DNA of 53,480 bases. Origin: Oscillospiraceae bacterium. Lineage in GTDB: Bacteria > Bacillota > Clostridia > Oscillospirales > CAG-272. Positions within the stretch are counted from its first letter, which is position 1. Every line of letters begins with the position of its first letter. Below, piece by piece: positions 1 to 53,480 of the stretch. The stretch spans positions 1-53,480 of the forward strand of contig SVSR01000010.1 of the NCBI GenBank assembly GCA_015064205.1, in the 5' to 3' direction. The translations under genes and the position numbers were made by a program. Below the pieces are notes generated by a model, which saw only the letters and a list, made by a program, of their open reading frames with translations, was not told the origin of the DNA and made no database searches.

Positions 1-561
1 GCTGTCTTTTAAATTTACACCAAGCGCTGCATACGATATAGTTACAATATCAGCGCGCCAAAACTCTTTGGTATTTACAAGTTCCGGTAAAATCCCGACT
101 TCTTTTGCAAAATCATATGGGTCTGACCAGGAAAAATCAAGATTGTTCTGATCAGAGTATCCGAGAGCGCGAAGCATAAAGGTCAAATATGTTGCCGCAC
201 TTGCGTTACCAACGCCGAATTTAGTTGCTGAAACGCCTTGAGTAAGCCCGTTTTCATAAGCATATCCGACATACTTGTATGCCCACTCGGGCACGTCTGT
301 AAACGGGTGAGTCCACTCGCTGTTTTGCGCCTCGGCTTCTTTACCGAGAATTCGGATAAGCATTACTATCACTTCTACTCTTGTAGGTGTACGTTCAAGA
401 TCAAAGTTTGTTTCGGATACACCGTTAAAGAGTCCGAGTTCTCTCAAATCAACGGCCATTGCGGTCTCTGCACTTACATCTCTTGTGCCGGTTGCCGCAA
501 TCGGAAGCATCATAAAAATTGCAAGCAGCAGACAAACTGTACATACGCTGATTTTTTTCAT
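1..561 (-). CDS. SLH-domain secreted protein (5' part, runs off the window)
   Basis: The minus-strand frame is open from an ATG at 561 to the window edge, giving 187 residues of the N-terminus. A GGAGG lies 7 nt upstream of the start. Residues 1-28 form a signal peptide (Lys-Lys, hydrophobic core, AAT-G). The rest matches S-layer homology repeats: a FTDVPEWAYKYVGYAYENG segment followed by a helix ending in MLRALGY. SLH domains tether proteins to secondary cell-wall polymers, so this is probably a cell-surface protein. What lies C-terminal, such as an enzyme or adhesin, is outside the window. It has its own promoter upstream. Confidence 0.8.
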   Translation of the reverse strand, partial: MKKISVCTVCLLLAIFMMLPIAATGTRDVSAETAMAVDLRELGLFNGVSETNFDLERTPTRVEVIVMLIRILGKEAEAQNSEWTHPFTDVPEWAYKYVGYAYENGLTQGVSATKFGVGNASAATYLTFMLRALGYSDQNNLDFSWSDPYDFAKEVGILPELVNTKEFWRADIVTISYAALGVNLKDS

Positions 562-601
562 ATTCGACCTCCTGTTCAGTCTTGTTAAATTATGTAAGTT
601 A

Positions 602-630
602 ATTTTAGCATATTTTCCCTTTGTTGGCAA
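602..630 (-). promoter_or_regulatory. Promoter for the SLH gene
   Basis: On the minus strand TTGCCA (625-630) and TAAAAT (602-607) are separated by 17 nt. The spacer ends in AAAATATGC, which gives an extended TG-type -10. The same spacer end recurs at two other promoters in this window. Confidence 0.55.
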
Positions 631-691
631 GTGGTTAGATACAATACATTCCAATTATTTTAATACTAGGACAAAGTTTCCCTGTGAATGT

Positions 692-720
692 TTGACTGTC
701 ATAGCTTTTTCGTGTATAAT
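692..720 (+). promoter_or_regulatory. Promoter for the 765 lipoprotein gene
   Basis: TTGACT (692-697) and TATAAT (715-720) are 17 nt apart, an almost perfect vegetative promoter. It lies 45 nt upstream of the lipoprotein start. Confidence 0.65.
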
Positions 721-764
721 GATATCAGGCGCGATCAAGCGTACATATACCGGAGGTATCACTA

Positions 765-2726
765 ATGAAAAAATTCTGCTTAATACTTATAGTTTTAACA
801 CTTCTTTTATCTTCGTGCGACAAAATGCGCCTCCCAAATTTAAGCAAAATTTTGCCTACAACATCCGATGAGGAAGAGACATCTTCTGATAACACGTCCT
901 ATACCACAGCCGATGACAGCGAGTTTAATGATATTGCGACAGAAGTTGAAATAAATGAATCCGACACGAGCGAGCAGATCGAAAGAGACTTTGCGGAAAT
1001 TACTGATAATTCCGAAGTCACCGATGCTTTTGATACAAATGCTGTTGAAAAAAACGAAGCTCCCGTGGAGCATTTAGGAAGCAATTCTCTCAAGGGAGTC
1101 CCGTTTACTGAGGTATACTGTACCAAAAACAACACTATAATTACTTATAGTGACGATGAGAAGTGCGTGATGATATTTGACAACAGCGGCAAACAAATTT
1201 ATGCCTGTAGCGAACTTGAACTTATACTACTTGGTGAATTCGGCGTGATGGTAGCGCTTCCTGACGGTAATGCTAGAATTATTACTGTTGACGGCAAAGA
1301 AACACAGTCCGTTTCTTCCATTCTTACCGGAATGGTTCCAAGGCTTTCCGACAGCGGTACTGTTTATACCATAGAAGTTATTGACAACGTGGCTTATTAC
1401 GTTATAAAGTTTTCATTAGCCGCACCAAAGAATGATGCTGAGCGAGCATTAGTCTTCAGTTATTACTTTTCCCCGGAAAAAGCAGATTTGAAGTTTAAAG
1501 CATCTATGGATGAACTTGATGTTATATACCGTTCAAAATATGATTGGTTTATAAAGAACATTGATGGAACTTATTCCATTTACCGTATAAATCAATCCGG
1601 TGTCAGGCTGATAGGTACATATGATTCTATGGAATTTACTTCGGGGGGCGAGCCTATAAAGCTGACACAAGATCATGAAGTTGTTCTACTTGAATATGTT
1701 TTTAAAAACGGCGAAGTTTCTTATGTTTCTCAGAAAAACCTCGTCGATGTGCGCTTAGAACCTGATGTTCTGGGAAAATACTCCGAAAAAGCGTCCGAGG
1801 CTATACTCCCAAATACTTCTGAACTCATTTGCGACACTCCGGACAGTCGATATAACCACGGACTTAAAACAAAGGTTTATCGCGCTGGTGATGATCTGTA
1901 CATTACCGGCATTTACGGCACCTATATTCTTCCGATTGAAGAAGATATCGTGTCTGTGAATCTTTTCAGTGATGATTGTATTCAGTTAGCTTATTTCATA
2001 AATGGAGAGCTGCGTATCGGCAAGATCGATCTCTTTACATACGATAATCATTTGAACGACTTGCATATATATGAATACAGCAATGAATATGAATACAGCG
2101 GGGGATCAAGAGAGCTTGGCAAATGGAATGGTGCACAATGTATTGAAGGATGCTATTACAGTTATTTTTGCAAGGATGGTAAAATTATTGCAGGTGCATG
2201 GGGTAACACCATAGTCAAAATAGGAGACTTGTGCGCAATCAGATATTTTGTAGATGTACAGCACTGGTTCAACTACTTTATATTCAAACCTGATTTCACC
2301 AAATTTTCCGATGATATATTCAACGAATTCTACGCTATCGGCGATGGTTGCTATATAGGAACTACAGACAAAAAAGAGTACCGTTTTTATGACTCAGACG
2401 GAAAAATATATTTCAACTCCTCCGATGACAAGAGTATACTCAGCGTTACTGCTAATTGCAAGCTTACAATAAATGAGGATCGTATTCTGCAACTGTTCAA
2501 TCTTTATGATGAACTTATATACGACTTCGGTGCTGTAGAAGAGGGCTATAACTACAAAAATGAATATACAAAAGCATATGACAAAAATAATGATGGCGTA
2601 ATAGACGAATACAGTTTCTCTTTTATTAAGGGGGTTACGTATTCACTGCCTTATATCAAGTACAGCTTTAATCTTGAAACCGGAAAAGGTGAAGTGACGA
2701 CAGGATTGATAGACCCTATATTATAA
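765..2726 (+). CDS. Large lipoprotein of unknown function
   Basis: A 653-residue protein with a lipoprotein signal peptide: MKK, a hydrophobic stretch and a LSSC lipobox with Cys18. A Thr/Ser/Asp/Glu-rich linker follows (about 30-110), which is typical of a spacer crossing the wall. The remainder has many short beta-like segments with repeated aromatic/Asp patterns and no family I recognise. Residues 606-615 (DKNNDGVIDE) match an EF-hand-type calcium loop. CGGAGG 9 nt upstream supports the start. It is monocistronic, with its own promoter and a strong terminator after it. No function can be assigned beyond a surface-anchored, possibly calcium-binding protein. Confidence 0.8.
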   Translation: MKKFCLILIVLTLLLSSCDKMRLPNLSKILPTTSDEEETSSDNTSYTTADDSEFNDIATEVEINESDTSEQIERDFAEITDNSEVTDAFDTNAVEKNEAPVEHLGSNSLKGVPFTEVYCTKNNTIITYSDDEKCVMIFDNSGKQIYACSELELILLGEFGVMVALPDGNARIITVDGKETQSVSSILTGMVPRLSDSGTVYTIEVIDNVAYYVIKFSLAAPKNDAERALVFSYYFSPEKADLKFKASMDELDVIYRSKYDWFIKNIDGTYSIYRINQSGVRLIGTYDSMEFTSGGEPIKLTQDHEVVLLEYVFKNGEVSYVSQKNLVDVRLEPDVLGKYSEKASEAILPNTSELICDTPDSRYNHGLKTKVYRAGDDLYITGIYGTYILPIEEDIVSVNLFSDDCIQLAYFINGELRIGKIDLFTYDNHLNDLHIYEYSNEYEYSGGSRELGKWNGAQCIEGCYYSYFCKDGKIIAGAWGNTIVKIGDLCAIRYFVDVQHWFNYFIFKPDFTKFSDDIFNEFYAIGDGCYIGTTDKKEYRFYDSDGKIYFNSSDDKSILSVTANCKLTINEDRILQLFNLYDELIYDFGAVEEGYNYKNEYTKAYDKNNDGVIDEYSFSFIKGVTYSLPYIKYSFNLETGKGEVTTGLIDPIL

Positions 2727-2756
2727 GAGTAGCCATTAGTTAAATACAAATAAGAA

Positions 2757-2776
2757 AGCACGCCGATCGGCGTGCT
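2757..2776 (+). terminator. Terminator after the lipoprotein gene
   Basis: A perfect 20-nt palindrome, AGCACGCCGATCGGCGTGCT, is followed by TTTCTTTT, 30 nt after the stop codon. Confidence 0.75.
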
Positions 2777-2808
2777 TTTCTTTTGGCAACAGTTGATAAT
2801 TATGATAC

Positions 2809-2870
2809 GGTTTCATAGGGTTTCAAAAGGTTTCACTTAAAAATGAAACCATAGCCTATTAATTGAAACC
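2809..2870 (+). repeat. GGTTTCA repeat cluster
   Basis: Three direct copies of GGTTTCA start at 2809, 2819 and 2829, exactly 10 bp apart. Two inverted copies (TGAAACC) start at 2844 and 2864. The last one overlaps the end of the MFS gene. One-turn phasing suggests a protein-binding array or the edge of an acquired segment. Confidence 0.6.
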
Positions 2871-4061
2871 ATGCCGATAAAAGGCTTTGTCCAAATACGC
2901 CACAATCGCCATCAAAATCAGCAGGCCGCCGGAAATCACCATCAACAATCGCATGGATGTTCTGTCTGCCAGCAGACCAAATACGACCATACCGATAGGC
3001 AAAAAGCCGGAATAAGCTGCACCGAATAATCCGAATACTCGCCCCGACATTTCCGGTGTACTGTTCTCCTGCAGGAGGGTGGTAGAGGCTGTTTGCACCA
3101 TGGTCAGTGCAACTCCGTAAACAGCCATCAGCACCAAATACATATAGAAGTTGTTTGCCAAACCCATCAGAATTGCCAGCAGTCCAAAGGACACCATTCC
3201 CACCAGCAGCGTTTTGGTATGGCGTTTGAATCCGCCCCAGGTACTGATCAGCAAGCCGCCTGCCATCATACCCAAAAAGCCGATGACTTCCACAAGCGTC
3301 ATGTGGAAATAGGTGTCTCCGTAGTAACGGCTGACAAATAAAGTTGCGAGAAATCCTGCGGGAACACACAGGAAAATGAATAGACCAAAAAGCATAATCA
3401 GTTTTCCGAGAAACCGCTCCTTGGCAGCATAGCGAATGCCCTCCTGCATTTCGGCAAAAACCGGTGCGGTTTCTGTTCGCTCTTCAAAGGGGATGACAAT
3501 CGCACTCAACAGCCCAATACCTACCATAGCGGTTACTACATCCACCATCAGCGCGCCACGGAAGCTGCCCCATGTGAGAATACTGCCTGCAATGGCCGGT
3601 GCAGCAAATTGAACCACCGATTGAACAGTTGCGTTGATCCCGTTAAACTTCATCAAATTCTCTTCTGCAACGAGCTGCGGCACTGTTGCGTTCACTGCCG
3701 GTGTGTGGATACCCGTACCAAGGGAGCGAATCACCGAAATCACAACCAATGCGATATAAATCGTTTCATTCTGAGAAATCTGTGGAAGAAGCAGGACAAG
3801 TGCCAGTGTTGCTGCTGCAATTGCTCCATCTGCGGCAATAATCAAAAACTTCCGGGGATATCGATCTGCCCATACGCCAGAAAAGAAGGAAATCAGAAAC
3901 TGTGGGATGTAAGCTGCTGCTGAGAGAAGGGCAACCCATCCGCCGGACGTGGTTTCCAGCGTCACATACCAGATAATTGCAAACTGTACGATAGAAGATC
4001 CCAGTAAGGTAACCGCTTGACTGGCAAGAAACAGCGACGCTTTTGAATATCCTTTTCTCAT
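2859..4061 (-). CDS. MFS drug-efflux transporter (Mef/MFS_3-like)
   Basis: A 400-residue membrane protein with about 12 hydrophobic segments. It has an MFS loop signature (GVWADRYPRKFLI near residues 60-75) and strong resemblance to macrolide/enterobactin-type exporters. It should export small amphiphilic compounds using the proton gradient. The start ATG overlaps the stop of the upstream regulator by 4 nt (ATGA), with AGGGGA 7 nt before it, so the two are translationally coupled. The pair is near 50% GC where I counted, well above the adjacent AT-rich lipoprotein gene, which suggests horizontal acquisition. The substrate cannot be told from sequence. Confidence 0.85.
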   Translation of the reverse strand: MRKGYSKASLFLASQAVTLLGSSIVQFAIIWYVTLETTSGGWVALLSAAAYIPQFLISFFSGVWADRYPRKFLIIAADGAIAAATLALVLLLPQISQNETIYIALVVISVIRSLGTGIHTPAVNATVPQLVAEENLMKFNGINATVQSVVQFAAPAIAGSILTWGSFRGALMVDVVTAMVGIGLLSAIVIPFEERTETAPVFAEMQEGIRYAAKERFLGKLIMLFGLFIFLCVPAGFLATLFVSRYYGDTYFHMTLVEVIGFLGMMAGGLLISTWGGFKRHTKTLLVGMVSFGLLAILMGLANNFYMYLVLMAVYGVALTMVQTASTTLLQENSTPEMSGRVFGLFGAAYSGFLPIGMVVFGLLADRTSMRLLMVISGGLLILMAIVAYLDKAFYRHGFN

Positions 4062-4951
4062 TTCCGCGTCCCCTGTTCCTTGCGTATCGCTCTCATTTCG
4101 ATGTATCCTCTTTCTCCTCTGGGTTCCAACTGAATGCGGGGATTCGAGTCATCCCAGCAAAAACCGATTACAGAGGGGTCATAGCGATCCATAGCGGTCT
4201 GAACAGCAAAAATAGCATCGCAATAATCTTCCTCGTCAAACGGTTCCCCCTGGAACATCAGATACTCAGACTCCGGCAAGGTGATGATTTCGAATCCCTC
4301 CGGGATCACACCGTCGTAATCCTCTGCTACCTCAACACCCTGCACATAGGTAGAGGTTTCGGGGAGCTTATACTGCTCAGGGAGCCACAGGCAAACCGGT
4401 TCACCACACAGGCTGTCCATGCTGAGAAGTGTTCCCCACACATCGCAGCCAACCTCGCCGCAGTAGTCAAAGTAGTTGTCAGCTTTGATTCCCCGTTTTA
4501 TGATGACCTTTCGGCGGGGTTTGTGAATCACTTGAATGAACACATTTGGGGCTTTTTCCACAAACGAAAACTCCTTTCTTAATTCCTTGAATTTGACACC
4601 GTAGGCAACGAACAGCTTGACCGGAACTGGATTTTTTGCGTATTCGCTTGGGTTGATGCCAAACTCTTTGCGAAAGGCCCGGGTGTATCCGTCAACGCTG
4701 GCAAAACCAAGATCAAAAGCCACATCAATGATTTTCGTGTGTTCTGCTTTCAAACGCAGCGCAGATTTTGCCAGTCGCATCCGACGGATATATTCTGCGG
4801 GCGCGTAACCGGTGTGCTCCCGAAACAGCCGATGAGCATACCAAGGAGAAAAGCTACAAATATCTGCCAAAGCAGCCAGTGTAATTTCCTCCGTCAGATG
4901 GGCTTCGATGTAGTCCTGCATTTTCTGAACCGCAAGAATCTGTTCCGTCAT
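4058..4951 (-). CDS. AraC-family regulator with GyrI-like effector domain
   Basis: A 297-residue protein. The first ~105 residues are a two-helix-turn-helix AraC domain (LAALADICSFSPWYAHRLFR, then the GFASVDGYTRAFRKEFG signature). The C-terminal ~170 residues resemble the GyrI/Rob-type small-molecule-binding domain. This N-terminal DNA-binding/C-terminal sensing order is typical of multidrug-responsive activators. AAGGAGG sits 8 nt before the ATG at 4951; a GTG three codons upstream lies inside that ribosome site and is unlikely to be the start. It probably activates itself and the downstream efflux pump in response to a drug-like ligand. Confidence 0.85.
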   Translation of the reverse strand: MTEQILAVQKMQDYIEAHLTEEITLAALADICSFSPWYAHRLFREHTGYAPAEYIRRMRLAKSALRLKAEHTKIIDVAFDLGFASVDGYTRAFRKEFGINPSEYAKNPVPVKLFVAYGVKFKELRKEFSFVEKAPNVFIQVIHKPRRKVIIKRGIKADNYFDYCGEVGCDVWGTLLSMDSLCGEPVCLWLPEQYKLPETSTYVQGVEVAEDYDGVIPEGFEIITLPESEYLMFQGEPFDEEDYCDAIFAVQTAMDRYDPSVIGFCWDDSNPRIQLEPRGERGYIEMRAIRKEQGTRK

Positions 4952-5084
4952 GTTCGTCACCTCCTTATCATCACTTATATTTTACAGGAATCAAGAAAAA
5001 TTCTCTCGACCGTTTTTGTCATTGTATTATGTTACTGTATATCATGAAAATGTGAATAGCTACAGGCATTTTTGTAAAAAGAAA

Positions 5085-5129
5085 AAGGTTGATAGTTTCA
5101 GATACTCTCGTATCAAAACTATCAACCTT
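5085..5129 (-). terminator. Terminator of tmRNA
   Basis: Long inverted arms (AAGGTTGATAGTTT and its complement, 5085-5129) with an inner GATAC/GTATC stem, followed on the minus strand by TTTCTTTTT. It lies 3 nt past the tmRNA 3' end. Confidence 0.85.
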
Positions 5130-5132
5130 ATT

Positions 5133-5489
5133 TGGTGGATGCGAGGGGAGTCGAACCCCTGTCCGAAAACCTCTTGATACAGCTTTCTACGAGTGTAGTC
5201 TATCTTTTAAACTTCCCTCTCAAGACGCCGAAAGACAGGCTTCTGTCAAGGTAAGCCATTTAGTGCGTGACGGCTTCAATGGCGAAAGGGCCGTTCACGT
5301 TCACCGCTGATTTGATGCCGGGCATAGTTCGCGGTACTACTATGCGCGACAAGCGTGCGCTATGCGCTTACGCTGCTGCTAATTCTGTATTGTTAGCGTT
5401 TAATTTTAAGTCGGAACTTATTTAAGAGTTGCCCCAAACTCTACTCGCTTACCATACCTCAAAATCCCCGTCGAAACCTTTACGCACCC
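5133..5489 (-). ncRNA. ssrA: tmRNA (SsrA)
   Basis: Transfer-messenger RNA that rescues stalled ribosomes with SmpB. The 5' GGGTGCG (from 5489) pairs with the 3' CGCATCC before ACCA (end 5133, CCA encoded), forming the tRNA-like acceptor stem. The T-arm is GGGGTTCGACTCCCC. The resume codon is most likely GCT at 5397-5395, read as ANNTELAAA then TAA (stop 5370-5368); the preceding TTAAAC resembles the usual upstream element. The tag ends in LAAA rather than the common ALAA. It neighbours smpB, its protein partner, as in many Bacillota. A strong terminator follows. Confidence 0.95.
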
Positions 5490-5633
5490 TTGTCTTCGGC
5501 GCGCGTGAAGTGTAAGGCTTTTTATCTTAAACCATACTCCCACGTCTGTTTTTATTGATTGTTCTTTCTGCTCGTGTTGCATTTTGTGTTGCATTTACAG
5601 TTCAATCAATTTATGCTTTCAATACAGGTTTTA

Positions 5634-6098
5634 TCAGTATCTTTCCTTATGTGCTCTCTCAATATCACGTTCAGCCTGCTTTCTTGCCGCGTCATCACGC
5701 TTATCATAGAGCTTTTTACCTCTGCACAGTCCTATTTCCATTTTAAGCTTTGACCCTTTGAAATAAACTGCAAGCGGTACAAGTGTCAGTCCCTTTTGTG
5801 TTATCTGACCAAGGAGCTTATTTATCTCCTTTTTATGCATCAGTAGTCTTTTTACTCTGTATGGGTCACGGTTGAAAATATTTCCCTTTTCATACGGGCT
5901 TACGTGTACACCAACAGCAAATATTTCGCCGGCCTCTATCATACAGTACGAATCTTTCAAATTGATTCCGCCGTTTCTGATGCTTTTTACCTCTGTTCCG
6001 AAGAGTTCGATTCCGGCTTCATATTTTTCGTCTACAAAATAGTCGTGATAAGCTTTTTTATTCTGTGCTATCGTTCTGTTTTGCACCTTTTCAGCCAT
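5634..6098 (-). CDS. smpB: SsrA-binding protein SmpB
   Basis: A 154-residue protein. SmpB binds tmRNA and guides its tRNA-like domain into the A site of stalled ribosomes. The family core is clear: NKKAYHDYFVDEKYEAGIEL, GTEVKSIR near residues 35-42, and a basic C-terminal tail with KKLYDKRD. I place the start at 6098 (MAEKVQN), with GGAGG 8 nt upstream. A longer reading from 6143 would run back over the -10 box at 6132-6137, so it is unlikely. The gene is next to ssrA in the same direction. Confidence 0.95.
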   Translation of the reverse strand: MAEKVQNRTIAQNKKAYHDYFVDEKYEAGIELFGTEVKSIRNGGINLKDSYCMIEAGEIFAVGVHVSPYEKGNIFNRDPYRVKRLLMHKKEINKLLGQITQKGLTLVPLAVYFKGSKLKMEIGLCRGKKLYDKRDDAARKQAERDIERAHKERY

Positions 6099-6131
6099 CG
6101 CTCTTTCCTCCTTCAGCCCAGTCTGAACTAC

Positions 6132-6159
6132 AGTATACCACAAATTCTGTTTTTTTCAA
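6132..6159 (-). promoter_or_regulatory. Promoter for smpB
   Basis: TTGAAA (6154-6159) and TATACT (6132-6137) on the minus strand are separated by 16 nt, about 35 nt before the SmpB start. Confidence 0.5.
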
Positions 6160-6198
6160 GAGAATTCTGTCAACTGTAATTGATTTGTAATAAACTTC

Positions 6199-7524
6199 TT
6201 ACGCTTCCATTATTTTACCGCACACATCTTTTTCATTCACTTCAAGCTTTACTTTTACGACTTTTCCGTGTGCTTTTTCGTACTCATCTTTGCCGCAAGG
6301 TATTTTTACCGCGATAAAATTCGGTGTGTGTCCTGTTGCATAGCCGTCTTTATATTCTTCGGGTATAACGGTCACCACTTTGCCGTTATAGTCTGCTACG
6401 AGCTTATATGCTGCCTCTTCGACTATTTCATAAAGCTTATTTACTCTTGCCGAGGCAACACTTGACGGTACCTGATCGGGCATTACTGCCGCAGGTGTTC
6501 CCTCTCTTTTTGAATAAGCGAAGATATGTGCGCTTAAAAACTTTGCTTTTTTTACAAAGCTGCAGGTTTCATCAAAGTCGGCATCATCCTCCCCCGGAAA
6601 GCCGCAGATTATATCCGTTGTAAACATAACGTCGGGGATATTTTTGCGGATATTCTCCATGTATTCAAGGAGCATTCTCGTATTGTATTTTCGCTTCATA
6701 AGTCCTAAAATTCTGTCGGAGCCGCTTTGGAGTGAGAGGTGAAAATGCGGTGTGAGTTTTTTTAGTTTTGCTACTCGCTCAACAAAGTCCCTTTTCATTA
6801 TTGACGGATCGAGTGATCCAAGCCTGATACGCTCGAGTCCTTCTATTTTATCAACCTCGCAAAGAAGGTCTGCAAGGTTGTAACCGTCCTCGAAATCCTT
6901 ACCGTAAGAGCCAGTTTCTATCCCTGTCAGCACTACCTCAAGATAGCCCTTATTCACAAGGGTCTTTACTTCGTTTATAACGTCTTTGGATTTCTTTGAG
7001 ACTACCGGACCGCGTGCTGTCGGGATTATGCAGTATGTACAGCGAGAGTCACAGCCGTCCTCAATTTTTACGTATGCACGAGTACGCTCTTCCGTGCCGC
7101 CGCCGAATTTCCCGTCTAGCATCATATCCTCAAAGCCGAGGCTGCAAAGGGGTTTAACATCAATATTCTGAGCTGTTTCTCCTTTTTCAAGTTCGGTTAT
7201 CTTATCTATAACCTGCATTTTATTACGCGAGCCGAGTATTGCGGAGACGCCGTCTATTTCCGCAAGTTTTTCTGCTTTTGTCTGTGCAAGGCATCCGGTT
7301 ACGATGACTCGTGCATTGGGATTATTCTTTCTTGCACGGCGTATCATTTGTCTTGATTTTCTGTCGGCTTCTGCCGTAACAGTGCATGTATTTATAACGT
7401 AATAATCACATTTATCGGTAAAGTCGGCAATTTCAAATCCATTTTGGAAGAGTTTTTCCGCGATTGCGGCAGACTCATATTGATTGACCTTACATCCGAG
7501 AGTAAGAAATCCAATTTTTTTCAT
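6199..7524 (-). CDS. mtaB: tRNA t6A37 methylthiotransferase MtaB
   Basis: A 441-residue radical-SAM enzyme that adds a methylthio group to N6-threonylcarbamoyladenosine at tRNA position 37. Visible domains: N-terminal UPF0004 (KKIGFLTLGCKVNQYES, with further Cys at NTCTVT and TGCLAQ for the auxiliary Fe-S cluster), the radical-SAM triad CDSRCTYC, and a C-terminal TRAM-like region. The GCKVNQYE motif separates MtaB from MiaB and RimO. I prefer the start at 7524 (MKKIGF), eight codons inside the longest frame, since family members begin there. Confidence 0.92.
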   Translation of the reverse strand: MKKIGFLTLGCKVNQYESAAIAEKLFQNGFEIADFTDKCDYYVINTCTVTAEADRKSRQMIRRARKNNPNARVIVTGCLAQTKAEKLAEIDGVSAILGSRNKMQVIDKITELEKGETAQNIDVKPLCSLGFEDMMLDGKFGGGTEERTRAYVKIEDGCDSRCTYCIIPTARGPVVSKKSKDVINEVKTLVNKGYLEVVLTGIETGSYGKDFEDGYNLADLLCEVDKIEGLERIRLGSLDPSIMKRDFVERVAKLKKLTPHFHLSLQSGSDRILGLMKRKYNTRMLLEYMENIRKNIPDVMFTTDIICGFPGEDDADFDETCSFVKKAKFLSAHIFAYSKREGTPAAVMPDQVPSSVASARVNKLYEIVEEAAYKLVADYNGKVVTVIPEEYKDGYATGHTPNFIAVKIPCGKDEYEKAHGKVVKVKLEVNEKDVCGKIMEA

Positions 7525-7602
7525 AAGCGTAAATTCATCTCCGATCACGCTTTATTTTATCATATTTGCTCTCTTATGTAAAGAGTTTTTTATAAATAAT
7601 GA

Positions 7603-7632
7603 TTGACAATACGTGCTTGTTTAAACTATAAT
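7603..7632 (+). promoter_or_regulatory. Promoter for lepA-hemW
   Basis: Consensus TTGACA (7603-7608) and TATAAT (7627-7632) with an 18-nt spacer, 29 nt before the lepA start. Confidence 0.7.
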
Positions 7633-7661
7633 AGATATGATTAGATTTTCAGGAGTTTTAT

Positions 7662-9482
7662 ATGCCAGGTAACGACAGACTTAAAAAAATCAGGAATTTT
7701 TCTATTATTGCTCATATCGACCACGGTAAAAGCACGCTTGCTGACAGAATACTTGAGGCGACTCAGACTGTTTCAAAGCGTGAAATGGAAGAACAGCTTC
7801 TTGACAATATGGATCTTGAGCGCGAGCGCGGTATCACTATCAAGGCTCGTGCTGTAAGACTTGTTTACAATGCTACTGACGGTAATGAGTATATTTTTAA
7901 TTTAATAGACACTCCCGGTCACGTTGACTTCAACTATGAGGTATCACGTTCGCTCAATGCTTGCGAGGGTGCGATCCTTATCGTTGACAGCACGCAGGGT
8001 GTTGAGGCTCAGACTCTCGCTAATGCTTATCTTGCTGTTGACAATGATCTTGAAATACTGCCGGTTATAAACAAAATTGACTTACCAAGTGCTGACGTTG
8101 AACGTGTAAGAAACGAAATTGAGGACATCATTGGTATCCCTGCAGAGGATTGTCCTGCTGTATCGGCTAAGGTTGGGCTGAATATTGACCAAGTGCTTGA
8201 GAGGATAGTTACAGACATTCCATCGCCTGATGGTGACGAGTCTGCTCCGCTTAAGGCGCTCATTTTCGACTCATATTATGACAGTTATCTCGGTGTTGTT
8301 GTAAACATACGTGTTATAGACGGTTCTGTAAAGTCCGGCGACAGGATAAGACTTATGAGCAACGGTGCAGAATTTGACATCGTTGACGTTGGTTATCTTG
8401 ATCCGTTCGGGCTTAAAAAGACTGACGCTCTTTATGCGGGTGAGGTTGGATATATTACTGCGAGCATCAAGAATGTTGCTGACACACGTGTTGGTGATAC
8501 TGTAACAAGTGCAGAAAATCCGGCATCCGAGGCTTTGCCCGGATTCAAGCCGGCGCTTCCTATGGTATATGCAGGTATATATCCTGCTGACGGTGCTAAG
8601 TACGGTGATCTTCGTGATTCGCTTGAAAAGCTTGAGCTTAATGATGCGGCGCTCATATTTGAGCCGGAAACTTCAAGTGCGCTCGGATTCGGTTTCAGAT
8701 GCGGATTTTTGGGACTTTTGCACATGGAGATAATCGAGGAACGCCTTGAAAGGGAGTTCAATCTTGACCTTATTACAACGGCGCCGAGCGTTATTTACAA
8801 GATAAGAAAGACAAACGGCGAGGAGATCTCGATCGACAATCCTACGAATTTTCCCCCACCCGATGAAATTGATATTGCATACGAGCCTATGGTAAACGCG
8901 AAGATACTCACACCACCCGATTATATAGGCAGTATTATGGAGCTTTGCCAGGACAGGCGCGGTATTTACGTTGACATGAAGTATCTCGACACGGGACGAG
9001 CTGAGCTTCACTACAAGTTACCTCTTAACGAAATAGTATACGACTTTTTTGACGCTCTGAAGAGCAAGACAAAGGGGTATGCATCGCTCGATTACGAGAT
9101 AAGCGGATACGAACCTTCAAAGCTTGTTAAGCTTGACATTCTCTTGAACGGTGAGGTTGTTGACGCGCTTTCGTTTATTGTACATGCTGACAAAGCATAT
9201 GCAAGAGCGCGCAAGCTTGTAGAAAAATTAAAGGAAAACATACCGCGTCAGCTTTTCGAGATACCCGTCCAGGCGGCCATCGGAAGCAAAGTTATAGCGC
9301 GCGAGACTGTCAAGGCTATGCGCAAGGACGTTCTTGCCAAGTGTTACGGCGGCGACATTACCCGTAAGAAAAAGTTGCTTGAAAAGCAGAAAGAGGGTAA
9401 GCGCAAAATGCGCCAGCTCGGAAGCGTTCAAGTATCTCCTGAGGCATTTATGGCTGTACTCAAGCTTGACGACGAGGACTGA
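7662..9482 (+). CDS. lepA: Elongation factor 4 (LepA)
   Basis: A 606-residue translational GTPase related to EF-G that acts on ribosomes under stress and in assembly. GTPase motifs: G1 AHIDHGKST (17-25), G2 RGITI (56-60), G3 DTPGH (83-87), G4 NKID (137-140). The C-terminal part carries the LepA-specific domain ([32 protein letters not shown]). Length is normal for the family. The gene heads a two-gene unit with hemW one nucleotide downstream. Confidence 0.97.
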
Positions 9483-9483
9483 T

Positions 9484-10635
9484 ATGAATAATGTAAAAAA
9501 AGCGGGACTGTATATACACGTCCCGTTTTGTTTAAAAAAATGTAATTACTGCGATTTCTATTCGCTTTCTGCCGATGAGAGTTTAAGAGGACGATACACA
9601 AGTGCGCTTATTTCACAGTTAAGGGAAAAAGCGACATTATACAAGGAACGTATTATAGACACCGTATATATCGGCGGCGGTACTCCGACTTTTTTAGGCA
9701 GTGGAAATTTATGCAGAATCGTAAATGAAGTATATGATTCATTCAACGTTATTAGCGGTGCTGAGTTTACTGTTGAAACAAACCCCGGGATATCGTCTGA
9801 AAATGAGCTTACTGCGCTTTTTCGTGCCGGTGTTAACAGGCTCTCTATTGGACTTCAGTCGGCAAATGCAGATGAGCTTGAGCTTCTCGGACGTATTCAC
9901 ACACTTGAAGATTATGAAAATACGCTAAAAAATGCTCGTACGGCAGGATTTGTGAATATAAGCACAGACATCATGTTTTCGCTTCCCTCTCAGGGCAAGG
10001 ACAAGCTTGAAAAAACGCTTGACTTTGTTATAAGTCATGCTCCTAAGCATATTTCTGCATATTCACTTAAAATTGAGCCGGGTACTCCGTTTTATAAGGC
10101 TAAAGACACGTTTATACTGCCAGATGATGATACTGATGCAGACATGTATCTATTAATATGCGACCGTCTTAAGGCCGCCGGATATAATCATTATGAGATA
10201 AGCAATTTTGCACGTGCGGGATACGAGAGCAGGCACAATTTAAGATATTGGGAATCTAAAGAATATATAGGATTCGGGCCTTCGGCACACTCGTATATTG
10301 ACTCTGTCAGGTACGCTTATTCAAAAAGCATTACAGACTTTTTGGCGGTGTATGAATCAGGCTCGCTTAATGAGGCAGATATAGTATGTGAGCGCAAAGC
10401 GATAGACAGGTCTGAATCAGCTATGGAAAAGCTTATGCTTTCTCTGAGATTATCTTCGGGTGTCAAGGATTCTGTTCTTGAAGAATTTGCGTCCATTGAC
10501 GTCATTTACAAAAAAATCAAGCCGCTTGTTGAAGGCGGCCTGATAAATATATTAAGCGATGGGTTTGCTCTGACAGACAATGGTATGTACGTTTCAAACG
10601 CGGTTATAGGATTTATTTCAGAGATTTCTGATTAG
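9484..10635 (+). CDS. hemW: HemW-family radical SAM protein (heme chaperone)
   Basis: A 383-residue protein resembling coproporphyrinogen oxidase HemN but lacking its N-terminal extension, which is the hallmark of HemW. The radical-SAM triad is Cys16-Cys20-Cys23 in PFCLKKCNYC, followed by YIGGGTPTFL. HemW binds and delivers heme rather than oxidising coproporphyrinogen. The start at 9484 lies one nucleotide after the lepA stop; lepA-hemW linkage is common in Bacillota. A longer open frame into lepA is read-through only. The 3' end overlaps comF on the other strand by 18 nt. Confidence 0.92.
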   Translation: MNNVKKAGLYIHVPFCLKKCNYCDFYSLSADESLRGRYTSALISQLREKATLYKERIIDTVYIGGGTPTFLGSGNLCRIVNEVYDSFNVISGAEFTVETNPGISSENELTALFRAGVNRLSIGLQSANADELELLGRIHTLEDYENTLKNARTAGFVNISTDIMFSLPSQGKDKLEKTLDFVISHAPKHISAYSLKIEPGTPFYKAKDTFILPDDDTDADMYLLICDRLKAAGYNHYEISNFARAGYESRHNLRYWESKEYIGFGPSAHSYIDSVRYAYSKSITDFLAVYESGSLNEADIVCERKAIDRSESAMEKLMLSLRLSSGVKDSVLEEFASIDVIYKKIKPLVEGGLINILSDGFALTDNGMYVSNAVIGFISEISD

Positions 10636-11406
10636 TCGGTCTGCGTTTTGCGCTATTGAATAAACATATACGCTTTGGGCTTTGCCTTCACACATGAGAA
10701 GCCGTGCGGCTTCTTTCACGGTTGCGCCCGTTGTAACGACGTCATCTATAAGAATTATTCTTCTGTCTTTTATTCTGCGTGCAGATTCCTTGCGCAAGCG
10801 GATATTACCCGATACGTTTTTACTTCTCTGAGCAGCAGACAGAAATTTCTGTTCTTTTGAAAATATACTTTTCACAAGGATATCCGCGTATTCGCAATTA
10901 AGTTTTGCTGCAAGGCTTTTACCTATTTCACGAACACCGTCGTTTGCAGTTTTAATATAGTTTATCGGGTTACGGGGAATACTGACTACTGTATACCCAT
11001 TATAGTTATGAACATCTGACATTGTGTCACGCACAAGATTTTCAAGCTCTTTTGACAAAAAGTCTATATGTCTTTTAAAATTATGCCGTTTAAGTTCGAA
11101 TATGAGTCTTTTACCTACTGCAAAGCCCGAATCTAACGTAATTGGTCTGTAATTTATAAGAGATGCTATATAGCTATCCTTGTTATACGGAGCATCTTCT
11201 ATTTCAAACGGCACTACTGCCTGACCGTGAAAAAGATTCTTTATGCTCGTTTTTGCGTTTTCCCATTTGACACGGCATACATTGCACATTACTTCATTTG
11301 TCCCGGAGTCCAAAATGTTATTACATGAAATGCACGTTGGCGGAAACAAAAAATCCGCAAGAGCACGTGCGCCCTTATATAAAAAACCGCCATTAATTAA
11401 GCTCAT
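10618..11406 (-). CDS. comF: ComF family phosphoribosyltransferase-like protein
   Basis: A 262-residue protein. An N-terminal four-cysteine zinc site (Cys25, 28, 41, 44) is followed by a type I phosphoribosyltransferase fold with the PRPP loop DDVVTTGAT at 221-229. ComF proteins are needed for DNA uptake in competent Bacillus, possibly helping single-stranded DNA import; many clostridia keep the gene without obvious competence. No other competence gene lies nearby. It is a single gene convergent with hemW. Confidence 0.88.
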   Translation of the reverse strand: MSLINGGFLYKGARALADFLFPPTCISCNNILDSGTNEVMCNVCRVKWENAKTSIKNLFHGQAVVPFEIEDAPYNKDSYIASLINYRPITLDSGFAVGKRLIFELKRHNFKRHIDFLSKELENLVRDTMSDVHNYNGYTVVSIPRNPINYIKTANDGVREIGKSLAAKLNCEYADILVKSIFSKEQKFLSAAQRSKNVSGNIRLRKESARRIKDRRIILIDDVVTTGATVKEAARLLMCEGKAQSVYVYSIAQNADRLIRNL

Positions 11407-11524
11407 TTTGCTACTCTCCTGTTAAAATTTTACACTAAGTGTAGATTATACCATAACACCAAAAGTTTAGTCAACCAAAAACTTATTCAAAAAATAAATT
11501 TGCAGTATTTTTTCGTGTAAACAG

Positions 11525-11589
11525 TTGAAATTTTATTCAAGTTGTAGTATTATATAAATAAATGCTCGCTAAACCAATTTATTGGTTTA
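11525..11589 (+). promoter_or_regulatory. pgi promoter with downstream operator-like palindrome
   Basis: TTGAAA (11525-11530) and TATTAT (11548-11553) are 17 nt apart. Just downstream lies TAAACCAA-TTTA-TTGGTTTA (11570-11589), an 8-bp inverted repeat within the expected early transcribed region. A second TATAAT at 11595-11600 lacks a good -35. The palindrome could be a repressor site controlling glycolytic flux. Confidence 0.5.
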
Positions 11590-11628
11590 CATGCTATAAT
11601 TTACCGCACTGCGGATCGGAGGTTTATT

Positions 11629-12966
11629 ATGTCACTTAAGGTTATTGACAAATATACGAAAGGTTTCATAAACGATGATGAGATCGCCGGTATTAAAAAT
11701 CAGACAATTCTCGCCGACAAAACTGTTAAAGATAAAAGCGGACTCGGCGCTGATTTCCTCGGCTGGGTCGATCTTCCCGTTAATTATGACAAGGAAGAAT
11801 TTGCACGTATCAAGAAGGCTGCGGAAAAGATATGCAAAACTTGCGATATACTCGTTGTAATCGGTATAGGAGGTTCTTATCTTGGCGCACGCGCAGCTAT
11901 TGAATTCGTTAAGTCGCCGTTATACAACTCTCTTAAAAAGGATACTCCCGACATTTATTTTACAGGTAATAACATCTCATCTAGCGCTCTTGCCGAGCTT
12001 CTTGCTATTTGTGAAGGCAAGGACCTTTGCGTTAACGTTATCTCCAAGTCGGGCACAACAACCGAGCCTGCAGTTGCTTTCAGAATATTCCGCGATCTTT
12101 TAGTACAGAAGTACGGCGAGGACGGTGCTAAAGAAAGAATATTTGCTACTACCGATAAGGCTCGCGGTACACTCAAAAAGTTCTCTGACGAAAAGGGATA
12201 TGAAACTTTCGTTGTTCCGGACGACGTTGGCGGACGTTACTCCGTTCTTACTGCTGTTGGTCTTCTCCCCATTGCATGCGCAGGCATAGATATTGACGCT
12301 ATGATGAAAGGCGCTGAAGATGCTCGCAAGCTTTATATGAACGCTTCTTTTGAGGATAACGATTGCTTGAAGTATGCGGCACTAAGAAACATACTTTACA
12401 GAAAGGGCCTTACAACTGAAATACTCGTTTCCTATGAGCCTTCCATGCTCATGATGAATGAATGGTGGAAGCAACTTTACGGCGAAAGCGAAGGTAAGGA
12501 TCAGAAGGGGCTTTATCCTTCGTCTGTAATATTCTCCACCGATCTTCACTCTCTTGGTCAGTACGTTCAGGACGGAAGAAGAAATCTCTTTGAAACTGTT
12601 ATTGATATAAAGAGCTCTAACGATTCTGTTATTATCCCTAACGATCCTGCTAACGTTGACGGTCTTAACTTCCTAGCCGGAAAAGAACTCCACTACGTTA
12701 ACCAGACTGCTATGAAGGCAACGTTACTTGCTCACGTTGACGGCGGTGTTCCGAATCTGGTGATCGAGCTTTCCGACAGAAGCGCTGAAACATTTGGTCA
12801 GCTTGTTTACTTCTTTGAATACGCTTGCGCTGTATCGGGTTATATTCTCGGTGTTAATCCCTTTAACCAGCCAGGTGTTGAAGCTTACAAGAACAATATG
12901 TATGCTCTTCTCGGCAAGCCGGGATACGAAGATAAAAAAGCATTACTTGAACAGAGAATGAACTAA
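11629..12966 (+). CDS. pgi: Glucose-6-phosphate isomerase
   Basis: A 445-residue cytoplasmic enzyme interconverting glucose-6-phosphate and fructose-6-phosphate. Length and sequence match the short Bacillota type. The sugar-phosphate-binding segment is [14 protein letters not shown] (near 85-98) and [10 protein letters not shown] follows near 140. The C-terminal signature around [20 protein letters not shown] and NPFNQPGVE is intact. CGGAGG precedes the start by 8 nt. It is monocistronic. Confidence 0.97.
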
Positions 12967-13021
12967 TATTGTTAACTTTATGTTAACTGAGAGGTTTTTA
13001 TTGATTTTGACAAAATCCCTC

Positions 13022-13050
13022 TTGATTTTTCTCGAAGTTTAGTGTATTAT
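13022..13050 (+). promoter_or_regulatory. Promoter for the 13097 P-loop gene
   Basis: TTGATT (13022-13027) and TATTAT (13045-13050) with a 17-nt spacer; TATGGAGG follows before the gene start. Confidence 0.5.
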
Positions 13051-13096
13051 ATATATAGGGAGAGACAATCCCAATGCTATATATGGAGGTTCTACC

Positions 13097-13504
13097 ATGT
13101 TAAAACTTATGATTGGTGTTAAAGGCACCGGAAAAACCAAGCATCTCATCGAACTTGTTAACAAAGCATCTGCTGAAAGCCACGGTTCGGTTGTTTGCAT
13201 CGAAAAAGGCACAAAGCTCACAACTGATATTAAATACACCGCACGTCTTATTCCGGCAGAAGCATATTTTATAGATGACGCGCAGTCTCTGTACGGTTTC
13301 GTTGCAGGTATCTCGGCAAGCGACCACGATCTTACCGATCTCTTTATCGACTCTGCTCTCAAGATATGCAACAACGATATCCCGGCATTCGACAAATTCC
13401 TTGACGAGATCAACATGCTCTCTGAAAAAATTGGTTTTGAATGTTTCATAACCTCTTCTCTTCCTGAAGAAGAAGCTACGGATACAATGAAAAAGTACTT
13501 ATAA
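13097..13504 (+). CDS. Small P-loop ATP-binding protein of unknown function
   Basis: A 135-residue protein with a Walker A motif GVKGTGKT at residues 7-14 and a hydrophobic strand ending in FIDDAQ near residues 55-60 that could act as Walker B. It is about half the size of a normal nucleoside kinase and lacks an obvious lid or substrate motif. The C-terminal half is helical and acidic. GGAGG sits 7 nt before the start. It is a single transcription unit bounded by its own promoter and terminator. I recognise only the nucleotide-binding fold; its partner and reaction are unknown. Confidence 0.75.
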   Translation: MLKLMIGVKGTGKTKHLIELVNKASAESHGSVVCIEKGTKLTTDIKYTARLIPAEAYFIDDAQSLYGFVAGISASDHDLTDLFIDSALKICNNDIPAFDKFLDEINMLSEKIGFECFITSSLPEEEATDTMKKYL

Positions 13505-13513
13505 TAAAAACTT

Positions 13514-13547
13514 GCCGTGAGTAGCTTGATTACTCACGGCTTTTTTC
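13514..13547 (+). terminator. Terminator after the P-loop gene
   Basis: GCCGTGAGTA and TACTCACGGC arms around a CTTGAT loop, followed by TTTTTTC, ten nt after the stop codon. Confidence 0.85.
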
Positions 13548-13566
13548 TTTTCTTCCTATTAACAGG

Positions 13567-13594
13567 CACATCGGTTTATATTTCGGCATAATAT
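13567..13594 (+). promoter_or_regulatory. Possible mother-cell sporulation promoter (SigK/SigE-like)
   Basis: CACA (13567-13570) and CATAATAT (13587-13594) are 16 nt apart, resembling the AC...CATANNNT pattern of SigK/SigE promoters. No TTGACA-type -35 was seen here. A weak motif; it is worth noting because of the cysteine-rich gene downstream. Confidence 0.3.
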
Positions 13595-13681
13595 GGTATA
13601 GAGACTCTTATGCGAGTACTTCGAGGAAAACTCTGAGTCTTCTACCGACTCGGTCGGAATACTATTATGGAGGAACTCCCC

Positions 13682-14554
13682 ATGGCAGATAACAGAAACG
13701 GCTGCTCCTTTGGCAGATCGGGCTCGTCATCGGCATGCGGCGAATCTGTCATTATTGATACCTATCATGTGTTTGACAGCTGCCGCGACCGTGATTGTTT
13801 TGAAGATGTTGCCGTATTTCTTACCCCCGACGGTCAGGAGCTTATTGAACGCACAACTAATGTTCGTGTTGCAAAGGCTTGTATTGTTGCCAGCAACATT
13901 ACTGTTGATCCCGTTCAGTTTAACAGAGGCTTCTATGAAATCACCGTCAGGTTTTATATCAAACTTGAACTTGAAGCATGCGTTTGCCTCGGCAGGCCTG
14001 CTCGCTTCTGCGGTTTAGCAGTCGTTGAAAAGTCAGTTATACTTTACGGCAGCGAAGGCAACGTTAACGTATTCAAGAGCAATATGGGAATAAACGGATT
14101 CTGCTCTTCACCCAAGCTTTGCGAAGCATCAAACAATCTTCCTACTGCTGTTGTTGAAGTTGTTGAGCCCATTGTTTTAAACGTTCGAGTTGCTGAAAAC
14201 AACTGCTGCAACTGCTTCAGATGCTGCGGATGCAACGACATTCCTGAGCCTGTTGCTAATTGTTTATGCGACAATCTCTGTTTTGACGATAACGGACGTC
14301 ATCTTCTCGTATCGCTCGGCTTCTTCTCGGTTATTCGAATTGAACGTCCTGAACAGTACCTTATAAACGCAACCGAATACAGTGTACCCGATAAGGAATG
14401 CTTCTCTACCGACAGCGAATCAAGTCCTTGCGACGTTTTCAGAAATATGGATTTTCCGATAACTGAATTTCAGCCTGTAAGTCTTAACACTCTAGACGGC
14501 TCATGCAACTCATCAGGCAGAAGCGGATGCTCATGTTCTTCAAATAACGGATAA
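13682..14554 (+). CDS. Cysteine-rich protein, possible spore-coat component
   Basis: A 290-residue protein with 24 cysteines, many clustered, as in NCCNCFRCCGCN near residue 185 and CLCDNLC near 210. N- and C-terminal ends are Gly/Ser/Cys-rich and low complexity. Two central beta-rich segments look related to each other (EITVRFYIKLELEACV and its neighbourhood). No signal peptide or membrane segment. I do not recognise a family. The composition and the possible SigK-like promoter suggest a disulfide-linked spore coat protein, but this is inference. The start at 13682 has GGAGG 8 nt upstream. A terminator follows the gene. Confidence 0.65.
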   Translation: MADNRNGCSFGRSGSSSACGESVIIDTYHVFDSCRDRDCFEDVAVFLTPDGQELIERTTNVRVAKACIVASNITVDPVQFNRGFYEITVRFYIKLELEACVCLGRPARFCGLAVVEKSVILYGSEGNVNVFKSNMGINGFCSSPKLCEASNNLPTAVVEVVEPIVLNVRVAENNCCNCFRCCGCNDIPEPVANCLCDNLCFDDNGRHLLVSLGFFSVIRIERPEQYLINATEYSVPDKECFSTDSESSPCDVFRNMDFPITEFQPVSLNTLDGSCNSSGRSGCSCSSNNG

Positions 14555-14579
14555 AAAATTTTAAAGATACATGAAAACA

Positions 14580-14606
14580 GACGGTTGAGTTTCCTCAACC
14601 GTCCTT
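14580..14606. terminator. Bidirectional terminator between the Cys-rich gene and mutS2
   Basis: GACGGTTGAG-TTTC-CTCAACCGTC followed by CTTTTTAT on the plus strand. On the minus strand an A-rich segment upstream on plus gives a T-rich tail, so it can also end the mutS2 operon. Confidence 0.75.
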
Positions 14607-14607
14607 T

Positions 14608-16995
14608 TTATTTGAGTTGAACTACTGTTACTCCAAGGTCTCCCTCTCCGTATCTTCCGACTCTGTATTCTTTAACTCTGGAATCCTTCTTTAAGTATGC
14701 CCAGACTGCAGCGCGAAGTGCACCTGTGCCCTTACCGTGAATTATACGAACTGTGTGTATACCGGCGATCTTTGCTTCGTCAAGATATTTGTCTATCATG
14801 AAGCAACCGTCATCTCCAAGCTGTCCGCGTATATCAAGCTCGTCTGTAAAATCGCTTCGTACTGCCGTATGGTACTTGGCGTAAGCTTTCGCTTTTTTTG
14901 CGCCTTTATCGGTTTTAGGAGCATCCTCTTCAAGCATAACGTTTGAGACGTTGGTTCTGAGTGTGAGTATTCCGGCTTTTACAGTTATCTTACCGTCTCT
15001 GTCTGATATTTCGGTTACGGTTGCTGATTTGTTTATATCAACAAGGTAGACCTTATCACCTATTTTAAGAGGTCTTGGAAGTTTATAGTTTTCAAGCTTT
15101 CGTTCGATAACCGGGTCTGCAGCATCTCCTGCCTCACGAAGCTTTCTTCTAATATCAAGGCGAGCGGATTCAAGCTTTTCGGCAAGCTTGTCACTTTCGC
15201 GGTGACGTTTAACTTCTTCAAGCTCTGCAAGAATATATTCGCTTGATGCTCTCGCGCTACGCACTATTCCCGCAGCCTGAGCCTGAGCTTTTTCAAGTTG
15301 CTTTTCAGCTTCATCAAGTTTGGCTCTGATCTCAGCCTCCTTTTCCTCTTTGAAGGCTTCAAACTCGGCACGCATCTTTTCTGCCTCGCTCTTGTTTTTA
15401 TCCATTTCAAGCCTGCTCTTTTCAAGCTTACCTATAACAGCTTCAAAACGCTTGTTTTCACTCGAAACCAGCTTCTCTGCCCTTTCTATTATATCATCAG
15501 ATATTCCAAGCTTAGATGATATTGCAAAAGCATTTGACTTGCCGGGAGCGCCGATTATAAGGCGGTACGTTGGCCTGAGAGTATTTACGTCAAATTCGCA
15601 GGAAGCGTTCTGTACGCCGTCGTTCTCGAGAGCGTACATTTTAAGCTCAGCATAGTGTGTTGTTGCAGCACAAAGTGCTCCGCGCTCTCTTATATGTTCA
15701 AGTATTGAAACAGCGAGTGCTGCGCCCTCTGTCGGGTCCGTTCCGGCACCAAGCTCGTCAAAGAGCACAAGCGATTTTTCATCTGCGACCTTAGTTATAT
15801 CAACTATATTGACCATATGGGACGAGAATGTTGATAGCGACTGCTCTATGCTTTGCTCGTCGCCGATATCGGCATATATGCTCTCAAGCACGCATACGCT
15901 TGAGCCTTCAAGACATGGTATATGAAGCCCCGACTGTGCCATGAGCGAAAACAGTCCGAGTGTTTTAAGCGTTACTGTTTTACCGCCCGTATTCGGGCCT
16001 GTTATCACGAGTGTATCAAAGCCATCGCCGAGCTTTACGTTTATCGGAACTACCTTTTCTGACTCAATAAGCGGGTGTCTGGCTTTTATGAGGTTGATAT
16101 TTTTACTTTCGTTAATTTCAGGTTCTGTGGCATTCATTTTATACGAAAGCTCGCTCTTTGCAAATATAAACGATAAAAGATTAATATTATCATAATTAAG
16201 CGATAGGGTTGAAGAAATTGATGCACACATTGATGAGAGTGATGCAAGTATACGCTCTATTTCCTTTTCCTCGTTTGCGGCAAGCACTCTTATTTCATTA
16301 TTTGCTTCAACAACCGAAATCGGTTCTATAAACAATGTTGCCCCCGAGGACGATGTATCGTGAACAAGGCCCTTTATCTCGTTTTTATATTCTACCTTTA
16401 CGGGAATTACAAACCTTCCGTTACGTGAGGTAATTATATTTTCCTGTAGATATTTTGAACGTCCACCGGTTATAAAAGACTGAAGGCTATCGCGGACACG
16501 GTTATTTGCCACGCGCATCTTACGGCGTATATCAGAAAGTTCGGGACTCGCTTCATCTGCAATCTCTTCTTCTGATATTATTGCCTTATATATTCTCTCC
16601 TCAGACTTTTTATCAACTATAAGTCTTGAAAAAATTTCTTTTAAGCTTCCTGTATTCGTATTTTGGCAGTTTGCGTAGTCGCACAGTGTTCTTGCACACT
16701 TAAGTAGTGCTGCAATATCAAGAAGCTCACGCGCTGAGAGTACTGCACCCTTTCCGGCACGCTCAAGCGCATCGGTTATATCTTTTATAGCACCAAATGA
16801 CGGTGCTCCCTTTGCTGCAGCCAGATTCTTAGCATCAGTTGTATTTTTCAAAAGCGTACGTATTCTATCGGGCCCAGTTTCAGGAACAAGGCTTAAAGCC
16901 ATCTGCTTTGCACCTTCCGTTACGGCTTGCAATGCAAGAAGCTCGCGTATTTTTTCAAACTCAAGAGTTTTTATGGATTTTTCAAATCCGGACAT
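14608..16995 (-). CDS. mutS2: Endonuclease MutS2 / RqcU-type ATPase
   Basis: A 795-residue protein: an N-terminal MutS core region, the MutS ATPase with Walker A GPNTGGKT and a Walker B-like LVLFDELGAGTDP, a long coiled coil rich in Lys/Glu, a KOW-like small beta domain, and a C-terminal Smr nuclease domain (ELDIRGQ, IIHGKGTGALR). It lacks the mismatch-recognition domain of MutS. Family members suppress recombination and, in Bacillus, act on collided ribosomes. The start at 16995 has AAGGAAAG upstream; an ATG seven codons earlier lacks a ribosome site. It is the last gene of a long minus-strand operon. Confidence 0.95.
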   Translation of the reverse strand: MSGFEKSIKTLEFEKIRELLALQAVTEGAKQMALSLVPETGPDRIRTLLKNTTDAKNLAAAKGAPSFGAIKDITDALERAGKGAVLSARELLDIAALLKCARTLCDYANCQNTNTGSLKEIFSRLIVDKKSEERIYKAIISEEEIADEASPELSDIRRKMRVANNRVRDSLQSFITGGRSKYLQENIITSRNGRFVIPVKVEYKNEIKGLVHDTSSSGATLFIEPISVVEANNEIRVLAANEEKEIERILASLSSMCASISSTLSLNYDNINLLSFIFAKSELSYKMNATEPEINESKNINLIKARHPLIESEKVVPINVKLGDGFDTLVITGPNTGGKTVTLKTLGLFSLMAQSGLHIPCLEGSSVCVLESIYADIGDEQSIEQSLSTFSSHMVNIVDITKVADEKSLVLFDELGAGTDPTEGAALAVSILEHIRERGALCAATTHYAELKMYALENDGVQNASCEFDVNTLRPTYRLIIGAPGKSNAFAISSKLGISDDIIERAEKLVSSENKRFEAVIGKLEKSRLEMDKNKSEAEKMRAEFEAFKEEKEAEIRAKLDEAEKQLEKAQAQAAGIVRSARASSEYILAELEEVKRHRESDKLAEKLESARLDIRRKLREAGDAADPVIERKLENYKLPRPLKIGDKVYLVDINKSATVTEISDRDGKITVKAGILTLRTNVSNVMLEEDAPKTDKGAKKAKAYAKYHTAVRSDFTDELDIRGQLGDDGCFMIDKYLDEAKIAGIHTVRIIHGKGTGALRAAVWAYLKKDSRVKEYRVGRYGEGDLGVTVVQLK

Positions 16996-17027
16996 ATTTA
17001 TATGCTTTCCTTTCAATGATAGGGATA

Positions 17028-17783
17028 TTACAACAGTGATTTATACACTTTCAGCGCAGGAAAAGTTGTTTCTATATGTGCCGTCAGGTATTTTTCGCAT
17101 ACTTCATAGAGGGTTTCCATTTCTTCTTGTGGAAGTGTAAATGAAAACACCTTTTTTACGTCACTATACTCTATATATCGCATAGCAGAAATAACAGACG
17201 GAGTTAGCTGATAGGTTATTTCGTATTCATTCGGCGGCCTTTTATCTTTACATGACTGGCAAATGGCATCTCCTCCATTCACGTAAAAGATCGCTCCGCC
17301 CTCAATATCAGACGAACAGATTGAGCATGCGATAAGCGCCGGAGCAAAGCCTATAACCGAGGCACATTTAAGTTCAAAGACTGCTTTCACAATCTCGCAA
17401 GGCTTTTTCAAATCTGTCAGAGCATAAAGAGAATTAAGTGTTAATGACAAAAGCTTGTCCGTGTCATCTCCCTGAGCAGACACGTATCCTGCCACGCTAA
17501 CTATATATGAAGCCAGAGCAAGCACTTTGGGCTCGCTTCCAAGTGTAAAGAAGCTTTTGATAACTGCGGCTTCTTTCAGTGTATAAGTATCTTTTCTTTG
17601 AGTCAGAATAAAAGACGAATAAGTAAATGGTCTGACAGGAGCAAGATTGCGACTTTTAATGTTGTTTGCCCCGTGAACTACAACCGATATGCACCCAAAA
17701 GGGTCTGTCAGTATACGTATATATTTCTTGTTGTCTCCGAGCCTTGTTTCGTCGATAACTAGTCCCTGAACTGATATTTCCAT
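17028..17783 (-). CDS. recO: DNA repair protein RecO
   Basis: A 251-residue protein that loads RecA with RecR and anneals single strands in recombinational repair. The N-terminal OB fold starts with VQGLVIDETRLGDNKKYIRILT. A zinc-binding set CSICSSDIEGGAIFYVNGGDAICQSC lies near 150-175 in two Cys pairs. The start codon overlaps the era stop (TAATG), as in the usual era-recO pair. Confidence 0.93.
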   Translation of the reverse strand: MEISVQGLVIDETRLGDNKKYIRILTDPFGCISVVVHGANNIKSRNLAPVRPFTYSSFILTQRKDTYTLKEAAVIKSFFTLGSEPKVLALASYIVSVAGYVSAQGDDTDKLLSLTLNSLYALTDLKKPCEIVKAVFELKCASVIGFAPALIACSICSSDIEGGAIFYVNGGDAICQSCKDKRPPNEYEITYQLTPSVISAMRYIEYSDVKKVFSFTLPQEEMETLYEVCEKYLTAHIETTFPALKVYKSLL

Positions 17784-18676
17784 TACAGATCACTTTCGTT
17801 AAATCCAAAGTTTGCGAGGTTAACTGCGCTGTCGCGCCAATTTTCCTTCACGCGTACCCAAAGCTGCAGATTCACCTTTACACCGAAAAATGCTTCGAGG
17901 TCTTCTCTTGCGTACATACCGACTTTTTTTAGCGTTTCTCCGCCTTTACCGATAATTATTCCCTTGTGTGACGGCTTTTCGCAGTATATTTCCGCATGTA
18001 TGGTTATAAGCTTTGACGTTTCCTTGAACCCTTCTATAACTACTGCCGTGCCGTGAGGTATTTCCTCATCAAGTGTTCTGAGAAGCTTTTCTCTTATAAT
18101 TTCTGCGGCAAGACTTCTTTCGGGCTGATCGGTTATCATATCCGCATCAAATAGCCACTGGCCTTCTTCTATGAATTTATCGGTTTCCTCAAGAAGTATA
18201 CCCATACCCTCTTTATTTGCCGCCGAGATCGGCACAACTGCCGTAAAATCAGCAAGTGCAGAATATTCTATTATTGCTTCTGCAAGTGCTCCTGCATTAA
18301 CAAGGTCTGTTTTATTTATTACAAGAATTACCGGTATTCTGCGCTTTTTAAGTTTGTCTGCTATATCGCGCTCTGTATCCGATATTTTTTTTGTTGCATC
18401 GCAAACGAGGTATGCTGCGTCCACACCGCCTATCGCCGTGTTTACGCTTTTTACCATATAATCGCCGAGTCTGTTTTTTGCTTTTCTGAGCATACCCGGA
18501 GTATCGACAAACACATACTGTGTTTCATCAACTGTTAGTATGCCGTGTATCTGATTTCTCGTTGTCTGAGGTTTTTTTGATACTATTGCTATCTTTTCCC
18601 CTAAAAGCGCGTTCAGGAGTGTTGATTTTCCGACATTCGGTCTGCCTACGATCGCTATAAATCCTGTTTTTTCCAT
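17783..18676 (-). CDS. era: GTPase Era
   Basis: A 297-residue essential GTPase that binds the 3' end of 16S rRNA during small-subunit assembly. G1 is GRPNVGKST (11-19), G3 DTPGM, G4 NKTD. The C-terminal KH domain carries GIIIGKGGETLKKVG. The start at 18676 (MEKTGF) has GGAG 6 nt upstream; an ATG four codons earlier lacks a spaced ribosome site. Part of the ybeY-era-recO run. Confidence 0.96.
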   Translation of the reverse strand: MEKTGFIAIVGRPNVGKSTLLNALLGEKIAIVSKKPQTTRNQIHGILTVDETQYVFVDTPGMLRKAKNRLGDYMVKSVNTAIGGVDAAYLVCDATKKISDTERDIADKLKKRRIPVILVINKTDLVNAGALAEAIIEYSALADFTAVVPISAANKEGMGILLEETDKFIEEGQWLFDADMITDQPERSLAAEIIREKLLRTLDEEIPHGTAVVIEGFKETSKLITIHAEIYCEKPSHKGIIIGKGGETLKKVGMYAREDLEAFFGVKVNLQLWVRVKENWRDSAVNLANFGFNESDL

Positions 18677-18690
18677 TTTATTCTCCATTA

Positions 18691-19161
18691 TCAGCGTGTT
18701 ATCCCTATACTGTCAAGCACAAGCTTTTGCATCTCGCACATTGCCCTTTCTTCTTCGTCGCTCATGTGGTCATAGCCTATAAGATGAAGGACGGAATGTA
18801 CTGCGAGAAATGCAAGCTCTCTTGTATAACTGTGTCCGTATTCGAGCGACTGCGCGCGTGCTCTCTCTGCCGATATTACTATATCGCCGAGCACGACCTC
18901 GTCGTTTTTATCAAAGGTGTCTATTTCTTCCGGAGTATACTGAGGGAATGATAAGATGTCTGTTGCTTTGTCTATATTTCTGTGTTTGAGGTTTATTACA
19001 CGTATATTTTCGTCATCTGTTAATGTTACGGATATTTCGCTTGAATATTCTGCACCAAGTATATATAGTGCTTCTCTGATAACGTAACATAAGAGATTTC
19101 TCGTTTCACGAAGATACGGTTCTTTACTTTGTTCGTTTGAAACTATGACCTTATGACTCAT
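18691..19161 (-). CDS. ybeY: Endoribonuclease YbeY
   Basis: A 156-residue metal-dependent ribonuclease for 16S rRNA 3' maturation and ribosome quality control. The zinc motif HSVLHLIGYDH is intact. The start at 19161 has AGGAG 8 nt upstream and lies just past the phoH stop. phoH-ybeY-era order is conserved in many bacteria. Confidence 0.95.
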   Translation of the reverse strand: MSHKVIVSNEQSKEPYLRETRNLLCYVIREALYILGAEYSSEISVTLTDDENIRVINLKHRNIDKATDILSFPQYTPEEIDTFDKNDEVVLGDIVISAERARAQSLEYGHSYTRELAFLAVHSVLHLIGYDHMSDEEERAMCEMQKLVLDSIGITR

Positions 19162-19162
19162 T

Positions 19163-20203
19163 TTAATTACTCCTGTCTTTACTGCCATTTTTAGCTTTAT
19201 ATGTGAACCTGTTCGTTTGATTTGTTTTTATTTCATTTGCATATTTTTCATAGGCAAGTATTATCTTCTGAACAAGTCTGTGACGGACCACGTCCCTGTC
19301 TGAAAATCTGTGAATTGCAATATCCTCGATATTATCAAGAATTTTTATAGCATCAACAAGTCCGCTTTTTTTGCCAAACGGAAGGTCTGTCTGTGTTATA
19401 TCACCCGTTATTATTGCCTTTGAATTAAATCCAAGGCGGGTTAAAAACATTTTCATCTGTTCAGGAGTTGTATTCTGCGCTTCGTCAAGAATTATGAAGG
19501 AGTCGTCAAGGGTACGTCCGCGCATATACGCAAGCGGTGCTATTTCGATCGTTCCTCTTTCAACGTGTCTTAAATATGCCTCGCTTCCAAGCATTTCGTA
19601 AAGAGCGTCATAAAGCGGCCTCAGATACGGGTCGATCTTATTCTGAAGATCGCCCGGTAAAAATCCGAGTTTTTCCCCTGCTTCAACTGCCGGTCTTGTT
19701 AAGATAATACGGCTTACTTTTTTTTCTCTGAGTGCAGTTACTGCCATTGCAACTGCAAGAAAGGTTTTTCCCGTTCCTGCAGGTCCTATTCCGAATATTA
19801 CGGTATTATTCTTTATTGCTTCAACGTACTTTTTCTGTCCTACCGTTTTCGCTTTGATAGGCTTGGCTCTGTTTGTAAGGCAAATGCAATCATCATCAAA
19901 GTCTTTAAGTTCACCGTCGCGGCCGTCTTTTATCATATCACAAATATATCCGATATTCTGGTCGTTTATACTACCGCCTGTTCTCATTATTCTAATAAGA
20001 TACGTAATAGCATCGCTTGCCATGCGAACGCTTTCTTCGTCATCTCCCGACACAGTCAGTAAGCTGGTGCCTGAGTCAGAAAAGCTTCTGTTTTTAAGCC
20101 TTACTCCAAAGTTTTTTTCAATTTGGTCGGCGTTTACATCAAAAGCTCCGAACAACTGCGAAAGTTCATCAATAGAATCGGTTTTTATAATTTTTTCTGC
20201 CAT
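19163..20203 (-). CDS. phoH: PhoH family ATPase
   Basis: A 346-residue protein with an N-terminal KH-like region and a helicase-type ATPase core: Walker A GPAGTGKT (about 140-147) and Walker B FIILDEAQN. PhoH-like proteins are thought to work in RNA metabolism with YbeY; the exact reaction is unsettled. It corresponds to yqfE-type genes that follow yqfD in Bacillus. AAGGGA precedes the start. Confidence 0.93.
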   Translation of the reverse strand: MAEKIIKTDSIDELSQLFGAFDVNADQIEKNFGVRLKNRSFSDSGTSLLTVSGDDEESVRMASDAITYLIRIMRTGGSINDQNIGYICDMIKDGRDGELKDFDDDCICLTNRAKPIKAKTVGQKKYVEAIKNNTVIFGIGPAGTGKTFLAVAMAVTALREKKVSRIILTRPAVEAGEKLGFLPGDLQNKIDPYLRPLYDALYEMLGSEAYLRHVERGTIEIAPLAYMRGRTLDDSFIILDEAQNTTPEQMKMFLTRLGFNSKAIITGDITQTDLPFGKKSGLVDAIKILDNIEDIAIHRFSDRDVVRHRLVQKIILAYEKYANEIKTNQTNRFTYKAKNGSKDRSN

Positions 20204-20230
20204 CGATTATCCCTTCCAATGAGATTATTT

Positions 20231-21418
20231 TTAACCGCTTTTACTTATAGATATTTGCATCGGCTTACTAATTTCTTCTGTGTGATATATTTGCGCTTCT
20301 ATAACGTATGCGCTTTCTGTGGAAATTGATTTTACGCTTTTTCGTGTAATGTCTGCTTCAGATGCTAACCTTATAAGGTACTTTTCAAGTTCCTTATAAG
20401 CTATTTCTGCTGCCGATTTTTCACTTATCACAACGGTAGTTTCTTTATATTCATTATAGAGTTTTTCTGATATTTCAATAGGTAGTTCGATTTTATCAAA
20501 CAGCTCCACTCTCTTTACATTCTTTATTATATCACATTTATCATATACATTTCCACTATTTTTTAAAAGTTTTATTTCTCTTCCAAACAAAAATACTGAT
20601 TTTTCTCTGCTTGTATTTCCTGTATATACGTTCTGGGTATATGTATACGGTATTTCTATTCTGAAAGTATCTTCAACCTCTGCTATTACTCTGCCTTCCG
20701 ATTTTTTCAGTTTATAACCACTTTCTGCACTCTCCACGATACCGCTGACAAGCAGATCGCCTGCTTTTACTGTGTCTCCTGCTTCTACTGCCGCAACTCC
20801 CCTGTAAACGTCAATTTCTAGTATTCTGCCGTCTCTGGCCGCTACTATATTCTGAGCATTCATACTTTTATCTTTCTTTTTTTCTTTTCCGTATTCAATA
20901 ACTTCTACATATGCCTTTGTCCCTCTGAAGTTTACGCTTAACCAACCGATACTCCCGTCATTTATCATAGTTTTCTGACAAAGTCCGTCAATATCAACGC
21001 TTGAGCGCATGACACCCTTATATAATCCGTATTCTTTTACTGTATCAAGCACGTATGTATCAGAAAGTTCATTGTTACCTACTACTTCTATATCCCATAC
21101 AAGAAACGAAAAAAAGCCTGTTATCAAAGCAAAAATAATAATGCCGGCAAGTATCCCAGGACGATTTTTATATTTAAAAATCATTTTGGGCAGGCCACAG
21201 TATTTAATTTCAAAGTTACTATATTCGTCGCTCGATACGCTTTTTATACGCTTTATCTCGCTATACGGTACCATAATAGTTTTTACGTTACCGTCTGTAT
21301 TTCTTGTTTTGAAGATAATTCTGTTTTTTATAAACATATCAAGATGTTTATCTGCGTTTTGGGGTAGTTTTATAATCACATAACCAAAGAGATACTCTTT
21401 AATACTCATTTTATTCAT
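20231..21418 (-). CDS. yqfD: Sporulation protein YqfD
   Basis: A 395-residue membrane protein with one transmembrane segment near 89-107, a short cytoplasmic N-terminal part and a large extracytoplasmic region. The segment after the membrane span (VEVVGNNELSDTYVL) looks POTRA-like. YqfD is required for efficient sporulation in the mother cell; its mechanism is unknown. Overlaps yqfC by 4 nt, as in Bacillus. Confidence 0.9.
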   Translation of the reverse strand: MNKMSIKEYLFGYVIIKLPQNADKHLDMFIKNRIIFKTRNTDGNVKTIMVPYSEIKRIKSVSSDEYSNFEIKYCGLPKMIFKYKNRPGILAGIIIFALITGFFSFLVWDIEVVGNNELSDTYVLDTVKEYGLYKGVMRSSVDIDGLCQKTMINDGSIGWLSVNFRGTKAYVEVIEYGKEKKKDKSMNAQNIVAARDGRILEIDVYRGVAAVEAGDTVKAGDLLVSGIVESAESGYKLKKSEGRVIAEVEDTFRIEIPYTYTQNVYTGNTSREKSVFLFGREIKLLKNSGNVYDKCDIIKNVKRVELFDKIELPIEISEKLYNEYKETTVVISEKSAAEIAYKELEKYLIRLASEADITRKSVKSISTESAYVIEAQIYHTEEISKPMQISISKSG

Positions 21419-21702
21419 CTCTTGCCTTCCTTTTTTGAAAACTCGATCTTATCAATTTCACCTTTAATACAAATTTCGCTTGTTGAAAACGTTTCTAGTT
21501 CAAGCTCTGTTCCCGACACTGTAACGATGCCTTCGTCAACTCTCAGGACTACTTTTTCTTTGATATATTCAACAAGTCCTCTGCATTTAAACAATGCAAG
21601 CTCATTATTAGAAGTGATATACATAGAAGAGCCCTCTGTTATATCTTTTAAAACTGTTATTTTTTTAAACAGACCGTTTTTATCGCCACCGTTTATCTTC
21701 AT
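21415..21702 (-). CDS. yqfC: Sporulation protein YqfC
   Basis: A 95-residue beta-rich protein with the YqfC pattern (ITSNNELALFKCRGLVEY...). It is paired with yqfD and expressed in the sporulating mother cell in Bacillus. The start at 21702 has GGAG 7 nt upstream; an earlier in-frame start lacks one. It heads the minus-strand operon that runs through mutS2. Confidence 0.85.
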   Translation of the reverse strand: MKINGGDKNGLFKKITVLKDITEGSSMYITSNNELALFKCRGLVEYIKEKVVLRVDEGIVTVSGTELELETFSTSEICIKGEIDKIEFSKKEGKR

Positions 21703-21744
21703 ATAATTGCTCCAAATCAAATATAGTTTATTATATTATACTGT

Positions 21745-22698
21745 TTGGAGGCGTTTATTATTATAACAAGCTTAAAAGACAGATTGCTTTCTATCGTTGT
21801 TCTGATTACTAGTTTAGCGCTACTCGTTTTTATAATATCATTGCCCGGATATTTTAAAAACAGTGCCTGCAATGCTATCAAGGTATGCTTAACAAACGTT
21901 ATCCCCTCTCTTTTTTGTTTTATTGTAATTACCAAAATAATCGTTGCTTCAGGCTTTGCTTATATTATAAGCCTGCCTTTCGGAAAGCTTTTTTACAAGC
22001 TTACCGGATTACCTCCGTTTACTGCGGGGATTTATTTGATCTCTTTTCTATCAGGCTTCCCTTCAGGTGCTATTGCGGCGGTTGATATGTACAAAAATAA
22101 CGTCATTACAAGAGCTGATGCAGAACGTCTTATTGCAATAAGTAATAATACCGGTCCCGCACTTCCTGTTTTGCTTATTGGTATAAACATATTTTCAAGT
22201 GCTTATATTGGCTTTATTATATTCATTATACAAATACTTGCTTCTCTTCTTACTGCATTTGTTATGAAAACTCCGTACAAGCGTGCATTTGAACCGTATT
22301 ACCCCGATATGACATCAGATGCCGTAACTGCTGTTTGCAGATCGGTTGACGGCAGTATTAAGGCTTGTGCGCAGTTATGCGCTTATGTAATTCTTTTTTC
22401 TTGTCTTATAGATCTTATATCTCTGTCTGATAGTATGCAGTTTATTCTGTGCAGGATAATGCCGTTTATTGAAATAGTAAGCGGGAGCATAAATGCCTGT
22501 ACACTGATTGGGGCGCGCTCTTTTATATATATTGCTTCAGCAGTTTCCTTTGGCGGTATTTGCGTTCATATGCAGGCGGCATCTGTTTGCATACCTTCCG
22601 GCCTCAGCCTGAAGCTTCATTTTAAAACAAAGCTTTTACAATCTTTTTTCGCTTTTGTTCTTGCCTTGATTTTTATATTCATTTCGGGTTTGGTTTAA
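21745..22698 (+). CDS. ylbJ: YlbJ-type sporulation membrane protein
   Basis: Up to 317 residues, with about eight hydrophobic segments and the nucleoside-recognition-domain signature FLSGFPSGA near residue 105. YlbJ-type proteins are needed for normal spore formation and may transport a small molecule. The start is odd. The frame opens at TTG 21745, but a strong GGAGG at 21747-21751 lies inside those first codons. The only start-like codon at proper distance is ATT at 21760 (8 nt). No ATG or GTG is nearby. Divergent from yqfC, another sporulation gene. Confidence 0.85.
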   Translation: MEAFIIITSLKDRLLSIVVLITSLALLVFIISLPGYFKNSACNAIKVCLTNVIPSLFCFIVITKIIVASGFAYIISLPFGKLFYKLTGLPPFTAGIYLISFLSGFPSGAIAAVDMYKNNVITRADAERLIAISNNTGPALPVLLIGINIFSSAYIGFIIFIIQILASLLTAFVMKTPYKRAFEPYYPDMTSDAVTAVCRSVDGSIKACAQLCAYVILFSCLIDLISLSDSMQFILCRIMPFIEIVSGSINACTLIGARSFIYIASAVSFGGICVHMQAASVCIPSGLSLKLHFKTKLLQSFFAFVLALIFIFISGLV

Positions 22699-22713
22699 GT
22701 TTTTCAAAAAGTA

Positions 22714-22742
22714 TTGTGTTATTTAAAAATTTGTAGTATAAT
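22714..22742 (+). promoter_or_regulatory. Promoter for the 22784-25296 unit
   Basis: TTGTGT (22714-22719) and TATAAT (22737-22742), 17 nt apart. Confidence 0.5.
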
Positions 22743-22783
22743 GTAAAAAGATAATTCAAATTTGACGAAATCGGAGAAAAACT

Positions 22784-22996
22784 ATGTTTTTCAAAAAGAA
22801 GAAAGACTCTGAGAAGATCTGTTCATTATGCTCTTATGCACGATTAATTGACGATGAAGACAAGGTTTTATGTACTCTGAGAGGAGTTGTATCCGCCGAA
22901 TACACGTGCAAAAAATTTAAATATGATTTTTTGAAGCGCAACCCGGGTAAAACAAAAAAGATTGATGAATTTGAATTTGTTGATATAAACAGCTGA
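22784..22996 (+). CDS. Small cysteine protein of unknown function
   Basis: A 70-residue, highly charged protein. A CSLCSYARL motif (Cys13, Cys16) with later Cys residues (LCTLRGVV, YTCKKF) gives a CxxC...C...C pattern consistent with a zinc or Fe-S site. The basic middle part and lack of a membrane segment fit a cytoplasmic nucleic-acid or protein-binding role, unproven. It leads a run with tagA, thyX and a SPOUT methyltransferase. Confidence 0.75.
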   Translation: MFFKKKKDSEKICSLCSYARLIDDEDKVLCTLRGVVSAEYTCKKFKYDFLKRNPGKTKKIDEFEFVDINS

Positions 22997-23016
22997 ATTA
23001 TAGAAAGGATATAACC

Positions 23017-23766
23017 GTGAGTGAAAAAATTTCTGTCAGAGGAGTTAATATTGATAATATTACGATAGATGAGGCAGAATCTATAATCGCTGACTTTGCA
23101 TTATCCAAAAGCTTTCACGCAGTTTTTACTCCTAATGCTGAGATCGTGCAGTTATGCGTGGAAGACGACAGCATCAAAGATATAATAAACTCTGCTGACC
23201 TGGTTATTCCCGACGGTGCCGGAGTTGTACTTGCCTCGAAGATACTTGGCAAACCTTTAAAGGCAAAACTTCCCGGTGTTGATCTCGGAGAGAGGGCGAT
23301 TAAGTTAAGCCAGAAGAATGGTTACGGTGTATATTTTCTCGGCGGAAAGCCCGGTGTTGCAGAACTTGCCGCTGAAAAGCTAAGAGAAAGATACCCTGCA
23401 TTTAATCTTCTCGGTACTCACGACGGGTATTTTGCAAAGTCGGGCAAGGAAAGCGATAATGTTATTGATGAAATAAACAAGCTTTCACCCGATATCCTCT
23501 TTGTTTGCTTTGGTGTACCGGCACAGGAAAAATGGATATATGAAAACAAAGAAAAATTAAAAAATATCGGCCTTATAATGGGACTTGGCGGCAGCCTTGA
23601 CTCATATGCGGGCACTGTTAAACGAGCGCCTGAAATATATATAAAGCTCAACTTAGAATGGTTCTACCGGCTTATTAAAGAACCCAAAAGAATTAAAAGA
23701 ATGATGAAACTTCCGAAATTTATTTTCGGTACGATATTACAAAAAATCACAGGAAAGGCTGACTGA
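23017..23766 (+). CDS. tagA: WecG/TagA/CpsF family glycosyltransferase
   Basis: A 249-residue GT26 enzyme. TagA-type enzymes add N-acetylmannosamine to undecaprenyl-PP-GlcNAc in wall teichoic acid linkage-unit synthesis; CpsF and WecG homologues add related sugars. Visible family blocks: TPNAEIVQLC, IPDGAGVVLASK, GVDLGERAI, YFLGGKPGVAE, HDGYF, and the basic C-terminal region (RAPEIYIKLNLEWFYRLIKE). GTG start with AAAGGA upstream. No other teichoic acid gene is adjacent, so the exact polymer is open. Confidence 0.88.
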   Translation: MSEKISVRGVNIDNITIDEAESIIADFALSKSFHAVFTPNAEIVQLCVEDDSIKDIINSADLVIPDGAGVVLASKILGKPLKAKLPGVDLGERAIKLSQKNGYGVYFLGGKPGVAELAAEKLRERYPAFNLLGTHDGYFAKSGKESDNVIDEINKLSPDILFVCFGVPAQEKWIYENKEKLKNIGLIMGLGGSLDSYAGTVKRAPEIYIKLNLEWFYRLIKEPKRIKRMMKLPKFIFGTILQKITGKAD

Positions 23767-23767
23767 G

Positions 23768-24529
23768 ATGACTGTTACACTTCTTACCTACACACCTGAT
23801 GCGGACAAGCTTGTTGCATCTGCTGCAAAGCTTTGCTATTCAAGAAGCGACATTTCCACTCTTATGGATAATCTTACTCCCGACAAGGTCGAATCCTTCC
23901 TTACTCTTTTAAATGATCTCGGGCACTCAAGTCCGATCGAACACGCAAGCTTTACTTTTGGCATAGAAGGTGTTTCCCGTGCGCTTTTGGCGCAGCTTAC
24001 CCGCCACAGAATTGCCTCTTTTTCCGTTCAGAGCCAGAGATACGTTGATAAATCAAGCTTTGAATATATTACTCCACCCGAAATTGAATCTTTACCTGAA
24101 GCTAAGGCTGAATATATAAAGGCGATGGAAGAAGATGCCATTCACTATGAAAATTTAAGAAATATTCTTATAAAAAAACATACCGAGACGTTCATGAGCG
24201 AGGGTATTGACGAGAAGGAAGCAAAAAAACTTGCAGAGAAAAAAGCAAACGAGGACGCACGTTTTGTTTTACCTAACTCATGCGACACTAAGATCATTAT
24301 GACGATGAACGTTCGCTCACTCCACAACTTTTTCTCATTAAGGTGCTGCAGACGTGCACAATGGGAAATACGAGAGCTTGCTGTTGAGATGCTAAGGCTT
24401 GTACGCGGTGTTGCTCCTCTGCTTTTTGCCAAGGCAGGGCCCGGTTGTGTACGCGGCAAATGTCAGGAAGGCTCGTACTCTTGCAAGAAAGCTGATGAAG
24501 TCAGAAAAGAGCTTGGTTTTGCAAAATGA
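23768..24529 (+). CDS. thyX: Flavin-dependent thymidylate synthase
   Basis: A 253-residue enzyme making dTMP from dUMP with FAD and methylene-tetrahydrofolate. The ThyX signature RHRxxSxxxxSxR is complete at 79-91 (RHRIASFSVQSQR). The C-terminal RRCCRRAQWEIRELA-type segment binds dUMP. It begins one nucleotide after the tagA stop. Use of ThyX rather than ThyA is common in anaerobic clostridia. Confidence 0.95.
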   Translation: MTVTLLTYTPDADKLVASAAKLCYSRSDISTLMDNLTPDKVESFLTLLNDLGHSSPIEHASFTFGIEGVSRALLAQLTRHRIASFSVQSQRYVDKSSFEYITPPEIESLPEAKAEYIKAMEEDAIHYENLRNILIKKHTETFMSEGIDEKEAKKLAEKKANEDARFVLPNSCDTKIIMTMNVRSLHNFFSLRCCRRAQWEIRELAVEMLRLVRGVAPLLFAKAGPGCVRGKCQEGSYSCKKADEVRKELGFAK

Positions 24530-25296
24530 AGCGCGAAGAATCACGTTTTGCAGAATCTAATATATTTGAGGGAATGATTTCGTTCCGCGCCATTATAAAC
24601 GGTATTGAAAACTCGATTACTGACAGGCATATCATTAAGGTTATTTATGACAAAGAGCGTGAGAAAAAGCTCTCAGGGCATCTCTCATATATAAAAGCTA
24701 TGTCATACAAGCATGATTTCGAGGTCTTCCCAGTTAAATCTGCTGAAATTGACGAAGTTGCCATCGGAGCATCGCATGGCGGTATTATAACCTATTGTAC
24801 CGACAGAAATTTCCCTTCTTTAAGTGTTGAGAATATTGTAAAGGGGGGCTTTTACGTTATGCTCGACGGAATTGAAGATCCTTATAATTTCGGATATGCT
24901 CTGCGCTCGATATATGCTTCTGGTGCTGATGGAATAATCCTTCCTGAAAGAAACTGGATGAGTGCTGCCGGTGTTGTATGCAGGGCATCAGCCGGTGCAA
25001 GCGAGCAGATGAATATATACGTTACAGAGCCTGAATTATGCGTATCTAAATTCAAGTCTGAAGGCTATGCCGTTGCATGTGCCGATCTTGACAATTCTGT
25101 TTCTGCATATAATGCAGAATTAAAAAAACCGCTCCTTCTCGCCGTTGGCGGAGAAAAACGCGGTTTATCAAAGGCATTTACTGAAAATGCCGATCTTATT
25201 GTAAGGCTTGATTACGGCAGGGACTTCCCAGCGGCCCTGTCTGCCGCAAGTGCGGCAAGTATTCTTGCATTTGAAATATTCAGGCAAAACAGATAA
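24526..25296 (+). CDS. SPOUT (TrmH/RlmB-like) RNA methyltransferase
   Basis: A 256-residue RNA 2'-O-ribose methyltransferase. An N-terminal substrate-binding part is followed by the knotted domain with motif 1 DGIEDPYNFGYALRSIYASGAD, motif 2 GGEKRGLS and motif 3 ALSAASAASIL. It probably modifies 23S rRNA or tRNA; the target cannot be told from sequence. Its ATG overlaps the thyX stop (ATGA), showing coupling. Confidence 0.88.
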   Translation: MKREESRFAESNIFEGMISFRAIINGIENSITDRHIIKVIYDKEREKKLSGHLSYIKAMSYKHDFEVFPVKSAEIDEVAIGASHGGIITYCTDRNFPSLSVENIVKGGFYVMLDGIEDPYNFGYALRSIYASGADGIILPERNWMSAAGVVCRASAGASEQMNIYVTEPELCVSKFKSEGYAVACADLDNSVSAYNAELKKPLLLAVGGEKRGLSKAFTENADLIVRLDYGRDFPAALSAASAASILAFEIFRQNR

Positions 25297-25297
25297 A

Positions 25298-26173
25298 TTA
25301 AACGGGCATACAAAGTTCTGCGTAATATTTATTTTTTAAATTGCCGCAAGCATTCTTAGCAAGTTCTTCATTATCAAATAATCCAAACACAGACGGTCCA
25401 CTACCGCTCATCAATGAGCACAGTGCGCCGTCTTTTTTCATTGAGTTGATTATTTCATAGGTATGGCAAAGCGAGTCTGCCATTACGGTTTGAAAAACGT
25501 TATACACGTTTTCTGTCAAAGCTTTGATATCGCCCCTGCTGAGTGCATCGATATAGTCGTTAAACGATATTTTTTCATCTGAATTTATCTCACGGGAATC
25601 TATTTTAGCATATGCTTCTTTTGTTGAAACAGACTCATTTTGTGACTTTGAAACGACTGCCCAAAGCTTTGGAATGGGTGATAGTTTTTCAACAATTTCT
25701 CCTCTCCCGCACACCTTACACGTACCGCCGACAATACAAAAAGCTACGTCTGAACCCACCATGAGGCCTATTTCGGATAATACTGTATCGGCGCTGTTCT
25801 TTTTACAGAGAATATCAAGCGCGCGTATAACTGCCGCCGCATCCGCGCTTCCTCCTGCTAATCCTGCGGCTTCGGGTATATTTTTCTCTACGGATATTTC
25901 TATATCGTATGAATCAATATCAAAGCAATTAAAATAAGCTTTTGCCGCCTTATAGCAAAGGTTTGTTTCATCACACGGCAGATCAGAATTTATAAACGTT
26001 TGCTTTATGCTTTTTTTATTAATGCATTCGTTCCACCTCACACTGACTTTATCAGAAAGTGAAAGTGTTTGCATTACGCTTTCTATATTATGATAACCGT
26101 CACTGCGTTTTGATACAACGTCGAGGTAAAGATTTATTTTTGCGTTAGCGTCAAGTATTATTTCTTTCATTTT
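25298..26173 (-). CDS. ispE: 4-diphosphocytidyl-2-C-methyl-D-erythritol kinase
   Basis: A 291-residue GHMP kinase of the non-mevalonate isoprenoid pathway. It phosphorylates CDP-methylerythritol with ATP. N-terminal ANAKINLYLDV with Lys11 in the substrate site, the GHMP loop PEAAGLAGGSADAAA (99-113), and a C-terminal LMSGSGPSVFG motif. I place the start at 26173 because homologues begin at MKEI; an earlier in-frame start adds 11 residues. Convergent with the methyltransferase, 2 nt between stops. Confidence 0.93.
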   Translation of the reverse strand, partial: KMKEIILDANAKINLYLDVVSKRSDGYHNIESVMQTLSLSDKVSVRWNECINKKSIKQTFINSDLPCDETNLCYKAAKAYFNCFDIDSYDIEISVEKNIPEAAGLAGGSADAAAVIRALDILCKKNSADTVLSEIGLMVGSDVAFCIVGGTCKVCGRGEIVEKLSPIPKLWAVVSKSQNESVSTKEAYAKIDSREINSDEKISFNDYIDALSRGDIKALTENVYNVFQTVMADSLCHTYEIINSMKKDGALCSLMSGSGPSVFGLFDNEELAKNACGNLKNKYYAELCMPV

Positions 26174-26205
26174 GCACCTACACTTATCGAAATAGCTATT
26201 ATACA

Positions 26206-26235
26206 ACTGCCCGCGGCAAAATTGCTACGGGCAGT
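26206..26235 (-). terminator. Hairpin after nadB
   Basis: ACTGCCCG and CGGGCAGT arms (26206-26235) lie 16 nt after the nadB stop. On the minus strand the tail is TTGTATAAT, so it is a moderate terminator. Confidence 0.5.
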
Positions 26236-26250
26236 ATTGTTTATTGTTTA

Positions 26251-27807
26251 TTATTTCTCATCCTCATGGACGATATAATGTGCGCCGATGCTTTCCTTGC
26301 GCGAAAGCGCATCTGTTACGATCTTATAAGCGTTCTGGGTCATGTTATAAAGCTCGTACTCTTCATTTTCAACAAGCGGCGTGTCCTGAAGCTTTTTATA
26401 TATTCTGTATATTTTTCCTGCGGCTTCTGCAAGCCCTTTTTCTGTACGTATTGGGCCTGCGTACTCTGTCATTATATCGCGGATCTTTCCTTTTGTACCG
26501 CTTATATACTTAGAAGTAAGCCTTTCATCAGCACTTATCTTTGTTTCGGGAAGTTTAAAACTTACTTCGGGAAGTGTTTTTTCATTTATATGTCTCGCAG
26601 CACGTCTTGAGAAAACAAGACATTCAAGCATTGAGTTGCTTGCGAGTCTGTTTGCACCGTGTATGCCTGTCCATGCACATTCTCCGCATGCATACAATCC
26701 CTCTATATTGGTCATACCCCAAAGATTGGTGCGTATGCCGCCCATAAGATAATGCTGAGCAGGTCTAACAGGTATCATATCATCGGGCAAGTTTATTCCA
26801 AACTCTGTACATTCGTTATATATTGTTGGAAATCTTTTTGAGAAAAACTCTTTGGTCATTGATGAAACGTCAAGAAATACGTGAGATTTACCCGAACGCT
26901 TGAGCTCAGCAAGTATAGCGCGTGTTACTATATCACGGGGAGCCAAGTCTGCAAGCTCATGCTTTCCCTGCATAAAAGCTTTCTTTTCATGATTTTTAAG
27001 TATTCCGCCTTCACCGCGTACTGCTTCTGATATAAGGAAAAGTCTGTCGCTGTTTGAATGAGGGATAAGCGTTGTAGGATGGAACTGTACCATTTCCATA
27101 TTCACTACCTCAGCACCCGCTCTCATCGCAGCTGCTATTCCGTCGCCTATAGCATCGCAAGGGTTCGTGGTATGATTATATATAGCTCCGATTCCACCGG
27201 TTGAAATTATTATATTAGATGAACGTATGATAAAATCACGGTTGTTTTTAGTATCACGGAAAATACCGCCTACCGCTTTCCCGTTTTGCGTAACTATATC
27301 TATCATATACGTTTCAAAAAGCGTTGTTACGTTTTCTCGGTTCATTGCTATCTGGCCGAGTGTTTTAGTTGTTTCTCTTCCGGTAGCGTCTCCGCCGCAA
27401 TGCACGATACGGCGGCACGAGTGACCTCCCTCTCGGGTTATCATAAGTTCTCCCTCGGGATTAGTATCAAACGGCACGTTCATTTCAACGAGCTCTTTTA
27501 TATTCTCCGGCCCCTCTTTAACAAGAACATCTACTGCCGTAGGATCGCACATGCCTGCGCCTGCCTTAAGGGTATCTTCAACGTGGCTTTCAAAATTATC
27601 ACTAGGGTCTATTACGGCTGCAATACCGCCCTGAGCAAGAAAGGAATTGGAACTTTCTATATTTACTTTTGTTACAAGGGCAACGCTTTTAGTCGGATCG
27701 ATATGCAGAGCCGCATAAAGGCCTGCAAGTCCGCTTCCGACTATAAGCACATCAAAATCAAGAGTATCCGGATTATTTAATTCTTTACTGTATATGTAAC
27801 GTCTCAT
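26251..27807 (-). CDS. nadB: L-aspartate oxidase NadB
   Basis: A 518-residue flavoenzyme that oxidises L-aspartate to iminoaspartate, the first step of de novo NAD synthesis. Rossmann motif VGSGLAG (23-29). The succinate dehydrogenase/fumarate reductase-type core contains HGANRLASNSMLECLVF near 375. In an anaerobe fumarate is a likely electron acceptor. nadC lies directly upstream; nadA, the next enzyme, is not in this window. Confidence 0.95.
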   Translation of the reverse strand: MRRYIYSKELNNPDTLDFDVLIVGSGLAGLYAALHIDPTKSVALVTKVNIESSNSFLAQGGIAAVIDPSDNFESHVEDTLKAGAGMCDPTAVDVLVKEGPENIKELVEMNVPFDTNPEGELMITREGGHSCRRIVHCGGDATGRETTKTLGQIAMNRENVTTLFETYMIDIVTQNGKAVGGIFRDTKNNRDFIIRSSNIIISTGGIGAIYNHTTNPCDAIGDGIAAAMRAGAEVVNMEMVQFHPTTLIPHSNSDRLFLISEAVRGEGGILKNHEKKAFMQGKHELADLAPRDIVTRAILAELKRSGKSHVFLDVSSMTKEFFSKRFPTIYNECTEFGINLPDDMIPVRPAQHYLMGGIRTNLWGMTNIEGLYACGECAWTGIHGANRLASNSMLECLVFSRRAARHINEKTLPEVSFKLPETKISADERLTSKYISGTKGKIRDIMTEYAGPIRTEKGLAEAAGKIYRIYKKLQDTPLVENEEYELYNMTQNAYKIVTDALSRKESIGAHYIVHEDEK

Positions 27808-27822
27808 ATACTCACCTGTTTC

Positions 27823-28683
27823 TTATATTAACTTGAATTTTAAGCTTATATCAAGAGATTTTACTGAATGTGTAAGTGCTCCGATACTAATAAGGTCAAC
27901 ACCCGTTTCGGCAACCGCTCTCAAATCGCGCTCTCCCATATTACCGGATGCTTCAACAAGCGCTCTGCCTGCAATTATTGATACTGCCTTTGACATATCG
28001 TCGTTTGACATATTGTCAAGCATTATTATATCTGCGCCTGCCGCGAGAGCTTCGTTTAGCTGCTCGAACGTTTCAACTTCAACTTCTATCTTCAAAGTAT
28101 GAGGAGCATTCATTCGTGCAGATCTTACTGCATTGGTTATTGATCCTGATGCCACTATGTGATTATCTTTTATGAGTATTCCGTCTGCAAGATTGAATCG
28201 GTGATTGGTTCCGCCTCCGCATCGTACTGCATACTTTTCAAGCACGCGAAGTCCGGGAGTGGTTTTACGTGTATCGCAAATCTTAGCATTTGTGCCTTCA
28301 ACGGATCTTACCGCTTTATCAGTTGCAGTTGCAATACCGGAAAGTCTCTGCATAAGGTTAAGTCCTGTACGCTCGCCTGTCAACACTACTACCGCGTTTC
28401 CTTTAACCTCGGCAATGATTTCTCCTTTTTCTACGAAATCGCCGTCGTTCTTATACGAAACGAATTCAAAGTTTTCACCAAGCAAATCAAATACTCTCTT
28501 TGCAATACCTATACCGCAGATAATACCGCTTTCTTTAGAGATATATTTACCGCACGCTACGGCATCGCCGGGAATAGTTGTCAGCGTTGTAATATCGCCT
28601 GTTCCCATATCTTCTTCAAGTGCATTTTTCAGTATTGCGTCAATCATATTTGTGTTAACACTTAAATTAATCGTATTTGCCAT
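27823..28683 (-). CDS. nadC: Nicotinate-nucleotide pyrophosphorylase NadC
   Basis: A 286-residue enzyme turning quinolinate and PRPP into nicotinate mononucleotide. Family blocks: EEDMGTGDITT, RTGLNLMQRLSGIAT, CDTRKTTPGLRVLEKYAV, GGGTNHRFNLADGILIKDNH and DIIMLDNM. The start at 28683 has AAGGATC 6 nt upstream; a longer frame is not needed. It forms a two-gene unit with nadB. Confidence 0.95.
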   Translation of the reverse strand: MANTINLSVNTNMIDAILKNALEEDMGTGDITTLTTIPGDAVACGKYISKESGIICGIGIAKRVFDLLGENFEFVSYKNDGDFVEKGEIIAEVKGNAVVVLTGERTGLNLMQRLSGIATATDKAVRSVEGTNAKICDTRKTTPGLRVLEKYAVRCGGGTNHRFNLADGILIKDNHIVASGSITNAVRSARMNAPHTLKIEVEVETFEQLNEALAAGADIIMLDNMSNDDMSKAVSIIAGRALVEASGNMGERDLRAVAETGVDLISIGALTHSVKSLDISLKFKLI

Positions 28684-28722
28684 AATCTGATCCTTTTCAT
28701 GTTTAAACAATATATCACTATA

Positions 28723-28751
28723 ATGTTAGCACATTTTCCAGCTTTTTTCAA
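28723..28751 (-). promoter_or_regulatory. Promoter for nadC-nadB
   Basis: TTGAAA (28746-28751) and TAACAT (28723-28728) on the minus strand with a 17-nt spacer ending AAAATGTGC. Confidence 0.5.
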
Positions 28752-28784
28752 TATCTTACAAATTTTTTATTAATTATTATAATA

Positions 28785-28828
28785 TTAACATGTGTTAACT
28801 TGACTTATATGTAGATTTGTTATAGAAT
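28785..28828 (+). promoter_or_regulatory. Palindrome and promoter for the AI-2E-type permease gene
   Basis: TTGACT (28800-28805) and TAGAAT (28823-28828) are 17 nt apart. The inverted repeat TTAACA-TG-TGTTAA (28785-28798) abuts the -35 and lies between the divergent nadC and permease promoters, so it may be an operator. Confidence 0.45.
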
Positions 28829-28851
28829 TATTATATATTGGAGGGATTTCT

Positions 28852-30126
28852 ATGAAACTTCAGATTAATAAAAAGTATTTGACTATATCTGCCTACGTTT
28901 GCGTATGTGCTGCAATAATACTGTTTTTATATTTCATGGGCGACAATGCTGATTTCATTTCCGGCGTCATTAAAAAGTTCAACAGGATAATGAGCCCCGT
29001 ATATTACGGTCTGATTTTCGCTTATATTGCTAATCCTCTGCTCAACTTTTTTGAAAAGCGAATATTTAAATTCAAGAAAAAAGAACGTAAGATATTAAAA
29101 CGCACACTTTCTCTTCTTTTAACTTACATAGTTATTCTTTCGGTTGTTGCAGCATTCTTTATGCTCCTGCTTCCCCAGGTTATTGCGAGTTATCAGGATC
29201 TTTATTCAAAGCTTGAAATTCTTTTTAATAATCTCATCACCAATCTTGATAGTACTCTCAGTCTTCCTGAAACATTCATGGCTACGTTTCCTGATCTATA
29301 CGATATTTACACAAGACTAGACGGTGTTATTGATTTCTCCAAGATCTCAGATAATCTAGAGGCTGCTGTAAATCAGCTTTATTCAATGCTTCAAAGTATA
29401 GTTCCAAATCTTCTGAACTATATTTCAGCATTCTTCATTGGATTCAAAAACGTATTTATCGGTCTGATTTTCTCTGTCTACTTCCTTGCATCAAAGGAAA
29501 AGCTTACTGCTCAGATACGAAAGATACTTCGCAGTCTGCTCTCAGACAAAGCCTTTGTTGAATTCTATGATTTTGCACACGATACAGATAAAAAATTCGG
29601 TTCCTTTATCATAGGCAAAATTCTTGATTCACTTATTATTGGATTCATTACGCTTGTTGTTCTCGGTCTTATCGGCATGCCGTATTATCCTCTAATCAGC
29701 GTTATTGTTTGTATTACAAACGTTATTCCTTTCATAGGGCCCTTTATTGGTGCTATTCCCTGCGCTTTTATCGTACTTACTGTCAGTCCGTGGTACTGCC
29801 TTATATTCGTTATTTTCATTATTATTCTTCAGCAGATAGACGGCAACTATATAGGCCCAAAGATACTTGGTGAGGCTATCGGTATAAGCTCACTCTGGAT
29901 TTTATTTGCGATTACTGTAATGGGCGGATATTTCGGTCTTGTAGGTATGCTTATAGGCGCACCGACGTTTGCCGTTATATATTCGCTTATTAAAAGATTG
30001 GTTGAAAAACGCTTGTCAAAAAAATCGCTTCCGATCGAAACAACCAAGTATTACAACGCTGATGTTGCTGTTATTACGGGAAACAATTCTGATTCGACTA
30101 CAACCCTTACGGAGAAAAATAAATAA
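28852..30126 (+). CDS. AI-2E family transporter (YdiK/PerM-type permease)
   Basis: A 424-residue membrane protein with about eight hydrophobic segments. The family blocks include a long soluble loop (about 95-200) and the conserved GLIGMPYYPLISVIVCITNVIPFIGPFIG segment in the C-terminal half, with a P-F-x-G-P pattern. Members have been linked to autoinducer-2 export or Na+/H+ antiport, so the substrate is uncertain. The hydrophilic C-terminal tail is likely cytoplasmic. The downstream HAD gene overlaps by one nucleotide (TAATG). Confidence 0.85.
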   Translation: MKLQINKKYLTISAYVCVCAAIILFLYFMGDNADFISGVIKKFNRIMSPVYYGLIFAYIANPLLNFFEKRIFKFKKKERKILKRTLSLLLTYIVILSVVAAFFMLLLPQVIASYQDLYSKLEILFNNLITNLDSTLSLPETFMATFPDLYDIYTRLDGVIDFSKISDNLEAAVNQLYSMLQSIVPNLLNYISAFFIGFKNVFIGLIFSVYFLASKEKLTAQIRKILRSLLSDKAFVEFYDFAHDTDKKFGSFIIGKILDSLIIGFITLVVLGLIGMPYYPLISVIVCITNVIPFIGPFIGAIPCAFIVLTVSPWYCLIFVIFIIILQQIDGNYIGPKILGEAIGISSLWILFAITVMGGYFGLVGMLIGAPTFAVIYSLIKRLVEKRLSKKSLPIETTKYYNADVAVITGNNSDSTTTLTEKNK

Positions 30127-30833
30127 TGTTGAAATACATACTATTTGATCTTGACGGTACTCTGTTACCGATGGATCAGGATATATTTGTTAAGGCTTAT
30201 TTTGGTGCTATTGCAAAAAAACTCTCAAATCACGGATATGAGCCTCAGTCTTTAATTCGTGCCATTTGGGCAGGAACTGAAAAAATGATAAAAAATGACG
30301 GTAAAGCTACGAATGAAGCTGTTTTCTGGGACTACTTTTCAACTGTATTTGGCAAGCACGTCATTGATGATATGCCGTTATTTGATGATTTTTATAAAAA
30401 TGATTTTGATCTTGTAAAAGAGTCATGCGGGTACTCGCCAAAAGCTGCTGAGATGATAGCAAAGCTAAAATCTATGAATCTTAAGCTTGTTCTTGCAACA
30501 AATCCGATTTTCCCTTCAATTGCAACACAAAAGCGTATTGTATGGGCTGGTCTTTCTCCTGAGAATTTTGAACTCTATACCACTTACGAAAATTCAAGAT
30601 ACAGCAAGCCGAGTCTTATGTATTATAAGGACATATTGAATAAAATAGGAGCAAAACCGCAAGAATGTTTGATGGTTGGTAATGACGTGTCAGACGATAT
30701 GCCGGCAAAAGGTATTGGCATAGACGTATTTTTGCTTACAAACAATTTAATTAATAAATCTTGCGTTGACATATCCATCTATCCAAACGGAAGTTTTGAT
30801 GATTTAATTGAATATATAAAAACAAGAGTTTAA
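30126..30833 (+). CDS. HAD-superfamily hydrolase
   Basis: A 235-residue haloacid-dehalogenase-type phosphatase. Motif I is FDLDGTLLP (7-15) with the two catalytic Asp, motif II ATNP, motif III KPSLMYYKDIL, motif IV GNDVSDDM. A helical cap lies between motifs I and II. Substrate unknown. Translationally coupled to the permease. Confidence 0.85.
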   Translation: MLKYILFDLDGTLLPMDQDIFVKAYFGAIAKKLSNHGYEPQSLIRAIWAGTEKMIKNDGKATNEAVFWDYFSTVFGKHVIDDMPLFDDFYKNDFDLVKESCGYSPKAAEMIAKLKSMNLKLVLATNPIFPSIATQKRIVWAGLSPENFELYTTYENSRYSKPSLMYYKDILNKIGAKPQECLMVGNDVSDDMPAKGIGIDVFLLTNNLINKSCVDISIYPNGSFDDLIEYIKTRV

Positions 30834-30835
30834 TA

Positions 30836-30870
30836 AAAAATCGAGGGGCACTATTGTGCTCCTCGATTTT
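30836..30870. terminator. Bidirectional terminator between HAD gene and tRNA-Leu
   Basis: AAAAATCGAGG-GCAC...GTGC-CCTCGATTTTT: inverted arms with A/T runs on both sides, serving the plus-strand HAD gene and the minus-strand tRNA. Confidence 0.8.
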
Positions 30871-30954
30871 TGGTGCGGGCGAAGGGACTTGAACCCCCAC
30901 GTCGTTGACACTAGATCCTAAGTCTAGCGCGTCTGCCAATTCCGCCACGCCCGC
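30871..30954 (-). tRNA. tRNA-Leu (UAG anticodon)
   Basis: An 84-nt tRNA. Acceptor GCGGGCG (from 30954) pairs with CGCCCGC before the discriminator A and encoded CCA. The anticodon loop within CTAGA-CTTAGGA-TCTAG gives anticodon TAG. A long variable arm of class II and a GGTTCAAGT T-loop are present. It reads CUA and related Leu codons. Confidence 0.95.
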
Positions 30955-31053
30955 AAGTATTAAATATTTTATCACACTTAAATAGAAATGTCAAGAAGTT
31001 TGGTGATTTAATATTATTGATTTTAAAAAGGAAAGATTTTGCGTCTTTACTTT

Positions 31054-32091
31054 TTATCTTTCTGTTGTATATTTTTCAAATCCGCTTGAAGTTATCTTCT
31101 CCCCCTCGAGTGTTACCCACATCGCTTCTGCATCCGGGATTGATTCTATCATTTCAAGTCCCTCTTCTAAAGTCATACAGAAAAGTGCAGTTGAAAGCGC
31201 GTCTCCGAGAGCAGAGCTTTGACATATTATCGAAACTGAGAGATAATCATCGCCGGGATAAAGCGTTTCAAGGTCAATAATATGGTGGTAGCGTTTACCG
31301 TCTACTGTATAATATCTCTGATATGATCCGCTCGTTACAAGAGAGTCGCCAGAAAGCTCAAGATATGCAAAATACGGATCGTTTTCATTGTTCTCAGGAT
31401 TTTCTATTCCCACAAGCCAATTTTTACCGTCGCCTCGTTTGCCGATAGTCCTGACGTTGCCGCCGACGTTTATGACATATCCGTCTTTTCCCTCTTCTTC
31501 AAGCTTTTTTGCCACCATTTCGACTGCATATCCTTTGGCAATTGCTCCAACGTCAAGCTTCATTTTAGGATCAAGCAGGGTTACGGTACAATTCTCTGCG
31601 TCTATAAGCATATCTTCTATATTCATATGCTCTGCAGCTTCTTTAAGCTTATCGATCGGAGGAATTGCTTTTCCTTCTTCCCTAAAGTCATGCCAGATTG
31701 ACAAGACGCTTCCAGAGGCTACGTTTACTTTACCGTTTGTTTTATAATACATATCTTTTGCAAACAAAAGCATATTTATAATACTTCCGTCAACTTCAAC
31801 AGTACGGTGCCTCCCGTCTGAAAGTTCATTGATTGTACATAGGTTGTTTAATCCCTCATAACGCGTATATATATTAAAATTACGGTGATACTTTTCAAGT
31901 TCTGAGAGAATTTCTGAGCTGACGGAATCAAACTCTTCCTTGCTTTTTTCATAGCCTGTTACAGTTGTTACGGTATCAAAATAATCAAAAGAATAAGCAG
32001 AATACTTATTTAGTTTTTCGTTGCATGAAACAAGTGATATGCTTTGCAGAAATATAAATATAACCAATATCAACGAAATGCGTTTTTTCAT
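31054..32091 (-). CDS. apbE: FAD:protein FMN transferase (ApbE), lipoprotein
   Basis: A 345-residue enzyme that attaches FMN covalently to Thr in flavinylation motifs of exported proteins. Lipobox LVSC with Cys23 shows membrane anchoring outside the cell. Family blocks: FDTVTTVTGY, VDGSIINMLLFAKDMYYKTNGKVNV, KLDVGAIAKGYAVE and YVINVGGNVRTIGKR. It closes the rnf cluster, and RnfG, RnfD and the duplicated lipoprotein nearby are its likely substrates. A perfect 11-bp hairpin separates it from the lipoprotein gene, so its expression may be lower. Confidence 0.93.
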   Translation of the reverse strand: MKKRISLILVIFIFLQSISLVSCNEKLNKYSAYSFDYFDTVTTVTGYEKSKEEFDSVSSEILSELEKYHRNFNIYTRYEGLNNLCTINELSDGRHRTVEVDGSIINMLLFAKDMYYKTNGKVNVASGSVLSIWHDFREEGKAIPPIDKLKEAAEHMNIEDMLIDAENCTVTLLDPKMKLDVGAIAKGYAVEMVAKKLEEEGKDGYVINVGGNVRTIGKRGDGKNWLVGIENPENNENDPYFAYLELSGDSLVTSGSYQRYYTVDGKRYHHIIDLETLYPGDDYLSVSIICQSSALGDALSTALFCMTLEEGLEMIESIPDAEAMWVTLEGEKITSSGFEKYTTER

Positions 32092-32114
32092 TTCAGTATC
32101 TCCCCGGTATTTTA

Positions 32115-32140
32115 AAAATGGGAGGTTTCCCTCCCATTTT
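32115..32140 (-). terminator. Intercistronic hairpin between lipoprotein and apbE
   Basis: Perfect 11-bp arms AAAATGGGAGG/CCTCCCATTTT around a 4-nt loop, with TTAAAAT after it on the minus strand. It could be a partial terminator or an mRNA 3' stabiliser. Confidence 0.65.
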
Positions 32141-32155
32141 CATATCAGTTTTTTA

Positions 32156-33157
32156 TTAACCGATCTTCGCCGCTGCTTTTACAAGTCCGTTTACAAGAAT
32201 TGTACAACCTGCGTTCTGAAGCTCTTCGCTACCGTAATTAGTTTCTGCAAGAAGTGCTTCAACATCGCCTGCTGTCTTGCCTGCACACGCGGCATCGAAT
32301 ATGGCAGACTGTTCAAACCATTCTTTTATCTCACCGTCGCCGTTAAGGTCAGCTCCGTAAAGGCTCATACCGTATGCATCGCCCTTTTCCTTTTTGCTTA
32401 CAACAGCTGTTGTTGTATCATAGGTGGACGCTCCGTTTTCATCAAACGTAAATACAACCTGTACGCAATCGTTTGAAGAAACGACAATTTTTCCTTCAGC
32501 ATCTACTGCAGCTGCAAAAACAGTTGTTTCGAGCTTATTCTGGCCGTTTGTTTCTTCTGTTGCATCCTTAAGTGACTGCTCTGTGAACATTCCAAGCTTA
32601 ACTGCATCAGCGGATGTTGCGTTTGATTCGGCAGCGTTGTCTATTGCATCAACGAGTGCATATACAAAGTCTGCGATCATTATCGTGCATCCTGCGTTCA
32701 CAACATCTTCAGTTCCCTTGTTGCCTTCTGCTACAAGCGCTTTAACTTCGTCAGCGGTTTTTCCGGCTACGAGTGCGCAAAAAGCGTCAACCTGCTCATA
32801 CCATTCCTTTGCGGCGCCGCCGTAAAGCTTCATATTATAGTCGTCACCCTGCTCATATTTAGTCAGGAATGTTTCAGTTGCTACCGCTTTTCCGTCTGAT
32901 GTATAGTTTACGGTATTATCTGCGGTATCAATAGCACATTTTACTATTTTGCCGTTTTCATCGAGCATAACAGCCGCTGCAGTTATTGCCGTCTGTCCCT
33001 GTCCGCTTGATTCGCCGTCTGCATCTGTTGCCTTTGCAACTGTACTGTACAGTCCAAGACCGAACTTAACGTTTGAAGCCTCTTTCTCACAACCAATAAA
33101 AACAAGGCTTGTGAGAAGCATGAGAACGCAAAGAACGATGCTTAAAATTCTTTTCAT
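32156..33157 (-). CDS. Duplicated lipoprotein with divergent FMN-binding-like repeats (PplA-like)
   Basis: A 333-residue lipoprotein (lipobox FIGC, Cys23). Two homologous repeats (about 57-175 and 211-333) share AAAV-x-D-GKIV, KEKGD(D/A)Y-M-LYG, KEW(Y/F)EQ and a terminal NAGCTI(x)~10-AL/KA element. The end of each repeat lines up with the FMN_bind ending SGATxT, with AGCT at 155-158 and 316-319 keeping Gly and the FMN-accepting Thr (158, 319). It sits beside apbE and the rnf genes, like the two-site flavolipoprotein PplA of Listeria. Flavinylation is inferred. It has its own consensus promoter. Confidence 0.75.
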   Translation of the reverse strand: MKRILSIVLCVLMLLTSLVFIGCEKEASNVKFGLGLYSTVAKATDADGESSGQGQTAITAAAVMLDENGKIVKCAIDTADNTVNYTSDGKAVATETFLTKYEQGDDYNMKLYGGAAKEWYEQVDAFCALVAGKTADEVKALVAEGNKGTEDVVNAGCTIMIADFVYALVDAIDNAAESNATSADAVKLGMFTEQSLKDATEETNGQNKLETTVFAAAVDAEGKIVVSSNDCVQVVFTFDENGASTYDTTTAVVSKKEKGDAYGMSLYGADLNGDGEIKEWFEQSAIFDAACAGKTAGDVEALLAETNYGSEELQNAGCTILVNGLVKAAAKIG

Positions 33158-33203
33158 AATGTTTCTCCTTAATTTTAATTATGGTATCAACAACACCTTG
33201 ATT

Positions 33204-33232
33204 ATTTTAACATATGTATAGAATATTGTCAA
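33204..33232 (-). promoter_or_regulatory. Internal promoter for the lipoprotein-apbE genes
   Basis: Minus-strand TTGACA (33227-33232) and TAAAAT (33204-33209), spacer 17 nt, overlapping the end of the Gx transporter gene. It allows separate strong expression of the lipoprotein. Confidence 0.65.
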
Positions 33233-33759
33233 CAATTATTGATATTTTTTGTCAATAGTTTTTTTGTAAGATATGCCCCTGCAATTCCGACAAAAATTCC
33301 CGACACGGTACCGCTTATAGCCAGTGCGATCATATAGTATCCTATCTCTGCAGTTTCAAGAAGAGCCATCGCAACAAGAACTTGTCCTATATTATGCGAT
33401 ACTGCACCTGCAACGCTGACTCCGATCATAGAAAGTATATCGATTCTCTTCAGCACTGCCATACAAACCAGACTCAGTATCGCGCCTGCAAGACTGTAAG
33501 CAAACATCATTATATTTCCAAATAGTAATACTACTGCTATCAGTCTTATAAATGAAACTGCAGCAGCATCTCTGATACCGAAGCGATACAAAACAAATAC
33601 AATGACTATATTGGGTAGCCCTAGTTTTATACCTGGTACAGAAGCTACAAGCGGCGGAAGAAGAGTTTCCATATATGAAAGCACAAGAGCCACCGTTGCG
33701 CAAACTGCTAAAAAAGTTATTCTGTATATTTTACTTTTATTATTTTGCATAAAAGCCAC
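33229..33759 (-). CDS. Gx transporter family membrane protein
   Basis: A 176-residue membrane protein with about five hydrophobic helices and the family block PPLVASVPGIKLGLPNIVIVFVLYRFG. The Gx transporter family (also annotated heptaprenyl diphosphate synthase component I) is often beside NusG-II, FMN-binding and ApbE genes, and resembles EetB of the Listeria electron-transfer locus. A role in quinone or flavin electron relay is inferred from context. Starts 3 nt after the NusG-II gene. Confidence 0.85.
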   Translation of the reverse strand: MAFMQNNKSKIYRITFLAVCATVALVLSYMETLLPPLVASVPGIKLGLPNIVIVFVLYRFGIRDAAAVSFIRLIAVVLLFGNIMMFAYSLAGAILSLVCMAVLKRIDILSMIGVSVAGAVSHNIGQVLVAMALLETAEIGYYMIALAISGTVSGIFVGIAGAYLTKKLLTKNINNC

Positions 33760-33762
33760 CTT

Positions 33763-34176
33763 TTAAGCAATTATATCCGGAGAATCATTAAACTCCGATT
33801 TTTTAACGGTTACAACAACCTTATTGGGAAGGCATACTATGCTTTCCGAGTCCTTTGAAATGGGTTTATGGGCGACACAGATCCCATCCGGGCAGCTTGC
33901 TTTTTCTACTCCGGCGAAACCGTCTTTGATTACAAGAACATTATACTGTCCCTCTCCTGATTCTATATTGATTGTCAGATCATCGCTAAGGGCATATTCA
34001 CCCGTTATTTCTCCGTTTACAGTTACAATAACCGTATCTCCGTCTGCGCGTGACAATGCGTATATTAGCCCTACGCACCAAACTATCAACAGTAAAAATA
34101 TTATAAAAATAATATCATTTTTAATTTTTCGCCCACCGTTTGAAACGATGGGCGCTTTTTCTGTTTGTTTATTCAT
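33763..34176 (-). CDS. NusG domain II-containing membrane-anchored protein
   Basis: A 137-residue protein with one N-terminal membrane helix (about 20-45) and an exported beta domain matching NusG_II: VTVNGEITGEYALS, NVLVIKDGFAGVEKASCPDGICVAHKPIS, ending VCLPNKVVVTV. The Cys pair CPDGIC is conserved in this family. It resembles EetA of flavin-based electron-transfer loci. It overlaps rnfB by 8 nt, showing tight coupling. Confidence 0.85.
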   Translation of the reverse strand: MNKQTEKAPIVSNGGRKIKNDIIFIIFLLLIVWCVGLIYALSRADGDTVIVTVNGEITGEYALSDDLTINIESGEGQYNVLVIKDGFAGVEKASCPDGICVAHKPISKDSESIVCLPNKVVVTVKKSEFNDSPDIIA

Positions 34177-35008
34177 TTGCTAAGATTTCCTCAACTGATT
34201 CAGAAAGGTCGGGGAAGAAAACATGTTTGAGACATTTTGTAGGACACTCGCTTACACAAAGCGCACATCCTGTACACTTATCATAATCAATTTCAGCAAG
34301 ATTATTCACAACTGTTATCGCTCCGTTAGGACAAGTTTTCTCACATTTCTTGCACCCGATGCAGACATTAGTGCATACTTTTCTTGCATCTGCGCCCTTA
34401 TCCTTGTTACTACACATTACTACTACCGACGTTTCCTGCGGCACCATTGAAATTATATTTTTCGGGCATATTGTTTCGCACAGTCCGCATCCGAGACATC
34501 TTGTAGTATCTACCCTTGCGACGCCGTCTTTCATACATATTGCATCGGCCGGACATGATGTTGCACAGTCTCCCAAGCCCATACAGCCATAACTGCAGGC
34601 ATCAGGTCCGCCATATAGCATAGACGCCGCTTTACAGCTTGATATGCCGTCATATTCCGCCCTCTTTGTTGTGGCTTCGCACGTACCGTTGCAGTGTACA
34701 AATGCCACCACGTCCTTAGGTGCTTCAACCTCTATTCCAAGCAATTCACCAAGTTCCTTTGCTACGTCTGCCGCACCGGGCACACAAAGATTTGCTTTAG
34801 CTTCCCCTTCGGCTACGGCTACTGCATAGTCATCACAGCCCTTATATCCGCATGCACCGCAGTTTATTCCGGGAAGGCATGCGCGAACCGCTTTTACTTT
34901 TTCGTCATCGGGCACTGCGAAGAAATGGGAGATGAGAGCAAGAAGTATACCTGCTATAAGTCCTACCGCTCCTACAACTGCGAGGGCAATCAAAATATTG
35001 TTTAACAT
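34169..35008 (-). CDS. rnfB: Rnf complex subunit RnfB (ferredoxin-type)
   Basis: A 279-residue electron-entry subunit of the ferredoxin:NAD+ oxidoreductase. An N-terminal membrane helix (about 5-28) precedes the Fe-S domain with Cys44, 50, 53, 58, 75. Three later CxxCxxCxxxCP sets (CLGCGLCETICP, CIGCKKCEKTCP, CTGCALCVSECP) and a further partial set (GDCATSCPADAIC) give many [4Fe-4S] clusters, as is typical of clostridial RnfB. It would accept electrons from reduced ferredoxin. Confidence 0.96.
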   Translation of the reverse strand: MLNNILIALAVVGAVGLIAGILLALISHFFAVPDDEKVKAVRACLPGINCGACGYKGCDDYAVAVAEGEAKANLCVPGAADVAKELGELLGIEVEAPKDVVAFVHCNGTCEATTKRAEYDGISSCKAASMLYGGPDACSYGCMGLGDCATSCPADAICMKDGVARVDTTRCLGCGLCETICPKNIISMVPQETSVVVMCSNKDKGADARKVCTNVCIGCKKCEKTCPNGAITVVNNLAEIDYDKCTGCALCVSECPTKCLKHVFFPDLSESVEEILANE

Positions 35009-35020
35009 TTTATTCCCTCC

Positions 35021-35620
35021 TTATGCAAACAGATTGTCTACTATTCCCGCAAATCCCATAAAGGCAAGCGAGATAAATGAAGCAGCTATAAGTGTTACAG
35101 CAAGTCCCTTGAAGCTTTCGGGGACTTCGCTTTCGTCTATACGGGAACGAACACCAGAAAACAGAACCATCGCAAGCAGGAAGCCGAGTCCTACGCCAAG
35201 CGAGCTAACCATAGATTCAAGGAAGTTATATCCGTCTGTTATATTGTTGATAGCAACGCCGAGAACGGCGCAGTTTGTTGTTATAAGCGGCAGATACACG
35301 CCGAGGCCTTTATGTAATGAGGGGGAGAATTTCTTTAACAGATTTTCAAGCATCTGAACAAGCGCAGCTATTACAAGGATAAACACTATTGTCTGCGTAT
35401 ATCCAAGGCCAAAGCGTTCAAGTACAAAGTACTGAATCGGCCAGGTAACGGCCGTTGCCAAAAGCATTACTGCTGTTACAGACACTCCCATTCCTACTGC
35501 CTGATCGAGTTTTTTGGAAACTCCGAGAAACGGGCATATACCAAGGAAACGGCTAAGTACGTAGTTATTCAGAAGTACCGAAGATAGCAGAATAACAATT
35601 AAAGACTTAAAAAGCTCCAT
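35021..35620 (-). CDS. rnfA: Rnf complex subunit RnfA
   Basis: A 199-residue integral membrane protein with six hydrophobic helices and the RnfA blocks NNYVLSRFLGICPFLGVSKK and TNCAVLGVAI, where the conserved Cys binds the intramembrane Fe-S cluster together with RnfE. Normal length. Confidence 0.95.
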   Translation of the reverse strand: MELFKSLIVILLSSVLLNNYVLSRFLGICPFLGVSKKLDQAVGMGVSVTAVMLLATAVTWPIQYFVLERFGLGYTQTIVFILVIAALVQMLENLLKKFSPSLHKGLGVYLPLITTNCAVLGVAINNITDGYNFLESMVSSLGVGLGFLLAMVLFSGVRSRIDESEVPESFKGLAVTLIAASFISLAFMGFAGIVDNLFA

Positions 35621-35621
35621 T

Positions 35622-36305
35622 TTATTCTACCTCCTTTGCACATGAACCATTACTGCAATACTGTGCCGACGGGCAACCGTTGCAACTGAATTCTCTCTTT
35701 TTCGGTCCCTTGCCGGATGTTATCTTATAAACAAGCGCGATAAGAAGACCGTACACAAGCATACCGCCGGGGGCTTTGATGAAAAATTCGATTTTATAAT
35801 CAGTCATAAACGGTATTGCTATTCCGGCAAAGCTTCCTGCGCCAAGCACTTCTCTAATAGTTGCCATAGCGCAAAGAGCCAGTGTAAACCCTATGCCCAT
35901 TCCAAGCCCGTCAAGCGCCGATCTTACGACGTTGTTTTTACTTGCAAACATTTCTGCTCTGCCAAGAATTATACAGTTGACCGTTATAAGAGCCAGGTAT
36001 ACACCAAGCATTTCGTATAATGCGGGAAAAAACGCTTTTACTACCATTTCGACTATTGTAACAAATCCTGCTATTATTACTATGTAACACGGGATTCTTA
36101 CATTGTCCGGAATGATTTTTCTGAGAAGCGAGATCAGTATATTGGAACACACGAGCACCGCAAGTGCCGCTATACCCATACCGAAAGCACCGATCACGTT
36201 ATTTGTGGTTGCAAGGGTGGGGCAAGTTCCGAGAATAAGGATAAACACGGGGTTTTCCTTAAGTATACCCTTAGTCAAGACCGAAAGATTACCGTTTTTA
36301 TTCAT
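35622..36305 (-). CDS. rnfE: Rnf complex subunit RnfE
   Basis: A 227-residue integral membrane homologue of RnfA (NPVFILILGTCPTLATTNN, TVNCIILGRAE, GLGMGIGFTLAL). It forms the membrane core with RnfA. The C-terminus is an unusual cytoplasmic tail with four closely spaced cysteines (CNGCPSAQYCSNGSC), which could hold a metal or be redox-active. Confidence 0.95.
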   Translation of the reverse strand: MNKNGNLSVLTKGILKENPVFILILGTCPTLATTNNVIGAFGMGIAALAVLVCSNILISLLRKIIPDNVRIPCYIVIIAGFVTIVEMVVKAFFPALYEMLGVYLALITVNCIILGRAEMFASKNNVVRSALDGLGMGIGFTLALCAMATIREVLGAGSFAGIAIPFMTDYKIEFFIKAPGGMLVYGLLIALVYKITSGKGPKKREFSCNGCPSAQYCSNGSCAKEVE

Positions 36306-36306
36306 C

Positions 36307-37467
36307 TTACTCCACTCCTTTCAATATTTTAAGTGCTTCAAACGCTCTTGAAACTGCAGTTTTATATGCATTTGTTGTTATGGTTGCTCCGCTTATCGCG
36401 TCAATTTCGCGGAAGTTACTTTCATCTTTACCGTTAAATTGAGTATAGAATTCTTCATCTGCGCATGCAGAACCTATTCCGTCAGTCTCTTTTTGCGAAA
36501 CGGTAAAGCAGTCTATTATCTTTCCTTCAGAAGTTACTGAAATTTTTATATAAATATACTCGCCTGAAGGATTGTACCAGGCATCTCCGCTGATGCCAAA
36601 ACCTGCCGCTTTGATATCAAATATGTAGTTGCCTGTTGCGCTGACACTTGCTGATACTATTGCCGTGGGCATATCCGCATAAGCAGTTATATCTATATCG
36701 CTTACGCTTGATGCAAGCATTTTGGAAACGGCTTCGCTTATATCAGTTTCAGTTTCGCTCAGAATATTTCCTGTTGCATCGACTGCTATGAATTCTTCAC
36801 CGACAACGTATACATACCCTGTATTGTTATCTGCAGAATACACAGCATCAACAAAGCCAATATCTTCGACTATAAAGAGCTTTGTAAATGCTCCATCTGC
36901 CTGCGGAAGAGCAGCTGAAAGATTATCTGCAAGGATCTCTTCTTCCGTTCTTATATCAACAGATCCGCCGTCGAGAATGATTGCGGCATTAAGCGCATCC
37001 TTAACGGCTGAGATATATGCTCCAGTCGTTTTTGTTGCACCTGAAACCGTATCAATTTCTTCCACAGTCTGAATATTTTTGCCTGTCATATTCTCGCCGA
37101 AAGTTTTTTCGTATCCGAGAGTCTCTCCTGACGAGAGGCAGAGCGCTCCGCTGACGCTTTTATCGGGACTTACTCCGCACATAATTACAAAATTCGTCGA
37201 ATATCCGGATGTAACCATTTTAAATACATATCCGCCGTTTGCTTCTTTATATGCTTCGCTGATAGTTGACGGAAGAGTATATGTACTGATGTCAACAGCT
37301 TCAAAGCCTTTGCCTTCAGGCATTACCTGAAGCAGAGCCGCATTTGCTGCAGCGCTTTCGTTTTTTTCTATTATAGGTGCGGTGAGCTCGTTTGTTAATG
37401 CCATCAAAAGCGACGTTACCGCACATATACATACGAGTACAAGTATACTTTTTATTGATCTATTCAT
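36307..37467 (-). CDS. rnfG: Double-length RnfG with two FMN-binding domains
   Basis: A 386-residue protein, about twice the usual RnfG length. An N-terminal membrane helix (7-25) is followed by two FMN_bind-type domains. The first ends with DTVSGATKT (Thr145) and the second with DAISGATIT (Thr362), both complete flavinylation motifs. RnfG passes electrons through covalent FMN outside the membrane; here two flavins seem likely. Each domain keeps the expected GY or GF-G-x segment (TSGYS, KAAGFGISGDAWYN). Overlaps rnfD by 1 nt. Confidence 0.92.
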   Translation of the reverse strand: MNRSIKSILVLVCICAVTSLLMALTNELTAPIIEKNESAAANAALLQVMPEGKGFEAVDISTYTLPSTISEAYKEANGGYVFKMVTSGYSTNFVIMCGVSPDKSVSGALCLSSGETLGYEKTFGENMTGKNIQTVEEIDTVSGATKTTGAYISAVKDALNAAIILDGGSVDIRTEEEILADNLSAALPQADGAFTKLFIVEDIGFVDAVYSADNNTGYVYVVGEEFIAVDATGNILSETETDISEAVSKMLASSVSDIDITAYADMPTAIVSASVSATGNYIFDIKAAGFGISGDAWYNPSGEYIYIKISVTSEGKIIDCFTVSQKETDGIGSACADEEFYTQFNGKDESNFREIDAISGATITTNAYKTAVSRAFEALKILKGVE

Positions 37468-38390
37468 TATTTCTGACCTCCAAACACCTTATGTGCGCTC
37501 ATTTTATCGATGTAGGGAGTTAGTATATTCATAAAAAGTATTGCAAATGACACGCCTTCGGGATAAACTCCGTAATATCTGATAAGAAACGTAATAACAC
37601 CGACACCGATACCGAAAATGATCTTTCCCTTTGCTGTTGACGGCGAGGTAACATAGTCAGTTGCCATAAATACAGCACCGAGAAGAAGTCCTCCCGAAAG
37701 TATCATTGCAAGCGCTTTTGTAAAATCAAAGCCTTCAACGAATAGTGAAAGTATGTACACACTTGCAACGTAAAGCACCGGTATATGCCAGGTTATTACA
37801 CGACGGATAAGCAAGTATACAAATCCTATAAGGAGCGCTATCGCACACGTTTCACCTATTGCGCCGCCCGTTGTTCCCAAAAGCAGGTCTTTAAGACCAA
37901 CCGTATTTCCGTTTGCCATTATCTCAAGCGGCGTTGCGCTTGACACTGCGTCTGCTATGGGGAATGCTTGCTTTGCCATACTTCCGAATGCTACCAGCAT
38001 AAAAACTCTGGCTGTAATTGCAGGGTTAACCACGTTAAAGCCTATACCGCCGAACAGACATTTTACTATTATTATCGCAAAAGCACTACCTAGAACGCAT
38101 TGCCATATCGGAATTATTGCAGGAAGATTAAGAGCCAAAAGCAAGCCTGTTAAAGCCGCGCTGAGATCTCCCACCGTCTGTTCTTTTTTTAATGCAATAT
38201 TAAACAATGCTTCAAAACACACACAGCTTAATACGCATACTGCAATAACAAGAAGAGAGCGAAGTCCGAATATAAGCGTTCCAGCAACGGTTGTCGGGAG
38301 AAGCGCTATAATAACGTCGCGCATGATCTTTGAAGTTGAACGTCCGCTATGAATATGCGGAGAAACTGATAATTTCAGATTATTATTCAT
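37467..38390 (-). CDS. rnfD: Rnf complex subunit RnfD
   Basis: A 307-residue integral membrane protein carrying covalent FMN. The probable flavinylation site is DAVSSATPLE with Thr153 (SSAT rather than SGAT). Blocks FNVVNPAITARVFMLVAFG and MATDYVTSPSTAKGK are typical. About nine membrane helices. Confidence 0.95.
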   Translation of the reverse strand: MNNNLKLSVSPHIHSGRSTSKIMRDVIIALLPTTVAGTLIFGLRSLLVIAVCVLSCVCFEALFNIALKKEQTVGDLSAALTGLLLALNLPAIIPIWQCVLGSAFAIIIVKCLFGGIGFNVVNPAITARVFMLVAFGSMAKQAFPIADAVSSATPLEIMANGNTVGLKDLLLGTTGGAIGETCAIALLIGFVYLLIRRVITWHIPVLYVASVYILSLFVEGFDFTKALAMILSGGLLLGAVFMATDYVTSPSTAKGKIIFGIGVGVITFLIRYYGVYPEGVSFAILFMNILTPYIDKMSAHKVFGGQK

Positions 38391-38393
38391 GCT

Positions 38394-39701
38394 TTATCTC
38401 CCTCCCTTTGTTTTTTCTTCTTTTAAAAATGCTTTTGACAGCTTATTGGTCTGGACGAGAGGTCTGTTAGCCGGACAAACGAAGCTGCAGCATCCGCATT
38501 CCATACAAGCATTTACCGTAAGCTCGTCAAGTCTTTCGGCATTCTTATTTTTATAAGCCGCCGCAATAGCTGCAGGAGCAAGACCGAACGGACATACGTT
38601 TGTACATGATCCGCAACGAATACATGCTGTTGTTTTGGGAAGCTTTGCTTCTTTATGAGTAAGCGCCAGAACAGCGTTTGTATTTTTTAGAACGGGTGCA
38701 CTCATGTCGGGCACGGTTATACCCATCATCGGTCCCCCGTAAACAACTTTTGCAGGATCGGTTTTAAGACCGCCGCAAAAATCAATAACGTCAGAGATCG
38801 GTGTGCCTATTGGTACTATTACGTTTTGCGGCTCATTGACTGCACCGCCGTCAACCGTAATACATTTTTCCACGAGAGGTTTTCCGGTTTTAAGGTATTC
38901 ACCTATAACTGCTAGCGTTGTGCAATTTATTACAACACATCCAACGTCTATTGGAAGCTTACCAACAGGCACTGCTTTGCCGGTTGTATGGTATATAAGC
39001 ACTTTTTCTCCGCCCTGCGGATAAATTGACGGAAGAACCTTAACTTCAATATCCGAGTCGGTTGCAGACAGAGTCCTCATAGAGGCTATTGCAGTCTTTT
39101 TGTTTGATTCGACACCAATTATAACTTTTTTTATTCCAAGGTATTTCTTTATAATACTGATTGCATAGGCCATATCTTCCGAACGTTCTGTCATTGTAAG
39201 CGTGTCACTTGTGATATACGGCTCACATTCAGCTCCGTTTATTATAAGCTCCTGTATACGGTCTGCTTCTACATCAAGTTTCGCATAAGTTGGAAATCCT
39301 GCTCCGCCAAGCCCGACAACTCCGCTTTCTTTGAGCGCCGCTATAAGGCTTTCTTTCGAATCAACTATCGGTGCGCTAAGCGACTCGTCTAATGACATTT
39401 CGCCGTCAGACTCAATTATTACGGCAGGAACTTTAGTTCCGTTTGAAAGCATAAAATCTGCAATTTTAGAAACCTTTCCCGATACACTTGAATATATTGG
39501 AGATGACAAGGAGGAAGCGGATTCAGCTATTTTTGTGCCCATCTTTACAATATCCCCAACTGAAACAGCAGGCTTAGCAGGCGCGCCTATATGCATAGAC
39601 ATAGGTAGGGTAACCTTCTGCGGGGCATCTATTCTGGTTGCAGGTTTACCCTGAGTATGTTTTCTGTGAGGCACTTTTACCCCATGAAGAGCGAAAGACA
39701 T
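38394..39701 (-). CDS. rnfC: Rnf complex subunit RnfC
   Basis: A 435-residue peripheral subunit, the NAD(H) site of the complex. Flavin/NAD-binding block GLGGAGFPTYAKL and two ferredoxin-type cluster sets, CIRCGSCTNVCP and CMECGCCSFVCP, near 365 and 405. The start at 39701 (MSFALHG) has AGAAAGGA upstream; a longer frame would begin in the leader. First gene of the rnf cluster. Confidence 0.95.
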   Translation of the reverse strand: MSFALHGVKVPHRKHTQGKPATRIDAPQKVTLPMSMHIGAPAKPAVSVGDIVKMGTKIAESASSLSSPIYSSVSGKVSKIADFMLSNGTKVPAVIIESDGEMSLDESLSAPIVDSKESLIAALKESGVVGLGGAGFPTYAKLDVEADRIQELIINGAECEPYITSDTLTMTERSEDMAYAISIIKKYLGIKKVIIGVESNKKTAIASMRTLSATDSDIEVKVLPSIYPQGGEKVLIYHTTGKAVPVGKLPIDVGCVVINCTTLAVIGEYLKTGKPLVEKCITVDGGAVNEPQNVIVPIGTPISDVIDFCGGLKTDPAKVVYGGPMMGITVPDMSAPVLKNTNAVLALTHKEAKLPKTTACIRCGSCTNVCPFGLAPAAIAAAYKNKNAERLDELTVNACMECGCCSFVCPANRPLVQTNKLSKAFLKEEKTKGGR

Positions 39702-39771
39702 AAAAAACATTCCTTTCTTATAAGCTACTATGTGCATACTTTTATGCAGTATTTTTTCTCCACACAAAAAT

Positions 39772-39805
39772 CAAGGCTTGCATAAAAACGTTTTTCCAAG
39801 CCTTG
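39772..39805 (-). promoter_or_regulatory. Hairpin in the rnf leader
   Basis: Perfect 9-bp arms CAAGGCTTG/CAAGCCTTG in the 5' untranslated region of rnfC. On the minus strand the hairpin is followed by ATTTTTGTG, so it may work as an attenuator. About 70 nt lie between it and the rnfC start. Confidence 0.5.
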
Positions 39806-39843
39806 CCAACACATAAGTTAAACGACAAAATTCTACAATATAG

Positions 39844-39872
39844 ATTATATATCATTTATACCTGTTTGTCAA
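39844..39872 (-). promoter_or_regulatory. rnf operon promoter
   Basis: Exact consensus TTGACA (39867-39872), 17-nt spacer, TATAAT (39844-39849) on the minus strand. The predicted leader to rnfC is about 135 nt. Confidence 0.8.
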
Positions 39873-39967
39873 TCATTTTTGCACAATCCAAAGCCAATTC
39901 AAGGCCTAAATTTGAACCATTTAAACAAATTATATGTTTTATATGAAATGTTTTAGTATTCTGCCAA

Positions 39968-40393
39968 TAAAAAAAGAAGTGACCGCCGTTTGCTACACTG
40001 ACCTGCAAACGACGGTCACTTCTGTTCATTCTTGATATCTAACATCTTTTGGTTATCCTCTCTTTCTTAGTCTGCCTTTTGCTTTTATATTCGCAATTTC
40101 AAAACCTACATCACTCTTCTCTTAAGGAGAACTACTTTTGTTTTTCCTTGAATCATTTGATGCAAAAGGCGATTTTTTGACTTTTTCATATAAAGGCTGT
40201 TCTTGCATTGCTGCTTGATTTATAACTTCGCACCAAAATCTATATACTGCGTTACACCGCCGTGTTCTACCTACATGAAACTCAACACTTTAAAAACAAA
40301 CAATCAAGCGGCTCCGTCTAATAATTCCTAGCATAGCCCTCATATTAAAAGCCATTTGCTCACTTTCTCATTGGACTGTACCTTCCTTTCTTC
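39968..40393 (-). ncRNA. Compact transcription unit without a long ORF (candidate RNA or gene remnant)
   Basis: A promoter at 40400-40428 and a strong terminator at 39975-40023 enclose about 420 nt with no frame longer than short patches. After the promoter comes AGAAAGGAAGG and an ATG (40371) that opens only Met-Arg-Lys-stop. A second mini-ORF at 40343-40290 reads MRAMLGIIRRSRLIVCF. Downstream, one frame looks coding-like but has a stop in it. It may be a regulatory RNA with leader peptides, or a decayed small gene. I do not recognise a known RNA family. Confidence 0.4.
39975..40023 (-). terminator. Terminator of the 40393-39968 unit
   Basis: Nineteen-bp stem, AGAAGTGACCG-CGTTTGC type with one mismatch, 11-nt loop, followed on the minus strand by TTTTTTTATT. 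Confidence 0.85.
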
Positions 40394-40399
40394 ACTTAT

Positions 40400-40428
40400 A
40401 GTTTAGCACATTTTCACCCTTGTTTCAA
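40400..40428 (-). promoter_or_regulatory. Promoter of the 40393-39968 unit
   Basis: TTGAAA (40423-40428) and TAAACT (40400-40405) on the minus strand, spacer 17 nt ending AAAATGTGC, as at nadC. Confidence 0.55.
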
Positions 40429-40502
40429 TTGACATTTTATAAAAACTATTCCTCTTATTTTTGTTTAATTGTGAGAAAATACTAAACATAGTCACTTTTA
40501 TA

Positions 40503-40580
40503 TTTACAATGTTCTATTAGTATGATATAATATAAATATGGGTGTAAAACACGGGATATTTCTGAGATATCCTGTGTTTT
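40503..40580 (+). promoter_or_regulatory. Upstream rplM-side promoter with immediate hairpin
   Basis: TTTACA (40503-40508) and TATAAT (40526-40531), spacer 17. A hairpin (AAAACAC-GGATAT arms, 40546-40580) followed by TTTTTATAT starts about 8 nt after the expected start point, so most transcripts could stop after about 50 nt. Confidence 0.5.
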
Positions 40581-40701
40581 TATATATAATATCATCTTTA
40601 AGATAATTCTTAGTTTATATACGGATTTTATACTATATTCGAAAAAACTTTTGTCGTAAGTCTCAAGAAAAAATGAGAAAGCGTGAGATTTAGCGAGAAT
40701 T

Positions 40702-40715
40702 CGAGAGATCTCTCG
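40702..40715. repeat. Palindrome CGAGAGATCTCTCG
   Basis: A perfect 14-bp palindrome 40 nt before the rplM -35 box, in a stretch with further GAGA-type repeats (40655-40735). Possible regulator site. Confidence 0.4.
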
Positions 40716-40755
40716 TGTGTAAATCGAGATAATCAAAAATTCTTTCAAAAATCTA

Positions 40756-40784
40756 TTGACAATCATTACTCTGTGTGTTATAAT
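40756..40784 (+). promoter_or_regulatory. rplM-rpsI promoter
   Basis: Exact consensus TTGACA (40756-40761), 17-nt spacer, TATAAT (40779-40784). Confidence 0.85.
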
Positions 40785-40800
40785 GTTAAAGCTTGATTTG

Positions 40801-40820
40801 ACAGGGTTACTATGCCCTGT
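40801..40820 (+). promoter_or_regulatory. Leader hairpin before rplM (possible L13 autoregulatory leader)
   Basis: ACAGGG-TTACTATG-CCCTGT lies at the expected start of the mRNA, 43 nt before the L13 start. L13 mRNA leaders with such hairpins occur in Bacillota; binding of L13 is inferred. Confidence 0.45.
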
Positions 40821-40862
40821 GCAAAATTCTATTATTTAACTGTTTCACGGAGGAAACTTATA

Positions 40863-41288
40863 ATGTCTACTTTTATGGCAAAAAAAGAAACCCTCGAGCG
40901 TAAATGGTATGTTATCGATGCGGCTAACAAGCCCCTCGGTAAGACTGCAGTTCTCGCTGCTACCATCCTCAGAGGTAAGCACAGACCTGAATTCACTCCT
41001 CATGTTGACTGCGGTGAATTCGTAATCATCATCAACGCTTCCAAGGCAATACTCACAGGCAACAAGCTTACTCAGAAGTATTACCGTCACCATTCCGGCT
41101 ACATCGGCGGTCTTAAGGAAGTTCAGTACAAGACTCTTATGGCTACAAAGCCTGAGCTTGCTATGGAGCTCGCTGTAAAGGGCATGCTTCCCAAGAACAC
41201 TATCGGTGCAAACTCTTTCAACCGTCTTAAGGTATATGCAGGCGCTGACCACAATCACGCTGCTCAGAAGCCCGAAGTAATCGGCTGA
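40863..41288 (+). CDS. rplM: 50S ribosomal protein L13
   Basis: A 141-residue large-subunit protein needed early in assembly. Blocks [36 protein letters not shown] and GMLPKNTIG are typical. The start at 40863 has GGAGG 9 nt upstream; an earlier in-frame start falls in the leader. Followed by rpsI after 24 nt, the usual pair. Confidence 0.97.
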
Positions 41289-41312
41289 TCAACAGGAAAG
41301 GATTGAATTAAC

Positions 41313-41714
41313 ATGTATACAAGTGCTAAACCTTACTTCTACGGTACAGGTAGAAGAAAAAGCTCTGTTGCCCGTGTTCGTATCGTTCCCGGCACAGGCG
41401 TTATAACCATCAACGGCAAGAACATTGATGAATATTTTGGTCTTGAAACTCTCAAGCTCATCGTAAATCAGCCTTTCGGCGTTACAGCTACCGCCGGTAA
41501 GTTCGACATCATCTGCACTGTTAAGGGCGGCGGACTTTCCGGTCAGGCAGGTGCTATCCGTCACGGACTTGCTCGTGCTCTTCTTCAGGCTGACGAAACA
41601 TACAGACCTGCTCTCAAGAAGGCAGGCTTCCTCACTCGTGACCCGAGAATGAAGGAAAGAAAGAAGTACGGACTCAAGGCTGCTCGCCGCGCAAGCCAGT
41701 TCTCAAAGAGATAA
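41313..41714 (+). CDS. rpsI: 30S ribosomal protein S9
   Basis: A 133-residue small-subunit protein whose C-terminal tail reaches the P-site t[36 protein letters not shown] and the terminal [17 protein letters not shown] are complete. AGGAAAGG precedes the start. Confidence 0.97.
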
Positions 41715-41740
41715 TCAAAGCCTTACGGCTATTATCAAAA

Positions 41741-41768
41741 ACCCCGAAAGCGTTTTCTTTCGGGGTTT
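41741..41768 (+). terminator. Terminator after rpsI
   Basis: AACCCCGAAAG-CGTTTT-CTTTCGGGGTT followed by TTCTTT. Confidence 0.85.
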
Positions 41769-41834
41769 TCTTTATGTTGACTTTTATTCTTTAATGTGTT
41801 AGAATTAGTATAACAGTTTTAGGAGGAGATTTAT

Positions 41835-42256
41835 ATGAAAAAAACTCTGATTATAAGGGCGTAAAATCATCTGAAAGCCCTCGTGAATTTATCGGCAGCA
41901 CATTCTTTGATTCAAATCCCGATGATGAAAAAATATCGATGGAAGAAATGGCAGAAATATTAAGACACTCGTCTGAATATTCTCCAAAACAAAATCATAC
42001 AGAAGACGCTTCTTTTAATAACCCGATATAAATAGTTTTAACAATAATTGCTTGGCTGATATATATCGGAGGTTTTATTGCCGGTGCAACTTTTGGCACT
42101 GTTGAAGTTACAAAAGGATTTGAATACGTATATACCGACACCGAGTTCTCTATTTCAATTGCTCTGACCTATTGGTTTGCAGCATTGCTCAGCGGAACAA
42201 TGCTTCTTGGATTTGCGGAAATAATCAAATTATTAGAAAGTATAAAAAGAAAATAA
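41835..42256 (+). pseudogene. Broken small membrane-protein gene
   Basis: AGGAGGAG stands 5 nt before the ATG at 41835. The run of seven A at 41838-41844 shifts the frame: as written it stops after nine codons, but with one more A it would read on for about 64 codons (DYKGVKSSESPREF...). That frame then meets TAA at 42029-42031 and continues open for 74 codons with two membrane helices (VLTIIAWLIYIGGFIAG and SIALTYWFAALLSGTMLLGF) to 42256. Two lesions suggest decay. Readthrough or a sequencing error at the A-run remain possible. The original function is unknown. Confidence 0.65.
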
Positions 42257-42265
42257 TATAGTAAA

Positions 42266-42294
42266 AGCACCGAAACCGCACATGTTTCGGTGCT
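42266..42294. terminator. Terminator between the pseudogene and the glycosyltransferase
   Basis: AGCACCGAAAC-CGCACAT-GTTTCGGTGCT followed by TTCTTTATT on plus; on minus the tail is TTTTACTA, so it can serve both convergent genes. Confidence 0.8.
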
Positions 42295-42298
42295 TTCT

Positions 42299-43486
42299 TT
42301 ATTCTTTGCCGCTTATCATTTCTACTATCTTCTTCGCCTGCATGTATGAGCTCTTATTATTTAATACAAAGTCGCGTGCTCTGTCTGCTTTTTCACAAAG
42401 ACTTATATAGTCTGCTGCAAATATCTGTACAAGCTCATTCTTTATCTCTTCGGGTGTTTCGCCTTTAAGATAATTCAGATACTCGTCATATTCGTCAGGT
42501 ATGCCTTCGAGCTTATACATGATAACGGGACGGGCTGACATCATATATTCTGCTGTTTTTGACGGGAAGGAATATTTTGTATAGGTTCCCGTTGGCCGGC
42601 GGGGGTTTATCAGGAAATCACATGAATTCTGCAACTCTCTTACCCGTTTCTGATCTACAAAACCTAAATATTTTATATTATCATGCGTTTGCACAAGGCC
42701 GCTAATATATTCGACCGCGTCGCCTCTTCCGCATATCCATAGTTCTGCGTCAGTAATACCTGTAAAGGCATCAGCAAGCTCACATATGCCGAATTCCCTG
42801 TCGAGTGTTCCTGTGTAAAGGCATACATTACTGCTTTTGCTTTTTGCTTCGCACGCGTCCTGGAACTCATCGCATATGCACTCTACTATTGCAGTTTTGC
42901 GTTCTCCCGTTTCAAGAGGCTCTGCCATATATTTTGTAAGTAAAACAAAGCTATCACAATTTTTAGCTCGTTTAACGATGCGCTCTCCCTTTTTTATAGT
43001 TTTCGGAGATACGTACTTTTTCATATCGTTTTTACCCGGAACGCAGTCTGTTGCGATCAGACATATATGAACTTCAGGGTATTTTTTCTTTATGTACTCC
43101 GCGCACTTGAGAAAAGGCTCGTAAAAGTGATATATCACGATATATGTGTCCTCTTGCGCACTATTCTTCAGCTTCTTTTTGGTTTCTCTTATTATTTCAG
43201 ACTCTTGAATTTTATGTTTGAGCCAGGGCAGGTTGATATATCCCGGGCGCACGTTTTCTTTTTCCCACGCGCTTCTTTTTATAAAAAGCTTTTTATAATT
43301 AACGGGATAGCTTCCGACAGGCAGCACGTTTATTACCGAAGCTGCGACGTTGTCTATTTGTTCAATGCCCTTTAAGAGGTTAGTCTGAAATTTATGAGGA
43401 GCCATCTGCACTCCGCGCGCTGAATATTCATACGCTTCCTTTAATGACTCTTCGTCAAACATCAATCCCCACAATATAATCTTCAT
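42299..43486 (-). CDS. Glycosyltransferase (GT4-like, family 1 fold)
   Basis: A 395-residue protein with a two-Rossmann GT-B layout. The C-terminal half has VCLYTGTLDREFGICELADAF, ELWICGRGDAVEYI and SFPSKTAEYMMSARPVIMYK, typical donor-site blocks, although the EX7E motif is altered (KTAEYMMSARP). It probably adds a sugar in capsule, exopolysaccharide or surface-glycan synthesis. It lies 21 nt after the next glycosyltransferase in the same direction. Acceptor and donor unknown. Confidence 0.8.
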   Translation of the reverse strand: MKIILWGLMFDEESLKEAYEYSARGVQMAPHKFQTNLLKGIEQIDNVAASVINVLPVGSYPVNYKKLFIKRSAWEKENVRPGYINLPWLKHKIQESEIIRETKKKLKNSAQEDTYIVIYHFYEPFLKCAEYIKKKYPEVHICLIATDCVPGKNDMKKYVSPKTIKKGERIVKRAKNCDSFVLLTKYMAEPLETGERKTAIVECICDEFQDACEAKSKSSNVCLYTGTLDREFGICELADAFTGITDAELWICGRGDAVEYISGLVQTHDNIKYLGFVDQKRVRELQNSCDFLINPRRPTGTYTKYSFPSKTAEYMMSARPVIMYKLEGIPDEYDEYLNYLKGETPEEIKNELVQIFAADYISLCEKADRARDFVLNNKSSYMQAKKIVEMISGKE

Positions 43487-43507
43487 ATTTCACCACTTTA
43501 ACATGTA

Positions 43508-44605
43508 TTATTTTACATATTCTTTAAATATTTCCATATGTCTTTCGACCATAGATTCAATGGTATAATTCTCAATCACGGAGAGCGAAGCCTTTTGCAT
43601 ACTGTCATCGACTACGTCAAGGACTTTATTAATCGCTTCAGCAAGTCCCTTTTCATCGCCAACATCAACAAGATAGCCGTTAACGCCGTCACTTATAAGC
43701 TCCAGACCCGCGTTGCATCTTCTTGTCGTAATAACGGGCAGTCCGTTTGCCATTGCTTCGTTTATAACAAGTCCCCAAATATCTTCACGAGTGGGGAGAA
43801 GAAATACGTCGGCAGCTTTAAAATATTTCATTAAATCGTTTTTCTCTTTGAAGCCGATAAAATTTACGTTTTTTAAATTGAGTCTTTCTTTTTCACTCAA
43901 GTATTCATCGGTAGGCACACCACCTACTATATAGACTCCATACATATCGGAAATTTGAGAAGCAGCTTTCAACAGAACGTCAAAGCCCTTGCGGTGTATA
44001 AATTGACCTACGGATATTATTACTTTATCCTCGGTAATATTTAACTCTTTTCTTATCTCATTCTTTTCCGGCAAGCTGATAGGTTCAGAAAGTACGTCTT
44101 TTTTTAATAATGAAGAAAACGGGTATCTGACAATATTTTCAGCTTTGGCACCATACTGCAAATAGTATTCGTCGTGCATCTTACAGGTCGAAAAGCACAA
44201 GGCTGCGTCTTTGATAAGAAATCTTTTCAAAGACTCCTTGAAGCCGCGCCCATTGCTCGGGAAAGCGCCATCACCTTCAATACAGTAGGGTATCTTATTT
44301 AACTTGCACCAGGTTATTGCGAGTATTTCGGTTGGAGAAGAAACTCCGCATATTATTATATAGTCGTATTTATTACGCTTGATAAAAGGAAGAAATCCAA
44401 ACGATATGGCTTTATCCGCCGCCGTGCTTTTACCTTTCAAAAACACGGTTTCATAATCAGAATCTATGTTTGAGGTCCATTTTGCATCTCTTTCGTCGGA
44501 TCTGCTTTTTTCATATAGTACCGTTAGTTTACACTGTTTTGCGAGAAGATTAAAAAAATTCACTCTATATGGCGAAGGGACGTTCGTTAAAAACAATACT
44601 TTCAC
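43508..44605 (-). CDS. Glycosyltransferase family 4
   Basis: A 365-residue GT-B glycosyltransferase. N-terminal VLFLTNVPSPYRVNFFNLLAK, then VGQFIHRKGFDVLLKAA, ADVFLLPTREDIWGLVINEAMANGLPVITT with the EX7E pair (E...EA). GTG start with GGAG 9 nt upstream. First of a two-gene unit with its own promoter. Likely in surface polysaccharide synthesis. Confidence 0.88.
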   Translation of the reverse strand: MKVLFLTNVPSPYRVNFFNLLAKQCKLTVLYEKSRSDERDAKWTSNIDSDYETVFLKGKSTAADKAISFGFLPFIKRNKYDYIIICGVSSPTEILAITWCKLNKIPYCIEGDGAFPSNGRGFKESLKRFLIKDAALCFSTCKMHDEYYLQYGAKAENIVRYPFSSLLKKDVLSEPISLPEKNEIRKELNITEDKVIISVGQFIHRKGFDVLLKAASQISDMYGVYIVGGVPTDEYLSEKERLNLKNVNFIGFKEKNDLMKYFKAADVFLLPTREDIWGLVINEAMANGLPVITTRRCNAGLELISDGVNGYLVDVGDEKGLAEAINKVLDVVDDSMQKASLSVIENYTIESMVERHMEIFKEYVK

Positions 44606-44655
44606 TTGTAGTTTCTCCTTCGAATTATGTACTTAATGATAGTCTACCTTATATA

Positions 44656-44684
44656 ATTGTAACACCGTGCAAAATTTTTGTCAA
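44656..44684 (-). promoter_or_regulatory. Promoter for the glycosyltransferase pair
   Basis: TTGACA (44679-44684), 17-nt spacer, TACAAT (44656-44661) on the minus strand. Confidence 0.65.
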
Positions 44685-44698
44685 TATAATAAAGCCAG

Positions 44699-44730
44699 AC
44701 CGCCGCACTCTTCTCAGAACGTGCGGCGGT
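44699..44730 (-). terminator. Hairpin after ppa
   Basis: Perfect ACCGCCGCAC/GTGCGGCGGT arms just after the ppa stop. On the minus strand the tail is CTGGCTTTATT, so termination may be only partial. Confidence 0.6.
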
Positions 44731-44734
44731 ATTT

Positions 44735-45268
44735 TTATTTGCAAAATTTTTCTACGTAGCTATCTATTGCGGCTGCAATAATCTTTATTGCTTCTTCTCT
44801 GCCGCTTACTTCGTTTACGGCTGTTGTTTTATTTTCGAGATTCTTATATACGGTAAAGAAATGCTTCATTTCATCAAACACATGCTTTGGAAGCTGCTCA
44901 ATATCCGAATACATATTATAGTTCGGATCGTTAAACGGTATTGCTATTATCTTTTCATCATTTCTGCCGTTATCTATCATTGATATTACACCTATAGGAT
45001 AGCATCTTACAAGTGTCAGAGGATTTATCTGCTCTGAGCATAAAAGAAGCACGTCAAGCGGGTCTTCGTCGTCACCGTATGTGCGCGGTATGAAGCCGTA
45101 GTTTGCAGGATAGTGAGTTGACGTATAAAGTATTCTGTCGAGCATTAAATATCCCGTTTCTTTATCGAGTTCATATTTATTCTTGCTTCCTTTTGATATT
45201 TCAACCACACATATAAAATCATCTGGGTTTATTCTTTTAGGCGATATATCGTGCCAGATATTAGACAT
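44735..45268 (-). CDS. ppa: Inorganic pyrophosphatase (family I)
   Basis: A 177-residue soluble enzyme hydrolysing pyrophosphate with Mg2+. The catalytic Asp cluster YGDDEDPLDVLLL, the N-terminal VVEISKGSKNKYELDKETG and the HYPANYGFIP segment are intact. AAGGAG precedes the start by 9 nt. Confidence 0.95.
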   Translation of the reverse strand: MSNIWHDISPKRINPDDFICVVEISKGSKNKYELDKETGYLMLDRILYTSTHYPANYGFIPRTYGDDEDPLDVLLLCSEQINPLTLVRCYPIGVISMIDNGRNDEKIIAIPFNDPNYNMYSDIEQLPKHVFDEMKHFFTVYKNLENKTTAVNEVSGREEAIKIIAAAIDSYVEKFCK

Positions 45269-45304
45269 TACTATTTCTCCTTATTATTGATTCCATTTAG
45301 ATTT

Positions 45305-45333
45305 ATTTTATCATATTCTCTTTGATTCGTCAA
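45305..45333 (-). promoter_or_regulatory. ppa promoter
   Basis: TTGACG (45328-45333), 17-nt spacer, TAAAAT (45305-45310) on the minus strand, just upstream of the ppa ribosome site. Confidence 0.65.
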
Positions 45334-45424
45334 GTCTATTTCTCAAGCTTAGTCCCATTTTTGCGCACTTATATTGCGTTTTTGCAACATTAGTATCAAT
45401 TATGAGAATATTTAGCAAAAGCTC

Positions 45425-45454
45425 TTGACAGGCGGAATTCCACATGATATCATG
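45425..45454 (+). promoter_or_regulatory. Phage-module promoter with palindromic operator
   Basis: TTGACA (45425-45430), 17-nt spacer, TATCAT (45448-45453). The perfect 12-bp palindrome CATGATATCATG (45443-45454) covers the -10 box and so should block RNA polymerase when bound. The rest of the 340-bp gap between ppa and the first phage gene shows no gene. Confidence 0.55.
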
Positions 45455-45609
45455 ACTACGCAAGAGGAAATTAACTTTCCTGTTTTGTTATTTATTTCAA
45501 GCTTTGATTTCGCGTTAAAACATGATAGCAAGTTTTATGTATAACGTTTTTTGATTTACGGTACCAAGATCAGGATCATAGCTCAATCGATTTTAAGGAG
45601 TGATTAAAT

Positions 45610-45822
45610 ATTTGCGACATATGCCATAACATAATATGCCCGTCATTATGCCCGAGCTTTGACGAGGGCGAAAACAAGTGCCCTGTTTGCGGATATTCTT
45701 ATCCTGAGTACATATATACTGATGAGTCAGGCAGTGTTGTCGGGTGCGACGAATGTATCAGCGCAAATGATGCTGACGATTATTTTTCACAGGAAGGGGA
45801 TCTGGACAGATGGGACTCGTAG
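45610..45822 (+). CDS. Small zinc-ribbon-like phage protein, probable ATT start
   Basis: A 70-residue frame with three CxxC-type groups: CDICHNIICPSLC at the N-terminus, CPVCGY near 30 and CDECI near 50, consistent with zinc fingers. AAGGAG ends 9 nt before the ATT at 45610, which is preceded in frame by TGA. No ATG, GTG or TTG fits. Its stop overlaps the next gene's start. The position ahead of the terminase genes suggests a phage regulatory or packaging accessory role, unproven. Confidence 0.6.
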   Translation: MCDICHNIICPSLCPSFDEGENKCPVCGYSYPEYIYTDESGSVVGCDECISANDADDYFSQEGDLDRWDS

Positions 45823-46040
45823 CTATTTGCCCTTACTTCAGAAAGGAAAGCGGCGGTTATACGCATTGCGAGGTGTGCCGTTTCAAATTCAAAGATGCAG
45901 AGATGAGAAATGCTTTTATAAAAAAGTATTGCGCCAGCTTTGAATACAAAAGCTGCAGTATCTGCAATGAAATTAACTACTATTATGAACGAAAGGAGCT
46001 TGGTATTGTTAATGAAACAAAATCAGAAGAAATCATATGA
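45810..46040 (+). CDS. Small cysteine-rich phage protein
   Basis: A 76-residue protein with CPYF, HCEVCRF and CSICNE, four to six Cys in CxxC arrangement suggesting zinc binding. It starts inside the previous gene (13-nt overlap) and has AAGGGG upstream. Not recognised; likely a phage accessory protein. Confidence 0.65.
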   Translation: MGLVAICPYFRKESGGYTHCEVCRFKFKDAEMRNAFIKKYCASFEYKSCSICNEINYYYERKELGIVNETKSEEII

Positions 46041-46332
46041 AAAGGATGCTCTGAGACTTGAATATTTACTCAAGCGCAGAGAACTTGAACTCGACGCAGT
46101 TCGCGGTGAACTGAAAGGAGAGCGAGAGGTCAACTCGCTTTGTGCGGCATTTATAATATATCTAATCTCAAAACTTGGTTGGGTAAGCGGCAACGATCTG
46201 GTTGCCGAGATTAAAAAAGCTGAAGTTAACAAACTTGTTGGCAATTATTTCGCATCATGCGACGATAACGGCGACAGCTACAAGGTTATATTAAGTCCAC
46301 GAGAGGTTATAGACGATTCTCATGGCTCGTAA
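46006..46332 (+). CDS. Phage protein with N-terminal coiled coil
   Basis: About 108 residues. The first half is a charged helix (KDALRLEYLLKRRELELDAVRGELKGE), which is likely a coiled coil. The second half is globular. GGAG is 7 nt before TTG 46006; an ATG at 46012 is the alternative. Overlaps the previous gene by 35 nt and the next by 11 nt. Possibly a DNA-packaging accessory factor; not recognised. Confidence 0.6.
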   Translation: MLMKQNQKKSYEKDALRLEYLLKRRELELDAVRGELKGEREVNSLCAAFIIYLISKLGWVSGNDLVAEIKKAEVNKLVGNYFASCDDNGDSYKVILSPREVIDDSHGS

Positions 46333-46585
46333 AAGCAAAAGTGAAGCTTCACACGGCACACAGAGCACAGAGGCGCTTTTAAAATCTGCGGCACTTGATG
46401 CACTTGACGAATTACTATATCTTGCAAAAAGTGAAACGACAGATTTTAAAACAAAATACGATATTTACAAATGGCTATGCGAAATGTATTTCGGCAAGCC
46501 AACGAGCACCTCTCAAAAGGCAGACAGTTCAGATAAAAGCTTAGTCCTTGCCTTTACGGGAGAACTTGACAAATGGAGCAAATAG
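46322..46585 (+). CDS. Probable terminase small subunit
   Basis: An 87-residue protein, Ser/Lys-rich at the N-terminus, then helical (LLKSAALDALDELLYLAKSE, YDIYKWLCEMYFGKP). Position immediately upstream of the large terminase, overlapping its start by 13 nt, is what identifies it; small terminases recognise the DNA packaging site. No clear HTH is visible, and it is shorter than most. Confidence 0.55.
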   Translation: MARKSKSEASHGTQSTEALLKSAALDALDELLYLAKSETTDFKTKYDIYKWLCEMYFGKPTSTSQKADSSDKSLVLAFTGELDKWSK

Positions 46586-48006
46586 AGATGACTGTTAAAC
46601 AAGAAGAAAAACTGCCGCCGATTTTTGAACGCTTATGCACCGAGGTACCAAACCCCAAGCAAAGATTGTTCTTTGAATCAACTGCCAAGCATACTGCATA
46701 CGGCGGTGCACGCGGAGGCGGAAAAAGCTATGCAATGCGCCGAAAACTTGTTATGCTTTGCATGAGATATGAAAATCTTTCCGTTTTGCTTTTGAGACGC
46801 ACGCTTCAGGAGCTCAGGAAAAACCACATTCAGCCGCTTTTATTTGAGCTTAACGGATATGCAACTTATAAAAAAGATGAGCGCTCATTTATTTTCCCGA
46901 ACGGATCAAGGCTTGAGCTGGGTTATTGCGACTGTGACGGCGATCTTATGCAATATCAGGGTGCTGAATACGACGTTATCGGTTTTGAAGAAGCAACGAA
47001 TTTCAGGGAGGAGTGGATACGGTTTATCTCCACTTCCCTACGAAGCACCAGACTTGATTTTCGTACAAGAGTATATTACACGTGTAATCCGGGCGGTGTT
47101 GGCCACAACTACATAAAAAGGTTATTCGTTGACAGGGATTATATCGACGGTGAAAATCCTGATGATTACCTTTTCATACCTGCACGCGTTTATGACAACG
47201 ATGAGCTTATGCGTGCAAATCCCGATTACATACGTTTACTTGAATCACTCCCAAGCGCCAAACGCAGAGCCCATCTTGAAGGTGACTGGAATGTTTGCGA
47301 GGGTCAGGTTTTTGAAGAGTTTCGAGATGATCCCGAACACAGGGGCGACCGTTTAGGCTCGCACGTGATAGCGCCGTTTGATATACCCGACACGTGGACT
47401 ATTCACAGAAGCTTTGACTTTGGTTATGCCAAGCCCTTTTCATGTGGTTGGTGGGCATGTGATTATGACGGAAGGCTTTACAGGATACTTGAATTATATG
47501 GGTGTGTTCCCAGAGAACCCAACGTTGGCGTTAAATGGACACCTGATGAAATCTTTACGGAAATTGCACGTATAGAAAACGAGCATCCCTGGCTTCGTGG
47601 CAAGCACATATACGGTGTTGCCGACCCGTCCATTTGGGATGCTTCAAGAGGAGTATCAATTGCAGAGGTTGCGGAAAAGCACGGTATCTACTTTGAAAAA
47701 GGTGATAACAAGCGCATTGCCGGCTGGATGCAGGTGCATTACAGGTTAAGCTTTGACAAGAACGGTATACCTATGATGTATGTTTTTGAAAACTGCCGTG
47801 ATTTTATAAGGACCATGCCGCTTTTACAGTACTCGTCCACTTCCCCCGAGGATATTGACACGCAGCTTGAGGATCATATTGCCGACGAAACTCGCTATAT
47901 GTGTATGTCTCAGCCTATAAGGCCGATAAAGAAAACAGGCACCTGTTCTCTATCCTCTCCTCTTTCTGCTTCAATGTCAAGATACAATTATTTACTTAAT
48001 CTTTAG
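46573..48006 (+). CDS. Terminase large subunit (DNA packaging ATPase/nuclease)
   Basis: A 477-residue motor that packages DNA into proheads and cuts the concatemer. Walker A is GGARGGGKS (44-52), Walker B-like YDVIGFEEA near 130, coupling motif TCNPGG near 170. The C-terminal nuclease has acidic positions at FDFGYAKP, GVADPS and a later DxxD-type site. An ATG at 46588 (five codons in, with GGAG 9 nt upstream) is an alternative start. Confidence 0.92.
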   Translation: MEQIEMTVKQEEKLPPIFERLCTEVPNPKQRLFFESTAKHTAYGGARGGGKSYAMRRKLVMLCMRYENLSVLLLRRTLQELRKNHIQPLLFELNGYATYKKDERSFIFPNGSRLELGYCDCDGDLMQYQGAEYDVIGFEEATNFREEWIRFISTSLRSTRLDFRTRVYYTCNPGGVGHNYIKRLFVDRDYIDGENPDDYLFIPARVYDNDELMRANPDYIRLLESLPSAKRRAHLEGDWNVCEGQVFEEFRDDPEHRGDRLGSHVIAPFDIPDTWTIHRSFDFGYAKPFSCGWWACDYDGRLYRILELYGCVPREPNVGVKWTPDEIFTEIARIENEHPWLRGKHIYGVADPSIWDASRGVSIAEVAEKHGIYFEKGDNKRIAGWMQVHYRLSFDKNGIPMMYVFENCRDFIRTMPLLQYSSTSPEDIDTQLEDHIADETRYMCMSQPIRPIKKTGTCSLSSPLSASMSRYNYLLNL

Positions 48007-48015
48007 GAGGTTTTA

Positions 48016-49713
48016 ATGAATAAAAAAACAAACGCTTTGCCTGTTACAACAGATAAAATACGTGAAGGGCAAAAGCTTTTACTTGAATATAAGCGTTCAA
48101 AGGCACAAATTGAAGAACGACTTATTTCTGACGAAAAATTCTGGAATTCACGTCACCGTGACACTCCCCTGTCACGTTCTACCGACATGCCCTCTCCTGC
48201 ATCTTCATGGATGTTTTCAACAGTTATCAACAAGCATGCTGATATTCTTGAAAACATTCCATCACCTGTATGCCTGGCAAGGGAGGAAAGTGACGTTGTT
48301 GCTGCTGAGGCACTTAATTCAGTGCTCCCTGTAATATTCGACCGGCTTTCCTTTAACAGCATCTATTCAGATGCACAGTATGACAAATTAAAGCACGGAA
48401 CTGCCGTTTATGGTGTTTTCTGGGATCCTTGTGCCGAAAACGGCATTGGCGACATTGATATAAGAAGAATTGACTTACTTAATCTTTACTGCGAGCCGTC
48501 TGTTCTCTCGCTCGAAGATTCAAGAAACGTATTTTACGTTTCACAGGCAGACTATGATGAAACTTTAGAAAAATATCCGTGGTTAACTAAAGAAGACATT
48601 ATTAACAATTCCGGATTTTTAGGTAGTGATGAGAACAGCAAGTGCGTTATTGTCGATTGGTACTACAAGAAAAAGTCGGGGACACGTACCTTGCTTCATT
48701 ATATTAAATTTATAGGCGACACTATATTGTATGCTTCCGAAAACGACGAAAAAGCTTCTCTTGGATTTTATGAGCATGGTAAATATCCGTTTGTTTTGGA
48801 CATATTGTACCGTGATGGTAATTCTCCGTTCGGATATGGGCTTATTGCGATAACAAAGGGCACACAAAGATACATTGACAAGCTTGATGAAAATATTCTT
48901 GAACGCTCAATAATGTCTTCAAAGCCGCGTTATATGATGAAAAAGAACGTTGGTCTCAACCGTGACGAATTTTTAGACTGGAACAATCCCATTGTTGAGG
49001 TTGAGGGGGATCTTTCGGAAGAAAGATTCAAGCCGATAACACTTCCTGCAATTGACTCTTCGGTTATTACTGTACGCGACTCTAAAATAAATGAAATGCG
49101 CGAAGTGACGTCTAACCGTATTGTAAACTATGGCGGTGCAGACAATCTTACATCGGGTGTTGCTATTGCGGCCGTTCAGGAGGCAGGAAACAAGGTTTCT
49201 CGTGATATTATTTCAGGGTCGTGGGACGCTTATATAAAGATCGTTAAGCTTGTTATTGAGCTTATAAGACAATTCTACACAGAAGATCGATATTTCAGGA
49301 TTACACGTCCTAATGAGGAAGGTTTTAAATATATTAGCTTTTCAGGAAAAGAACTTGCCGAAAAGAAAAGCGAGTTTGGCGGAGAAACTCTTTACAGATT
49401 ACCTGTTTTTGATATAGAGGTACGTGCTCAGAAAAGCTCTGTTTTTTCAAGGCTTGCTCAGAATGAGCTCATTATAAATTTGTTCAGGCTCGGTTTTTTC
49501 AAGAGCGAAAACGCACAAGAAGCTATTATTGCGCTCGATCAAATGGAGCTTGAGGGAAAGCGAAATATAATTGAAAATCTCCGAAAAATGAGTCTTAACG
49601 AAAGCAACACCAATGTATCTTTGGATTCGACATCAAAGGACGTGGGTGTTGACAAAAGAATTGGACAGGCAATCCACTCTGCAAAAGAACTTTATACGGA
49701 GGAAAGCCTGTGA
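48016..49713 (+). CDS. Phage portal protein
   Basis: A 565-residue protein, the expected size for a portal that forms the dodecameric DNA channel. It lies between terminase and head-protease/scaffold genes. Central segments such as GKYPFVLDILYRDGNSPFGYGLIAITKGTQRYIDKLDENIL and the long helical C-terminal region fit podovirus-like or SPP1-type portals. AGGAGG precedes the ATG. Confidence 0.85.
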   Translation: MNKKTNALPVTTDKIREGQKLLLEYKRSKAQIEERLISDEKFWNSRHRDTPLSRSTDMPSPASSWMFSTVINKHADILENIPSPVCLAREESDVVAAEALNSVLPVIFDRLSFNSIYSDAQYDKLKHGTAVYGVFWDPCAENGIGDIDIRRIDLLNLYCEPSVLSLEDSRNVFYVSQADYDETLEKYPWLTKEDIINNSGFLGSDENSKCVIVDWYYKKKSGTRTLLHYIKFIGDTILYASENDEKASLGFYEHGKYPFVLDILYRDGNSPFGYGLIAITKGTQRYIDKLDENILERSIMSSKPRYMMKKNVGLNRDEFLDWNNPIVEVEGDLSEERFKPITLPAIDSSVITVRDSKINEMREVTSNRIVNYGGADNLTSGVAIAAVQEAGNKVSRDIISGSWDAYIKIVKLVIELIRQFYTEDRYFRITRPNEEGFKYISFSGKELAEKKSEFGGETLYRLPVFDIEVRAQKSSVFSRLAQNELIINLFRLGFFKSENAQEAIIALDQMELEGKRNIIENLRKMSLNESNTNVSLDSTSKDVGVDKRIGQAIHSAKELYTEESL

Positions 49714-50012
49714 TAGATATTAAAATACAAAAAAGCGGTAAAACACTTTCCTTATCTGCCATAGGTCACGCAGATTACGCGCCTTATGGTTCGGATATTG
49801 TGTGCGCCGGCGTTTCAAGTATTATACTCGGTCTTTGCGCTGCTCTTTCAAAGGATGCCCAGCGCACCGAAATTTCAAGCGGACAGGCTTATATAAGATG
49901 CTCAGACACAAAGGATTGCCGCGCATATTTCAGAGTCGTTATAAACGCCCTCGAACTTATTGTGGCAGAATATCCCGAAAATATAAAGCTTGTATGCAAC
50001 ATGTCTGAGTAA
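49710..50012 (+). CDS. prp: Phage-encoded Prp-family cysteine protease
   Basis: A 100-residue protein. The Prp signature GHADYAPYGSDIVCAGVS gives His20 and Cys32, 12 residues apart as in Staphylococcus Prp (His22/Cys34). Cellular Prp removes the N-terminal extension of ribosomal protein L27, and its gene normally sits between rplU and rpmA. Here it stands in the portal-protease-scaffold-capsid slot, overlapping the portal stop by 4 nt (GTGA start). It most likely matures the capsid by cutting scaffold and capsid N-termini. Confidence 0.88.
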   Translation: MIDIKIQKSGKTLSLSAIGHADYAPYGSDIVCAGVSSIILGLCAALSKDAQRTEISSGQAYIRCSDTKDCRAYFRVVINALELIVAEYPENIKLVCNMSE

Positions 50013-50053
50013 ATTTTTGTTATCAACGGCTTAATTGCCGGAAAGGAATTCCT

Positions 50054-50773
50054 ATGATATATTCTTTACTTACGTTGTTTTCAAACAATGTAAACACGGG
50101 CGAAAGCACAAATGTAAACAATGATACCGCAGCTGCGGACGCCGCGCAGACCCATGACGGTATAAACGACGAAGTCAATGCCGAAATGCCCGGCACTGAC
50201 ACGGGTGAAAACGAAATTCCGGACACCGCGGAAGGTCAGATGCCTGCTAAAACCAGGCGCGAGATTTACGATGAGTTCATCAGGGCACACAAAGATTTAT
50301 ATGCTGAAGATACTCAGAGAATAATCAATCGCCGTTTCAAGGAGGTAAAAGAAACAGAAGCTGCCCTTGTGGCTGCAAGAGAAAGAATAAGCGAACTTGA
50401 AGCTATACAAGTTCAAAAAACACCGTGCCCGCCGGGTGAGGACTTTATTCTTGCTCATCCCGATTTTGATCTCGAGCGTGAGCTTAAAAACGACACGTTC
50501 AAAGTACTTTACAATGCCGGCATTGATCCCGCTCTTGCGTACGATACTGCTCATTTAGATGAGATTATCGCTACTGCAAAGGAGGGGGCTCATCGCGAGG
50601 CTGTACGCGCAACTTTTGAAAGCGTGAAGGCTCGCGGAGTCAGAATTCAGGAATCGGCTTCTGCTTCTCACTCCGGCATTAGTATTAAACGCGACGTTTC
50701 AAAGCTAAGCCGCGCAGAACGTGCGGAAATAGCAAGACGCGTTATGGCGGGCGAAAAAGTCAGTTTTGTCTGA
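50054..50773 (+). CDS. Phage scaffolding protein with Prp-type N-terminal motif
   Basis: A 239-residue acidic protein without Cys until late, rich in Asp/Glu/Asn/Thr at 15-80 and helical at 85-135 (coiled coil), typical of scaffolds. The N-terminus MIYSLLTLFSNNVN shares LTLFS with the capsid protein and resembles the L27 extension (LNLQFFA) cut by Prp. GGAAAGGAA precedes the ATG. Position between protease and capsid fits. Function inferred from place and composition. Confidence 0.75.
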   Translation: MIYSLLTLFSNNVNTGESTNVNNDTAAADAAQTHDGINDEVNAEMPGTDTGENEIPDTAEGQMPAKTRREIYDEFIRAHKDLYAEDTQRIINRRFKEVKETEAALVAARERISELEAIQVQKTPCPPGEDFILAHPDFDLERELKNDTFKVLYNAGIDPALAYDTAHLDEIIATAKEGAHREAVRATFESVKARGVRIQESASASHSGISIKRDVSKLSRAERAEIARRVMAGEKVSFV

Positions 50774-50825
50774 TTGGGACAAAGCGATAATTTTGCGCCG
50801 TCTATGACGGCAGAATGGAGAAAAC

Positions 50826-52163
50826 ATGAAAAACAATATTCTTACACTTTTTTCTGCAGGTGAAAACGTTATGACAACCGAAGGCAGTGTTAACGTATAT
50901 ACCGAAAACACTTCTTCCGATTCTCTTTCACTTGACATGAAGACATACTATAGCGATTTTCTTATTGACAACGCTGAGCCTTCTCTTGTTCACGCGCAGT
51001 TCGGTCAGAAGAGACCTATTCCTCAAAATGGAGGCAAGACGGTTGAATTCAGACGCTACTCTGCTCTTCCCAAGGCTTCTGCTCCTCTTGTTGAGGGTGT
51101 AACACCCGCAGGTACTTCGATGGAAATGTCTACTGTACGCGCAAGCGTTTATCAGTATGGCGCATACATTGAGCTTTCCGATATGCTTCTTATGACAGCC
51201 ATTGACAACAACGTTGTTGAAGCCACAAAGCTCCTCGGTTCACAGGCAGGAAGAACTATTGATTCGGTTATCAGAGACGTTATTATTTCCTCAGGTACTA
51301 ACGTACAGTACGGTGAGGGCAGCGTTAACTCAAGACTCGAGCTTGTAGGCGGTCAGACAAGCGGCAACCATTACCTTACTGTTGACTGTATCAGACGTGC
51401 TGCTCGCGCTCTTAAATCCAAGAACGTTGAAAAGATCAACGGTTCTTACGTTGCTATAATCCACCCCGACGTAGCATACGACCTTATGAACGATCCCGAA
51501 TGGGAAAAGCCTAAGAGCTACTGTGATCCTGCTGATCTTTACAATGGTGAGATCGGTAAGATCGGTGGAGTTCGTTTCGTTGAATCAACCGAAGCAAAGA
51601 TCATCGAAGCTGATAAGCTTGTTTCTCAGACAAAGAGCAAGTATCTTACAATCGCATCATACGCTACTGCTGAAAGCGATGCACAGATAACCACCGGTGC
51701 CGGCGTTGGTACTAAGTTTGCACTTACAATCAAGGACACACTCTCAAATGATGATGCTATGAGACTCGTTGGAAAGTCCCTTCAGCTCTACAACGAAGCA
51801 GAGTCGACGGTTGAAACGGTTAAGGTTGCAGGCGTTGATACTGAAAACGGCTTTATTTATCTTGAAGAAGCGCCTGTATCAGCATATGTTAGCGGCGACA
51901 AGGCTTATGCGGCAAATGCAGGTTGCCTTGGACGCGACGTTTACTGCACTCTCGTTATCGGTGCCAATGCATACGGTGTTATCGACATTATCGGCGGCGG
52001 CCTTGAACACATTGTCAAGCAGCTTGGCTCTGCCGGCACGGGCGACCCGATAAATCAGCGCGCAACTATCGGCTGGAAGGCGGCTATTTCGGCTTGTGTA
52101 CTTGCACAGGAGGCGCTTGTACGTATCGAAACCGCTTCTTCATTTGAATCGGGTTCCAACTAA
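50826..52163 (+). CDS. Major capsid protein, N4-gp56 family
   Basis: A 445-residue HK97-fold coat protein. FLIDNAEPSLVHAQFGQKRPIPQNGGKTVEFRRYS and LVEGVTPAGTSMEMSTVRASVYQYGAYIELSD are characteristic N4-gp56-type blocks. A probable insertion domain lies near 285-370. It begins MKNNILTLFSAGENV; LTLFS is shared with the scaffold, and cleavage after Phe would free Ser10. GGAG 8 nt before the ATG supports this start. Codon use is smoother than in its neighbours, fitting high expression. Confidence 0.9.
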   Translation: MKNNILTLFSAGENVMTTEGSVNVYTENTSSDSLSLDMKTYYSDFLIDNAEPSLVHAQFGQKRPIPQNGGKTVEFRRYSALPKASAPLVEGVTPAGTSMEMSTVRASVYQYGAYIELSDMLLMTAIDNNVVEATKLLGSQAGRTIDSVIRDVIISSGTNVQYGEGSVNSRLELVGGQTSGNHYLTVDCIRRAARALKSKNVEKINGSYVAIIHPDVAYDLMNDPEWEKPKSYCDPADLYNGEIGKIGGVRFVESTEAKIIEADKLVSQTKSKYLTIASYATAESDAQITTGAGVGTKFALTIKDTLSNDDAMRLVGKSLQLYNEAESTVETVKVAGVDTENGFIYLEEAPVSAYVSGDKAYAANAGCLGRDVYCTLVIGANAYGVIDIIGGGLEHIVKQLGSAGTGDPINQRATIGWKAAISACVLAQEALVRIETASSFESGSN

Positions 52164-52233
52164 TAAATTAAATATATAAAAACAAGGCTTACGGGGGCAT
52201 CATGCCCCCTTAAAGTCAAAGAAAGGATCAATC

Positions 52234-52617
52234 ATGGAAGCTAATAATACTAAAGCAAAAGAAAAGAAAGTACAGCTTGAAGAAAAGCTTGAAGCTCTTG
52301 CTAAGATATATGAAGAAAAAATCAAGGCTCTTGAAGAATCTTCAGGAGCAGATAAAAAAATTGATACGCGTGTTGTGCGCGACATCTCTGCAAAGAAGGC
52401 TGATGACTACGTTGAGATCAGGCTTTTCAAGGACGGCGATAAATACAAGGATGACGTTCTTGTTGGGATCAACGGATACATGTGCAGAATAAAGCGCGGT
52501 GTTCCCGTTAAAATAAAGCGTTCATTTGCAAAGGTTATATCGGATTCAGAAGATTCAGTTGCAACTGTAAATGCTGATTTTCTTATGAAAGACGGTAAAA
52601 TGGAACGTTATTTTTAA
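52234..52617 (+). CDS. Phage head protein of unknown function
   Basis: A 127-residue protein. Residues 3-42 form a Lys/Glu coiled coil; the rest is a small beta domain (VEIRLFKDGDKYKDDVLVGINGYMCRIKRGVPVKI). AAAGAAAGG precedes the ATG. Its place after the capsid gene suggests a capsid accessory or head-completion role. Confidence 0.7.
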   Translation: MEANNTKAKEKKVQLEEKLEALAKIYEEKIKALEESSGADKKIDTRVVRDISAKKADDYVEIRLFKDGDKYKDDVLVGINGYMCRIKRGVPVKIKRSFAKVISDSEDSVATVNADFLMKDGKMERYF

Positions 52618-52646
52618 GTCAAATTCACATAGAAAGGAAAAAATTT

Positions 52647-52832
52647 ATGATCAGAGAAACACATTTTGAAACAATAAAAAATTCCCTTGGTGAATGCTCC
52701 GAAATACGCCATTATATTATGGATTCGGATATAGAATTCAACAATCTTCCAGCTGATGCACCGGTTGGATCTGACGCTCTCTCAAAAACCTCAGTTTATA
52801 TAAAATTTCCGGAAGGCTGGTCTGCTATATGA
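52647..52832 (+). CDS. Small phage protein
   Basis: A 61-residue acidic protein with no recognised domain. AGAAAGGA lies upstream. Its stop overlaps the next ATG by 4 nt, so it belongs to the head-tail operon. Confidence 0.65.
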   Translation: MIRETHFETIKNSLGECSEIRHYIMDSDIEFNNLPADAPVGSDALSKTSVYIKFPEGWSAI

Positions 52833-53164
52833 GCAGTGCTGATAAGATTTTATCAGAAGTTAATGCGCTAAGGCCTAACCCATTTTCAGACAGGCTTGCT
52901 GACTTTCTTGAGTCTATCGAACTGAGAATAAAAAGCGAGCTTTTTAATGAAGAAAGCCCCGTATATGACCCATCTTCACTTTCTCTTGGTAAGCCTGATG
53001 ATAGTATTTATTATCTCTATCTGTTTGGCATTATAGATTTTTTAAACGGCGAATACGGCAGATATGAAAATACTTTTTCACAATTTGAAAAAGCTTGGAA
53101 CAAGCTTGCATCACAACTTGCAGAGATAAGAAAAAATCAAAAGCGGAGGATCACACTGTGGTAA
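52829..53164 (+). CDS. Probable head-tail connector
   Basis: A 111-residue helical protein. KILSEVNALRPNPF and IYYLYLFGIIDFLNGEYGRYENTFSQFEKAWNKLA resemble short neck/connector proteins of clostridial phages. Overlaps neighbours on both sides. Assignment rests on context and general similarity. Confidence 0.6.
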   Translation: MSSADKILSEVNALRPNPFSDRLADFLESIELRIKSELFNEESPVYDPSSLSLGKPDDSIYYLYLFGIIDFLNGEYGRYENTFSQFEKAWNKLASQLAEIRKNQKRRITLW

Positions 53165-53280
53165 ATTTAACTGATAAAGATTTTGCAGAAAGTCAAGAAG
53201 CTTATCTTGATACTATTATTTCGGCAATAACAGAGCTTGATGTCCGCTTAAGTGCACTTGAGGAGGCGATAGGAAAGTGA
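53158..53280 (+). CDS. Short coiled-coil phage protein
   Basis: A 40-residue helical protein (YLDTIISAITELDVRLSALEEAIG). I place the start at GTG 53158, where GGAGG lies 8 nt upstream; a longer in-frame start has none. It overlaps the genes on both sides by a few nt. Confidence 0.6.
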   Translation: MVNLTDKDFAESQEAYLDTIISAITELDVRLSALEEAIGK

Positions 53281-53480
53281 TATTAAAGGAACCTACATTT
53301 AAAGAAAAACGGCACAGAAGCACAACCGACACCTTCAAAGGCATAAAAAAACCGGAAACAGCATCCGACGGCGACATACTTATTGCAAACAATTTTTTAA
53401 GCGACGACTTCCCCGCTCTTTCTACTATGGGAATAAAGCGCTTATACAATCACACAAATCCGATGAAGGCACCGGGAACA
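53277..53480 (+). CDS. Phage virion/tail protein (5' part, runs off the window)
   Basis: A GTG start at 53277 overlaps the previous stop, with GGAGG upstream, and the frame stays open to the edge (68 residues). A segment near ILIANNFLSDDFPALSTMGIK resembles a pattern seen in podo-like phage structural proteins of Clostridia. The full function lies beyond the window. Confidence 0.6.
   Translation, partial: MILKEPTFKEKRHRSTTDTFKGIKKPETASDGDILIANNFLSDDFPALSTMGIKRLYNHTNPMKAPGT

Follow-up and report, generated by a model that had tools for sequence, protein, structure and literature searches.

A prophage-borne Prp-family protease and matching candidate cleavage sites at the N-termini of its scaffold-like and major capsid proteins

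A prophage head module with its own prp gene

The DNA analyzed here (the window; 53,480 nt) is an entire contig (G000:C9) of a Clostridia-like metagenome-assembled genome. The first 45 kb are chromosomal, with genes for LepA, a MutS2-type protein, YqfD and tmRNA; a prophage head module occupies the contig end, and the contig terminates within the prophage (Table 1). The portal, prp, scaffold-like and capsid genes are adjacent and co-oriented, meaning that their products are probably made together late in infection. The GTG start codon of prp overlaps the portal stop codon; the scaffold-like and capsid genes have ATG start codons, with the Shine-Dalgarno sequences AGGAA and GGAG upstream, respectively. 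Among the head-region genes visible in the window, there is no Pfam match to a serine prohead protease (HK97-like). We use “scaffold-like” as a label derived from gene order and phrog_13908, a PHROG with no assigned function, with no named family behind the name; the protein shares its SKLSRAERAEIARRVMAGEKVSF-type C-terminal end and its gene position with the same gene in relatives.

Table 1. Positions of features in the window
Feature	Position	Strand	Basis or remark
tmRNA gene, tag ANNTELAAA	5133-5489	-	chromosomal portion of the window
Small gene preceding the large terminase gene, probably terminase small subunit	46322..46585	+	position only; no family match
Terminase large subunit	46573..48006	+	PF03237, phrog_979
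P22-like portal protein, immediately 5' of prp	48016..49713	+	PF16510, E 7e-24; phrog_156
Shine-Dalgarno sequence GGAGGAAAG of prp, within the end of the portal gene	49698..49706	+	direct sequence reading
Phage-borne Prp cysteine protease, 100 aa, GTG start; H20, D29, C32	49710..50012	+	PF04327
Scaffold-like protein, 239 aa, between prp and capsid genes	50054..50773	+	phrog_13908
Predicted cut-off peptide of scaffold-like protein, MIYSLLTLF; predicted cut F9/S10	50054..50080	+	aligned to relatives' sites
Major capsid protein, 445 aa	50826..52163	+	phrog_1357 major head protein, E 1.8e-80; PF19821/PF25209 above cut-off
Predicted cut-off peptide of capsid protein, MKNNILTLF; predicted cut F9/S10	50826..50852	+	aligned to relatives' sites
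Next head-region gene, function not assigned by PHROG	52234..52617	+	phrog_15239
Next head-region gene, function not assigned by PHROG	52829..53164	+	phrog_12105

An earlier reading of the sequence alone (the sequence-only reading) had placed a Prp gene with intact His20 and Cys32 in the prohead-protease slot, and the family assignment agrees with this. The protein scores 63.8 bits against PF04327 (cut-off, 27) and matches Staphylococcus aureus Prp by phmmer (4peo/7kld; E 7e-12), whose catalytic residues H22, D31 and C34 are paired in the alignment with H20, D29 and C32. Its AlphaFold2 model has a pLDDT of 92, and the top Foldseek match is 7kld_B (TM 0.87, rmsd 2.0 Å), i.e., S. aureus Prp carrying a covalently bound peptide. 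By family score, catalytic residues and fold, the gene product is a Prp (MEROPS C108) with predicted protease activity.

The two genes that follow prp begin with similar peptides, as the same reading had observed. The scaffold-like protein starts MIYSLLTLF/SNN and the capsid protein MKNNILTLF/SAG (slashes indicate predicted or known cleavage sites), such that L-T-L-F-S is common to both at residues 6–10; the peptides spanning the predicted sites are IYSLLTLFSNNVN and KNNILTLFSAGEN. A shared run of at least five residues between the two first-30-residue stretches occurred in 63 of 20,000 shuffles (p about 0.003). Within the window alone, a five-residue match is unusual, not overwhelming, and it is the relatives that carry weight. 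The underlying DNA differs at synonymous positions (CTTACGTTGTTTTCA vs CTTACACTTTTTTCT); therefore, the peptide match is not a recent DNA duplication. The closest relatives bear the peptide on both scaffold and capsid proteins: MIYDSLALF/S and MNNILTIF/S in L102, and MNKFVLTLF/S and MNNILTIF/S in L103. Capsid residues 1–19 have an AlphaFold2 pLDDT below 50, a model too poor for placing the peptide.

Ribosomal protein L27 of the host starts MIRLSLQFF/AHKK (peptide spanning the site, RLSLQFFAHKKG). The host site, LSLQFF/A, differs from LTLF/S at P3, P2 and P1', and the host Prp is a separate gene. The comparison with the host L27 N-terminus that had been proposed earlier gives two unlike sites. 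These differences suggest a shift in the specificity of the phage enzyme.

Co-occurrence of prp and the capsid peptide

Relatives were gathered by capsid alignments, not by prp, yielding about 160 further loci. The first alignment of the window Prp was too diverse as a search query, and the window Prp as a lone query gave zero matches against viral contigs. The capsid peptide was scored by a pattern (short N-terminal peptide, aliphatic P4, F or H at P1). A prp-like gene lies beside a homologous capsid gene at 110 loci, 109 of which have the capsid peptide by pattern; at the last, L008, the peptide was recognized by eye (THMF/D on the scaffold, TQMF/D on the capsid). Among cluster representatives, the capsid peptide is found in 54/55 with prp vs 4/9 without (Fisher 9e-5), and in an independent set of 22 new lineages it is found in all 16 that carry prp; L312, a prp-less locus of that set, has the host-like site NLQHF/A. 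These counts favor the sequence-only reading: the contrary case that it had named, i.e., prp kept with the capsid peptide missing, was encountered in none of the prp-carrying relatives surveyed.

Eighteen loci have no nearby prp and at least 4.2 kb upstream, and 13 of their capsids are peptide-less, starting at an MSINYNTQTT-type region. Two of the other five were dropped as exceptions: a whole-contig search located the prp of L100 elsewhere on its contig, and L155, which had seemed to be a prp-less locus with matched sites, is a truncated remnant beside an asparaginyl-tRNA-synthetase-like gene. Both also belong to the four prp-less cluster representatives with a peptide. This leaves L105, L170 and L015 of the five. 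Prp-less capsids start 14–28 residues before a conserved MKTxY, while the predicted cut products start 14–32 residues before it. We count this in favor of cleavage, since prp-less relatives begin where a cut product would begin; the N-terminus of the window capsid, if cut, would fall in the same range.

A loose version of the site pattern fits 91% of capsid starts and 71% of scaffold starts, compared with about 4–37% for most neighboring genes; Prp itself also fits, via its own GHA motif. About a quarter of prp-carrying relatives have the peptide on the capsid only; many such phages are among L024–L033 and L123–L149, and shorter scaffolds are common in them. A search for a third substrate was convincing only in L055, where a small gene 3' of the capsid gene (L055:7858-8112, + strand) starts MKNLKLFPVDLTIH/Q, matching the His-type sites of the scaffold (LFPVFLAVH/D) and capsid (FPAILTVH/D) in the same phage; its product is a likely third substrate.

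The shared peptide could instead serve as an assembly or chaperone-docking signal that looks like a Prp site by coincidence. Matching peptides might then stem from common binding, given that scaffold and capsid interact, and assembly of S. aureus phage 80α needs the N-terminal peptide of the scaffold but not its cutting (PMC5744158). We consider docking as the sole explanation very improbable, as the peptide follows prp: on the capsid it is always present with prp and mostly missing without. Moreover, its last residue is F or H and the next one usually D, A, S, G or E, a boundary that lies just where prp-less capsids begin, and one subclade has the capsid peptide without a scaffold copy. Because of the 80α precedent, a cleaved peptide may also act before its removal.

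Agreement between scaffold and capsid sites

Sites vary widely between phages, yet agree inside one phage. We compared the two sites in 41 lineages that have both, with capsids below 80% identity; the L008 sites were set by hand, and one spurious scaffold match (L130) was removed. P1 agrees between scaffold and capsid in all 41 lineages, including His/His in L043, L055 and L061. P2 is identical in 31 (14.4 expected), P1' in 27 (12 expected) and P3 in 13 (4.6 expected), with a permutation p of about 1e-4 or below for each of P1, P2 and P1'. BLOSUM scores over P3–P1' are higher than in all 20,000 permutations, and both BLOSUM and P2 agreement are still significant when scaffolds are permuted inside capsid clades only. 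Fifteen new lineages, with no hand edits, repeat the match (BLOSUM p 4e-4). Examples of matched sites include VLDLHLH/D with VMDLHIH/D (L061), MMLDRF/E with MILDRF/N (L078), INLASF/E with ISLSSF/V (L153) and LNLTKF/D on both proteins (L294). L065 is discordant, with P1 His on the scaffold and Phe on the capsid.

Identical site residues use different codons in 104 cases vs 104.8 expected for independent genes; therefore, the match is at the protein level and does not reflect a copied 5' end. Once shared descent is accounted for, site and Prp sequence correlate weakly (partial Mantel r 0.19, p 0.017 for the capsid; r 0.09, p 0.14 for the scaffold). Judged from these sequences, the enzyme and its two targets look like a co-evolving set, which is in keeping with the earlier suggestion that the peptides are a common protease signal.

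Chance likeness combined with shared phage ancestry, with prp and the peptides functionally unlinked, is hardly credible. It could account for the five-residue match in the window, and for the prp linkage as something inherited with the head module; it is at odds with the concordance of two non-homologous proteins in 41 and then 15 lineages by permutation, also inside capsid clades.

We hold it to be highly probable that the prophage encodes its own C108 (Prp) protease, expressed from the late operon along with two substrates, and that this enzyme most likely trims nine N-terminal residues off the scaffold and major capsid proteins during head assembly. Cleavage would fall between residues 9 and 10 of each protein (MIYSLLTLF/S and MKNNILTLF/S). 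Enzyme and sites would form a closed set that has drifted from the host L27-processing Prp and its LSLQFF/A site, which would spare the phage dependence on the host enzyme. Weighing against this reading are the relatives with a peptide on the capsid only, the discordant L065, the weak Mantel correlation, the presence of a host Prp in the same genome and the dispensability of cleavage in 80α.

Own Prp, host Prp or neither

There are two Prps in this genome, and the phage enzyme is the one that we infer acts on the head proteins. They share only 18% identity. The host gene adjoins rpmA (L27) on a different contig, whereas the window gene lies between portal and capsid genes rather than beside rpmA on the chromosome, the location that characterizes host-type prp. 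A tree of 86 Prps places 30 host and four lactic-phage Prps in a single supported group (99/95), outside which every Prp of the window's phage family falls. With few columns and no root, this tree is used only for the host-vs-phage grouping, where separation is readable and direction is not. Recent capture of the phage Prp from the present host is unlikely on this basis. The catalytic His and Cys are retained in 52/55 phage Prp representatives, the exceptions being a pseudo-Prp (L104) and two automatic-trimming artefacts.

Related phages occur in three states: (i) a prp gene of their own and drifted sites, like the window phage; (ii) no intact prp of their own, with host-like LQxF/A sites (L105, L107, L170, L104 and L015); (iii) neither prp nor peptide. 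In L105, L107 and L170, the only other intact Prp in the genome is the host's. L104 encodes a Prp-like protein lacking the catalytic His and Cys (L104:4958-5257, + strand), which looks like a decayed phage enzyme or a pseudo-enzyme; its scaffold is peptide-less, and its capsid has NLQHF/A. We count this combination of an inactive-looking Prp, a lost scaffold peptide and a host-like capsid site as support for a link between enzyme and sites. Altogether, three phage lineages lack an intact Prp of their own and keep host-like sites (L104 and L105 are one lineage; L015 is from an incomplete record).

Seven phages in the third state reside in hosts without any Prp, whose L27 starts M/AHKK (G034, G035, G036, G038, G042, G044 and G048); three others are in Prp-bearing hosts (G032, G043 and G045), so the rule is not absolute. 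A prophage in the first state, L165, is assigned to a host (G040) whose L27 is short and in which no further Prp occurs. Chromosomal genes, uvrC among them, are present on the L165 contig, and its tetranucleotide use fits G040 (0.93–0.94, vs 0.90 for the other candidate bin). L164 and L165 share 13,197 identical bases, i.e., the same prp-carrying prophage was binned twice; the second bin, G039, has a long L27 and a host Prp, and the contig with its prophage copy may consist entirely of phage DNA. A binning error in the host assignment of L165 is possible. L153 is in a bin labeled Candidatus Heimdallarchaeota, probably through a binning error, and was excluded as host evidence.

These states bear on the possibility that the host Prp cuts the peptides, as in 80α, with the phage Prp being redundant or aimed at another target. 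The host genome has a Prp beside L27, and L105, L107, L170 and L015 keep peptides without an intact Prp of their own; capsids of this family are therefore probably within reach of a host Prp. For the window we judge host cleavage unlikely. Relatives without an intact Prp have LQxF/A sites in 5/5 cases vs 12/54 prp-carrying lineages (Fisher 0.001, an optimistic value, as the set counted L100, which has prp, and L104/L105, which are one lineage), and the window site departs from the host L27 site as described above. Prps are also reported to be selective: Clostridioides difficile Prp left an S. aureus L27 peptide uncut (PMC9405229). Lastly, a prp-carrying prophage is assigned to an otherwise Prp-less host, and phage Prps fall outside the host group in the tree; both give indirect support to the idea that the phage enzyme may act independently of the host Prp. 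No support was found for the earlier proposal that it competes with the host enzyme.

Several known systems resemble the window in part. In S. aureus, the host Prp cuts the scaffold and capsid of 80α, as well as L27, each between F and A (PMC5744158, PMC9405229). Protease family and fold, a hydrophobic P4, F at P1 and sites on scaffold (gp46) and capsid (gp47) are as in the window; by contrast, 80α has no Prp of its own and its sites are the host L27 site, NLQ[FH]F/A, whereas the window phage has prp and sites that drifted to LTLF/S. C108 proteases (clan CR) are known from hosts, as Prp, and from one phage, Cp-1, whose enzyme shortens the major head protein of that phage at the N-terminus (PMC12445089), so the idea is less new than the sequence-only reading implied. 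Like Cp-1, the window phage encodes a C108 protease, here adjoining head genes and presumed to cut head proteins; the differences are that Cp-1 is an unrelated phi29-like phage, that its protease removes 48 residues, and that a matched scaffold site lacks description in the literature searched.

In the lactic-acid-bacterium siphophages phiFL3A, TP712, Krappator27 and phi9805, prp (annotated “peptidase” or DUF464) directly follows the portal gene, and scaffold and capsid have N-terminal peptides of the NLQ[RFI]F type followed by A or S. Unlike in the window, their Prps are within the host clade and their sites stay L27-like. The major tail protein of phiFL3A, Krappator27 and phi9805 bears such a peptide too; lactic siphophage major tail proteins (L019:9523-9903, L020:10896-11354 and L022:11338-11802) have an LxLQ-type start whose last residue before Ala is F or L. 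Bacillus Pagevirus Pascal and Paenibacillus phage API480 have a related capsid and the order portal, scaffold-like, capsid; unlike the window phage, both are without prp and without the N-terminal peptide. A literature search, a weak negative with the founding Prp papers outside it, found no description of scaffold-capsid site co-variation with a phage-borne Prp. The class itself has precedent; what is new here is that two substrates match and co-vary and that phage Prps lie apart from the host clade.

In the laboratory, 80α is viable without the cleavage, yet it keeps a peptide for Prp to cut (PMC5744158). Despite sequence drift over dozens of lineages, two unrelated proteins of the phages surveyed here have kept their sites in agreement, which speaks for selection on the cut or on protease recognition. 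These phages also offer dozens of naturally paired enzymes and sites from which Prp specificity could be worked out, a useful set because the host Prp is essential and has been proposed as a drug target in Firmicutes (PMC9405229). On a wider picture our confidence is evenly balanced: these gut phages may amount to many orthogonal protease-substrate pairs found in nature, each lineage having a Prp specificity of its own that scaffold and capsid match (P1 His for Phe in three lineages). They may switch among three conditions, namely drifted sites together with a phage Prp, host-like sites in phages that lack one, and neither enzyme nor sites, the last tending to Prp-less hosts without the L27 extension. 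If this is true, Prp-dependent head processing would be under real selection, and a phage-borne copy would free the phage from the Prp status of its host.
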